From Candidatus Zixiibacteriota bacterium (GTDB lineage: Bacteria > Zixibacteria > MSB-5A5 > GN15 > FEB-12), in assembly GCA_019038695.1 (NCBI GenBank), contig JAHOYZ010000027.1, positions 1 to 41,114 of the forward strand: DNA of 41,114 bases. The letters run 5' to 3'. The notes beneath the pieces are model-generated. The model ran no database searches. It saw only the letters and a list, made by a program, of their open reading frames with translations, and was not told where the DNA came from. The position numbers and the translations under genes were made by a program. Every line of letters begins with the position of its first letter. Positions within the stretch are counted from its first letter, which is position 1. Of this stretch, positions 1 to 41,114 are shown piece after piece.

Positions 1-1
1 G

Positions 2-295
2 GGTAATGGCGATGGAACCTTCCAGAGTGCGGTTAACCATGCCGCCGGAGATAATCCTGTCTCTGTTTTCTCGATTGATCTTAACAGTGATGGTCACAAT
101 GATCTGGCCACAGCGAACTATAGCTCTGACAATGTTTCGATACTGCTGGGTAATGGCGATGGAACCTTCCAGGGTGCGTTTAACTATGCCGCCGGAGATC
201 GCCCTGTCTCTGTTTTCTCGATTGATTTTGACGGCGATGGGGACAATGATCTGGCGACTGCAAACATAGACTCTGACGATGTTTCGATACTGCTG
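2..295 (+). repeat. Near-identical 147-bp tandem repeat inside the surface protein gene
   Basis: A 147-base unit starting GGTAATGGCGATGGAACC at base 2 recurs at base 149 with few differences. It encodes one FG-GAP/VCBS blade. The DNA-level identity points to recent duplication rather than ancient repeat divergence. Confidence 0.8.
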
Positions 296-1231
296 AATGA
301 AACGATAACGGACATCGATGGCGATGGGATAAGCGACGACGATGATAACTGTCCAACCGATTATAACCCCGGACAGGAAGATACTGACGGTGACTTGATA
401 GGTGATGCCTGTGACCTTGACGACGACAACGATGGTGTCGAAGACCTTGTAGATTTAGACCCGCTCGACCCCAGTGTATGTACCGATGCCGATTCAGACG
501 GGTGTGATGACTGCACAATAGGTACTGATGGCTTCGGTCCCTTAGCAGATAATGACCCTGCCAACGACGGATTAGATACAGATGCTGATGGTATCTGTGA
601 TGCTGGCGACCCTGACGACGATAACGATGGCGTTTCGGATGCTCTCGATCCAAACGACACTGATCCCGATATTTGTGGTGATGCTGATTCCGACGGTTGT
701 GATGATTGTACTATAGGTACTGACGACTTTGGCCCCTTAGCAGATAATGATCCTGCCAACGACGGCATGGATACAGACGCTGATGGTATCTGTGATGCTG
801 GTGACAATTGCCCCGACTCAGCTAATACCGATCAATCTGATGTAGACAGTGACACGATTGGTGATGCTTGTGATAATTGCCCTGATTCAGTCAATACTGA
901 TCAGTCTGATGTTGATGGCGACACGGTGGGCGATGCCTGTGACAACTGTCCGGATGATCCCAACCCGGATCAGCTCGATACCAATGGTGACGGAGTTGGA
1001 GATGAATGCTGCTGCATCGGCCTGCGTGGCAATGTCGACTACGTATTGCCCGATGAAATCAACATCGCTGATCTGACTTACCTTGTAGCGTACTTATTCA
1101 CTGGTGGTCCGCCGTCAGAATGCGAAGAAGAGACTGACATAGACGGCAATGACGAGATCAATATCGCTGACTTAACCTATTTGGTTTCGTACTTGTTTAC
1201 TGGAGGACCCGCACCGGTTGTGTGTCCGTAG
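2..1231 (+). CDS. Secreted calcium-repeat surface protein, 3' part (FG-GAP/VCBS, thrombospondin type-3 repeats, dockerin-like tail)
   Basis: The reading frame is open from base 2 to the TAG at 1229-1231, so the gene begins outside the window; the internal ATG at 395 is not the start. The visible part has three zones. Bases 2-295 encode two near-identical 49-residue FG-GAP/VCBS-type repeats (GNGDGTFQ and SDGHNDLATAN motifs). Bases about 310-1005 encode Asp-rich thrombospondin type-3-like repeats (DTDADGICDAGD, DNCPDSANTDQSDVDSD), which bind calcium in known families. Bases about 1015-1228 encode two dockerin-like repeats (EINIADLTYLVAYLFTGGP). The product is most likely an exported, calcium-stabilised surface protein; its ligand or activity cannot be told from this fragment. 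A closely similar tail closes the subtilase at 8729-11098. Confidence 0.85.
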   Translation, partial: GNGDGTFQSAVNHAAGDNPVSVFSIDLNSDGHNDLATANYSSDNVSILLGNGDGTFQGAFNYAAGDRPVSVFSIDFDGDGDNDLATANIDSDDVSILLNETITDIDGDGISDDDDNCPTDYNPGQEDTDGDLIGDACDLDDDNDGVEDLVDLDPLDPSVCTDADSDGCDDCTIGTDGFGPLADNDPANDGLDTDADGICDAGDPDDDNDGVSDALDPNDTDPDICGDADSDGCDDCTIGTDDFGPLADNDPANDGMDTDADGICDAGDNCPDSANTDQSDVDSDTIGDACDNCPDSVNTDQSDVDGDTVGDACDNCPDDPNPDQLDTNGDGVGDECCCIGLRGNVDYVLPDEINIADLTYLVAYLFTGGPPSECEEETDIDGNDEINIADLTYLVSYLFTGGPAPVVCP

Positions 1232-1274
1232 GGGTGGGATGATTGTCGAAACTGAAGACAGTGTCGACCTACAA

Positions 1275-1340
1275 GACTGGATGCCGGATCAAGTCCGGCA
1301 TGACAAGTCCTTCGGGGGGATCAAGTCCGGCATGACAAGT
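1275..1340. repeat. Palindromic GCCGGA-TCAAG-TCCGGC element with a partial tandem copy
   Basis: ATGCCGGA (1281-1288) and TCCGGCAT (1294-1301) form a perfect 8-bp stem around TCAAG. The right part, GATCAAGTCCGGCATGACAAGT (22 bases split as 1287-1298 and 1299-1308), is repeated directly at 1319-1340. Elements of this look are common intergenic repeats in many bacteria. It lies in the 330-base gap between the surface protein and the S41 protease, which holds no gene I can support. Confidence 0.65.
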
Positions 1341-1370
1341 AGTTCGGCCGGGTCTTACACATTACAGAAT

Positions 1371-1415
1371 GGGGCAGACGACAGGTATCACCTGTTTAGG
1401 GCGTCTGCCGCCCAC
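1371..1415 (-). repeat. REP-like palindrome, copy A (with internal insertion)
   Basis: GGGGCAGACG (1371-1380) and GCGTCTGCCGCCCAC (1401-1415) are the two arms of the REP-like element described at 7151 and 7741. They are separated here by about 20 bases that contain a small hairpin of their own (CAGGT-ATC-ACCTG). A further half copy (GTTTGCCGCCCACGG) lies at 1441-1455. The orientation matches the copy at 7741. Confidence 0.65.
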
Positions 1416-1501
1416 TTATGTAGTACCAAATTCCATGGGTGTTTGCCGCCCACGGAATCTGTCAGGGAATGGTTCCACCACGCATGTTTTAGTGTATCTA
1501 C

Positions 1502-1536
1502 AAAGAAAAACGCGGCAGACAATCATGTCTACCGCG
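1502..1536 (-). terminator. Rho-independent terminator of the S41 protease gene
   Basis: Read on the minus strand, CGCGGTAGACA-TGAT-TGTCTGCCGCG forms an 11-bp stem with one mismatch and is followed directly by TTTTTC. It lies 26 bases beyond the stop codon of the minus-strand protease gene. Its stem shares the GTCTGCCGC core of the nearby REP-like elements, which may be chance or may show that a repeat was recruited as a terminator. Confidence 0.8.
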
Positions 1537-1561
1537 TGATGCTCAAACAGAGCTTAGTAAT

Positions 1562-3370
1562 TTAGTTCACTTCGACTTTTTTCTGTCCCTTGGAGATCAG
1601 GTCCGAGTACTCGTTGCCTGATAGAAGAATCTCTACCGCCTTTTGAACGGCGGGATCGGTTCTTAGAACTACCTCTTCATAGACACCACGTTCTCCAGCA
1701 ATTGCAGATACAATCTCGCGTTTGACAGTTTTGCGGATGTAGTTCCGCGACCGGTCAAAGTCATGACCCTTTTCGGATTCCACTGCAGCTTTCAGGCTGT
1801 CGAGCATGTTGGCAAAAAGGTCGGTCTGCTCTTCCTTTTCGATGGTCTCTTCCAGGCGTTCGACGGATGCTTCGAGGGCCGAAGTATAATCGAATTCTCT
1901 TTCCTCAATGTAAGCCCGAAATTGTTCGACGATGTCGTCGGTTATCTGGAAGCCAGGTTGTACATCGGGATGGTCGGAAACATACTTCACGGCAAAATCG
2001 AAGAACATCGACTTGCGGTAAAGGTTGATTTCGATTGGTTTCCAAAGGTCGCGTTCGACTTCGATGTCGGGAACAATACCGCCACCTCCGTACACGATCC
2101 GGCCGCCATTAGTATAGAAGATTTCCTTCTCTTCAACGACAGTCATAGTGTCGGTCTCATCAGCATCTTCGAGGTTGGCACTGGCGTGGGCGTCATCCTT
2201 GGCCTGTTTCTCAGGTTTCTGAATGCATCGTCCCGATGGAACGTAATACTTGGCGGTCGTGAGCTTAAGATTCATGGAGCCATCGTTGGAAATAGGGAAT
2301 ATCTGTTGCACCAATCCTTTGCCATAAGTTGTGGCCCCGAGGATGAGACCGCGATCCCAGTCCTGAATGGCTCCTGAGACGATCTCGGAGGCAGACGCGG
2401 TGCCCTCGTCAACGAGGATTATCAGCGGTTTGTCAGCGTACAGGGGCGGTCGTTCCGATTGGAAATGACGTTCACTGTTTTCGAACCGTCCCCGGGTGTA
2501 GACGATCTCGCGGCCCTGCTCGAGGAAAAGCTCAGCCGTTTCCTTAGCCTGGTCAAGAAGACCACCGCCGTTGGATCGCAGATCGAAGATCAAAGCCGAG
2601 ATGTCCTGCTCGTTGAGAGCGCTAATTGCATCGCGTAATTCGTGACTGGTCTCTTCGGCAAAACGTGAAAGGCGGACATAGCCAATATCAGTCTCGGGAA
2701 CGACGCCATAATAGTTGACCGACTTCAACTCAATCACAGCTCGCTCGATTTCAAACTCAATAGGGTCTTCAATACCAGTTCGTTTGATTGAGAGGATGAT
2801 TGAAGTGCCGGCTTTTCCACGCATCAACTTGGATGCTTCCGAGGCCGTCATACCTTCGGTAGAGGTTCCTTCAATCTCCCAGACGACATCTCCTGCCCTG
2901 AGACCTTTGCGATAAGCGGGGGTGCCTTCAATGGGCGATATGATGCGTATTCGATCATCGCGGGCATCAATCTGCATCCCGAGACCTTCATACTTGCCAT
3001 GGGTAGATTCCATCAGGGCATCGTATGATGAGCGCTTCAACAGGCTGGAGAAACGATCAAGCCCGGACAGCATACCTTCAATACCGGCAGTGATGACTTC
3101 GTCAGCATCAATCTCTTCCATGTACTGGTTGCGGATATTAAATGCAGTCTGGGTCAATCTCTTGACGTCGCGAAGGAAAGACTCTCTTTTCTCGCGTTGG
3201 GTTTCTTCGGGAGCTGTCTCAGTATCATTCAGGTCAATATGAACAGTATCGGCCCAAAAGACAGGCTCACTTGACGGTTGTCCCTGATAAGCCTCACCTG
3301 AACCTGCGAACCATATTAGAGCCAGAGCGAAAACGGTGAGTCCAAAGAGCTGAACTGTAAAGCGAACCAT
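1562..3370 (-). CDS. S41 family C-terminal processing peptidase (CtpA/Prc type)
   Basis: A 602-residue exported serine protease of the tail-specific (CTP) family, which trims C-termini of envelope proteins. An N-terminal hydrophobic segment (residues about 5-24) is a signal peptide or anchor. A PDZ domain spans about 125-195 (EGLGMQI, RAGDVVWEI). The S41 core carries DLRSNGGGLL and the Ser/Lys dyad with its Gln: S326 in DEGTASASEI, K351 in YGKG, Q355 four residues later. Ser-Lys spacing of 25 matches known CtpA/CtpB enzymes. The C-terminal 150 residues are a charged helical extension. The start is supported by a strong GGAGG seven bases before ATG. It is a single-gene unit with its own promoter (3409-3436) and terminator (1502-1536). 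Confidence 0.95.
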   Translation of the reverse strand: MVRFTVQLFGLTVFALALIWFAGSGEAYQGQPSSEPVFWADTVHIDLNDTETAPEETQREKRESFLRDVKRLTQTAFNIRNQYMEEIDADEVITAGIEGMLSGLDRFSSLLKRSSYDALMESTHGKYEGLGMQIDARDDRIRIISPIEGTPAYRKGLRAGDVVWEIEGTSTEGMTASEASKLMRGKAGTSIILSIKRTGIEDPIEFEIERAVIELKSVNYYGVVPETDIGYVRLSRFAEETSHELRDAISALNEQDISALIFDLRSNGGGLLDQAKETAELFLEQGREIVYTRGRFENSERHFQSERPPLYADKPLIILVDEGTASASEIVSGAIQDWDRGLILGATTYGKGLVQQIFPISNDGSMNLKLTTAKYYVPSGRCIQKPEKQAKDDAHASANLEDADETDTMTVVEEKEIFYTNGGRIVYGGGGIVPDIEVERDLWKPIEINLYRKSMFFDFAVKYVSDHPDVQPGFQITDDIVEQFRAYIEEREFDYTSALEASVERLEETIEKEEQTDLFANMLDSLKAAVESEKGHDFDRSRNYIRKTVKREIVSAIAGERGVYEEVVLRTDPAVQKAVEILLSGNEYSDLISKGQKKVEVN

Positions 3371-3408
3371 ATTTGTGCCTCCATTGCACTTGGGGTCATT
3401 CTTTCTGC

Positions 3409-3436
3409 AATCTATCTACCAGAGTTCTATTGTCAA
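3409..3436 (-). promoter_or_regulatory. Sigma-70-type promoter of the S41 protease gene
   Basis: On the minus strand TTGACA (3431-3436) is separated by 16 bases from TAGATT (3409-3414), placing the start site about 35 bases before the ATG. It matches the consensus perfectly at -35 and at four of six positions at -10. Confidence 0.6.
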
Positions 3437-3658
3437 GTTCCGCCTGTACTTGTGGCGACTCAATCCTTCTGCTTCTTATACGCCTGTAATGGCGTTGTGG
3501 TTGCCGCTTCGACTGATGTTAAGAAGGTTGTTTTTACCAACCATATGCCATTTTTGATGTTGCCGCAGCCAATGTCAGGCCCCACATTAAGTTGTGATTT
3601 GTCCGTCACTCCCGTGAGAGTCGGGCTTGGTTGATAACCTGTTTGCATATATCGGGTT

Positions 3659-3685
3659 GCCCAGTGGGAACCATCACCGCTGGGC
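3659..3685 (+). other. Stable hairpin upstream of the S26-like gene; the rest of the 345-base gap is empty
   Basis: GCCCAGTGG pairs with CACCGCTGGGC (nine pairs including one G-T) around a short loop, 30 bases before the ATG at 3716. There is no T-run, so it is not a typical terminator. Apart from the minus-strand promoter and this hairpin I see nothing in 3371-3715. Confidence 0.4.
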
Positions 3686-3715
3686 GAAAGATTGTGCTGA
3701 TTGTGAACATGTGAG

Positions 3716-4510
3716 ATGAAGGTAGTACGCCCCGAAAAGCGCGACTCTGTCCCTATAGCCATACTGATGCACCTGTTGATACCAGGGCTTGGCCACATAT
3801 ATTGGAAAGAGTATTTGTTCGGTCTATTCATCTTTCTTATCACCCTTACAGCCTCAGTATTGTTTGTCGTCTCTCTGTTCATTGCAATCCCGGTGCCAGC
3901 CCGACTGGTCATTTATGGTCTTCCCGTACTGTTCTATATCTTCTCGTTCGTTGATCTCTTTCGATCAGTCAGGACTGCGGCGGGAAAGGTGAGGCATACC
4001 CAACGCAGAGCAATTGTGTGTCTGACCGTTGGGTTTATTTTCCAGCTATTCTGGCCATTGGCTCCTGCTAACCTCGCTGTACGCAATTTCCCTGACATAT
4101 TTATTCAGAACAGCGGAAACCTGTCGCCGTTCCATCTTGAAGGCGATTTTCTCAAGGCTAGTTCGCTGAGCTACTTTTTCAGCGTCTGGGTGGTGGACAA
4201 GCGGATTATCCATTCCTTGCCGGAGCGTTTTGATCTGGTGCGTTTCCACGACGAAACCGGCACCAAACAATGCGGCTGGGTAGTTGGATTTCCGGCTGAG
4301 GTGGTGGAACTTGCAGACGGAATTCTCATTGTCGATAACACACCGATCATTTCTATGGGCAGTAACGTGCCAGCTCTACCGGGAGACTGGCCGCTGGTCT
4401 CAGTCGGAGGATACAATATATTAATTGTCACGATGAATCTGGGCACGGTCGAACGTTTCCACGAAATCGATCTGGGAAGAATTGTCGGAAAGGTTGGTAA
4501 GGTTTTCTGA
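3716..4510 (+). CDS. Membrane protein with an apparently inactive signal peptidase I (S26) domain
   Basis: The product has 264 residues. Residues about 14-30 (IPGLGHIYWKEYLFG) and the following two or three hydrophobic segments (32-58, 66-82, 98-116) form a membrane region of the kind found before S26 domains in some bacteria. Residues about 128-264 align by eye with signal peptidase I: SGNLSPFHLEGD resembles the SGSMxPTLxxGD box, WVVGFPAEVVELADG resembles the KRVxGLPGD box, and the end (IDLGRIVGKV) resembles its C-terminus. The catalytic Ser position is Asn135 and the Lys position is Gly187 (CGWVV instead of xKRV), so peptidase activity is not expected. No clear ribosome-binding site precedes the ATG. 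Its stop overlaps the likely start of the next gene. The S26 assignment is motif-based inference. Confidence 0.65.
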   Translation: MKVVRPEKRDSVPIAILMHLLIPGLGHIYWKEYLFGLFIFLITLTASVLFVVSLFIAIPVPARLVIYGLPVLFYIFSFVDLFRSVRTAAGKVRHTQRRAIVCLTVGFIFQLFWPLAPANLAVRNFPDIFIQNSGNLSPFHLEGDFLKASSLSYFFSVWVVDKRIIHSLPERFDLVRFHDETGTKQCGWVVGFPAEVVELADGILIVDNTPIISMGSNVPALPGDWPLVSVGGYNILIVTMNLGTVERFHEIDLGRIVGKVGKVF

Positions 4511-5172
4511 AACACTCGCAGTATGTCATTTTCGATCTGGACGGCACATTGATAGATTCCTCCGATGGGGTTGTAGAGGCTGTGAATTACTCATTACGGG
4601 AAATGGGAGAGCCGGAGCAGCCCCCGGATAAGATCAAGCCGTTTATTGGCTATTCGCTCACCCATATGTATCCGCATTTCACCGATGCACCCATGGGCGA
4701 ACTACGCCGCCTCTTTCAGATTCAGGCCAAAAGGTCGATGGTTGCCTCAACTGTCGTTCTACCGGGTGTGGAGGAGGTGTTGAAGAGGCTCCATGAAGCT
4801 GAATACGGTCTGGCCATTGCATCCACCAAGATCATAATACATATTTCCGGTATCCTCGCTAAGTTTGGGTGGGAATCGATCTTTGAGGTGTTTTCCGGAG
4901 GGGATGAGGTGGCCCAGGTCAAACCCGATCCAGAGATATTTCGTCTCACGCTCGAAAGGTTGGAAGCCAATCCGGGGCAAGCGGTAGTGGTGGGCGACAC
5001 GGTCAATGACGTCCTTGCAGCGCTATCTGTCCCTGTGTCGGTAGTGGCGGTGGCTTCACCATACGGGGGAGAGGACAAGGTTCGTCAGGCAGGACCGGAT
5101 CATTTCCTTGAACATGTCGAGGAGCTACCAGATCTATTGACATCAATCTTTGAGAAAAAGAGTAAGTCCTGA
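4507..5172 (+). CDS. HAD-superfamily phosphatase (phosphoglycolate phosphatase-like)
   Basis: A HAD-IA hydrolase of about 221 residues. Motif I is FDLDGTLIDS (nucleophile Asp10, Asp12), the middle Lys/Ser motif is ASTKII, and the C-terminal acidic motif is VVVGDTVNDVLAA. PDPEIFRL is typical of Gph-like enzymes. The first ATG/GTG/TTG in frame is the TTG at 4549, which would cut off the catalytic Asp. The frame is closed by TAA at 4498, leaving CTG at 4507 as the best start. It overlaps the upstream TGA as CTGA, with AAGG four bases before it, and gives a product beginning (M)KHSQYVIFDLDGT. Translation is therefore probably coupled to the S26-like gene. The substrate is unknown. Confidence 0.8.
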   Translation: MKHSQYVIFDLDGTLIDSSDGVVEAVNYSLREMGEPEQPPDKIKPFIGYSLTHMYPHFTDAPMGELRRLFQIQAKRSMVASTVVLPGVEEVLKRLHEAEYGLAIASTKIIIHISGILAKFGWESIFEVFSGGDEVAQVKPDPEIFRLTLERLEANPGQAVVVGDTVNDVLAALSVPVSVVAVASPYGGEDKVRQAGPDHFLEHVEELPDLLTSIFEKKSKS

Positions 5173-5269
5173 CTAATCACTTAGCTACGACCGCTTTACA
5201 TTTGGCCAATGGTTTCTTTTATTAGCTACAACGAAAACATAGGTTCGTCTCAACTTGAGGAGTGTCTAA

Positions 5270-6367
5270 ATGGACTCACGAATTGACAAACTTGCTAAAC
5301 TGTTAATCCACTATTCGCTGAAAGTCAAAAAAGGGCAGTTGGTCAAAATACAGGGTGAGTATTCGGCGTTACCACTAATCAACGCCGCGTTTAAGGAAGC
5401 TGTTGCGGTGGGTGCCCAGCCATTCACCAAGATCATAGTTCCAGAGAACGAAGAGGTTTTCCTGAAATCGGCTTCGGACAAACAACTACAGTACATTCCT
5501 CCGATGGCGCGAACGGAGATCAACAAGATTGACTGCTTGCTGGTTATCTGGGGAAGTCAGAATACTCGCAGCCTGTCGGGGGTTGAACCGAAACGACAGG
5601 CCAAGCAGCGACGTTACATGGTTCCCCTGATGAACAAGTTGTTTAAACGCACCGGAGATGGATCGCTGTCATGGGTGGGGACACTGTTCCCGACCAATGC
5701 TGAAGCCCAGGAAGCGGATATGTCGCTGGCCGACTTTGAGGATTTTGTTTTCACCGCCGGTCATCTCAACGCGGCTGATCCGGCCAAGTATTGGAAGAAA
5801 GTTTACAAAGACCAGAACCGTCTGGTGCGCATTCTCAATCGAACCCGGAAGCTTCATTTCCGTTCCGATGGCACGGACCTCAAGATGAATGTCAAAGGGC
5901 GTAAATGGATCAACTGTGCCGGGACCGAGAATTTCCCTGATGGAGAGATTTTCACTAGCCCGATTGAGGATACCGTCAATGGCCATATCCAGTTCACTTA
6001 CCCGGCCATTTATATGGGACGCGAAGTCGAGAATGTGCGGCTGGAGTTCAAGAACGGCAAAGTCGTAAAAGAGAGTGCCGGAAAGAACGAGAAGTTCTTG
6101 ACCACAATGCTCAACATGGATAAGGGAGCGCGGTTTGTCGGTGAAATTGCGGTTGGGACCAATTACGACATCAAGCATTTCTCTAAAAATATTCTCTTTG
6201 ATGAAAAGATCGGTGGCACGATCCATCTTGCGGTCGGAAAATCGATTCCCGAATCGGGTGGTAAAAACAAAAGCGCTATTCATTGGGACATGATCTGCGG
6301 TATGCAGAAAGGCGAGATTCTGGCCGACGGCAAAGTGATCTATCGCAAGGGGAAGTTCACGATCTGA
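5270..6367 (+). CDS. M29 family aminopeptidase (leucyl aminopeptidase, AmpS/AmpT type)
   Basis: A 365-residue cytosolic metallo-aminopeptidase that removes N-terminal residues from peptides. The five metal ligands of the M29 family are all recognisable: Glu226 in NFPDGEIFTSP, Glu292 in VGEIAVGTN, His319 in GTIHLAVG, and His338/Asp340 in IHWDMI. Length is slightly under the usual 400-410. The start is set by GAGGAG seven bases upstream of ATG. It is preceded by a 97-base gap and probably has its own promoter. A REP-like palindrome begins five bases after its stop codon. Confidence 0.92.
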   Translation: MDSRIDKLAKLLIHYSLKVKKGQLVKIQGEYSALPLINAAFKEAVAVGAQPFTKIIVPENEEVFLKSASDKQLQYIPPMARTEINKIDCLLVIWGSQNTRSLSGVEPKRQAKQRRYMVPLMNKLFKRTGDGSLSWVGTLFPTNAEAQEADMSLADFEDFVFTAGHLNAADPAKYWKKVYKDQNRLVRILNRTRKLHFRSDGTDLKMNVKGRKWINCAGTENFPDGEIFTSPIEDTVNGHIQFTYPAIYMGREVENVRLEFKNGKVVKESAGKNEKFLTTMLNMDKGARFVGEIAVGTNYDIKHFSKNILFDEKIGGTIHLAVGKSIPESGGKNKSAIHWDMICGMQKGEILADGKVIYRKGKFTI

Positions 6368-6371
6368 TGTT

Positions 6372-6394
6372 GTGGGCGGCAGACGCCCGCGCAG
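6372..6394 (+). repeat. REP-like palindrome, copy B (degenerate right arm)
   Basis: GTGGGCGGCAGACGCCCGCG begins five bases after the aminopeptidase stop. The left arm (GTGGGCGGCAGACG) is identical to the copy at 7151, but the right arm has decayed. It has the same orientation as the copy at 7151. Confidence 0.65.
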
Positions 6395-6470
6395 TACAAG
6401 TACATCATGGTGCTGAAGATGTTCCTTTGGTCGTGGATGTTGAGGAATTGTATGCATCGATCCTATCGAA

Positions 6471-6496
6471 CTAGACCCACAGCAAGCTGTGGCTAG
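6471..6496. repeat. Perfect hairpin CCACAGC-AA-GCTGTGG between CTAG ends
   Basis: A 7-bp perfect stem (6477-6483 with 6486-6492) is framed by CTAG on both sides, 24 bases before a lipoprotein start. No T-run follows. It resembles the hairpins at 8549-8568 and 8625-8644 in design and may belong to a second small palindrome family. Confidence 0.55.
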
Positions 6497-6519
6497 AATT
6501 TAATGATGGGATATTTACT

Positions 6520-7119
6520 ATGTTGAAGCTCTGTTCCCTGGCCGCTGTGTGTGTCTGCGGTGTTAGCATCCTCTTTGCAGGTGGCTGCACGGTGCTCAAG
6601 TACTATGACATTGCCCCATTGACCAATCAGCAGCTGATTCAGGGATCACTCAGTTTCAAGATGTACTCAATGGACTGGGATCTACAGCGCTGCAATGACT
6701 CGACAATCTATTCAGATTCTAGGTACACACCAGAGATGCTCGACTTCTACTCCCAGTATCGCGACTTTCAGGTAGATACATTGAAAACATACTGGTCAAT
6801 TCTCATTTGTCACGACATCAAGTGGGTCCAGAACACACACACCAGACTGCGGGTGGATTCAATCGCAATACTGTTGCAGAAGAACGGATCCAAGATTCCG
6901 TATGAGGGGCTTGTTCATGAGACAATTACTCACGATCGTTGCCCTTATGCAGCGTCCATATTCATCGGTCCGATCGGCATTCCTAAGGGCTACAAAGACA
7001 CATGGTCAATTAGCTTTGTTCTGTCAATCTTTGATGCTGAGAGTGACGATCTGCAGGAGCGCATACCAGTCGAGTTGGAGTCCCATTGGAGGAAGAAGCT
7101 ATATCCGATACATCCGTGA
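6520..7119 (+). CDS. Hypothetical lipoprotein
   Basis: The product has 199 residues. It has a type II signal peptide with lipobox FAGGC (Cys23), so it is predicted to be lipid-anchored in the envelope. The mature part is mixed alpha/beta, without repeats or motifs I recognise. A GATGGG stretch about 12 bases upstream is a weak ribosome-binding site. It sits between two REP-like elements and resembles the other small lipoprotein at 7966 only in size and lipobox. A hairpin (TTCTACG-AGATC-CGTAGAA, 7121-7139) follows its stop. The function is unknown. Confidence 0.75.
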   Translation: MLKLCSLAAVCVCGVSILFAGGCTVLKYYDIAPLTNQQLIQGSLSFKMYSMDWDLQRCNDSTIYSDSRYTPEMLDFYSQYRDFQVDTLKTYWSILICHDIKWVQNTHTRLRVDSIAILLQKNGSKIPYEGLVHETITHDRCPYAASIFIGPIGIPKGYKDTWSISFVLSIFDAESDDLQERIPVELESHWRKKLYPIHP

Positions 7120-7120
7120 G

Positions 7121-7139
7121 TTCTACGAGATCCGTAGAA
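7121..7139. other. Hairpin directly after the lipoprotein stop codon
   Basis: TTCTACG and CGTAGAA form a perfect 7-bp stem around AGATC, one base after TGA. Without a T-run it is a poor intrinsic terminator; it could protect the mRNA 3' end. Confidence 0.4.
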
Positions 7140-7150
7140 AGAGCGATTAT

Positions 7151-7184
7151 CGTGGGCGGCAGACGCCCCCGTCTGCCCCATTCC
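7151..7184 (+). repeat. REP-like palindrome, copy C (5' flank of the RAYT gene)
   Basis: CGTGGGCGGCAGACG (7151-7165), CCC, then CGTCTGCCCCATTCC (roughly 7170-7184). The arms pair as TGGG(CG)GCAGACG with CGTCTGCCCCA, a stem with a 2-base bulge, and the GTGG foot lies outside. That is the layout of known REP sequences. It lies 44-50 bases upstream of the transposase start and is the reverse complement of the copy at 7741. Confidence 0.8.
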
Positions 7185-7221
7185 AAAAACTTGTTGAGTT
7201 ATCGACACTAGGAATAGACCA

Positions 7222-7227
7222 TATAAT
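7222..7227 (+). promoter_or_regulatory. Consensus -10 box abutting the RAYT start
   Basis: A perfect TATAAT ends one base before the ATG at 7228. A start site about seven bases later would fall on the in-frame GTG at 7234, giving a leaderless message. The -35 region is weak (TTATCG at 7199). Confidence 0.45.
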
Positions 7228-7740
7228 ATGGTAGTGAGGAAGAGACTAAACATAGCTGGACCTGCAATTGCTTTTATCACCACCACTGTGTTTGAATGGA
7301 AACCGATCCTAACTCAGATGAACGTTGCTGATACTATCATTGAAGAGATCCAAAAGACTCAATCACTATTTCAATGTTCGATGATAAGCTATGTGATTAT
7401 GCCGAGTCATATTCATCTGCTCATGGGTTTTGCGAATATCGATGATCTATCGAAATATATGCAGAGTTTCAAAAGTATTACTTCCCGAAGAATCAAACGA
7501 TTCACCCTTCAAGAATTGGCGGAGAATGACTTTAAATTATGGAAGCCACGTTTTGATGATTTGATTATTCAATCAGAAAGGCAATTGAGAATCAAAATGG
7601 AGTACATCCACAACAACCCCGTTAAAGCAGGACTGGTAGAAAATGCTGAGGACTGGCCGTATTCAAGTGCTGTTGATTGGCTGACATCAAACGGAAATGT
7701 AATTAAGATCGATAAGGCGTTTCATTGGTTAACGAAATGA
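7228..7740 (+). CDS. REP-associated tyrosine transposase (RAYT, Y1/IS200-like)
   Basis: A 170-residue single-strand DNA nuclease of the HUH/Y1 superfamily. Family members bind and cut REP hairpins and are thought to spread them. The HUH motif is MPSHIHLL (His61, His63) and the catalytic Tyr126 lies in MEYIHNNPVKAGLV; this block plus DWPYSS is the hallmark of RAYTs. Length is near the family norm. The gene is bracketed by inverted REP-like elements (7151-7184 and 7741-7773), the classical REP-RAYT-REP arrangement. GTG at 7234 is an alternative start. No IS200/IS605-type ends or tnpB are present. The reading frame is intact, so it could still be active. Confidence 0.9.
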   Translation: MVVRKRLNIAGPAIAFITTTVFEWKPILTQMNVADTIIEEIQKTQSLFQCSMISYVIMPSHIHLLMGFANIDDLSKYMQSFKSITSRRIKRFTLQELAENDFKLWKPRFDDLIIQSERQLRIKMEYIHNNPVKAGLVENAEDWPYSSAVDWLTSNGNVIKIDKAFHWLTK

Positions 7741-7773
7741 TGAAGGGGCAGACGAGGGCGTCTGCCGCCCACG
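7741..7773 (-). repeat. REP-like palindrome, copy D (3' flank of the RAYT gene)
   Basis: TGAAGGGGCAGACG, AGGG, CGTCTGCCGCCCACG: the near-exact reverse complement of copy C. It begins right after the transposase stop codon. The conserved GTGGGCGGCAGACG arm is on the minus strand, so the two copies point in opposite directions around the gene. Confidence 0.8.
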
Positions 7774-7965
7774 CAAAATTCAAGGCCGCTGAAGTTCATT
7801 TCAACCGGGTCCCATCTCAAGGACTCGGTCCGCTCTGGACGCCTACCGGATTGTTGAGCGCAGGACTGCACATGCTGGTGGATGGCGCAGACCAATCTCG
7901 CTGGATGATACCGCGTAATTGGCTTGTGAATACATACGAGGCCGCATATGGCTATAGGACATCCT

Positions 7966-8514
7966 ATGTGTACTAAGGGCATCAAGTGGTTGGTCCTGGG
8001 ATTTGGGCTGATCCTTGTCGGAGGGTGTGGGATTATCTGGGATACGGAGTACGCAAAGGAGTACATAATCCGTGGCGATCCGTTTGAGACAGATAATACG
8101 ATTGCATGTCGCGATCGGAATGTCAGGTTAACGGTTGCGGCTCGCCGCGCGCGACACCCTGTCGTTGACAGTTTTTACAATATCAGCATGGGAGTATCCC
8201 CTGCTGATGTCAAACGCCGGGGTGACACGTGCTTCATCAACCGCCTTACGATAGACCGTCTGTCAATAGAGTTCGTGGGGGATGATAACGGCCTACGGGA
8301 TCTCCGGCCTGTTAAGGCCCGGTACTTTCCCAGCAGATCTTCGCCCAGGGGCCGATACCTTGAGTTTGGGCGGCATATGATCCCGAACAGTGTTGATACA
8401 ATCAGGATTCACCTTTTCTACCGATATGAAGATAGCACCGGCGTAATGGCGGCCGACACGGTAGTAGATATGTGGAAAGTGGAGGACCATTTCACAGGAG
8501 CGATAATATGGTAA
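7966..8514 (+). CDS. Hypothetical lipoprotein
   Basis: The product has 182 residues from the ATG at 7966, which has AGGA six bases upstream; an in-frame ATG at 7948 adds six residues and lacks a site. The signal peptide ends in lipobox LVGGC. The mature part (for example RDRNVRLTVAARRARH and FYRYEDSTG) shows beta-strand-like alternation and no known motif. It lies in the REP/RAYT island, with a REP-like element on each side. The 225-base gap before it holds copy D and nothing else I can support. The function is unknown. Confidence 0.7.
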   Translation: MCTKGIKWLVLGFGLILVGGCGIIWDTEYAKEYIIRGDPFETDNTIACRDRNVRLTVAARRARHPVVDSFYNISMGVSPADVKRRGDTCFINRLTIDRLSIEFVGDDNGLRDLRPVKARYFPSRSSPRGRYLEFGRHMIPNSVDTIRIHLFYRYEDSTGVMAADTVVDMWKVEDHFTGAIIW

Positions 8515-8548
8515 TCCGTTGGATACTGGTGGTCTTCCGCGCGGGTGC

Positions 8549-8568
8549 CATGCTCAAACTTGGGCATG
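8549..8568. repeat. Hairpin CATGCTCAA-AC-TTGGGCATG
   Basis: A 9-bp stem with one G-T pair and a two-base loop lies 35 bases after the lipoprotein stop codon. Its AA/AC-centred layout resembles the hairpins at 6471 and 8625. Confidence 0.5.
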
Positions 8569-8590
8569 AATTAGATCAGAGGAATATTCA

Positions 8591-8622
8591 TGAAGGGCAG
8601 ACGAGGGTGCCTACCGCCCACG
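8591..8622 (-). repeat. REP-like palindrome, copy E
   Basis: TGAAGGGCAGACG, AGGG, TGCCTACCGCCCACG: the same element and orientation as copy D, with several substitutions in the right arm. It shows that the family extends beyond the pair flanking the transposase. Confidence 0.7.
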
Positions 8623-8624
8623 AA

Positions 8625-8644
8625 CCCATAGCACAAGCTATGGG
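8625..8644. repeat. Perfect hairpin CCCATAGC-ACAA-GCTATGGG
   Basis: An 8-bp perfect stem begins three bases after REP copy E. It has the same design as the hairpin at 6471-6496. Confidence 0.55.
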
Positions 8645-8672
8645 GCGCCGAACACGTAGACTACTCAGATAG

Positions 8673-8705
8673 AAAAGGCCGACGCTGTACAACGTCGGCC
8701 TTTTT
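8673..8705. terminator. Bidirectional rho-independent terminator
   Basis: AAAAGGCCGACG (8673-8684) and CGTCGGCCTTTTT (8693-8705) form a long stem with A and T tails on either side. It serves the minus-strand subtilase gene and would also stop plus-strand transcription from the lipoprotein side. Confidence 0.88.
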
Positions 8706-8728
8706 GAATTCTATTGATCGAGATTGTC

Positions 8729-11098
8729 TTATGGTGTGCCGGGGGGCGGGCCACCCTGGAAAAGATAGGTGACCAAGTGTGTAACATCCGCGACATTTAT
8801 AGTCATGTCTCCGGTACAATCTCCTGCTTCAGTGCAAACGGGGGGCGCGCCGCCAGTGAAAACATAGGCGACCAGATGAGTGAGGTCGCCGATGTTGATA
8901 CTCAGGCTGTAGTCGAGGTCACCACTGATGACATGGATCATCGAGATTGTGGCCGGATCAAACCTTTGTGGCTCGTAGTTGATTTGGGGGGAGGTCAAAC
9001 TCATTTGATGGCTGCCATTAGTCGAGTCCACATAATCGGATTCGCCACTCAAGGCAATAGGATCGGTAGAGAAGTGAATCTGCATCACCTCGCCCGAACC
9101 AGCCGGCAGATAGGGTGTTGGAGCATCAGGGTCAGCCATCAACTCAACGACCCACTTACTCGACCAGGGGTCAGAGGCAATGATTCGAACGGTATCGAAG
9201 TCAATCGTTCGTTCACCAAAGGTCACGGAGTCCATATCAATCACGCCCGAAGCACCAATTGTAAATGGAATCTGGATCCGAGTCAGGGGCTGCGAATTTC
9301 GGATATTAACTGACATCGCCACCGGTTGACCGGCAAACGCCGAATCGGAGGCGAATGTAACTGTGTCCCCAAGAAGGATGATAAAAGCCATTTCGTTCCG
9401 GGTTATTGGTCCCCATTCAGTGTCAATGGTCAGAGAAACATCGAATAGTCCCGGTTCGTCGTAGTAGTGGCTCGGGTTTTGTACGAAGGATGAGTCGCCG
9501 TCGCCAAAGGACCATACCCAGGTGGTGGTTTCAAGTGTTGACTGATCAGTGAAAGTGACCATTGCGGGAGCCTCGCCGAAATTTAAATCACCGGAGAAGT
9601 TCGCACCCCAGCCAAGTGCTTCCTCAAGATTCATAATGCCCCAGCCGTATGTATTGTTGGGGTCGCTAGCATTGTCGGCCCCATCCATAAGAGCTTGTCT
9701 TATAAGAGTTGGAGGAAACTCTGGACGCGCCTGAATCAGCAGGCACGCTGCTCCGGCCACTAGTGGTGTGGAGAGCGAAGTCCCGCTTGCAACCTGGTAG
9801 CCGGCATCGGAACTGGGTGATGCGCAGAAAGTGTTGGTGCCGAGGGCGCAGACTTCCGGCTTAATGCGGCCATCATAGGTCGGGCCGTGTGATGAACTCG
9901 TCGAGATAGTGCCGCTTGAATTAACGTTGCCCACACATAAGATGTCGAATGCGTCGGCCGGGGGAGTAATAGTTCCCGCTCCGGGGCCGCTATTGCCTGC
10001 CGAATTGCAAACCACGATGCCCAAACCGGCGGCGGTGCTTGCGGCGGCCGAAGTCACTGCCGTGAGACCGTCATAATCTTCATAGGTGTACCAGTCTGAG
10101 TAGCCCAGAGAGGAGGTGAGGACATCGGCGCCGAGCGAGTCCGCCCATTCCATGGCAGCTACCCAGTTGTCTTCTTCAACCTGTGTTTCACTGCGTATAT
10201 CTTCCGTTTTACACAGGATGAAATTAGCTCGATAGGCTGGGCCATAGATTGAGCCGTCGAGAAATCCACCGGAGACCGACCAGATGTATGTCCCGTGGTT
10301 CCACTGGTTGCCCCAGTCCTCTGGTTCATTAGCCGTTTCGTCATCGTCAAAAATGAAATCCCGTTCGGCCAGGACTCGTCCTTCAGCATAATGATTCGCG
10401 AAAGCTTCATGGCTCTTGCGGTACCCGGTATCGAGGATGGCCAATGTAACGCCGGAACCGTCCAGACCCTGATTGTGACCGAACGGAATACTGATCTGTT
10501 CGAGTTGAGCGGCTGCCCCTCCGTAATTGAGAGCATCGGGCGAGAGCGACTTTTGGTCAATATCGTCAAACCGTATTTGTCCGATCTCCACCGGTTTACG
10601 TTTGTATCCAGCCACCGACCGCAGTTCTGCGACGTGCGGGAGAGAGGCAACATCGGCCAGTTTTGTGGTAGGAATGTCAAAGGAGGCGGCATTGAGCCAA
10701 CGGGAAATGTGTCTTAGCTCACCACCGGTGAGGATGACCTGATCAATGTATTCCTGAACTACCGGCAAATCGGCAAAGACTACTATATCTTTATTAACCT
10801 TGGCACGCCGTTTCAAAGAACGTTCGGGGACAGTGATACTGGTAGCCTGATTGTCGAATTCCTGCTTAGTGAACACTCCCTTGTCTGTGAAGAAAACCCA
10901 TACTCGGGCGGACTCTGCGTTCACCAGGCGAAGGCTCTCGAAGGTTGCTTGCCCGACGCCAATGTCTGTCTTGGATATCACCAACGGTTGTGGCTCAAGG
11001 ATACTGAGTTGGGTAGTCGCGTGGCAAATGGAGACTGAAAGCAAAATGGCGGTTACAAAAAAGAGGCGATAACATCCAGGCATCCAGCGCTTGGTCAT
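8729..11098 (-). CDS. Secreted subtilisin-like (S8) serine protease with PKD domain and dockerin-like tail
   Basis: The product has 789 residues from the ATG at 11098, which has AAAGGA seven bases upstream; a longer frame to 11155 has no such site. A signal peptide is followed by a prodomain-like region (to about 200). The S8 catalytic domain has Asp223 (AILDTGY), His268 (NHGTY), oxyanion Asn365 region (CNSAGN) and Ser441 (SGTSLSTPLVAG). A PKD domain follows at about 505-560 (WSFGDGDSS, YYDEPGLFDVSLTI). Next comes a beta-rich stretch of about 125 residues, perhaps cohesin-like (weak). The C-terminus (about 725-785) has two dockerin-like repeats (INIGDLTHLVAYVFTGGA, INVADVTHLVTYLFQGGP). It probably acts outside the cell as a nutrient or surface-processing protease. 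It is monocistronic, with its own promoter and terminator. Confidence 0.93.
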   Translation of the reverse strand: MTKRWMPGCYRLFFVTAILLSVSICHATTQLSILEPQPLVISKTDIGVGQATFESLRLVNAESARVWVFFTDKGVFTKQEFDNQATSITVPERSLKRRAKVNKDIVVFADLPVVQEYIDQVILTGGELRHISRWLNAASFDIPTTKLADVASLPHVAELRSVAGYKRKPVEIGQIRFDDIDQKSLSPDALNYGGAAAQLEQISIPFGHNQGLDGSGVTLAILDTGYRKSHEAFANHYAEGRVLAERDFIFDDDETANEPEDWGNQWNHGTYIWSVSGGFLDGSIYGPAYRANFILCKTEDIRSETQVEEDNWVAAMEWADSLGADVLTSSLGYSDWYTYEDYDGLTAVTSAAASTAAGLGIVVCNSAGNSGPGAGTITPPADAFDILCVGNVNSSGTISTSSSHGPTYDGRIKPEVCALGTNTFCASPSSDAGYQVASGTSLSTPLVAGAACLLIQARPEFPPTLIRQALMDGADNASDPNNTYGWGIMNLEEALGWGANFSGDLNFGEAPAMVTFTDQSTLETTTWVWSFGDGDSSFVQNPSHYYDEPGLFDVSLTIDTEWGPITRNEMAFIILLGDTVTFASDSAFAGQPVAMSVNIRNSQPLTRIQIPFTIGASGVIDMDSVTFGERTIDFDTVRIIASDPWSSKWVVELMADPDAPTPYLPAGSGEVMQIHFSTDPIALSGESDYVDSTNGSHQMSLTSPQINYEPQRFDPATISMIHVISGDLDYSLSINIGDLTHLVAYVFTGGAPPVCTEAGDCTGDMTINVADVTHLVTYLFQGGPPPGTP

Positions 11099-11166
11099 CT
11101 GTTCATCCTTTCGTCTAACTAATTGCAGATTACTGATATAGCACCGCAGGACCATAGTCTAAGCTA

Positions 11167-11194
11167 AACTTACATTGGTTTCGGGTTTTGTCAA
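11167..11194 (-). promoter_or_regulatory. Candidate promoter of the subtilase gene
   Basis: On the minus strand TTGACA (11189-11194) is 16 bases from TAAGTT (11167-11172). The -35 is perfect and the -10 is poor. Confidence 0.4.
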
Positions 11195-11411
11195 CCGTTA
11201 ATTGTGTTTGACCTACTGCTATTGGCTTTTCCCCATATTTTTGGTGCAACAATTGCTATTCTGACTGATTCCAGACCATATTCCCAGTTCTTATGACCAC
11301 CTGTAATTCATTATCGGACAAAGTGATGTACACTAAACTCACGTTGCACAATATATTTCCCGCGAAGGCATGGCGGATGCTCATGACTAAGACACAAAGA
11401 ATAACAAGCTG

Positions 11412-11460
11412 CGTCGAAAAGTCAGAGTCCGGGGTGTCGCCCGTGCAGGACATTTCGACG
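11412..11460 (+). promoter_or_regulatory. Structured leader hairpin before the pilin gene
   Basis: CGTCGAAA (11412-11419) and TTTCGACG (11453-11460) pair perfectly. The stem extends inward through an A-A mismatch by GTC/GAC, and a nested CGGG-GTGTCG-CCCG hairpin sits inside. It ends eight bases before the GGAG ribosome-binding site at 11469. It does not match the c-di-GMP riboswitch core I know. Otherwise nothing coding is supported in 11156-11477. Confidence 0.4.
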
Positions 11461-11477
11461 ATAACGCCGGAGTCAAT

Positions 11478-12005
11478 ATGACCATGACATTTAGAAAATC
11501 GTCTTCCCATGATGGGTTCACTTTTATTGAACTGATGGCCACCGTAGTCATTATTGGGATTGTATCGGCCATGGCTGTACCACGGTTTGATGCTGCCTTT
11601 GAGCGTATTCGTTACCGTAGCGCCAACAGGCTTCTTGTCTCTAAGATCAAGGTCGCCAGATCGTTGGCGATTTCCAGTAAAGTGCAACACGGTGTTTTCT
11701 TCGATGGAACCACAAAGCTTGTGGTTGTGTTCCGGGATGATTTGAACCCAGCATCGTACCAGTTTGACACTGGAGATTCAGTCATTACTACCGACTCCCT
11801 GGGGCGAGAATTCAGCTGGGTGGGCACCAATCTGGACGGCGACGTACTGGTTTTCGGTGCTAATGGTGCTGCGCACTTCACGGCCTCGGGCGGAACCGGA
11901 GCTAACATTGTGACGATGTTGAGCTCCGGACATACATTGGCGATCACGTCGCACAATGTGTTGGCATCAACCGGGCGAATCAAGTCGATGTCCAACTATT
12001 ATTAG
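11478..12005 (+). CDS. Type IV pilin-like minor pseudopilin (FimT/GspH family)
   Basis: The product has 175 residues. A prepilin leader with the cleavage/methylation box HDG|FTFIELM is followed by a hydrophobic helix (residues about 18-36) ending in AVPRFD. Glu at position +5 of the mature protein is present, as needed for assembly. The C-terminal part is beta-rich and ends in a Ser/Asn/Tyr tail, as in GspH/FimT-like minor pilins. GGAG lies five bases before the ATG. A terminator at 12113-12145 separates it from pilM, so it is its own transcription unit although clearly part of the same pilus locus. Assignment as initiating minor pilin rather than major pilin is inference from length and family resemblance. 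Confidence 0.85.
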   Translation: MTMTFRKSSSHDGFTFIELMATVVIIGIVSAMAVPRFDAAFERIRYRSANRLLVSKIKVARSLAISSKVQHGVFFDGTTKLVVVFRDDLNPASYQFDTGDSVITTDSLGREFSWVGTNLDGDVLVFGANGAAHFTASGGTGANIVTMLSSGHTLAITSHNVLASTGRIKSMSNYY

Positions 12006-12112
12006 TAAGGGCAGATTTCGATTCAATCAGGGTGGCATTCTGGCCTATTTCGGGGCCATGTCGCTTTGAGCATCCTTGATACCGGGCCGTGTCTGGCCCA
12101 CCCTGTACATTC

Positions 12113-12145
12113 AAAGGCCCCTGTCTTAGAGACAGGGGCTTTCTT
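12113..12145 (+). terminator. Rho-independent terminator after the pilin gene
   Basis: AAAGGCCCCTGTCTTAGAGA pairs with the following CAGGGGCTTTC as an extended stem with a short loop and T-rich end. The rest of 12006-12355 holds no gene; a TGGCC/GGCCA hairpin and a GGGCC/GGCCC hairpin lie at about 12030-12110. Confidence 0.8.
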
Positions 12146-12355
12146 GTTATCATTTCGGATTACCTAATCATGCAATTAAGACGTTAAGTGCGGCCATGTG
12201 CAAGCCGATAACTTATCTGAAAAGACATGATCTCCGGCACGAACAAACTGCCCGATGTATCCGCCTTTTTGTACCGGTGCGGTTAAATGAATGTGGATTA
12301 TGTCGATATAAAGAAGCATACGAAAATGAAACGACCATAAACTATAGAGAAGCCT

Positions 12356-13408
12356 ATGTTGTTTTCCTCAGAAAGCAAGAGTTCGGTCGGACTGGACATT
12401 GGTGCCAGTTCCGTCAAACTGGTCAAACTTGACCACACTAAGACAGGATTTTCCGTAGCTGCAATTGGCGTCAGGGAACTTCCGCCGGAAGCTATTGTGG
12501 GTGGTGAAATCCGCGACCGCGAGGCTGTAATATTCAATGTACAGTCTCTGATTGATCAGACAGATCCCAAGATCAGGGATGTAGTCATTGCTGTCTCAGG
12601 TCATGGTGTCATGACTGATCGATTCACGATCGACAAGAAGACCGGCAACGAAGCAGAGCAGGCTATTCTGTTTGAGACTGAGCAGCGTGCGCCATTCGAT
12701 GTTGATGATGTCTCACTCGACTATCACATTATCAACGTTGATGAGGATATCAACAAAATGGATGTTTTGCTGGTAGCTGCTCGCAAGGAATATCTTCAGG
12801 CTCAACTCGATCTTGTGGAAGATTGCGGATTGCGGCCATGTATAGTTGATGAGGATGCCCTGGCTATCTTCAATGCTTACGAATACAACTATGAGGTCGA
12901 CCCAACCAAGACTACGGCTCTGGTCAATATCGGGTTTGGTGTGACTAATATCACATACGTCAGAGATGGAAACTACCATTCCACTCGCGACGTTTCCTGT
13001 GGTACTGGTGATATCTATAATGCTGTGCAGAAGGAGTTCAGGCTTAACCCGGAGCTGACTAATAAGGCCATCAAGGGTGAAATGAATGATTCCATTGATC
13101 AGGACATGCTCAAGGCTACCATAATAACAGCTTCCGAGGAACTTTTCTCGGGCATTGATCTGGCTTTCTCCTATTTCAAGTCACAGAGCAAGGTTGATGC
13201 GGTCGACTGGCTCGTTCTTTCAGGTGGAGGTTCCTTGATTCCGTACATACCCGAATTGCTTCAGTCTAAACTTAACATACCACTGGAGATAGCCAATCCA
13301 CTTCGCCGGATTGACTATGATCCGGAATTGTTCCAATATCTGCAACCTGAGAAAATCGCCCCCCTCCTGACGGTATCTGTAGGTTTGGCGATGCGGAAGG
13401 TGAGGTAA
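12356..13408 (+). CDS. pilM: Type IV pilus assembly ATPase-like protein PilM
   Basis: A 350-residue actin/FtsA-like cytoplasmic protein that binds the N-terminal tail of PilN and links the motor to the alignment complex. The phosphate-1 loop is VGLDIGASSVKLVKL (residues 11-25), phosphate-2 is ALVNIGFGVTNITYV (about 190), and the adenosine motif is LSGGGSLIPYI (about 290). Length is normal. It is first in a tight operon, pilM-pilN-pilO-pilP-like-pilQ, with pilN starting seven bases after its stop. A short AGAGAAG stretch precedes the ATG. Confidence 0.95.
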   Translation: MLFSSESKSSVGLDIGASSVKLVKLDHTKTGFSVAAIGVRELPPEAIVGGEIRDREAVIFNVQSLIDQTDPKIRDVVIAVSGHGVMTDRFTIDKKTGNEAEQAILFETEQRAPFDVDDVSLDYHIINVDEDINKMDVLLVAARKEYLQAQLDLVEDCGLRPCIVDEDALAIFNAYEYNYEVDPTKTTALVNIGFGVTNITYVRDGNYHSTRDVSCGTGDIYNAVQKEFRLNPELTNKAIKGEMNDSIDQDMLKATIITASEELFSGIDLAFSYFKSQSKVDAVDWLVLSGGGSLIPYIPELLQSKLNIPLEIANPLRRIDYDPELFQYLQPEKIAPLLTVSVGLAMRKVR

Positions 13409-13415
13409 GAGACTG

Positions 13416-14114
13416 ATGATTAGAATAAACCTACTTCCGAAACAGTATCGGAGGAAAGCAGTTAATCTGTCGCTTGGTAAGAGCGGGTTGTACGCATTTG
13501 GAGGTGCGGCCGGAATTATACTGATGCTAGTCTGTATCACGTTTTACCAGACGCACCAGATCGGGCAGTTGGAGGACAATATCTCCAAGGCTCAACAAAG
13601 GGCCGCGATGCTCCAGAAAGACATCCAATTAGTGGATGCGCTGACCGATGTCAAACAGAAGATAAGTGCCCGTATGACGGCAGTGGAGATGCTCGATAGC
13701 CATCGCACTGGCTGGGTTCGTGTTTTGGAGAATATCTCTCGAAACGTACCGGAGTTTATCTGGCTGGCCCATTTTACAGAAAAGGCACCGCCACCGGTTG
13801 ACACCTCTGTCGCAGGTCAAGCGGCTACGATAGCCCCTGCCAACACTATGGTTCGGAGGGCAGAGATTGAGGGCTACGCATTTACTCTCAATGCACTGGC
13901 TTCATTCATGATCAACCTGATGCGTTCGGAATACTTTGATGAAGTCGAGATGACCTCGACCTCGGAAAAAGTGCTGGGCGATCAGAAGGCTTACAATTTT
14001 GTGTTGTCATGTGACCTCCATTTTCTCTCCGATGAGGAACTCAGGGATATTATCGCTATGGCCGCATCACCGGTCGACCAGAACAACAGCGCCACCCACA
14101 AGAGCCTTAACTGA
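13416..14114 (+). CDS. pilN: Type IV pilus alignment protein PilN
   Basis: A 232-residue bitopic inner-membrane protein. The conserved cytoplasmic tail MIRINLLPKQYR is the PilM-binding motif. It is followed by a membrane helix (about 24-44), a coiled coil (about 47-85) and a periplasmic ferredoxin-like domain that pairs with PilO. GAGGTAAGAG precedes the ATG. It sits between pilM and pilO with 7- and 11-base gaps. Confidence 0.93.
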   Translation: MIRINLLPKQYRRKAVNLSLGKSGLYAFGGAAGIILMLVCITFYQTHQIGQLEDNISKAQQRAAMLQKDIQLVDALTDVKQKISARMTAVEMLDSHRTGWVRVLENISRNVPEFIWLAHFTEKAPPPVDTSVAGQAATIAPANTMVRRAEIEGYAFTLNALASFMINLMRSEYFDEVEMTSTSEKVLGDQKAYNFVLSCDLHFLSDEELRDIIAMAASPVDQNNSATHKSLN

Positions 14115-14125
14115 GGAAGCTGATC

Positions 14126-14734
14126 ATGGATTTCAAAGAACCCAAAACACAGAAGATAATGATTGGCGTGATTGCCCTCTTCATTGTGGGCTATTTCTGG
14201 TACACTCGTCTATATGTCAACTACGACGCTCAGATAGCTCAGAAGAGTGCTGAGTTTGAGACAATCACGACCAATCTGCGCAATGTGGAGATCAAGGCCA
14301 AGTCTCTGGATGCCCTCCAGGTGGAGTATACGGAACTGATCGACCGTTATCATGAGATTGAGGCGCTCCTACCGGAGGTGAAGCAGATTCCTTCTCTGCT
14401 CGTGCAGTTGCACACGGCTTCATCGCTGACCGGCACGCGCATTACGAATATTACTCCACGGCCGATAGGGACCGAGGACTTTTACAACATAGCATCGTTC
14501 GATCTGGAGATGACCGGCACCTATCATGATTTCGGTAAGTTTGTTTCATATATGGCTAACTTTCCGTTCATCGCCAACCTTTCCGACATGCAGTTGACTT
14601 CCCAGAAGTTGGTGATTTCGGAGGAATCCGAAGATGACGGTTCGAATACCAAGAAAGAGACAATGACAGCCAGATTTGTCCTGTCGACATACTTCGTTAA
14701 GGAGGGGGCACGGCTCAGTGAGTTGGCCCTTTAG
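14126..14734 (+). CDS. pilO: Type IV pilus alignment protein PilO
   Basis: A 202-residue bitopic protein with a membrane helix at about 11-27, a coiled coil at about 35-75 and a periplasmic domain (LPEVKQIPSLLVQLHTAS, then DLEMTGTYHDFGKFVSYMAN) typical of PilO. It forms the periplasmic heterodimer with PilN. GAGGAAG lies upstream of the ATG. Confidence 0.93.
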   Translation: MDFKEPKTQKIMIGVIALFIVGYFWYTRLYVNYDAQIAQKSAEFETITTNLRNVEIKAKSLDALQVEYTELIDRYHEIEALLPEVKQIPSLLVQLHTASSLTGTRITNITPRPIGTEDFYNIASFDLEMTGTYHDFGKFVSYMANFPFIANLSDMQLTSQKLVISEESEDDGSNTKKETMTARFVLSTYFVKEGARLSELAL

Positions 14735-14749
14735 GAGGTTACACAAGCA

Positions 14750-16249
14750 ATGAATAAGACTCTAATCATACTTTTGGCAGGTCTTGTACTCACGGCCGGT
14801 AGTGTCCTTGCCTCTCGAGTAACGAATGTCGAGGTGAAGTACGAAGACGGTATGGCCCTGGCTCAGATTGACGTTGAGGGAACGGTGCGTTTTTCTCACC
14901 AGACCGAGATTGCCAAGGACGGTAAACCGTTCCGCGTGATCGTCGATATTCTCTCAGCGACTCATAATCTCGGGGCGAAGAATTTCTGGGCTTTGCCCAA
15001 ATGCCCTATCAAGGGACTCAGGACAAGCCAGTATTCGGTCAAGCCTGAAAAAGTCGTTCGGCTCGTATTCGATCTTTACCAACAGAGCGTCTACCAGGTA
15101 ACTTCGGATGACAAGTCAGTGACGATTTCAATTCCGTACTCTAAAGGTAAAGCTTTTGCCAGTTGGACAACTACCAATGTTGTTGCCCAGTTGGCGACCT
15201 CGCGCCAGAAGGACAAGACCACTGTTGCTTCCAAGCCCGCTCCGGCGGTCAAACCAAGTGCGGTGGATAAGTCTGCAATCCAAATGAATGCGGCAATTGA
15301 CCATGACCGTATGGCTAGTCTGGAGAGCACTCAGACCTCTACGAAGGCAGCTCCGGCTACGAAAGCGAAACAGACTGCGGTGGTAACACCAAAGGTGACC
15401 AAACCTGACACTATCGCCCTCGATATTCCGGCTCGTCCGGAGACTGGGGATCTCGTTGACCCTGCTCCGCGAGTTCCCGGTCCGTTCGTGAGCAACCCTG
15501 CTCCGGTCAAGACAGCTCCTGTCAAGCCGAAGGCGACTACTGAGAAGACTACGGTAGCCAAGGTTACACCTGAGAAAAAGATTACAGTTACCAAGGCAGT
15601 TCCAGCTAAGCCGACCACAGCCAATGTGACGGCCAAAGTACCTGCGACGCCGAAGGTTGCAGCTTCATCTATAGCCAAGACTAAGAAGTCTGCCAAGCCG
15701 CCGGTGGTCGTAGCGAAAGCTGACGAACCGAAAAAGACAAAGGCAATTTCCCCTAAGAATGCCAAGGTGGACGATAAGAAAAAGCCACAGACAACGGTAG
15801 CCCGGACCGCTGCTAAACCGACTACCCCGGAGACCGTTGCCGAGACTAGCAAGAAGAAGCCTACTTCGCGGTTCCGTCGATCACCTACTCGGCCAACCAA
15901 GATCAAGGGAACGCTGGTGGCGGAATTCCCAAAGCGACTCGTAATTAAGTACAAGTCTCGTGGACGGGATCCGTTTGAGACACTCATTAATGCGACGCGG
16001 ACTTCTGACAGTCCCATCGGACAACGTGTTCCCAACGTCGAGGGTTTGAGACTGGTGGGCGTAATCGAGTCGGGTGGAAAACCCAACAGCGCCTTGTTTG
16101 AAGATAACGACGGCTATGGATACATCCTCAAGGAGGGCGACAAAGTCCGCAAGGGTTACGTGCTTCGGGTTGATCAGGATCAAGTCCATTTCCAGATATT
16201 TGAGTACGGTTGGAGCCGTACGCTCTCTTTGAGTTTGGATGAATACTAA
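14750..16249 (+). CDS. AMIN-domain and PilP-like fusion protein of the pilus secretin complex
   Basis: The product has 499 residues. After a signal peptide (1-21), residues about 22-125 form an AMIN domain (FRVIVDILSATHN, VRLVFDLYQ), which in other species sits at the N-terminus of PilQ and binds peptidoglycan. Residues about 130-385 are a low-complexity Lys/Thr/Pro/Ala linker long enough to cross the periplasm. Residues about 395-499 resemble PilP (GRDPFETLI, VEGLRLVGVIESGGKP, YILKEGDKVRKGYVLRVDQD), which bridges PilN/O to the secretin. AGGAGG lies ten bases before the ATG. The gene lies exactly where pilP is expected. The fused AMIN domain matches the absence of AMIN from the neighbouring PilQ. 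Confidence 0.85.
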   Translation: MNKTLIILLAGLVLTAGSVLASRVTNVEVKYEDGMALAQIDVEGTVRFSHQTEIAKDGKPFRVIVDILSATHNLGAKNFWALPKCPIKGLRTSQYSVKPEKVVRLVFDLYQQSVYQVTSDDKSVTISIPYSKGKAFASWTTTNVVAQLATSRQKDKTTVASKPAPAVKPSAVDKSAIQMNAAIDHDRMASLESTQTSTKAAPATKAKQTAVVTPKVTKPDTIALDIPARPETGDLVDPAPRVPGPFVSNPAPVKTAPVKPKATTEKTTVAKVTPEKKITVTKAVPAKPTTANVTAKVPATPKVAASSIAKTKKSAKPPVVVAKADEPKKTKAISPKNAKVDDKKKPQTTVARTAAKPTTPETVAETSKKKPTSRFRRSPTRPTKIKGTLVAEFPKRLVIKYKSRGRDPFETLINATRTSDSPIGQRVPNVEGLRLVGVIESGGKPNSALFEDNDGYGYILKEGDKVRKGYVLRVDQDQVHFQIFEYGWSRTLSLSLDEY

Positions 16250-16268
16250 CGAAAGGCAGGTTTGCATA

Positions 16269-17555
16269 ATGTTGTTAAAAGCGCCCAAAAAGCTTCAAGT
16301 GTTGTTGGCCCTCATGGTAATGGTAGTGCTCGCGCTGCCGATTATAGCCCAGCAGGCCGATGATCCGGGACAGCCGATCAAGAACCTTCAGTTTCAGTCA
16401 GCCGAGATCCGCTCAGTACTGACCTTCCTGGCCGATTACGGAGGTGTCAATGTGGTGGTGTCTCCCAAGGTTGACGGAGTCGTTACCATCAGATTGCAGG
16501 ATGTCAAATGGCGGGCTGCCATGGATATCATTGGCCGTACCTATGATCTGGCCGTAGTAGATGAGGCGGATGGTTATATTCGGGTTCTTCGCTCAGAGGA
16601 CTACCGCACGGAAGTAACTGAACGTGAAAAGCACGCTCAATCGACTCGCGAATTGGTGGCGCTGGATACCAGGATTGTCTACATTTCAAATTCCACTTCG
16701 GAAGACATTGTTGAGGCTGTCAAGTCGTTGCTGACCGATCGTGGCAAAGCGACAAGTGATTCACGGTCAAACTCGATTATCCTGCAAGAAGTCCCCAGCA
16801 ATATTGAGAATGTAATTAGTTACATCACGCAGCTGGATCGACCGTCCAAGCAGATCAGGATATCAGCTCAGTTGCTTGAGGTATATTCCAATGACCTCGA
16901 GGAACTTGGCATTGATTGGTCAGCCTCCGGTACTTATTACACCGAATCAGGACGCAGCTTCCCTCAGGAAGGCAAAGTCAACGCAGCGCGGAGTCCCGAT
17001 GTGGTGGGTAGCTATACGGTTGCTGCGGTACAGCACGGTTGGACGGTCGAAGCGGTTGTGCAGGCCATAGTCAATAGTGGCAAGGGCAAGATCATTGCCC
17101 ATCCGGAAATTACAACGGTGGACAACAAAGAAGCTCGCATTCAGATGGGCCAGAAGATTCCGGTTAAGCAATTTGATGAATCCGGTAACGTGGTTATCAA
17201 ATTTGAAGAGGTTGGAACGATTCTCAAAGTTACACCTCATATCACCGCTGAAAATCGAATCTTGATGCACCTGAAGCCCGAGCGCTCGACCTACCAGTTC
17301 GATCCTAACGGCGTCATCATCAATACCAACAATGCCGAGACCAACATAATCGTTAGTGACGGCCAGACAGCAGTAATTGGTGGATTGACCACTGAAGACG
17401 AAGTCGAGTCGCAAGTCGGTGTGCCATTGTTGATGGATATTCCGCTTTTGGGCAGGTTGTTCAAGTTCACTAATAAACGGTCCGAAGTTCGTGACCTGGT
17501 GATTTTTGTGACACCGACCATTGTAAAAGATGACCTGGCCATGGAGGGTAAATAA
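16269..17555 (+). CDS. pilQ: Type IV pilus secretin PilQ (short form)
   Basis: The outer-membrane secretin channel for the pilus; 428 residues from the ATG at 16269. That start has GAAAGGCAGG eight bases upstream and opens directly into a signal peptide; an in-frame ATG at 16239 would add ten polar residues and overlap the previous gene. An STN-like domain spans about 35-110 (IKNLQFQSAEIRSVL), an N1 domain about 120-195, and the secretin beta-barrel about 200-425 (VPLLMDIPLLGRLFKF, LVIFVTPTIV). It is much shorter than the usual 650-700 residues because it lacks the N-terminal AMIN domains, one of which is in the preceding gene. Confidence 0.93.
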   Translation: MLLKAPKKLQVLLALMVMVVLALPIIAQQADDPGQPIKNLQFQSAEIRSVLTFLADYGGVNVVVSPKVDGVVTIRLQDVKWRAAMDIIGRTYDLAVVDEADGYIRVLRSEDYRTEVTEREKHAQSTRELVALDTRIVYISNSTSEDIVEAVKSLLTDRGKATSDSRSNSIILQEVPSNIENVISYITQLDRPSKQIRISAQLLEVYSNDLEELGIDWSASGTYYTESGRSFPQEGKVNAARSPDVVGSYTVAAVQHGWTVEAVVQAIVNSGKGKIIAHPEITTVDNKEARIQMGQKIPVKQFDESGNVVIKFEEVGTILKVTPHITAENRILMHLKPERSTYQFDPNGVIINTNNAETNIIVSDGQTAVIGGLTTEDEVESQVGVPLLMDIPLLGRLFKFTNKRSEVRDLVIFVTPTIVKDDLAMEGK

Positions 17556-17578
17556 CATAAAATAGTACTCCGCAATGT

Positions 17579-17603
17579 GCCTGGCGCATTTTGTGCGTCA
17601 GGC
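17579..17603 (+). other. Hairpin between pilQ and the Ig-repeat lipoprotein gene
   Basis: GCCTGGCGCA and TGCGTCAGGC pair over ten positions (one G-T) around TTTTG. There is no downstream T-run. It may be an mRNA processing or stabilising element separating the two genes. Confidence 0.4.
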
Positions 17604-17691
17604 GTCGGGGTTACTGTTAGATCCGGAAGGTTGGTTATGCGCTGGTTGGAGAATATCAACAGAAAATAAGTTTGCAGATACGGGAGACAGT

Positions 17692-20631
17692 ATGTTTAGT
17701 AAGAATCACATAAGCTGGGTCACTTTCTCAATGGTGTCCCTGGTGTTGATTGTAGCTCTGATGATGGGTTGCGATTCGAAGAGTGTACGAGACGATACAA
17801 CTGGTGGTGGCAGTGGGGATTTTCAGATTACATTGACCGCTACACCTACACAGGTTGATCTCAACTCCAGTATCATTGTAGAAGCTCTGGTCCAGGATGG
17901 TGGTGTAGCACAGACCGACCAGGAAGTCAGTTTCCAGGCCACTCCTTCATCTGCGGGTTATTTTTCGTTAGAGACACCTACTACCGATGATAATGGAATT
18001 GCCGCGACGGTATTCATTCCGTCATCCACAGGATCAGCCGTAATTACCGCAAATGCTGAAATCGGTCTGGCGACGGCAACGAATTCGGTCACCATAAGTA
18101 TTACAACTTCCGGTGGCGGCGCATCTACAGAAGTCGATAACGGAAACTTAGGTATCGATTTTTCCAAGTCAATCCTTCTGGCCAATGGAGGAGACACTTC
18201 GGTTGTTACCATTGCAGTAGTTGACTCAAACGGCGTACCAGCCCCAGACGGCAGTATCATCAAACTCACCGCTGGTGATCGTTTTGTTGATGTTGATGGT
18301 GATGGCTATTGGTCTCTCTGCTGCGACTCGCTGATCAATGATCTGGATGGAGACGGTAACTTCGATGCTGTCGGTACTATCCCGACGGCAGCGATCGTCA
18401 GTGGAGGTACCGGAGTAGCTACAGTAAATTACATTTCCGGGATAGACTCTGGACAGGTCTACATTCGAGCTACGATTGATGCCGGCGACATACATGCCTT
18501 TGAAGAGAGATCGATTCATTTGACACCGAATATCAAGGCAGGATTTGTGGGCATCTCGGTCTCTCGTGCCGAGGTTCTCGCAAACGGTAAAGACACGACC
18601 ATCATTACGGTAGCCGTGTGTGATGCTGGCGGAGATCCGGCACCGGACGGAACTCCGGTAACGATTCTGGCCGGTGAAAAATTCTATGATACGGACGGAG
18701 ATGGCCTCTGGTCGCAATGTTGCGATTCTCTGATCACAGATTATAACTCCAATGGAGCATGGGATGCTATCGGTACTGTTGCACAGACAGTCCTCACTTC
18801 CGATGGAACCGGTGAGGCTACGGTTGTCTATTATGCTAGTTCCGATTCGGCTACCGTCTGGATCAAAGCGACCGTGGATACGAACGGCATTCAGGGCCGT
18901 GCCGATTTCCCGATCCAGATTCTGCCGCCGGGAGCAGGTTCCATCGAAGCTTATCTTTCGAGAGACTTACTCCTGGCCAATGGTGTCGATACCACTATTT
19001 TGACTATACAAGCCTGGGATGGCTTCGGTATGCCTGTGGCAGAGTCAACTTTGGTGGTCGTTACCGCTGGTGAGTTGTTTGTCGACGTAGACAGCAACGG
19101 CACTTTCTCGACGGGTGTCGATTCGGTGCTCTATGATGCCAACAACAACGGACAATGGGATGCTATCGGTCTTGTGTGTCAGTATAACTATTTCATTGGT
19201 GATAACGGCGTGCTTCATATTCCTTACGTTTCAGGGCATGTCCCAACCACTATTTATCTCAAGGTCACGTTGGTTGACCCGAAGATCCGGGTAGCCACTC
19301 AAGTACCCGTTCAACTTCAGGCTGATGCTATCATCAGCTCCATTTACATGAAGTCTGATTCCATCAACCTGGTAGTGAAACATTGCGGTGGCATTGAAAT
19401 TGCCAACCTGTACGCTACCGGCTATGACATTCACGGTAATCCGGTCTCTGAGGGAGTAGAGATGGAGTTCCTCATTACCAACGGGCCGGGCGGTGGCGAA
19501 TGTCTTGATACGGTAGGCTACGGTCCTTACGTTGCTAAGACCAATAGTCAAGGTACGGCCACAGTATCAGTCCACTCAGGAACTATCTCCGGGACCATTC
19601 GTCTCCGAGCCAAGGCCAACGATTCGATTCTTTCCAACGCCACGCATGTGATGATCTCGGCCGGTCCGCCAAAATACATTGCTGTCGGCGCGGAGTTCTG
19701 TAATGTTGATTACCTGTACAGTGTTGGCTATGCCATCGCTGTGACAGCCGTCGTGTCGGACACGTTCCATAATCCGGTGAACGACTCCACTGTTGTTTAC
19801 TTCACCGCGGACGAAGGAACTATGCAGTCCCACGAGAAACGCACCGAGAATTTACAGGGTATCGCCACCACATGGTGGTTCTCCGGATATGATCCCGATG
19901 CTTTTCCTGTTCCTGACGGTATAGTCGTGATTACTGCCGAGACGGCTGGCGGAACGGTCAGTAGCTCGGCAACGTTCTACAACACCGGATCGCTTACCTC
20001 GTTTACTGTGACAGGCTTTCCCGATTCAATGTTGGCGGATGGTTTGTCTGAGGCGAATGTGGTTGTATATGGCTGGGACATCAACAACAATCCAGTCGTC
20101 GACGGAACTCTGTTCAAGGGTGATGCCAACTTCCTGTTGGCAGCGGGGGGTGCTCTCTACTACGCCTGCGGTGGCAGCACCTCTTCGTGTCGAATCCAAT
20201 TGCAATCACAGATCCTTTTGGCCGACTGGTCTACCCCTGGTGGCAACGATGATGGCGTCGGAGCCATAGATGTAGTGCAATTTTGGAAGGGTGCCGCTGG
20301 TTGGAATGATATGGTAGTGCTAAAGACTGGAGAAGCTTATTCGGGCAACTCGTCGATTGGTGGAAACTTCTCTGTCAACGTTGGTGAAACGGCTTACCTT
20401 AATGTCACGGTCAAGGACCGATGGACCAATCCACTGGGAGATCACACACTGGTAGCAACCTATCCAGGCACAGGTGTGGCTGGTCCGGGTACTAAAGAAA
20501 CTAACCTGTACGGTGAGGCTTTCGGCTTCTCTTGGACGCCGGCTGACACCGGAACGTTCCAGATTGTAATAACCGATACTGATCCTCGCGGTGGGATCGT
20601 TTGGTCGCAAGCCATCACCGTCGGACAATAA
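17692..20631 (+). CDS. Large Ig-repeat lipoprotein with EF-hand-like loops, next to pilQ
   Basis: The product has 979 residues from the ATG at 17692, which has GGGAG five bases upstream; the longer frame from 17575 lacks a site and a signal peptide. Lipobox LMMGC gives Cys27. A Big_1/invasin-like Ig domain spans about 45-136. Three tandem Ig-like repeats of about 132 residues follow, each with LLANG/VLANG and TAGxxFVDVDG. Inside each repeat lies a pair of Asp-rich loops (DVDGDGYW and DLDGDGNFD at about 200-225, 333-358 and 465-490). The first two repeats carry a CC pair. Further Ig-like domains fill the rest. It is probably an outer-membrane-anchored surface stalk or adhesin, co-transcribed with or near the pilus genes. 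A terminator follows at 20654. Confidence 0.8.
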   Translation: MFSKNHISWVTFSMVSLVLIVALMMGCDSKSVRDDTTGGGSGDFQITLTATPTQVDLNSSIIVEALVQDGGVAQTDQEVSFQATPSSAGYFSLETPTTDDNGIAATVFIPSSTGSAVITANAEIGLATATNSVTISITTSGGGASTEVDNGNLGIDFSKSILLANGGDTSVVTIAVVDSNGVPAPDGSIIKLTAGDRFVDVDGDGYWSLCCDSLINDLDGDGNFDAVGTIPTAAIVSGGTGVATVNYISGIDSGQVYIRATIDAGDIHAFEERSIHLTPNIKAGFVGISVSRAEVLANGKDTTIITVAVCDAGGDPAPDGTPVTILAGEKFYDTDGDGLWSQCCDSLITDYNSNGAWDAIGTVAQTVLTSDGTGEATVVYYASSDSATVWIKATVDTNGIQGRADFPIQILPPGAGSIEAYLSRDLLLANGVDTTILTIQAWDGFGMPVAESTLVVVTAGELFVDVDSNGTFSTGVDSVLYDANNNGQWDAIGLVCQYNYFIGDNGVLHIPYVSGHVPTTIYLKVTLVDPKIRVATQVPVQLQADAIISSIYMKSDSINLVVKHCGGIEIANLYATGYDIHGNPVSEGVEMEFLITNGPGGGECLDTVGYGPYVAKTNSQGTATVSVHSGTISGTIRLRAKANDSILSNATHVMISAGPPKYIAVGAEFCNVDYLYSVGYAIAVTAVVSDTFHNPVNDSTVVYFTADEGTMQSHEKRTENLQGIATTWWFSGYDPDAFPVPDGIVVITAETAGGTVSSSATFYNTGSLTSFTVTGFPDSMLADGLSEANVVVYGWDINNNPVVDGTLFKGDANFLLAAGGALYYACGGSTSSCRIQLQSQILLADWSTPGGNDDGVGAIDVVQFWKGAAGWNDMVVLKTGEAYSGNSSIGGNFSVNVGETAYLNVTVKDRWTNPLGDHTLVATYPGTGVAGPGTKETNLYGEAFGFSWTPADTGTFQIVITDTDPRGGIVWSQAITVGQ

Positions 20632-20653
20632 TAGCTTTCTGATTTGACTTTAC

Positions 20654-20687
20654 AGGCCGCCGGTTTCAAACCCGGCGGCCTTTTTTT
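20654..20687 (+). terminator. Rho-independent terminator ending the pilus block
   Basis: GGCCGCCGG (20655-20663) and CCGGCGGCC (20672-20680) form a perfect 9-bp stem followed by seven T. It lies 22 bases after the Ig-lipoprotein stop codon. Confidence 0.92.
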
Positions 20688-20734
20688 GCGTGAGTCCGGG
20701 GTCGAGAGCGCATAGCTTCGCATCATTTTTCTCT

Positions 20735-20762
20735 TTGTCCTCTGGCTCGCTCGACCTACATT
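20735..20762 (+). promoter_or_regulatory. Candidate promoter placing the start site at the ligase start codon
   Basis: TTGTCC (20735-20740), 16 bases, TACATT (20757-20762), six bases, ATG. It lies downstream of the terminator at 20654-20687, so a promoter is required in this short stretch. Confidence 0.45.
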
Positions 20763-20768
20763 GAATTG

Positions 20769-22421
20769 ATGCCGACACCAAATCAGAAAAATCGGCGAAC
20801 GATCCACGACGAGTTCCTCAGGATAGCAGGAGATTACGCCGGCCGGACCCTTTTCAGGGCTGAAGGAGGACAGGGACGCAGCTATACCTATGGTCAGGTG
20901 GCTGAGTTCGTGAGTTGTTTTTCCCGGAGTCTCCGCGCCGACGGGTCGATGGATACTCCGGAAATAGGATTGCTCTCGGAGAACTGCCCCGAATGGTGCA
21001 TTAGTTACCTGTCGATACTGGCGGCCGGTCGAACAGTGTTGCCCATAGATACCCGACTGAAGCCGGAGGAGATTCGCTCAATAGTTACCCATGCCAGGCT
21101 ACGGACGGTGGTGGTCTCGGCTGCTCTCGCTCCGATTCTGTCTGAGATGGCAGATGACCTCCACCTGATTTCACTCGATGACGACTCGCCCGACAGTTGG
21201 AGACATCTCCTTAAATCTGATCCGGAGCCGACGTTACCGTTTCACAATGAAACTGCGGTTATCATCTATACGTCCGGCACAACGGGCACCCCGAAAACAG
21301 TGGAACTCACGCATGCCAACCTGTTAGCCAATCTGGAGGGTGTCAGGAGCTCGATACAATTTGACGAACACGACGTGTTCCTTTCTATTCTCCCTCTCTA
21401 TCACACCTTTGAGGCGACTTGTGGTTTTCTCACTCCGTTGATGAGCGGGGCTACGATTGTTTATGCCCGTTCGCTCAAATCAAAAGAGATTATTGAGGAC
21501 CTTTCTCGAAATCGGGCCACGGTAATGTGCGGTATGCCACTATTATATGAGAAGATGTATTACTCTTTTCGGCGCAAGATTGCAGCTGCGCCATGGTTCA
21601 GGCGAATGCTGTTTCGAGTTCTATATGTTCTCTCAGGAATTTTGTGGAAGTTGGGTTTCAAGGTGAGCAGGTTGCTCTTCCGCTCGCTAAGGGGCAGGGC
21701 CGGAATGGATTCTATCCGGATATTCGTGTCGGGTGGTGCTGCTATTCCATCCTCGATTGCCCGGTTTTTCAATCTGATTGGTTTTGATTTTATCCAGGGC
21801 TACGGCATGACCGAAGCTTCACCAGTGATTACGGTTCATCGACCTGAGAATATCAAGTTCGGTTCGGTGGGACCGCCACTTAACAATGTTGAGGTTCGCA
21901 TTGACTCTCCCGATGAGGCCGGAATTGGAGAAATAATCGCACGCGGCGATAATATCTCGCCCGGTTATCGCGATAATCCAGAGGCGACTGCCGAACTGGT
22001 GCGTGATGGTTGGCTGTACACGGGTGATCTGGGACGGATGAAGGACGGCCACTTGTGGATCACAGGTCGCCGCAAGAGCCTGATTGTCTCGGCTTCCGGT
22101 AAGAACATTTATCCGGAAGAATTGGAGGAGAAGCTTGTAGAACATGCGATCGTTCTTGAGGCGGTTGTCTTTGGTCGCAAGAAACAGGGGAGACAAGGGG
22201 AAGAGGTTCGTGCCATAATTGTTCCGGACCAGCAATGCTGGGATTGTGAATCATCATCAACAAAGCTCGATGAAGACAAGATCAACCAGGCTATCAAGGA
22301 CGCTGTCGCTGAGGTCAACAGCCACGTTGCAACCTACAAGCGGATCGTTGGCTATGAAATTCAATACGAGGAGTTGGAGAAGACATCAACCAGGAAAGTA
22401 AAGCGATTCTTGTATCAGTGA
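20769..22421 (+). CDS. AMP-forming acyl-CoA synthetase / ligase (long-chain fatty acid-CoA ligase-like)
   Basis: A 550-residue ANL-superfamily adenylating enzyme, expected to activate a carboxylic acid, probably a fatty acid, with ATP and CoA. The phosphate loop is IIYTSGTTGTPKT (about 165-177), the A5 motif is GYGMTEASP (about 345), A7/A8 are YTGDLGRMKDG and WITGRRKSLIV, and A10 has the catalytic Lys in ASGKNIYPEE (about 448). A basic segment at about 270-310 may contact the membrane. There is no ribosome-binding site before the ATG, and a -10-like box lies six bases before it, so the mRNA may be leaderless. Substrate chain length cannot be told from the sequence. Confidence 0.88.
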   Translation: MPTPNQKNRRTIHDEFLRIAGDYAGRTLFRAEGGQGRSYTYGQVAEFVSCFSRSLRADGSMDTPEIGLLSENCPEWCISYLSILAAGRTVLPIDTRLKPEEIRSIVTHARLRTVVVSAALAPILSEMADDLHLISLDDDSPDSWRHLLKSDPEPTLPFHNETAVIIYTSGTTGTPKTVELTHANLLANLEGVRSSIQFDEHDVFLSILPLYHTFEATCGFLTPLMSGATIVYARSLKSKEIIEDLSRNRATVMCGMPLLYEKMYYSFRRKIAAAPWFRRMLFRVLYVLSGILWKLGFKVSRLLFRSLRGRAGMDSIRIFVSGGAAIPSSIARFFNLIGFDFIQGYGMTEASPVITVHRPENIKFGSVGPPLNNVEVRIDSPDEAGIGEIIARGDNISPGYRDNPEATAELVRDGWLYTGDLGRMKDGHLWITGRRKSLIVSASGKNIYPEELEEKLVEHAIVLEAVVFGRKKQGRQGEEVRAIIVPDQQCWDCESSSTKLDEDKINQAIKDAVAEVNSHVATYKRIVGYEIQYEELEKTSTRKVKRFLYQ

Positions 22422-22461
22422 CTGTGGGAATCTATCAGGAGAATCAGAGCAAGAGGGACAG

Positions 22462-22878
22462 ATGGTAGAAACGAGAGAGATTCAATTGGAGGTGAAGGGC
22501 TATTGCGATATTGTTGACATCACCGCCGATCTTCATGAAGCCATTAGACAGTCGGGAATAACCAGTGGAACTATCACAGCCTTTTGTCCCGGATCGACAG
22601 GTGGTATTACGACCATAGAATATGAGCCGGGATTGTTGAAAGACCTTCCGGAGTTCTTTGAGAAATTGTTGCCCTCCGACCATACTTACCATCACGATGA
22701 AACCTGGCACGACGGGAACGGTTTCTCGCACATGAGATCGGCTCTGATCGGACCGAGTCTCACAGTGCCATTCGTGGGTGGCAAACTAACTCTCGGTACC
22801 TGGCAACAGGTAGTTTTCCTGCATTTCGACAACAAGGACCGACAGCGGAGCCTTGTGCTCCAGATGATAGGGGAATAA
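22462..22878 (+). CDS. yjbQ: YjbQ/UPF0047 family protein
   Basis: A 138-residue small cytosolic protein of the UPF0047 family, for which a thiamine phosphate synthase side activity has been reported; its real role is unsettled. The family motifs are visible: FCPGSTGGITTIEYEPG, YHHDETWHDGNGFSHMRS (His-rich metal or phosphate site), and LGTWQQVVFLHFDNKDRQR near the C-terminus. GAGGGA precedes the ATG. It lies 40 bases after the acyl-CoA ligase and eight before mtnA, so the three probably form one operon. Confidence 0.92.
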   Translation: MVETREIQLEVKGYCDIVDITADLHEAIRQSGITSGTITAFCPGSTGGITTIEYEPGLLKDLPEFFEKLLPSDHTYHHDETWHDGNGFSHMRSALIGPSLTVPFVGGKLTLGTWQQVVFLHFDNKDRQRSLVLQMIGE

Positions 22879-22886
22879 CGACAACG

Positions 22887-23888
22887 GTGAATGTCAAAGC
22901 TATTGAAAGGATTGGGAACCATGTGCGGTTGGTGGCTCAGACGCGTTTGCCGGGCGAATTGACCTGGCTGGAAATCAATGACTACCCGGATATTATTAGG
23001 GCTATCAAGTGCCTTGATGTCCGGGGTGCACCGGCTATTGGCATTGCTGCGGCCTATGGACTGGCACTCGGGGTTCAGCATACCAAGGATTACAGTCAAT
23101 CACACATAAGCAGCGTTGCTGCCGAGATAAAAGCGGCCCGTCCAACGGCTGTGAATCTTGCCTGGGCGATTGATCGGGTCCAGGATCGTTTCACAAAGGA
23201 ACAGCCCGACTCACTGGCATTAGCCCTGAGTTTACTGTGGAACGAGGCCGAAGCAATCCATGAGGAAGACCGTCACCTCTGCGATCGTATCGGGCAAAAC
23301 GGCGCTCAATTGATAAAGGACGGCGACTCCATCCTGACCCACTGCAATGCCGGGGCGTTAGCAACGGGGGGGATCGGTACTGCGCTCGGAGTGATCTACA
23401 CCTGTAAGAACCAGGGTAAGAATATCTGTGTCTACGCCGACGAAACCCGACCATTGCTTCAGGGGGCAAGGTTGACTTCCTGGGAACTTATGCAGGAAGG
23501 AATTGATGTCACTCTGATCTGTGACAGTGTGGCGGCCGTTCTTATGCGCCAGGGACATATTGATCATGTGGTAGTCGGGGCCGACCGGGTAGCGGCCAAT
23601 GGTGATTTCGCCAACAAGATCGGTACCTACGCTGTGGCTGTTCTGGCCAAAGAGCACGATGTGCCGTTCTACATCGCCGCTCCCTATTCGACATTCGATA
23701 ACAACCTACCCTCCGGTGCTGACATCCCCATCGAAGAACGAACCGCCTCCGAAGTAACCGAGGGCTTTGGATCACGGACTGCTCCTGATGGAGTCCGCGT
23801 ATATTCGCCGGCTTTTGACATAACTCCCTTTGAATTGGTTACCCAGTATGTCACTGACAAAGGCCTTACACCGGGCGGTCGAGCCTGA
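22887..23888 (+). CDS. mtnA: S-methyl-5-thioribose-1-phosphate isomerase
   Basis: A 333-residue enzyme of the methionine salvage pathway, turning methylthioribose-1-phosphate into methylthioribulose-1-phosphate. Characteristic blocks are RGAPAIGIAAAYG, the catalytic Cys in LTHCNAGALATGG, YADETRPLLQGARLT, the catalytic Asp in VVGADRVAANGD, and FYIAAPYSTFD. Length matches the family. The start is GTG with GGGGA about 11 bases upstream. No other salvage genes are in the window. Related aldose isomerases (for example ribose-1,5-bisphosphate isomerase) share the fold, so a neighbouring substrate cannot be excluded. Confidence 0.92.
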   Translation: MNVKAIERIGNHVRLVAQTRLPGELTWLEINDYPDIIRAIKCLDVRGAPAIGIAAAYGLALGVQHTKDYSQSHISSVAAEIKAARPTAVNLAWAIDRVQDRFTKEQPDSLALALSLLWNEAEAIHEEDRHLCDRIGQNGAQLIKDGDSILTHCNAGALATGGIGTALGVIYTCKNQGKNICVYADETRPLLQGARLTSWELMQEGIDVTLICDSVAAVLMRQGHIDHVVVGADRVAANGDFANKIGTYAVAVLAKEHDVPFYIAAPYSTFDNNLPSGADIPIEERTASEVTEGFGSRTAPDGVRVYSPAFDITPFELVTQYVTDKGLTPGGRA

Positions 23889-23906
23889 GGATTATGCTCT
23901 TTAAGA

Positions 23907-23935
23907 TTGCTTTCTCCTCAACCGATACCTATAGA
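23907..23935 (+). promoter_or_regulatory. Promoter of the SprT-like gene
   Basis: TTGCTT (23907-23912), 17 bases, TATAGA (23930-23935), about 20 bases before the ATG with AAGGAG in between. Confidence 0.5.
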
Positions 23936-23955
23936 AAGCGGTAGAAGGAGAGAAC

Positions 23956-24642
23956 ATGGCGCGCACCAAACAGGCAACCAAAGCACTGAAGGCTCTCAAT
24001 TATAGTCTTTTCGAAGAGGAGAGTCTTATCCCCCCGGCGCCAGTTACATTGCATACCAAGATCAGGTTGGCAACGCAGAAGCAGCCAGTTGATCGTCCGG
24101 CGGTGGGGTTGACGACCAGTTATAATGGCCTGCCGGAAGTGACCGATCTTTATCGCCGTTTTGATATATTCAACTGGACATTCTTCGGGGGGAAGCTTCC
24201 GTCAGTCAAGATTGAGTACTCCAATCGGATGTGCGCCGCGGGTTCGTATTCCCGACAGGTTCGATTGATCCGTATCGGTCGGAAGTACCATGAGATTTTT
24301 CCCGACGAGATAGATGATACGCTCAAACATGAGATGATACACATAGTCCATTTCCGCCACGACGCCAGATTCAAGAAAGTCGCCGCGAGGATTGGAGCCT
24401 CAATCAAGGCAAAAGCGCACCCATCCCTTCGAAGGCAACCGAAGTTCATTTACGTTTGTCCGTTATGTGATAAGGAGTACCCACGCCAGAAGCGTTTGGT
24501 CATGGCTTCATGTGGAAAGTGTTCGACCGGCAGGACGTTCGACCGGAAGTGCAAACTGAAGCTTCAAAAATCGGTGGGAAAACAGAACAACAAAACAACA
24601 GATCAAGTAGCAGGTGACTCCACAACTTCATCCTGTGGCTGA
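23956..24642 (+). CDS. SprT-like zinc metallopeptidase-domain protein
   Basis: The product has 228 residues. The central SprT-like region contains the gluzincin motif HEMIH (His125, Glu126, His129), with further histidines at 132 and 135 (HFRHDARF) as third-ligand candidates. A C-terminal zinc ribbon has Cys168/Cys171 (CPLC) and Cys186/Cys189 (CGKC). FNWTFFGGKLPSVKIEYS is typical of SprT/Spartan-like domains. Eukaryotic relatives cut DNA-protein crosslinks; the role of bacterial SprT proteins is not settled. AAGGAGAG precedes the ATG. The 3' end overlaps the convergent gene at 24603-24884 by 40 bases. Confidence 0.85.
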   Translation: MARTKQATKALKALNYSLFEEESLIPPAPVTLHTKIRLATQKQPVDRPAVGLTTSYNGLPEVTDLYRRFDIFNWTFFGGKLPSVKIEYSNRMCAAGSYSRQVRLIRIGRKYHEIFPDEIDDTLKHEMIHIVHFRHDARFKKVAARIGASIKAKAHPSLRRQPKFIYVCPLCDKEYPRQKRLVMASCGKCSTGRTFDRKCKLKLQKSVGKQNNKTTDQVAGDSTTSSCG

Positions 24643-24884
24643 TTCTTCAGCAATTCATCTAACAGGGGAACGCAAGTTGCCAACGATAGTATATTGCCTC
24701 CCTCACAGTAACACCTGATAAGCCGCAATAATACCAACTGTGGGTTGCCGGTACAACTGACGATGTGTCCGTCTTTCGAAACACCCAAGCCGGCCTCTTT
24801 GGCTCGTGCAAAGGCATCTTCAGACCCAATGTATTTTGCTTGTTCTCTGATTACGTCTTCAAAGAGATTCAGGTATATTTCCAT
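24603..24884 (-). CDS. Small conserved-looking hypothetical protein
   Basis: A 93-residue soluble protein of mixed helices (NLFEDVIREQAKYIG, EDAFARAKEAGLGVS, SCTGNPQLVLLRLIRCY). The composition is protein-like, with helical segments at both ends and a short GHIVSC strand in the middle. I do not recognise the family. There is no strong ribosome-binding site; GAGAGGA lies rather far upstream. It is convergent with, and overlaps, the SprT-like gene by 40 bases. It is accepted because the frame is clean and the composition plausible; it could still be spurious. Confidence 0.5.
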   Translation of the reverse strand: MEIYLNLFEDVIREQAKYIGSEDAFARAKEAGLGVSKDGHIVSCTGNPQLVLLRLIRCYCEGGNILSLATCVPLLDELLKNQPQDEVVESPAT

Positions 24885-25134
24885 TTCTTGCCCAAATGTC
24901 CTCTCAATTGGTTGCTCTTATCCGTATTAGCCATATCGGTAGATAGAGGTGGATTATCAAGTTCTTGGGAGATCGGGGTGTAACTAAATTGTGGCTACCG
25001 AACTTAATTGTTAGCTTGTCACGTCATGCACTTATAGCTAAGTTGTGGTGTCTAAATGTCTTGAGGAGAATACCCGATAATAATTGAGGGCGGAATGGTG
25101 ATACAGGAAAGTGCATTTTTTTATCGTACGAGTA

Positions 25135-25162
25135 TTGACACAGAGAAAAAAGGTTGTATACT
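25135..25162 (+). promoter_or_regulatory. Strong sigma-70-type promoter of rplM-rpsI
   Basis: TTGACA (25135-25140), 16 bases, TATACT (25157-25162), about 37 bases of leader to the ATG. It is the best promoter match in the window. The rest of 24885-25206 shows nothing else. Confidence 0.85.
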
Positions 25163-25206
25163 TGGTAGCTGTTTTATGTTTGACCACTAATGGTTAAGGC
25201 TGGTAA

Positions 25207-25638
25207 ATGAAGACTTTTATGCCCAAGGTTGATGCGGACAACCGCAAATGGTGGATTGCCGATCTCAATGATGTTATCCTCGGACACGCTGCTATCAAAG
25301 TTGCGGACATTCTCCGAGGGAAAAACAAACCCATCTTCACGCCTCATCTTGACACCGGCGATCACGTTGTGATAGTTAACGCTCGGAATGTCAGGGTGAA
25401 AGGCAAAAACAAACCTGACCAGATGAGATACTACCGGTATTCCGGATATCCTGGCGGGTTGAGAACAACGACTTTTGCGCAGATGATGCAGAAGAAACCG
25501 GAGGACGTTTTTCGTCTGGCGGTTAGGCGTATGCTCCCTAAAAATAGATTGGGGCGAAAGATGCTGAAGAAGCTTCATGTATACGCCGATGCAGGACATC
25601 CGCACAAGGCTCAGAAACCGGAAACACTTACTCTATAG
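25207..25638 (+). CDS. rplM: 50S ribosomal protein L13
   Basis: A 143-residue ribosomal protein that binds 23S rRNA early in assembly. WWIADLNDVILGHAAIKVADILRGK and the MLPKNRLGRKMLKKLHVY block are diagnostic. It is followed after 19 bases by rpsI, the usual rplM-rpsI operon. Confidence 0.98.
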   Translation: MKTFMPKVDADNRKWWIADLNDVILGHAAIKVADILRGKNKPIFTPHLDTGDHVVIVNARNVRVKGKNKPDQMRYYRYSGYPGGLRTTTFAQMMQKKPEDVFRLAVRRMLPKNRLGRKMLKKLHVYADAGHPHKAQKPETLTL

Positions 25639-25657
25639 AAGATAGCAAAGATACAGT

Positions 25658-26050
25658 ATGGAAAATGAGGTCTATGCTGCCACGGGGCGGCGGAAAGCAT
25701 CAGTTGCCCGGGCTACGTTAGTTCGCGGTGACGGTAGCTTCACTGTCAATGGCAAGGATGTGAAAACATACCTTACCCGCGACCCGTTGGCGGCCCATGC
25801 CAAGGAACCATTGATTGCAACCGAACTACTCGACCAGGTATCCATCACTTGCAAGGCAAGCGGTGGCGGACTTTCCGGTCAGGCCGGTGCGGTTCGGCTA
25901 GCGGTGGCTCGGGCTATATTGAAGATGAATCCGGAGTTGCGCGCGACTTTGCGCAAAGGCGGGTTTCTCACTCGTGACGCTCGTGAAGTCGAGCGCAAGA
26001 AGTATGGCCAGCCCAAGGCTCGCAAAAGGTTCCAGTACTCGAAGCGTTAA
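25658..26050 (+). CDS. rpsI: 30S ribosomal protein S9
   Basis: A 130-residue protein. ATGRRKASVARATLVRGDG at the N-terminus and the basic tail ending in FQYSKR, which reaches into the P site in known ribosomes, identify it. It is second in the rplM operon. Confidence 0.98.
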   Translation: MENEVYAATGRRKASVARATLVRGDGSFTVNGKDVKTYLTRDPLAAHAKEPLIATELLDQVSITCKASGGGLSGQAGAVRLAVARAILKMNPELRATLRKGGFLTRDAREVERKKYGQPKARKRFQYSKR

Positions 26051-26065
26051 TTCGAGTGCAATCAT

Positions 26066-26083
26066 CCCTGCCCCAGGGCAGGG
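26066..26083 (+). other. Perfect hairpin in the rpsI-rpsB gap
   Basis: CCCTGCCC and GGGCAGGG form an 8-bp perfect stem with a two-base loop, 16 bases after rpsI. A second small hairpin (CCGG-TTGA-CCGG) follows. There is no T-run. It could be a weak terminator, an S2 autoregulatory leader or a repeat remnant; the end of the gap (TTCGGGATGACGCCGGAATG, 26141-26160) looks like an intergenic repeat fragment. Confidence 0.4.
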
Positions 26084-26190
26084 AAATAAGCAGTTCCGGT
26101 TGACCGGAGTGGTGGTCCCTGCCAAATGAAAAGGGTCCACTTCGGGATGACGCCGGAATGAAGTAACAACCATTTATGCAGAGGAAGCCA

Positions 26191-26985
26191 ATGGCTACTC
26201 CCCAAGTAAAAGTACTGCTCGAAGCCGGGGTTCATTTCGGCCATCAGACGCGACGATGGAACCCCAAGATGAAACCGTTCATCTTTGCCGCACGCAACGG
26301 TATCTACATCATTGACTTGCAGAAGACGGTCAATGCCCTCGTACAGGCACAGGCCAAGATGAAAGAGGCGGTTGATCGTGGACGGGCGATCCTGTTCATT
26401 GGCACCAAGAAACAGGCCAAGGTGGTCATCAAGGAAGAAGCTGTTCGTTGTGGCGGTTTCTATGTCACTGAGCGTTGGTTGGGCGGAATGCTCACCAATT
26501 TCAATACTATTAAGAACTCGATCAAGAAGCTCAAAGATATCGAGCGGATGCGCGTTGATGGTACCCTTGAGAAGTTCACCAAGAAGGAACGTGCTCGTTT
26601 TGAGAACTCTGCTGCCAAGCTGCAGAAGGTTCTCGGTGGTATCAAGGATATGAATCAACTGCCAGGACTGGTAGTTGTGGTTGATGCTCGCAAGGAACAG
26701 ATTGCGGTAGCCGAAGCACGGCGACTGGGGATTCCCATTATTGGTATCGTTGATACCAATGCGGACCCTGACCCTATCGATTTCCCTATTGCCGCCAACG
26801 ATGATGCCATCAAGTCAATTCGGATACTGATCCGATCCCTGGTGGATGCTGCTGTGGATGCGCGGAATCTAATGCCGGTGGCATCGGCCGAGACTTCCGA
26901 ATCGAAGCCGAAACCGGCCGCTCCAAATACAAATGCGGCGGGAGCCGGTCCCCGTCCTGTATCTGATCCCAAGCGTGACAACTAA
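26191..26985 (+). CDS. rpsB: 30S ribosomal protein S2
   Basis: The product has 264 residues from the ATG at 26191, which has GAGGA five bases upstream; an ATG at 26176 would add five residues. [20 protein letters not shown] and [19 protein letters not shown] are diagnostic. About 35 residues of Pro/Ala/Lys-rich tail extend past the globular part. It heads the rpsB-tsf-pyrH-frr cluster. Confidence 0.97.
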
Positions 26986-27003
26986 GAAAAGAGGTACGGT
27001 TCA

Positions 27004-27597
27004 ATGGCTATAGATGCGAAGCAGGTCAAGGATCTTCGAATGAAGACCGGGGCCGGAATGATGGATTGCAAGAAGGCTTTGGTCGAAGTTGAAGGTGATT
27101 TCGAAAAGGCCATCACTTACTTGCGTGAGCAGGGAATTTCCAAGGCTGGCAAAAGACAGGGCCGTGCGACTGCCGAGGGACTGATCACTACTTATGTACA
27201 CACTGGTGACAAACTGGCGGTAATGGTTGAGATAAATTGTGAGACCGACTTTGTCGCTCGGACCGATAATTTTCGTGCCTTTACCCGCGACGTGGCAATG
27301 CACATCGCCGCTTCCGCACCTCTATGTGTGACCCGTGAAGAACTGGATCAGGAATCCATCGAGAAGGAACGCGATGTCTATCGCCAGCAGGCCCTCAACG
27401 ATGGCAAGCCAGAGAAAATTGTCGACAAGATCGTCGATGGCCGCATCGATAAATACTACGGTGAAGTCGTTCTCATGGAACAGCCGTTTGTGAAAGACAG
27501 CGACAAGACCATTGAGGATTTTGTTAAGGAGATGATTGCTTCACTCGGAGAGAATATCCGTATCGCCCGGTTCACCCGATACTGTCTTGGTGATTAA
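27004..27597 (+). CDS. tsf: Elongation factor Ts (short form)
   Basis: The nucleotide exchange factor for EF-Tu. It has 197 residues, the short form known from Thermus-like proteins rather than the roughly 280-residue E. coli form. The N-terminal UBA-like domain (VKDLRMKTGAGMMDCKKAL), the core (EINCETDFVAR) and the end (GENIRIARFTRY) are all present, so it is not truncated. AAGAGG precedes the ATG. Confidence 0.97.
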   Translation: MAIDAKQVKDLRMKTGAGMMDCKKALVEVEGDFEKAITYLREQGISKAGKRQGRATAEGLITTYVHTGDKLAVMVEINCETDFVARTDNFRAFTRDVAMHIAASAPLCVTREELDQESIEKERDVYRQQALNDGKPEKIVDKIVDGRIDKYYGEVVLMEQPFVKDSDKTIEDFVKEMIASLGENIRIARFTRYCLGD

Positions 27598-27598
27598 T

Positions 27599-28333
27599 AT
27601 GGATTCTGAGGACAATAGTCCGTCCTTCAAACGCGTTCTTATCAAAATATCCGGTGAGGCGTTGATGGGGCCGAATGAATTCGGTATCCACACGCCCACC
27701 GTCAAATCAATCTGCAATGAAATCAAAGCCGTCATCGAGCTTGGCGTAGAGTTGGCCGTAGTCGTTGGCGGCGGGAATATCTTCCGTGGTCTGGACGCGT
27801 CCGGTCGGGGTATGGATCGGGTTACGGCTGACAATATGGGTATGCTGGCCACGGTTATCAATTCGCTGGCCGTCATGGACACGCTGGAACAGATGAGTGT
27901 TGATACGCGAGTTATGTCGGCGGTCAAGCTGGAGAGTTTCGCCGAACCGTATATCCGGCGAAGAGCTGTTCGGCATATGGAGAAAGGGCGCCTGGTGGTT
28001 CTGGCGGCCGGTACCGGCAACCCGTATTTCAGCACCGACACGGCCGCGGCACTTCGAACTATGGAACTGGGAGCCGAGATGCTCATCAAGGCGACCAATG
28101 TGGATGGTGTTTATTCGTCAGATCCCAAGACTAACGATGATGCCGAGTTCTATCCCAAGCTGACCTACATGGAGGTTCTCACCAGGGAGCTTCGAGTGAT
28201 CGACTCGACTGCGGTTTCATTACTGAAGGACAACAATATCCCACTACGGGTTGTTTCCCTCAGTCAGTCGGGAACGCTGTCTCGGGTGGTGTTGGGAGAG
28301 GATGTCGGCACGTTGGTTTGCACGACCATATGA
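27599..28333 (+). CDS. pyrH: Uridylate (UMP) kinase
   Basis: A 244-residue enzyme that phosphorylates UMP to UDP. The start is the ATG one base after the tsf stop (a longer frame reaches into tsf), so translation is probably coupled. FKRVLIKISGEAL, VVGGGNIFRG, TGNPYFSTDTAAALR and ATNVDGVYSSDP mark the amino-acid-kinase fold of PyrH. Confidence 0.97.
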   Translation: MDSEDNSPSFKRVLIKISGEALMGPNEFGIHTPTVKSICNEIKAVIELGVELAVVVGGGNIFRGLDASGRGMDRVTADNMGMLATVINSLAVMDTLEQMSVDTRVMSAVKLESFAEPYIRRRAVRHMEKGRLVVLAAGTGNPYFSTDTAAALRTMELGAEMLIKATNVDGVYSSDPKTNDDAEFYPKLTYMEVLTRELRVIDSTAVSLLKDNNIPLRVVSLSQSGTLSRVVLGEDVGTLVCTTI

Positions 28334-28367
28334 AATAACCCATTTGGAGTAATACGGGAGGTTGGTG

Positions 28368-28925
28368 ATGTTGGACAAGCTTTACAAAGAAACCAATGAC
28401 CGAATGGACAAGACGCTGGAATCGGTCAAGAGGGAGTTCGGTACTATCCGCACTGGAAAAGCCACTCCACAGCTTTTGGATACCATTGTCGTGACAGCGT
28501 ATGGAACACAGATGCCCCTGAATCAGGTGGCCACTATTGGTGCTCCGGAACCGCGTCTGCTGATCCTGCAAGTATTTGACAAATCGACGGTTGGTGATGT
28601 CGTGAAAGCTATCCAGGGGGCCGACCTGGGACTTAATCCCCAGCCGGATGGTCAGGTTGTGCGTGTGCCTATCCCGCCTCTCAATGAGGAGCGACGTCTG
28701 AATCTGGTGAAGCAGTGCAAGAACGTAGCCGAGGATGGTCGAGTTGCGCTAAGGAATATTCGCCGTGATGGCAACGATGCTGCCAAGAAGCTTGAGACTG
28801 ACAAGGACATCTCCGAAGATCAGCAGCATATTGCCCTCAGCGAGATTCAGAAGTTCACCGACGAGCACATCAAAGAAATCGATACGCTTCTGACTGCCAA
28901 AGAAAAAGAGGTAATGGAAGTCTGA
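28368..28925 (+). CDS. frr: Ribosome recycling factor
   Basis: A 185-residue three-helix-bundle factor that splits post-termination ribosomes with EF-G. The start is the ATG at 28368 with GGGAGG six bases upstream; TTG and GTG just before it are not needed. FGTIRTGKATPQLLD, PPLNEERRLNLVKQCK and VALRNIRRDGND are diagnostic. It is last in the rpsB cluster and followed by a terminator. Confidence 0.97.
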   Translation: MLDKLYKETNDRMDKTLESVKREFGTIRTGKATPQLLDTIVVTAYGTQMPLNQVATIGAPEPRLLILQVFDKSTVGDVVKAIQGADLGLNPQPDGQVVRVPIPPLNEERRLNLVKQCKNVAEDGRVALRNIRRDGNDAAKKLETDKDISEDQQHIALSEIQKFTDEHIKEIDTLLTAKEKEVMEV

Positions 28926-28959
28926 GATTCCACTACTGAATATTCTGGTTATATGGAAG

Positions 28960-28994
28960 AAGCCCACGCCAAATGGCGTGGGCTTTGCTTTTTC
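28960..28994 (+). terminator. Strong rho-independent terminator after frr
   Basis: AAGCCCACGCC, loop AAAT, GGCGTGGGCTT form a perfect 11-bp stem followed by TGCTTTTTC. Confidence 0.9.
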
Positions 28995-29006
28995 TTGACG
29001 CCAAAC

Positions 29007-29444
29007 CTATCCGGGGTAGGAACCGTCTATATACTGCCTTAAAGTGCGGTTTTCTATTTCCATGGAACTCATGTTCGCCTTGATAATATCGCCCACCGAA
29101 ATCAACCCGGCCAGCTTGCCGTCATCCATGATGGGAATGTGGCGAATGCGGTTATTGGTCATAACCCCTGAGATGTAGTTGAGATCGTCATCGGGGACTC
29201 CAACAATCAAGTCCGTAGACATTAGTTCGGCCACAGTTGCGGCGGCGAATCCCTTCTCATCCCGATAGCTGGCTCCGAAGATGTCTTTGTCGCTGATGAT
29301 ACCGACCAACTTATCATCTTTGTCCATAACAGGCAGACAACTGATTTTGTTTTCAATCAACATCTTCATTGTTTCTTTGATTGTAACGTCAGGAGTGATT
29401 GAAATGACGTCACGCTTGTTCTTGAGAATGCCATTCACCTTCAT
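29007..29444 (-). CDS. Two-CBS-domain protein
   Basis: The product has 145 residues from the ATG at 29444, which has GGAGA eight bases upstream; the frame extends further but without a site. It has two CBS motifs: residues about 10-60 (VTIKETMKMLIENKISCLPVMD, LVGIISDKDI) and about 75-130 (ATVAELMSTDLIVGVPDD, RHIPIMDDGKLAGLISVGDI). It is a stand-alone Bateman module, probably sensing an adenine nucleotide; no partner is fused or adjacent. It is convergent with frr and divergent from the secreted hypothetical gene. Confidence 0.9.
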   Translation of the reverse strand: MKVNGILKNKRDVISITPDVTIKETMKMLIENKISCLPVMDKDDKLVGIISDKDIFGASYRDEKGFAAATVAELMSTDLIVGVPDDDLNYISGVMTNNRIRHIPIMDDGKLAGLISVGDIIKANMSSMEIENRTLRQYIDGSYPG

Positions 29445-29582
29445 AATATGGTCTCCGCTTCTTCCAGATAATGAAGAACGCATGGGTACCCCACCATTCT
29501 TACGGTGGGAACGGCCCTTGCTCCAAACTGTGAATCCCATCATTAATAATGGGCTACCAGCCGTTACTGGATATCGAGGTTC

Positions 29583-29611
29583 TTGTTTTCCTGATTCCAA
29601 GTTGCTATAAT
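29583..29611 (+). promoter_or_regulatory. Promoter overlapping the start region of the secreted hypothetical gene
   Basis: TTGTTT (29583-29588), 17 bases, TATAAT (29606-29611). The expected start site is at about 29618, three bases before the ATG at 29621. Confidence 0.55.
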
Positions 29612-29620
29612 ATGTTTACC

Positions 29621-30292
29621 ATGTGCAACAAGAAACGTCATTGGCAGGTTCCCATTCTCATCTTTCTGGTTTTCTGTAGTACGGCCGTTCTTTTTGGTCA
29701 GGAGGAGCAGGCTGATCCGGTCCTTGATTTCTATTGTAGTCGGGCCAAAGCAGTCTATCCAACGCTAAACCCGTCAGACAACGGCGCTGCCATTTCTTTT
29801 GTGGCCCGATCATATCTCACAGAACTCAAGCGTGGCGGCAGGGAGATTCTAACTGATTCCTCAATTGTGCAATATTATTTTTCATTTGGTCAGTTGGATT
29901 CGCAGCAAGTCATCATCTCCACCACCGATGAACTGCTTGAAATCGACTTCTCATACCCCAACCTTTTTGACCGGGACTATGATTTCTATTTCTATCCCAA
30001 CGATGCGGGTGGCGATGCCATAGCTATTGGAGTCGATAGCTATACGACCAGCGGGTTGTCTCCGGTGGGAATGGCGGTCATTGATCGTACCCATTATTAT
30101 CTTCTCAGGCTGTACCTGTACTTTCCCGGACCCGACAAATACGAGCGCTATTCGAAGGAGATGAGTTTCATCAATCACGAAGGTGTTGTTTTCCCCGATA
30201 CGATGCGAGTCACTTTTGCCCGGGCGGGTGTTTTCTCGACCGAGCATTACCGACGCGAAACGATAGTGGACAGTCTGGTTGTGACGCCGTGA
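29621..30292 (+). CDS. Secreted hypothetical protein
   Basis: The product has 223 residues from the ATG at 29621 (ATG at 29612 adds three). The signal peptide, with basic KKRHW then PILIFLVFCSTAVLFG, is probably cut near GQEEQ. The mature domain is rich in Tyr, Phe and Asp, with strand-like segments (DFYFYPNDAGGDAIAIGVDSY, in which acidic residues alternate with small ones, and HYYLLRLYLYFPG); I do not recognise it. There is no ribosome-binding site, and a consensus -10 box lies just upstream. Longer in-frame starts (29549) lie within or before that promoter. The envelope location is inferred from the signal peptide. Confidence 0.7.
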   Translation: MCNKKRHWQVPILIFLVFCSTAVLFGQEEQADPVLDFYCSRAKAVYPTLNPSDNGAAISFVARSYLTELKRGGREILTDSSIVQYYFSFGQLDSQQVIISTTDELLEIDFSYPNLFDRDYDFYFYPNDAGGDAIAIGVDSYTTSGLSPVGMAVIDRTHYYLLRLYLYFPGPDKYERYSKEMSFINHEGVVFPDTMRVTFARAGVFSTEHYRRETIVDSLVVTP

Positions 30293-30312
30293 CCACTATC
30301 TGTTGAAAGCAC

Positions 30313-30341
30313 TTGCGATTGATTCACTTAACGACTAATTT
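30313..30341 (+). promoter_or_regulatory. Weak candidate promoter of uppS
   Basis: TTGCGA (30313-30318), 17 bases, TAATTT (30336-30341), eight bases before the ATG. The -10 is poor. GAGGGG lies only one base before the start codon, too close for a normal ribosome-binding site. Confidence 0.25.
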
Positions 30342-30349
30342 CGAGGGGT

Positions 30350-31114
30350 ATGAAATCAAAAGCTGACAAACTGAAAGAAGAGATTCTATCCCAGACGGAT
30401 CGGATTCCGGCTCACATAGCTATCATTATGGACGGCAACGGCCGGTGGGCGGCCAAGCGTAACAAACCGCGTACTTTTGGCCATGAAGCAGGTGTGAAAG
30501 CGGTCCGGGAAGCCGTCAGTGCCGCTGCCGAGTTGGGGGTCAAGTATCTCACATTGTATACCTTCTCATCAGAGAATTGGAAACGTCCTCGTTCGGAAGT
30601 TGCAGCCCTGATGTCGCTTCTGTCGCGTACGACGCGCAAGGAACTCAACGAGTTGATCAAGAAGGATGTCAAGCTGGTGACGGTGGGGCGGATCAGCGGT
30701 CTGTCAACCAACCGACGAAAAGTGCTGGCTGAGGCGGTTCGTAAGACGCGCAACAATAAAGGACTGGTTCTCATACTTGCTCTCAACTATGGTGGCCGAA
30801 CGGAGATACTTGATGCTGTCAAGGCTATCGCCAACTCAGTGCGGGCGGGCATAGTAGACCTGCCCGACATTGATGAAGAACTCTTTTCCAACTTTCTCTA
30901 TACTGCCGCCTTTCCCGATCCGGATATGCTCATTCGCACGTCGGGAGAGATGCGCCTCTCGAATTTCCTTCTGTGGCAAACGAGCTACACGGAGATGTAT
31001 GTGATCGATACCCTGTGGCCGGACTTTGATCGCCAGGAGCTTTTTCTGGCTGTTCGGGATTTCCAGCAGCGAGAACGCAGGTTTGGAAAGATTGGCCGAA
31101 AGACTCTTCCATGA
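30350..31114 (+). CDS. uppS: Isoprenyl transferase (undecaprenyl diphosphate synthase)
   Basis: A 254-residue cis-prenyltransferase that makes the C55 carrier lipid for cell-wall synthesis. HIAIIMDGNGRWA with catalytic Asp28, YTFSSENWKRP, and LIRTSGEMRLSNFLLWQ are diagnostic; the usual GEQRLS reads GEMRLS here. It overlaps cdsA by four bases (ATGA), so the two are translationally coupled. Confidence 0.96.
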   Translation: MKSKADKLKEEILSQTDRIPAHIAIIMDGNGRWAAKRNKPRTFGHEAGVKAVREAVSAAAELGVKYLTLYTFSSENWKRPRSEVAALMSLLSRTTRKELNELIKKDVKLVTVGRISGLSTNRRKVLAEAVRKTRNNKGLVLILALNYGGRTEILDAVKAIANSVRAGIVDLPDIDEELFSNFLYTAAFPDPDMLIRTSGEMRLSNFLLWQTSYTEMYVIDTLWPDFDRQELFLAVRDFQQRERRFGKIGRKTLP

Positions 31115-31971
31115 GCAATAATCTGATTGCCAGACTCGCAGTAGCTGCAGTTGCGATACCGGCTATTCTCTGGGTTACCTATCAGGGAGGAGAGTGGCTG
31201 TTTGGCATGTTGCTGCTTTTTGCCCTTATTGGTTGTGGGGAATTTTTATTGGGGGAGAAGTATCGTCTGTCCCAACCGTTCTTCTGGCTTGTTCTGATAT
31301 TTATTGCTGTCTTCTTCATGGTCTTGTCCGGGATGCATCCGCCGGTCATATCCAGCCTGTGTGATCTCATCGGAGGGGATGTAGTTGACTGCTCTCTGGC
31401 CTTGCTGATAAGTTTCTTCCTCTTGTCAGCGATGCTTTTTGCGATAGGCAAGAGCAGTCCGGCCGAACTATTCAATCGACACTCACGCCTGTTCTGGGGC
31501 GTAACATATATCGGCGTTGCCTATCCTGTCGTATTTCTGGTGGGCAACGGTGTGGATCAATATCACGGTGGGGATTCGTTGCTGTTTCTGTTTGGTCTCT
31601 TGTGGGTAGGCGACACAGCTGCTATGGGGATCGGTTCCTGGCTGGGTAAACACAAACTGGCTCCAACTGTTTCGCCAAACAAGACGGTCGAAGGATTCAT
31701 CGGAGGGATAGTTGGAGCGTTGGCGATTGGCGTTCTCATGTACTTCTGGAAGTTCGACTATTTCGGACTGTGGCACACTCTTGGTCTGGCCGCCGGATGT
31801 TCTATCTGTGGCCAACTGGGTGATCTGGTCGAGTCGATGTGGAAACGGTCTATCGGCATCAAGGACTCGTCGGCCATCATTCCCGGTCATGGTGGAGTGC
31901 TGGACCGTTTTGATTCACTACTTTTCGCGGCGCCGTTTATGTATTCTTATCTCAAACTGGTTGCGCCATGA
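31111..31971 (+). CDS. cdsA: Phosphatidate cytidylyltransferase
   Basis: A 286-residue integral membrane enzyme with seven or so hydrophobic segments, making CDP-diacylglycerol. SPNKTVEGFIGG and the signature GDLVESMWKRSIGIKDSS continuing to IPGHGGVLDRFDS identify it. It is coupled to uppS. dxr and rseP, common next genes, are not here. Confidence 0.95.
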   Translation: MSNNLIARLAVAAVAIPAILWVTYQGGEWLFGMLLLFALIGCGEFLLGEKYRLSQPFFWLVLIFIAVFFMVLSGMHPPVISSLCDLIGGDVVDCSLALLISFFLLSAMLFAIGKSSPAELFNRHSRLFWGVTYIGVAYPVVFLVGNGVDQYHGGDSLLFLFGLLWVGDTAAMGIGSWLGKHKLAPTVSPNKTVEGFIGGIVGALAIGVLMYFWKFDYFGLWHTLGLAAGCSICGQLGDLVESMWKRSIGIKDSSAIIPGHGGVLDRFDSLLFAAPFMYSYLKLVAP

Positions 31972-32072
31972 AGGTTCTATTGGGACTGTCTTGATTTTGT
32001 AGTTGTCCTCGTTCTTGGGACCCGGTTATATTATCATTAAAGATATGAATTGGCCTATACCAGGTTGTTTTA

Positions 32073-32579
32073 ATGAAGTTACTAGTATTAGTTGTAATTG
32101 TTGTTTTTCTCTGTGTCGTTGTAGGTTGTGCTCCCTATCCGCGTTACCGCACGGGCGGGGCAGAGCTTCCGTCTTTGGTCGTTCCCCAGGGTGTCAGCTG
32201 GCCCACCAGTGAATATGTCAAACTTGGTCTTGTTTTTGAGAGGTATCTGGGCAAGCCGTATGCGGGTAAGTCAGAATACGAGCGTGGGATCGACTGTTCG
32301 CTGTTCACCCAGGAAGTGTACCGCAAGTACAACAGGACCTATCTTCCACGGACGGTCAAGGAGCAGATGACGTTTGGAACTGAAGTTCATCGCAGACTGC
32401 TTCGCTACGGCGACCTGGTTTTTTTCCGCACTGAATCCAATCGCATTTCCCATGTCGGCATCTATGTCGGGCACGACCAGTTTATTCACGCCTCCTTATC
32501 GAAGGGTGTTATCATCAGCAGTCTCCACGCCAAGTATTGGAGTCAGCGTTATGCGGGTGGCCGACGTCCGGGCAAGTGA
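32073..32579 (+). CDS. NlpC/P60 family lipoprotein endopeptidase
   Basis: A 168-residue predicted murein endopeptidase. Lipobox VVVGC gives Cys19. The NlpC/P60 domain has the catalytic Cys75 (GIDCSLFTQ), His127 (SHVGIYVG) and a third polar residue His139 (FIHAS), the standard triad. It cuts D-Glu to diamino-acid bonds in known relatives. It is a minimal enzyme with no SH3 or targeting domains. AGGT precedes the ATG weakly. Confidence 0.92.
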   Translation: MKLLVLVVIVVFLCVVVGCAPYPRYRTGGAELPSLVVPQGVSWPTSEYVKLGLVFERYLGKPYAGKSEYERGIDCSLFTQEVYRKYNRTYLPRTVKEQMTFGTEVHRRLLRYGDLVFFRTESNRISHVGIYVGHDQFIHASLSKGVIISSLHAKYWSQRYAGGRRPGK

Positions 32580-32618
32580 TCGGGAAGCGGGAGCCGAAAC
32601 CTCTGGAGCAGGTTTGTC

Positions 32619-34445
32619 ATGGTTGATCTGACGTTGGACCTTAAACTCAAGCTGAAGAATCTTCCAACTTCACCCGGGGTCTATCTTTTCAAGAATGCTC
32701 GGGGACGGATCATCTATATTGGCAAGGCGAAGAACCTTCGCAATCGGGTTCGTACATATTTCCATTCATCGGCCGACCATGCGCCCCGCACGGCTCGTCT
32801 GGTGACTAAGATCGTCGATCTGGAATTGCTTCTGACCGACAACGAGATCGAGGCACTGATTCTTGAAGCCAATCTTGTTCGCCAGCACAAACCGCGCTAC
32901 AACGTAGATCTCAAGGATGACAAGCACTTCCCATATATAAAAGTAACGACCCGAGAATCGTTTCCGCGCATGCTGATCGTGCGTCGGATCGAAAACGATG
33001 GCGCGACCTATTTTGGTCCCTATACGAGTTCGCGTCACATGCGGCGTACGGTGTCGTTCCTTATCCGCCTGTTTAAGATTCGATCCTGCAATTTTGTTCT
33101 TCCGCCACCGAAGGGAAAGAAGGTTCCGGTCTGTCTTGACTATCATATCAAGCATTGCGGAGGACCATGCGAAGAACACCAGACAGAAGAAGAATACGGC
33201 GAAGGGATCAGTGCAGCGCTGATGGTGCTGGCGGGGAAATCCAAATCTCTGGCTGAGCTACTCACCAAGAGGATGCAAGTTGCCTCGGAAGCACTGGACT
33301 ATGAAGAAGCTGCAAAGTTGCGGGATCAGATCGATGCATTGCAGGCAATGGGCGGCAGGCAGAAGGTTGATATCGGCCAGCTGATAGACCGGGATATCAT
33401 TGCGCTGGCGCGTGAGGAAATTCATGCGGTGGCAGTTGTTCTCCAGATTCGAGAAGGGGTTTTGATCGGGCGACAGGATTTCCAGCTGAAAGCTGAAAAC
33501 GACCACACCGATGAGGATGTTCTCAGGACATTTCTGATGCAGTACTATGGACAGCAACCCAATCTTCCCCGGGAGTTGTTCGTTCCGCACCAATTCCCTG
33601 ATATGAAACTGTTCGCCAAGTGGTTGAAAACGCAGAAGGGGAGACGCGTCAAACTTGTGATGCCTCAGATTGGTGTCAAAGTGCGCTTAGTTGAATTGGC
33701 CCGTCGAAACGCTCGACTGCTATTGGATGAATTGCTGATTCAGAAACGCAAACAGTCGGAACGCACCAGCAAGATGGTCACCAGTCTGAAGGATGATCTC
33801 AGGCTTGTTCGGTCGCCGCGAAAGATGGTCTGTTTTGACATTTCCAACACAGGCGAGACGGACGCAGTCGGCTCGTGTGTCTTTTTCGCCAATGGCCAGC
33901 CACGGAAAAAAGAATACCGCCATTTCAAGATCAAGACCGTTCAGGGACAGGACGATTACCAGATGATGCGGGAAGTTGTCGGTCGCTATTTTCGGAGACG
34001 GTTGGATGAAGACCTAGCGCTACCTGATCTGGTTGTTCTTGACGGCGGCAAAGGACAGCTCTCCTCGGTTATGGCCGAACTGGTAGTTTTGAATCTGACC
34101 GAACTGCCGGTCATTGGTTTGGCTAAGCGCCTGGAGGAAATATTTGTTCCGGGTGTGGCTGAAGCTATTTCCATCAGGAAAACGTCCCCGTCTCTGATGC
34201 TTCTCAAGCGGATTCGGGATGAGGCTCACCGCTTTGCTGTTACCTACAATCGCAAGGTTCGTTCCAAGCGAACGATCAAGTCGCAGTTGGATGAGGTGAA
34301 AGGAATCGGACCGGCCAAACGAGCCTTGCTCCTAAGAGAGTTCGGTTCCGTAAAACAGATCAGGAAGTTGTCGGTTGAGAAACTTGCATCCATGAAGGGA
34401 ATATCTCCCAAGTTGGCCGGCGCTATCCTTGAAGTGCTGGCATAA
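32619..34445 (+). CDS. uvrC: UvrABC system protein C
   Basis: A 608-residue nucleotide-excision-repair nuclease that makes both incisions around a lesion. A GIY-YIG domain spans about 15-95 (GVYLFKNARGRIIYIGKAKNLRNRV), a Cys cluster about 155-185, a UVR/UvrB-binding motif about 205-240 (ALDYEEAAKLRDQIDAL) and the RNase H-like nuclease about 385-540 (CFDISNTGETDAVGS, VVLDGGKGQL). Tandem helix-hairpin-helix lies at the end (VKGIGPAKRALLLREFGS). Full length. GGAGCAGG precedes the ATG. Confidence 0.97.
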   Translation: MVDLTLDLKLKLKNLPTSPGVYLFKNARGRIIYIGKAKNLRNRVRTYFHSSADHAPRTARLVTKIVDLELLLTDNEIEALILEANLVRQHKPRYNVDLKDDKHFPYIKVTTRESFPRMLIVRRIENDGATYFGPYTSSRHMRRTVSFLIRLFKIRSCNFVLPPPKGKKVPVCLDYHIKHCGGPCEEHQTEEEYGEGISAALMVLAGKSKSLAELLTKRMQVASEALDYEEAAKLRDQIDALQAMGGRQKVDIGQLIDRDIIALAREEIHAVAVVLQIREGVLIGRQDFQLKAENDHTDEDVLRTFLMQYYGQQPNLPRELFVPHQFPDMKLFAKWLKTQKGRRVKLVMPQIGVKVRLVELARRNARLLLDELLIQKRKQSERTSKMVTSLKDDLRLVRSPRKMVCFDISNTGETDAVGSCVFFANGQPRKKEYRHFKIKTVQGQDDYQMMREVVGRYFRRRLDEDLALPDLVVLDGGKGQLSSVMAELVVLNLTELPVIGLAKRLEEIFVPGVAEAISIRKTSPSLMLLKRIRDEAHRFAVTYNRKVRSKRTIKSQLDEVKGIGPAKRALLLREFGSVKQIRKLSVEKLASMKGISPKLAGAILEVLA

Positions 34446-34449
34446 GTTG

Positions 34450-34478
34450 TTGCTCCCTGATTGAACTGCTGGTATACT
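34450..34478 (+). promoter_or_regulatory. Promoter placing transcription start at the xseA ATG
   Basis: TTGCTC (34450-34455), 17 bases, TATACT (34473-34478), then five bases to ATG. It fits entirely in the 38-base gap after uvrC. No ribosome-binding site is present. Confidence 0.6.
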
Positions 34479-34483
34479 CCGTT

Positions 34484-35692
34484 ATGCCTGAGCAGCTTCG
34501 AGCCTATACTGTGTCCGCTATCACTCGTATGATCAAGGGCATGTTGGAGGAGGGTTTTGTTAACCTTTGGGTAGAAGGCGAGATTTCCAACTACCATCAC
34601 CATTCGTCCGGTCACCGTTATCTCAGTCTGAAAGACGACAAAGCGGTTCTGAAGGTTACTATCTGGCGTTCGGCCGGAAGCGGTCTCCGTTTCGAACCGG
34701 AGGACGGACAAAAGGTTCTGGCGTACGGTGACATATCCGTATATCCCAAAGGTGGGCTGTATCAACTAAATTGTCGCAAGCTGGTGCCGGTGGGGGTTGG
34801 TGAACTGGAATTGGCTCTACGGCAACTAAGTGCCAAGCTCGAAGCTGAAGGACTGTTCGATGAAGATCGCAAGCAACCTATCCCACGTTTTGTGAGTAAG
34901 GTTGGCATCGTGACTTCGTCCACCGGAGCCGCTGTTCGCGATATCATTCAAATTGCCCATCGTCGTAACCCCGCCGTTCAACTCATAGTGTTTCCGGCTA
35001 AGGTGCAGGGAGACGGAGCGGAGGCAACGATTGCGTCCGGGATTGAGTATTTCAACAACCGTGAGGACATTGATGTCATAATCATTGGCCGGGGCGGAGG
35101 ATCGCTTGAGGATTTGTGGCCATTCAATACCGAGGTGACAGTACGTGCCGTTGCATCCTCCCTGATTCCGGTCGTATCGGCTGTTGGACACGAAGTTGAT
35201 TTTTCCTTGTCCGACCGCGTTGCGGATCTGCGAGCTCCAACCCCGTCGGCTGCCGCCGAATTGGTGGTGTGGTCGCGGCGGGAATTGCAACAGACATTGT
35301 CGTCCATGCAACAGCGACAAGCTTCGCTTGTTCAATCTCGGCTGACCGAATCTCGTGGCCGATTAACGGCTTTACTTCAGCGGCCGGTTTTGGCACGACC
35401 GATGGATATACTCCACCAGCACCGGCAGTTCCTGGATCAAATACAGCATCAGCTTGTCCAGGCCGGAAAAAACAGTTTTGAAAAACGCCGAAACCAACTA
35501 TCTTTGACGGTGTCGCGATTAGAGGCTTTGTCACCTATGCGGGTTTTATCTCGCGGATACTCTTTTAGTCGTTTGTTGCCGCAGAAGACCTCGGTAGTCT
35601 CGGTGGATCAATTGCAGCCCGGAAGTCGGCTGGAGACAACTTTTTTGGATGGTGCCGCTGTATCGGTGGTAGAACAGGTGGAAAAGAAGTAA
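34484..35692 (+). CDS. xseA: Exodeoxyribonuclease VII large subunit
   Basis: A 402-residue catalytic subunit of ExoVII, which degrades single-stranded DNA from both ends. An OB-fold spans about 1-100 (FVNLWVEGEISNYHHHSSGH), the central domain has KVGIVTSSTGAAVRDI, VIIIGRGGGSLEDLWPFN and SAVGHEVDFSLSDRVAD, and a coiled-coil C-terminus follows with PMRVLSRGYSF. It is followed by xseB one base later. The gap to uvrC holds a -10 box only five bases before the ATG. Confidence 0.96.
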   Translation: MPEQLRAYTVSAITRMIKGMLEEGFVNLWVEGEISNYHHHSSGHRYLSLKDDKAVLKVTIWRSAGSGLRFEPEDGQKVLAYGDISVYPKGGLYQLNCRKLVPVGVGELELALRQLSAKLEAEGLFDEDRKQPIPRFVSKVGIVTSSTGAAVRDIIQIAHRRNPAVQLIVFPAKVQGDGAEATIASGIEYFNNREDIDVIIIGRGGGSLEDLWPFNTEVTVRAVASSLIPVVSAVGHEVDFSLSDRVADLRAPTPSAAAELVVWSRRELQQTLSSMQQRQASLVQSRLTESRGRLTALLQRPVLARPMDILHQHRQFLDQIQHQLVQAGKNSFEKRRNQLSLTVSRLEALSPMRVLSRGYSFSRLLPQKTSVVSVDQLQPGSRLETTFLDGAAVSVVEQVEKK

Positions 35693-35693
35693 A

Positions 35694-35936
35694 ATGTCAG
35701 CCCGGAAAAAGCCAAAAGATTTTGAAACAGCAATTGATCGACTGGAAGAAATCACCGGTCTGCTTGAAAGTGGAGATGTTTCGCTGGAGAAATCGATTGA
35801 GTTGTATTCCGAAGGTATCAAGATGGCCGGGTTGTGCAACGAGAAACTCACCGAAGCCGAGAAGACAGTGAGAAAGGTCGTTCAGGGCATTGATTCTCTT
35901 GAAGAAATGGACTTCGATCAGGGAGAGGACACCTGA
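35694..35936 (+). CDS. xseB: Exodeoxyribonuclease VII small subunit
   Basis: An 80-residue helical hairpin protein that coats the XseA coiled coil. FETAIDRLEEITGLLESGDVS and LEKSIELYSEGI are diagnostic. Its stop overlaps the ispA start as TGATG. Confidence 0.95.
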   Translation: MSARKKPKDFETAIDRLEEITGLLESGDVSLEKSIELYSEGIKMAGLCNEKLTEAEKTVRKVVQGIDSLEEMDFDQGEDT

Positions 35937-36823
35937 TGAGTTCTGTTGATGCCACCGGTGTGCGTACTTATCTCAAGGAGAAGGGGCAGTTTGTAGATCA
36001 GTTACTGGATCGCTATCTACCTCCGATTGATGCCGAGCCGAAATCGCTCCATGCTGCTATGCGTTACTCTGTGCTAGCGCCGGGAAAGCGTTTGCGGCCG
36101 ATTTTGGCACTGGCGGCGTTTGAGTATTGTGGCGGCGACGCCGGTGGCGAAGATCAGCCCATCCATTTCGGCATGGCCGGACTGGAGATGGTTCACACCT
36201 ATTCGCTTATCCACGATGACCTGCCCTGTATGGATGATGATGACCTGCGCCGGGGAATGCCAACTTGCCACAAGAAATTTAATGAGGCTACGGCTGTTCT
36301 GGCTGGTGATGCTCTCCATGATGTTGCTTTTCTGCTGATGGCGCGAACAGGTCTGGCTCAGGCCGGGTTGGAACTGGCTCAGGCTCTGGGCACCGAGGGA
36401 ATGATTGGCGGCCAGATGGCCGATGTCAACGCTGAAGGTCATGACGTAGATCGTGAGGAAGTGATTGGCATACATCGCCGCAAGACAGGTGCACTGATTC
36501 GTTGTTCCCTGCGACTGGGTGCTATTCTGGCCGGGAGCAGCGACGATCAACTGAATGCTCTGACGAAATATGGCGAGAAGATCGGATTGGCTTTTCAAAT
36601 CATCGATGATATTCTCGATGTGGAGGGTGACTCTGAACTTCTGGGAAAGAATATCGGTTCTGATAGTAGAAAGAAAAAGGCTACCTATCCGGGAGCCGTT
36701 GGTCTTGATGTTGCCCGTCGTGATGCTGCCGCTCTCATTGAAGAGGGAGTGAGCGTACTTGACGTTCGTCGAGATAGTGTCCTGAAAGACATTGCATATT
36801 ACATCGCCAACCGAGACAGTTGA
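35936..36823 (+). CDS. ispA: Polyprenyl (farnesyl/geranylgeranyl) diphosphate synthase
   Basis: A 295-residue trans-prenyltransferase that extends DMAPP with IPP. The first Asp-rich motif is DDLPCMDDDDLRRG (about 94-107) and the second is FQIIDDILDVEGD. KRLRPIL binds IPP. Product length cannot be fixed by eye, though the two-residue insertion (DDLPCMDDD) suits short-chain enzymes. It sits between xseB and dxs, a common bacterial arrangement, with overlapping stops and starts. Confidence 0.93.
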   Translation: MSSVDATGVRTYLKEKGQFVDQLLDRYLPPIDAEPKSLHAAMRYSVLAPGKRLRPILALAAFEYCGGDAGGEDQPIHFGMAGLEMVHTYSLIHDDLPCMDDDDLRRGMPTCHKKFNEATAVLAGDALHDVAFLLMARTGLAQAGLELAQALGTEGMIGGQMADVNAEGHDVDREEVIGIHRRKTGALIRCSLRLGAILAGSSDDQLNALTKYGEKIGLAFQIIDDILDVEGDSELLGKNIGSDSRKKKATYPGAVGLDVARRDAAALIEEGVSVLDVRRDSVLKDIAYYIANRDS

Positions 36824-36837
36824 AGCGGTCGAAACAA

Positions 36838-38805
36838 ATGAAGTACTTGCCGAAAATACAATCTCCAAAGGACATAAAAGATCTGTCCTCAGATGAGCTG
36901 GTCGAACTGGCTTCCGAGATTAGACACGACATAATTGCTGCTGTCTCCCAGACCGGTGGGCATCTGGCCAGTAATCTGGGGGCGGTTGAATTGACCCTGG
37001 CTTTGCATTATGTGCTCGACTTGCCGACCGACCGCGTGGTCTGGGATGTTAGCAATCAAACCTATACGCACAAGATTATCACTGGCCGTCGTGACCGCAT
37101 ACACACCTTGCGTCAGCATGGGGGGCTGTCCGGTTTTGCCAAGCGAAGCGAATCCGAGTATGACCATTTCGGTGCCGGTCACGCATCAACCTCGATTTCG
37201 GCAGCCCTTGGTATGGCTGCCGCCCGTGATAATGCGGGGAAAAGCAATCGGGTAGTAGCTGTAATCGGTGATGGTGCGCTAAGCGGAGGGCTGGCCTACG
37301 AAGGCCTCAACAATGCCGGTTCATCAAAAAAAGATTTGCTGGTCATTCTCAATGACAACACATGGGCGATCTCCCGAAATGTCGGAGGGATGTCACACTA
37401 TCTGACGACCATCATGTCTGATGAGAAACTCAATCGTCTTCGCGACGAAATCTGGGACCTGACAGGGAGATTTAAGCGGCGTGATAAGATTCGTAATACT
37501 ATTTCGCGCATTGAAGACTCGGTCAAAGCACTCTTGGCCCCGGGCATGCTCTTTGAGAAGCTTGGTTTTCGATACTTTGGTCCTATCGAAGGCCATAATA
37601 CTGAATTGCTCATCAAGACGTTGGAGCGGGTAACGAAACTTCGAGGCCCTATTCTTCTTCACGTTGCTACGGTTAAGGGCAAAGGGTATGGCCCCGCCGA
37701 GAGCAACCCATCCAAGTTCCACGGCGTGGGCAAGTTTGACAAGGCTACCGGCGAGACCACATCCAAGAAAGGTAGCCTTCCCGCCTACACGAAAGTTTTT
37801 GGTGATACTATGGTGGAGCTGGGTGCTAAGGATGACAGCGTGGTGGCGATTACTGCCGCTATGACTGCCGGCACCGGCCTGGTTGATTTCGCCGAGAAAT
37901 ATCCCGGTAGGTTCTTTGATGTCGGTATTGCCGAGGGACACGCCGGGACGTTTGCAGCAGGAATGGCGGTCGATGGCATCAAACCGTATCTGACCATTTA
38001 TTCCAGCTTCCTGCAACGTGCCTATGATCACATCATCCACGACATAGCGCTTCAGAAACTTCCGGTTGTGATGTGTCTTGATCGGGCGGGTTTGGTCGGC
38101 GATGATGGACCGACCCACCACGGCACGTTTGACTTGTCGTTTCTTTCTTCGATTCCCCATATCACTATAGCCGTACCAAAAGACGGTAACGAACTGCGGT
38201 CCATGTTGCACTACACCGTCGATGGTGAACTAGACGGACCGGTGGCAATTCGCTATCCGCGCCTGGCTATTCCCTCTGAGATGCGGCGAGAGATTGACAC
38301 TATCGAGTGGGGGAAATGGGAACGTCTGACACCGCGCTCGGAGATCGTTGTGCTGGCTGTCGGAACAATGGTTACACAGATGCAGAAAGTGGCTGAAGTG
38401 TTGGCTGGCAAGGGGCATACCATGACGGTTGTAAACGCGCGTTTTGTGAAGCCGCTCGATGAAGAAATGCTGGGGAAGATCGCTGGTTGGGCTCGTGTGA
38501 TCCTGACTGCAGAAGAGAACCAACTCAGCGGAGGCTTCGGCGATATTGTCGCGAGCTACCTGATGTCACATGGCTATGCCGGACGGTTTAAAGCGTTTGG
38601 GATACCTGATCGATTTATCCAGCATGGCACTCGAGAGTTGTTGCTCAAGGAAACCGGTCTCGATGTGGATTCAATGGCGGCCGCGATCATGGAACTTTCC
38701 GGTCAAAAGGAGAGCGGACGATTCCTGCGAAAGCTTCGTTTCCGCAAGAGTAACAACGACAGGAAGCCTCGCAATGAGGTCAAAGACGCAGTGAGCAAAG
38801 AATAG
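36838..38805 (+). CDS. dxs: 1-deoxy-D-xylulose-5-phosphate synthase
   Basis: A 655-residue thiamine-diphosphate enzyme making DXP from pyruvate and glyceraldehyde-3-phosphate, the first step of the MEP pathway. VIGDGALSGGLAYEGLNNAG with LLVILNDN is the ThDP/metal site; YSSFLQRAYDHIIHDIALQ and DRAGLVGDDGPTHHG are DXS hallmarks. The last 30 residues are an extra basic tail. The start is uncertain: ATG at 36838, or TTG at 36820 overlapping the ispA stop (TTGA) and adding six residues. Neither has a good ribosome-binding site, so coupling to ispA is likely. Confidence 0.95.
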   Translation: MKYLPKIQSPKDIKDLSSDELVELASEIRHDIIAAVSQTGGHLASNLGAVELTLALHYVLDLPTDRVVWDVSNQTYTHKIITGRRDRIHTLRQHGGLSGFAKRSESEYDHFGAGHASTSISAALGMAAARDNAGKSNRVVAVIGDGALSGGLAYEGLNNAGSSKKDLLVILNDNTWAISRNVGGMSHYLTTIMSDEKLNRLRDEIWDLTGRFKRRDKIRNTISRIEDSVKALLAPGMLFEKLGFRYFGPIEGHNTELLIKTLERVTKLRGPILLHVATVKGKGYGPAESNPSKFHGVGKFDKATGETTSKKGSLPAYTKVFGDTMVELGAKDDSVVAITAAMTAGTGLVDFAEKYPGRFFDVGIAEGHAGTFAAGMAVDGIKPYLTIYSSFLQRAYDHIIHDIALQKLPVVMCLDRAGLVGDDGPTHHGTFDLSFLSSIPHITIAVPKDGNELRSMLHYTVDGELDGPVAIRYPRLAIPSEMRREIDTIEWGKWERLTPRSEIVVLAVGTMVTQMQKVAEVLAGKGHTMTVVNARFVKPLDEEMLGKIAGWARVILTAEENQLSGGFGDIVASYLMSHGYAGRFKAFGIPDRFIQHGTRELLLKETGLDVDSMAAAIMELSGQKESGRFLRKLRFRKSNNDRKPRNEVKDAVSKE

Positions 38806-38817
38806 AGGATTGGGCAA

Positions 38818-39480
38818 TTGGGTTTGCGTCTGCTTCTATGGGGAACACGTTGTGATGGCTGTCCCTGGCCGACTGTTATCTCAATAGCCGCCTGTTGCAT
38901 CCTAGCGTGGACGAGTTGTTCTCGAAGCCAGAATGATCTCCTGAAAACCGGAGATCTGATTTTTCATACATCGATGTCATCGCAGAGCAGGGCGATCCAA
39001 TTAGCTTCCAGTTCTCCTTGGACTCACATGGGGATCATTCACTGCGCTGGCGATACCGTTTTCGTATTGGAGGCTGTTCAGCCCGTCCAGTTGACGGATA
39101 TTGACACCTGGATTGAAAAAGGTCTTGGTGGGCGGTATGTGGTTAAGCGCCTGAAGAATGCTGATAAGTTGCTGACTCGGGACGTCATCTCAAGAATGCA
39201 ACAGATCGGCGCGGGATATATCGGGAAGGACTATGATCCGTATTTTGAATGGTCCGATGAGAGAATCTACTGTTCCGAGTTGGTATGGAAGATATACAAA
39301 CGGGTTCTCAATCTGGAGATAGGTGGTTTGCAGCGGATCGGTGATTTCGAACTCTCTCATGCCGCTGTAAAAGAGAAGCTCCGGGAACGCTTCGGTGACC
39401 ATGTTCCCGAGGAGGAGCCGGCTATCTCTCCCGCGCAGATGTTCAGTTCAGAGCTTCTAATAACAGTGTGCTCTCGATGA
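38818..39480 (+). CDS. YiiX-like permuted papain-fold hydrolase, membrane-anchored
   Basis: A 220-residue protein of the YiiX/YebB-like NlpC/P60 relatives. TGDLIFHTS opens the domain, His70 in WTHMGIIH and Cys152 in YCSELVWKIYKR are the expected catalytic pair in permuted order, and LEAVQPV lies between. An N-terminal hydrophobic segment (about 18-33) ends in SC, a marginal lipobox. The start is TTG at 38818 with GAGGA nine bases upstream; no ATG is available in frame before the domain. It follows dxs by 12 bases and probably shares its transcript. The substrate is unknown (amide or ester bonds in relatives). Confidence 0.8.
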   Translation: MGLRLLLWGTRCDGCPWPTVISIAACCILAWTSCSRSQNDLLKTGDLIFHTSMSSQSRAIQLASSSPWTHMGIIHCAGDTVFVLEAVQPVQLTDIDTWIEKGLGGRYVVKRLKNADKLLTRDVISRMQQIGAGYIGKDYDPYFEWSDERIYCSELVWKIYKRVLNLEIGGLQRIGDFELSHAAVKEKLRERFGDHVPEEEPAISPAQMFSSELLITVCSR

Positions 39481-39526
39481 TTATGGACAACACCAAGTCC
39501 GCAGCAAGTAGACCTCATCCTTTCAC

Positions 39527-39556
39527 TTGCCATCATCACCTCAGTGGCGTTATCTT
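39527..39556 (+). promoter_or_regulatory. Candidate promoter placing transcription start at the nadK ATG
   Basis: TTGCCA (39527-39532), 18 bases, TATCTT (39551-39556), six bases, ATG. No ribosome-binding site lies upstream of the start. Confidence 0.45.
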
Positions 39557-39562
39557 CCCTAT

Positions 39563-40429
39563 ATGCGTTTTGGACTAATTGCCAACGTCAGTCGTTACGG
39601 TGCCGGTGATGCCGTTATGGCCTTTCTCGAATGGGCGCGTAAGGGTAACCACAAGGTCGTTATTTCCGATGAACACCGGCAAGTAGGCGATGATACTCAC
39701 ACATACCTCTCCCGCGATGCGGTCGCTGCTGAAGTCGATATCTTGGTTTCGATGGGAGGAGACGGCACACTGCTGGCCTCGGCCCGTGCCGTGGGCGCTA
39801 CGAGAACTCCTCTTCTGGGGATCAACCTCGGGTCTCTTGGGTTTTTAACCCAGTTGATGCCCGAACATCTTACGAGCGCTCTGGATGCTGTGGTCGATGG
39901 AAACTACCAAGTCGAAGAGCGGATGCTGCTCAAGGCAACAATCGAGGGGGGACAGGAACTATCAAAGCCCTATGCCCTCAATGATATCGTAGTGGATAAG
40001 GGGGCTATCAGCCGTCTGATTGAAATCCGTTTTCGCGTCAACGGTGAGGATATTGTCACTTACCGCGCCGATGGTCTGGTGATCGCCACCCCGACCGGTT
40101 CGACCGCTTATTCGCTTGCTGTAGGGGGTCCGATTATGCATCCGAAGATGAAGGGAATAATTGCTTCCCCGATTTCATCACATTCGCTTTCGACCCGACC
40201 GATGGTTTTTGACGCCGACGATGTTCTGGAGTTGACGGTCAAGTCCGAGGAACGTGTGGCCGGACTGACGCTTGACGGCCAGGTGATGGCGCCGCTTATG
40301 GACACAGCCCGAGTGACGATTACCAAGGCGGAGTTCACAGCTCAGTTTATTGTTCTCCCAGAGAACTCTTTTTTTAAGGTCCTGCGCAACAAACTCCACT
40401 GGGGCGTCCCACCACTCACCAAACGGTAG
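39563..40429 (+). CDS. nadK: NAD kinase
   Basis: A 288-residue enzyme that phosphorylates NAD to NADP. The start is the ATG at 39563 (MRFGLIANV); an in-frame TTG at 39527 lies within the promoter. VSMGGDGTLLASAR, LGINLGSLGFLT, NDIVVDKG, and TPTGSTAYSLAVGGPIMHP are diagnostic. Without any ribosome-binding site and with a -10-like box six bases upstream, its mRNA may be leaderless. Confidence 0.95.
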   Translation: MRFGLIANVSRYGAGDAVMAFLEWARKGNHKVVISDEHRQVGDDTHTYLSRDAVAAEVDILVSMGGDGTLLASARAVGATRTPLLGINLGSLGFLTQLMPEHLTSALDAVVDGNYQVEERMLLKATIEGGQELSKPYALNDIVVDKGAISRLIEIRFRVNGEDIVTYRADGLVIATPTGSTAYSLAVGGPIMHPKMKGIIASPISSHSLSTRPMVFDADDVLELTVKSEERVAGLTLDGQVMAPLMDTARVTITKAEFTAQFIVLPENSFFKVLRNKLHWGVPPLTKR

Positions 40430-40510
40430 GTAGCTTCGCCGCTATATATGTCCTTCATCCAATCAGGCAATGGCTGTGAGCTGAGTCGAGGGACGGCACG
40501 CAAAAATGTC

Positions 40511-40539
40511 TTGCGCATTGGGACCATTGGATATACAAT
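40511..40539 (+). promoter_or_regulatory. Promoter of tRNA-Gly
   Basis: TTGCGC (40511-40516), 17 bases, TACAAT (40534-40539), 11 bases before the tRNA 5' end. Confidence 0.5.
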
Positions 40540-40550
40540 AACCACCGATA

Positions 40551-40623
40551 GCGGGAGTAACTCAGCTGGTAGAGTAACAGCCTTCCAAGCTGTTCGTCGC
40601 GAGTTCGAACCTCGTCTCCCGCT
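40551..40623 (+). tRNA. tRNA-Gly (anticodon TCC)
   Basis: A complete cloverleaf: acceptor GCGGGAG with CTCCCGC, D arm ACTC...GAGT, anticodon stem ACAGC/GCTGT with loop CTTCCAA, T arm GCGAG-TTCGAAC-CTCGT (last pair G-T). CCA is not encoded. A run of eight T follows directly. Confidence 0.96.
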
Positions 40624-40690
40624 TTTTTTTGTATCAGGCTCGATTAAGATATGTAGAGATCTTCGGTTCTAGTGGGTTTAGGACTCTCAG

Positions 40691-40719
40691 CATAGATCTA
40701 TGTGTATGTCGTACGACAT
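40691..40719. promoter_or_regulatory. Two adjacent perfect palindromes, possible operator
   Basis: CATAGATCTATG (40691-40702) and ATGTCGTACGACAT (40706-40719) are both perfect dyads, centred 16 bases apart. They lie in the 350-base gene-free stretch between the two tRNAs, 150 bases before the tRNA-Thr/tuf promoter. No regulator can be named. Confidence 0.35.
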
Positions 40720-40870
40720 GTTACAAGGAAAGAAGTGGCTCAGGCACCTGTGCGATTTTTGAACATTTTAGGTCAAGATTGTACCGAATAGTGCCGAAAA
40801 GGAAGAAACCGGCGCCTGTTCGCTAAGAGCTTGAGCGGCAATATTTTTTGTTGAATAGACGAAAATTGCC

Positions 40871-40898
40871 TTGACACGCTTTTCTTTGTGTCTATATA
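40871..40898 (+). promoter_or_regulatory. Strong promoter of tRNA-Thr and tuf
   Basis: TTGACA (40871-40876), 16 bases, TATATA (40893-40898). About 70 bases of leader precede the tRNA and contain TGGCC-T8AT-GGCCA (40924-40943), a hairpin with a T-rich loop. Confidence 0.8.
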
Positions 40899-40973
40899 TT
40901 CAAGGTTCCCGTGAGGGCGCTTGTGGCCTTTTTTTTATGGCCAAAAGTGTGTATGAGAAAATAAATTTGTCTG

Positions 40974-41046
40974 GCCCAGATAGCTCAGTCGGTAGAGCAC
41001 ATCCTTGGTAAGGATGAGGTCACCAGTTCAATCCTGGTTCTGGGCT
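40974..41046 (+). tRNA. tRNA-Thr (anticodon GGT)
   Basis: Acceptor GCCCAGA with TCTGGGC, D arm GCTC...GAGC, anticodon stem CATCC/GGATG with loop TTGGTAA, T arm ACCAG-TTCAATC-CTGGT. CCA is not encoded. It is immediately upstream of tuf, the same order as thrT-tufB in E. coli. Confidence 0.96.
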
Positions 41047-41076
41047 GTTGTATAGTTTTGGAGGTAAGTCTTAGTC

Positions 41077-41114
41077 ATGGCGAAGGAGAAGTTCGAACGC
41101 ACGAAGCCGCACGT
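41077..41114 (+). CDS. tuf: Elongation factor Tu, first 12-13 codons
   Basis: MAKEKFERTKPHV matches the EF-Tu N-terminus exactly before the GHVDHGKT loop, which lies beyond the window edge. GGAGGT lies 12 bases upstream. It is co-transcribed with tRNA-Thr. Truncated by the window, not by mutation. Confidence 0.93.
   Translation, partial: MAKEKFERTKPH

Follow-up and report, generated by a model that had tools for sequence, protein, structure and literature searches.

A REP hairpin family and its matched RAYT transposase in Zixibacteria

We describe a RAYT gene that lies between two inverted REP hairpins in a Zixibacteria genome and that, together with them, forms a REP-RAYT unit. The window, that is, the whole 41,114-nucleotide stretch analyzed here, is contig C27 of this 58-contig, 3.28 Mb genome. 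We read the locus, with a probability of roughly 0.88, as a REPtron: a single-copy RAYT, its two inverted flanking REPs, and ~50 dispersed non-autonomous copies that the enzyme makes or once made. The unit is strongly supported by the protein domain, catalytic residues and fold, by the inverted flanks, by the intergenic location of the copies, by covariation within the hairpin and by a copy number linked to the gene. Enzyme and hairpin clearly coevolve, and by analogy with E. coli TnpAREP, the RAYT probably spreads the hairpin repeat.

A RAYT gene between two inverted hairpins

The window contains the following features, with covariance model scores in bits for four of the REP copies:

1244-1272, minus strand: copy of a second REP family, GTAGGTCGAMACTGTCTTCAGTTTCGACA, of the C15 type (see below), with foot GTAG
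1367-1419, minus strand: type-B REP copy with an inner hairpin, ACAGGTGATACCTGT, within its loop (41.7 bits)
1440-1453, minus strand: half copy consisting of the left arm, with two mismatches (core-pattern match)
6372-6394, plus strand: half copy with left arm and loop, without the right arm, joined to the remnant of another RAYT type
6400-6474, plus strand: RAYT C-terminal remnant, VHHGAEDVPLVVDVEELYASILSN up to a stop codon, of a type intact on contigs C2 and C40 (translation compared with the C40 protein)
about 6475-6497, plus strand: the remnant's own palindrome, CCCACAGCAAGCTGTGG, which follows it
7148-7183, plus strand: upstream flanking REP, with GTG foot, 2 bp, 1-nt bulge, 8-bp stem and loop CCCC (55.1 bits)
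7228-7740, plus strand: RAYT gene, 170 aa, with HUH motif H61-x-H63 and catalytic Y126 in YIHNNP (Pfam Y1_Tnp, NCBIfam NF047646, AlphaFold2 fold, residue conservation)
7741-7776, minus strand: downstream flanking REP, inverted, starting directly after the stop codon, with loop CCCT (54.3 bits)
8590-8625, minus strand: decayed REP copy whose fold is lost (40.5 bits; fold z -0.32)

A preliminary description of this DNA had proposed an intact RAYT gene at 7228-7740, and the domain, the HUH and tyrosine residues and the predicted fold all bear this out. The protein carries a Y1 HUH domain (Pfam Y1_Tnp, 45 bits) with the HUH pair and a single catalytic tyrosine, and H61, H63 and Y126 are invariant among 16 homologues. 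By profile and structure, it is nearer to RAYTs than to IS200/IS605 transposases: the NCBIfam REP_Tyr_transpos model NF047646 scores 120.5 bits against a cut-off of 80, whereas the IS200 model NF033573 scores 30.8 bits, under its cut-off of 55. The top PDB match to the AlphaFold2 model (mean pLDDT 91) is 4ER8, E. coli TnpAREP bound to REP (Z 17.6, 144 residues, rmsd 2.8), which leads by a margin of Z 4, with the IS608 and ISDra2 transposases at Z 13 and below. In a tree of 75 proteins, the REP-flanked genes occupy one side of a single branch (support 90/92, 92% of bootstrap trees), and the window RAYT groups with Bacteroidota and Ignavibacteriota RAYTs, apart from E. coli rayT. Its clade, clade 1, is marked by the motifs [ST]H[IL]H, W[KM]PRF and YIHNNP. 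A sister clade of Zixibacterial RAYTs, with W[MN]PRY, was seen at L072, L074, L076, L078-L082, L175, L177 and L182; several of its members are flanked by a different palindrome, GTTCCGTCAGGTCCT...AGACCTGACG.

Apart from one loop base and the tails, the two hairpins bracketing the gene are identical in sequence, which agrees with the near-identical palindromes in opposite orientation noted in the preliminary description (7151-7184, plus; 7741-7773, minus). Both fold better than shuffled sequence (z -3.7 and -2.7), as does the copy at 1371-1415 (z -5.0), and the window holds 12 core matches at ≤3 mismatches where shuffles give 3.6 ± 1.6. The further copies of that description are all present, with a change of status for two of them: 1371-1415 is a full copy, while 6372-6394 is a half copy and 8591-8622 is decayed. 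Its half copy at 1441-1455 was recovered with two mismatches, and the covariance model likewise has no matches in the 12-41 kb part, where none had been seen by eye.

Because the half copy at 6372 is joined to the remnant of a third RAYT type, the island is a small graveyard of two REP systems; a same-genus genome contains a 69-base DNA stretch that matches the remnant itself (6400-6474) at 88%. In G001, the sole same-genus genome, at about 70-76% DNA identity, both genes flanking the island were found, on different contigs, and neither the 271 bp beside the peptidase gene nor the ~1.4 kb beside the subtilase gene matched the island (6370-8728). The island is thus likely absent from G001, read across a contig break, and the divergence of this genome leaves no insertion polymorphism to be read. 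An intact gene and near-identical copies are compatible with current activity of the RAYT, as judged from sequence.

Dispersed copies and their link to the gene

A covariance model built on 33 copies detected 52 genomic copies (E < 0.01), and the core pattern at ≤2 mismatches gave 66 matches genome-wide (26 exact) against 15 for a reversed control. Of 48 copies examined, 43 are intergenic, in sequence with a coding fraction of 0.79 (binomial P about 4e-24; gene calls by simple ORF scoring, which misses the AT-rich RAYT itself). The whole-genome profile search with a test of intergenic enrichment, suggested in the preliminary description as a check, recovers what is expected of a REP: a short palindrome in many dispersed, mostly intergenic copies. 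Copy neighborhoods, studied in 40 stretches of genome, include several REPs in direct tandem, some of them without the gene. No inverted pairs closer than 500 bp, the arrangement of a REPIN, occur among the 52 copies, and no avoidance of divergent gene gaps was seen (4 of 40 copies, against 10% of intergenic bases). Explanations of the element as a terminator or an Rfam family were not supported: no Rfam family matches it, a terminator search did not call it, and no T run follows it.

Two variants of the element were noted. Type-B copies with the inner hairpin ACAGGTGATACCTGT were found in the window (1282-1415, minus strand) and at L009, L016, L018, L020, L022 and L045, mostly followed by TGTCATGCCGGACTTGATCCGGCAT palindromes in a mosaic, BIME-like repeat. 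Separately, a terminator-like stem of the S41 peptidase gene (1510-1537, minus strand) includes the REP stem GCGGCAGACA/TGTCTACCGC with a T run behind it, and L040 has a similar stem, GCGCGGCAAACG...TTTTTTT; such REP stems may have been co-opted to terminate transcription.

We then compared 61 related genomes from several families of the order, whose loci carry the names Zixibacteria or Zixiibacteriota. The element occurs in 50 of them, across several families, at 0 to 111 copies each, so the earlier view of it as lineage-specific is not supported. A full-length clade-1 gene is present in at least 18 of the 61. We read 30 full-length clade-1 loci from this phylum, 40-74% identical to the window RAYT and including one (L088) taken from a species-genome collection. 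By covariance model, 25 of the 30 genes have an inverted hairpin pair on both sides; four (L068, L166, L173, L174) have the hairpin on one side only, and the palindromes flanking L061 have diverged. We also read 87 loci whose RAYTs belong to other clades: 73 were drawn from many phyla, 10 came from relatives and 4 from the same genome. None of these has a model match of ≥20 bits within 150 bp, and they bear palindromes of different sequence. An exception is a further locus, L178, a RAYT outside the clade with one REP copy ~70 bp away.

Copy number follows the gene. Median copy number is 36.5 in the 18 genomes that carry a full gene, none of which falls below 11, against 10.5 in the 40 genomes without it, 13 of which have at most one copy (Mann-Whitney P 2.7e-5, for related genomes and uncorrected for kinship; three genomes with partial or ambiguous genes were excluded). 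The count of other RAYTs correlates with copy number much less (rho 0.27 versus 0.48). Of five same-genus pairs differing in the gene, four differ in the expected direction (53/6, 111/75, 59/23 and 36/5 copies) and one does not (104/108). Clade-1 genes are also absent from G009 (108 copies, 100% complete) and G020 (75 copies), which implies that copies persist or spread without the gene; this pattern fits gene loss, as described for RAYTs in E. coli (PMC6006769), yet weakens the link between gene and copies.

From the stem tip beside a gene, the tip type of the remaining copies in the same genome can also be predicted (mean share 0.63 versus 0.34 when shuffled, P 1e-4). The clearest case is G033, which has two clade genes with flanking tips ACG and ATG, alongside 40 ACG and 50 ATG copies. 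In G046, G023, G012 and G021, most copies lack the tip of the gene's flanks. Several clade RAYT paralogues occur together within G039 (L063, L167-L170) and within G033 (L055, L164), and each is bracketed on its two sides by a REP variant of its own. Related clade units are repeated three times in G055 (L058, L165, L166) and twice in G043 (L068, L172), which suggests that the REP-RAYT-REP unit sometimes duplicates whole. In G017, a REP copy (L174, 856-891, plus strand) lies in frame within a clade RAYT gene, between its HUH and tyrosine motifs; to our knowledge, REP insertions inside RAYT genes are described for subclass 2.4 only.

Hairpin structure, foot and matched variants

Over 32 flanking copies, the structure comprises a GTG foot, a stem of two and then eight base pairs separated by a single bulged base, and a four-base loop, with 97.5% of cells paired. 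The preliminary description had drawn a 2-base bulge; on the homologous flanks, we rejected this register, which pairs 88.8% of cells against 97.5% when bases 4 and 5 pair with the two bases after the stem. Two-sided changes fall in 5 of the 10 stem pairs (32 cells versus 7.9 in shuffles), and the covariation score was reached by none of 500 shuffles: compensatory change conserves the hairpin, as in a REP. The stem tip takes the forms ACG/CGT, ATG/CAT, ACC/GGT and GTG/CAC.

The foot is GTGG in most copies of this genome, as the preliminary description had it, and most copies here fit the usual REP pattern of a 5′ GTAG or GTGG 0-2 nt from the stem. Clade-wide, by contrast, the invariant part is limited to GTG: the fourth position can be any of G, C, A and T and is paired with the second base beyond the stem, so the foot is better given as GTG plus a paired fourth base.

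The genome has four further RAYTs, on contigs C2, C40, C13 and C15. On either side of the C15 gene stands an exact copy, in inverted orientation, of GTAGGTCGAAACTGTCTTCAGTTTCGACA, a repeat with foot GTAG and 40 genome copies at ≤3 mismatches; counting the window pair, the genome thus has at least two RAYT-REP families, which differ in their feet. The C2 gene has a different palindrome, with GTGG. A copy of the window's REP occurs 494 bp away from the C13 gene, and one occurs some 700 bp away from the C2 gene.

By analogy with E. coli TnpAREP, single-stranded REP DNA would arise in replication, transcription or repair, placing the left-hand GTG foot beside the hairpin. The RAYT would bind the hairpin and read the foot; Y126, with a metal held by the HUH pair, would cut and rejoin the strand, and single-stranded pieces containing the REP would be excised and inserted at new intergenic sites. 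Since the enzyme evolves in step with its hairpin, every RAYT paralogue retains a REP variant of its own. A tentative extension, which we consider possible although somewhat doubtful, is that the clade comprises natural orthogonal enzyme-hairpin pairs, in which each RAYT would read the GTG foot plus its own stem tip, several independent REP populations would coexist in one genome (two in G033, up to five variants in G039), and sequence could reveal the specificity code.

Alternative explanations and known systems

The REPtron reading has to be weighed against three other accounts. Host selection might keep the copies for their structure in RNA or DNA, whether as terminators, mRNA ends or protein-binding sites, with the RAYT incidental or domesticated. 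Their intergenic location, in several cases no more than 20 bp from where a gene ends, the proper terminators with REP-like stems at 1510-1537 and in L040, the copies in genomes without the gene, and the view that RAYTs are kept for an unknown host benefit (PMC6006769) all agree with such selection. However, the lack of a T run, a terminator call or an Rfam family speaks against it, a copy number ranging from 0 to over 100 between relatives does so as well, and the tight pairing of one clade with one hairpin, down to the tip type, would be unexpected; we regard host selection as an unlikely origin of the pattern. Alternatively, the window REP might be made by the C2, C40, C13 or C15 enzyme, with the window RAYT acting on other repeats. 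The presence of four candidates, the copies near the C13 and C2 genes and the many copies in some gene-free relatives would allow this, but the C15 gene has its own exact flank pair of another family (GTAG foot, 40 copies), the C2 gene has another palindrome, and the number of other RAYTs explains copy number poorly; we consider this account very unlikely.

Movement of the whole REP-RAYT-REP unit as an ordinary IS200-like transposon, leaving dispersed REPs as remnants, would account for the closely related units in G055 (three) and G043 (two), where whole-unit duplication happens. In this genome, however, the unit is single, no gene remnants were seen beside typical REP copies in the stretches read, direct tandem copies occur without the gene, and the IS200 model stays below its cut-off (30.8 versus 55); we therefore find this account very unlikely. 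Collectively, a REPtron, in which the RAYT made or makes non-autonomous copies of its flanking hairpin, remains the reading we prefer.

The REP-RAYT system itself is well known (PMC2817692, PMC6006769), and the preliminary description's view that element and enzyme were undescribed holds in part: our literature search, thin on subscription journals, found no paper linking REPs to Zixibacteria. A known system is thus found here in a new phylum, as a new family that shows modest foot variation and unusually clear coevolution of enzyme and hairpin. An uncultured phylum thereby gains a REP family and its matched enzyme, and the clade provides ~30 enzyme-hairpin pairs in which stem changes are cleanly two-sided and the foot varies. 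With several different pairs present in one genome among them, this set makes recognition by a RAYT of its own REP directly testable.

Among described systems, the REPtron of Nunvar et al. 2010 (PMC2817692) shares the Y1 HUH transposase, the inverted REPs on both sides, the genome-wide REPs and the RAYT-REP coevolution; it differs in that here the host is a Zixibacteria genome and REPs are single or in direct tandem, without the short inverted doublets of pseudomonads. E. coli TnpAREP (rayT, 4ER8) has the same fold at 24% identity, with HUH and tyrosine aligned, and a GTAG foot where here we find GTG plus a paired fourth base. Of its GTAG-contact residues W94, Q95, E100, H101 and R104 (PMC6006769), alignment places a conserved W and a D for E in the window protein, with Q95, H101 and R104 not conserved. 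These partly kept contacts would fit a changed foot; they prove nothing about it, because the C2 RAYT keeps the residues yet its palindrome has GTGG. Among TnpAY1 subclasses (PMC6006769), the system resembles 2.2 in its long bulged REPs and SS motif, unlike that subclass's DHLH/WE/YIHYNP, and resembles 2.6 in YIH[QN]NP, the SS motif and similar length, unlike its NH[LIV]H/WQ and atypical palindromes. As in the GTAG-tagged REP superfamily of Di Nocera 2013 (PMC3733652), the element is a 20-40 bp intergenic, RAYT-associated palindrome with an unpaired tag at one end; here, however, the tag is GTG, base 4 is paired and variable, and the phylum lies outside that paper's list.
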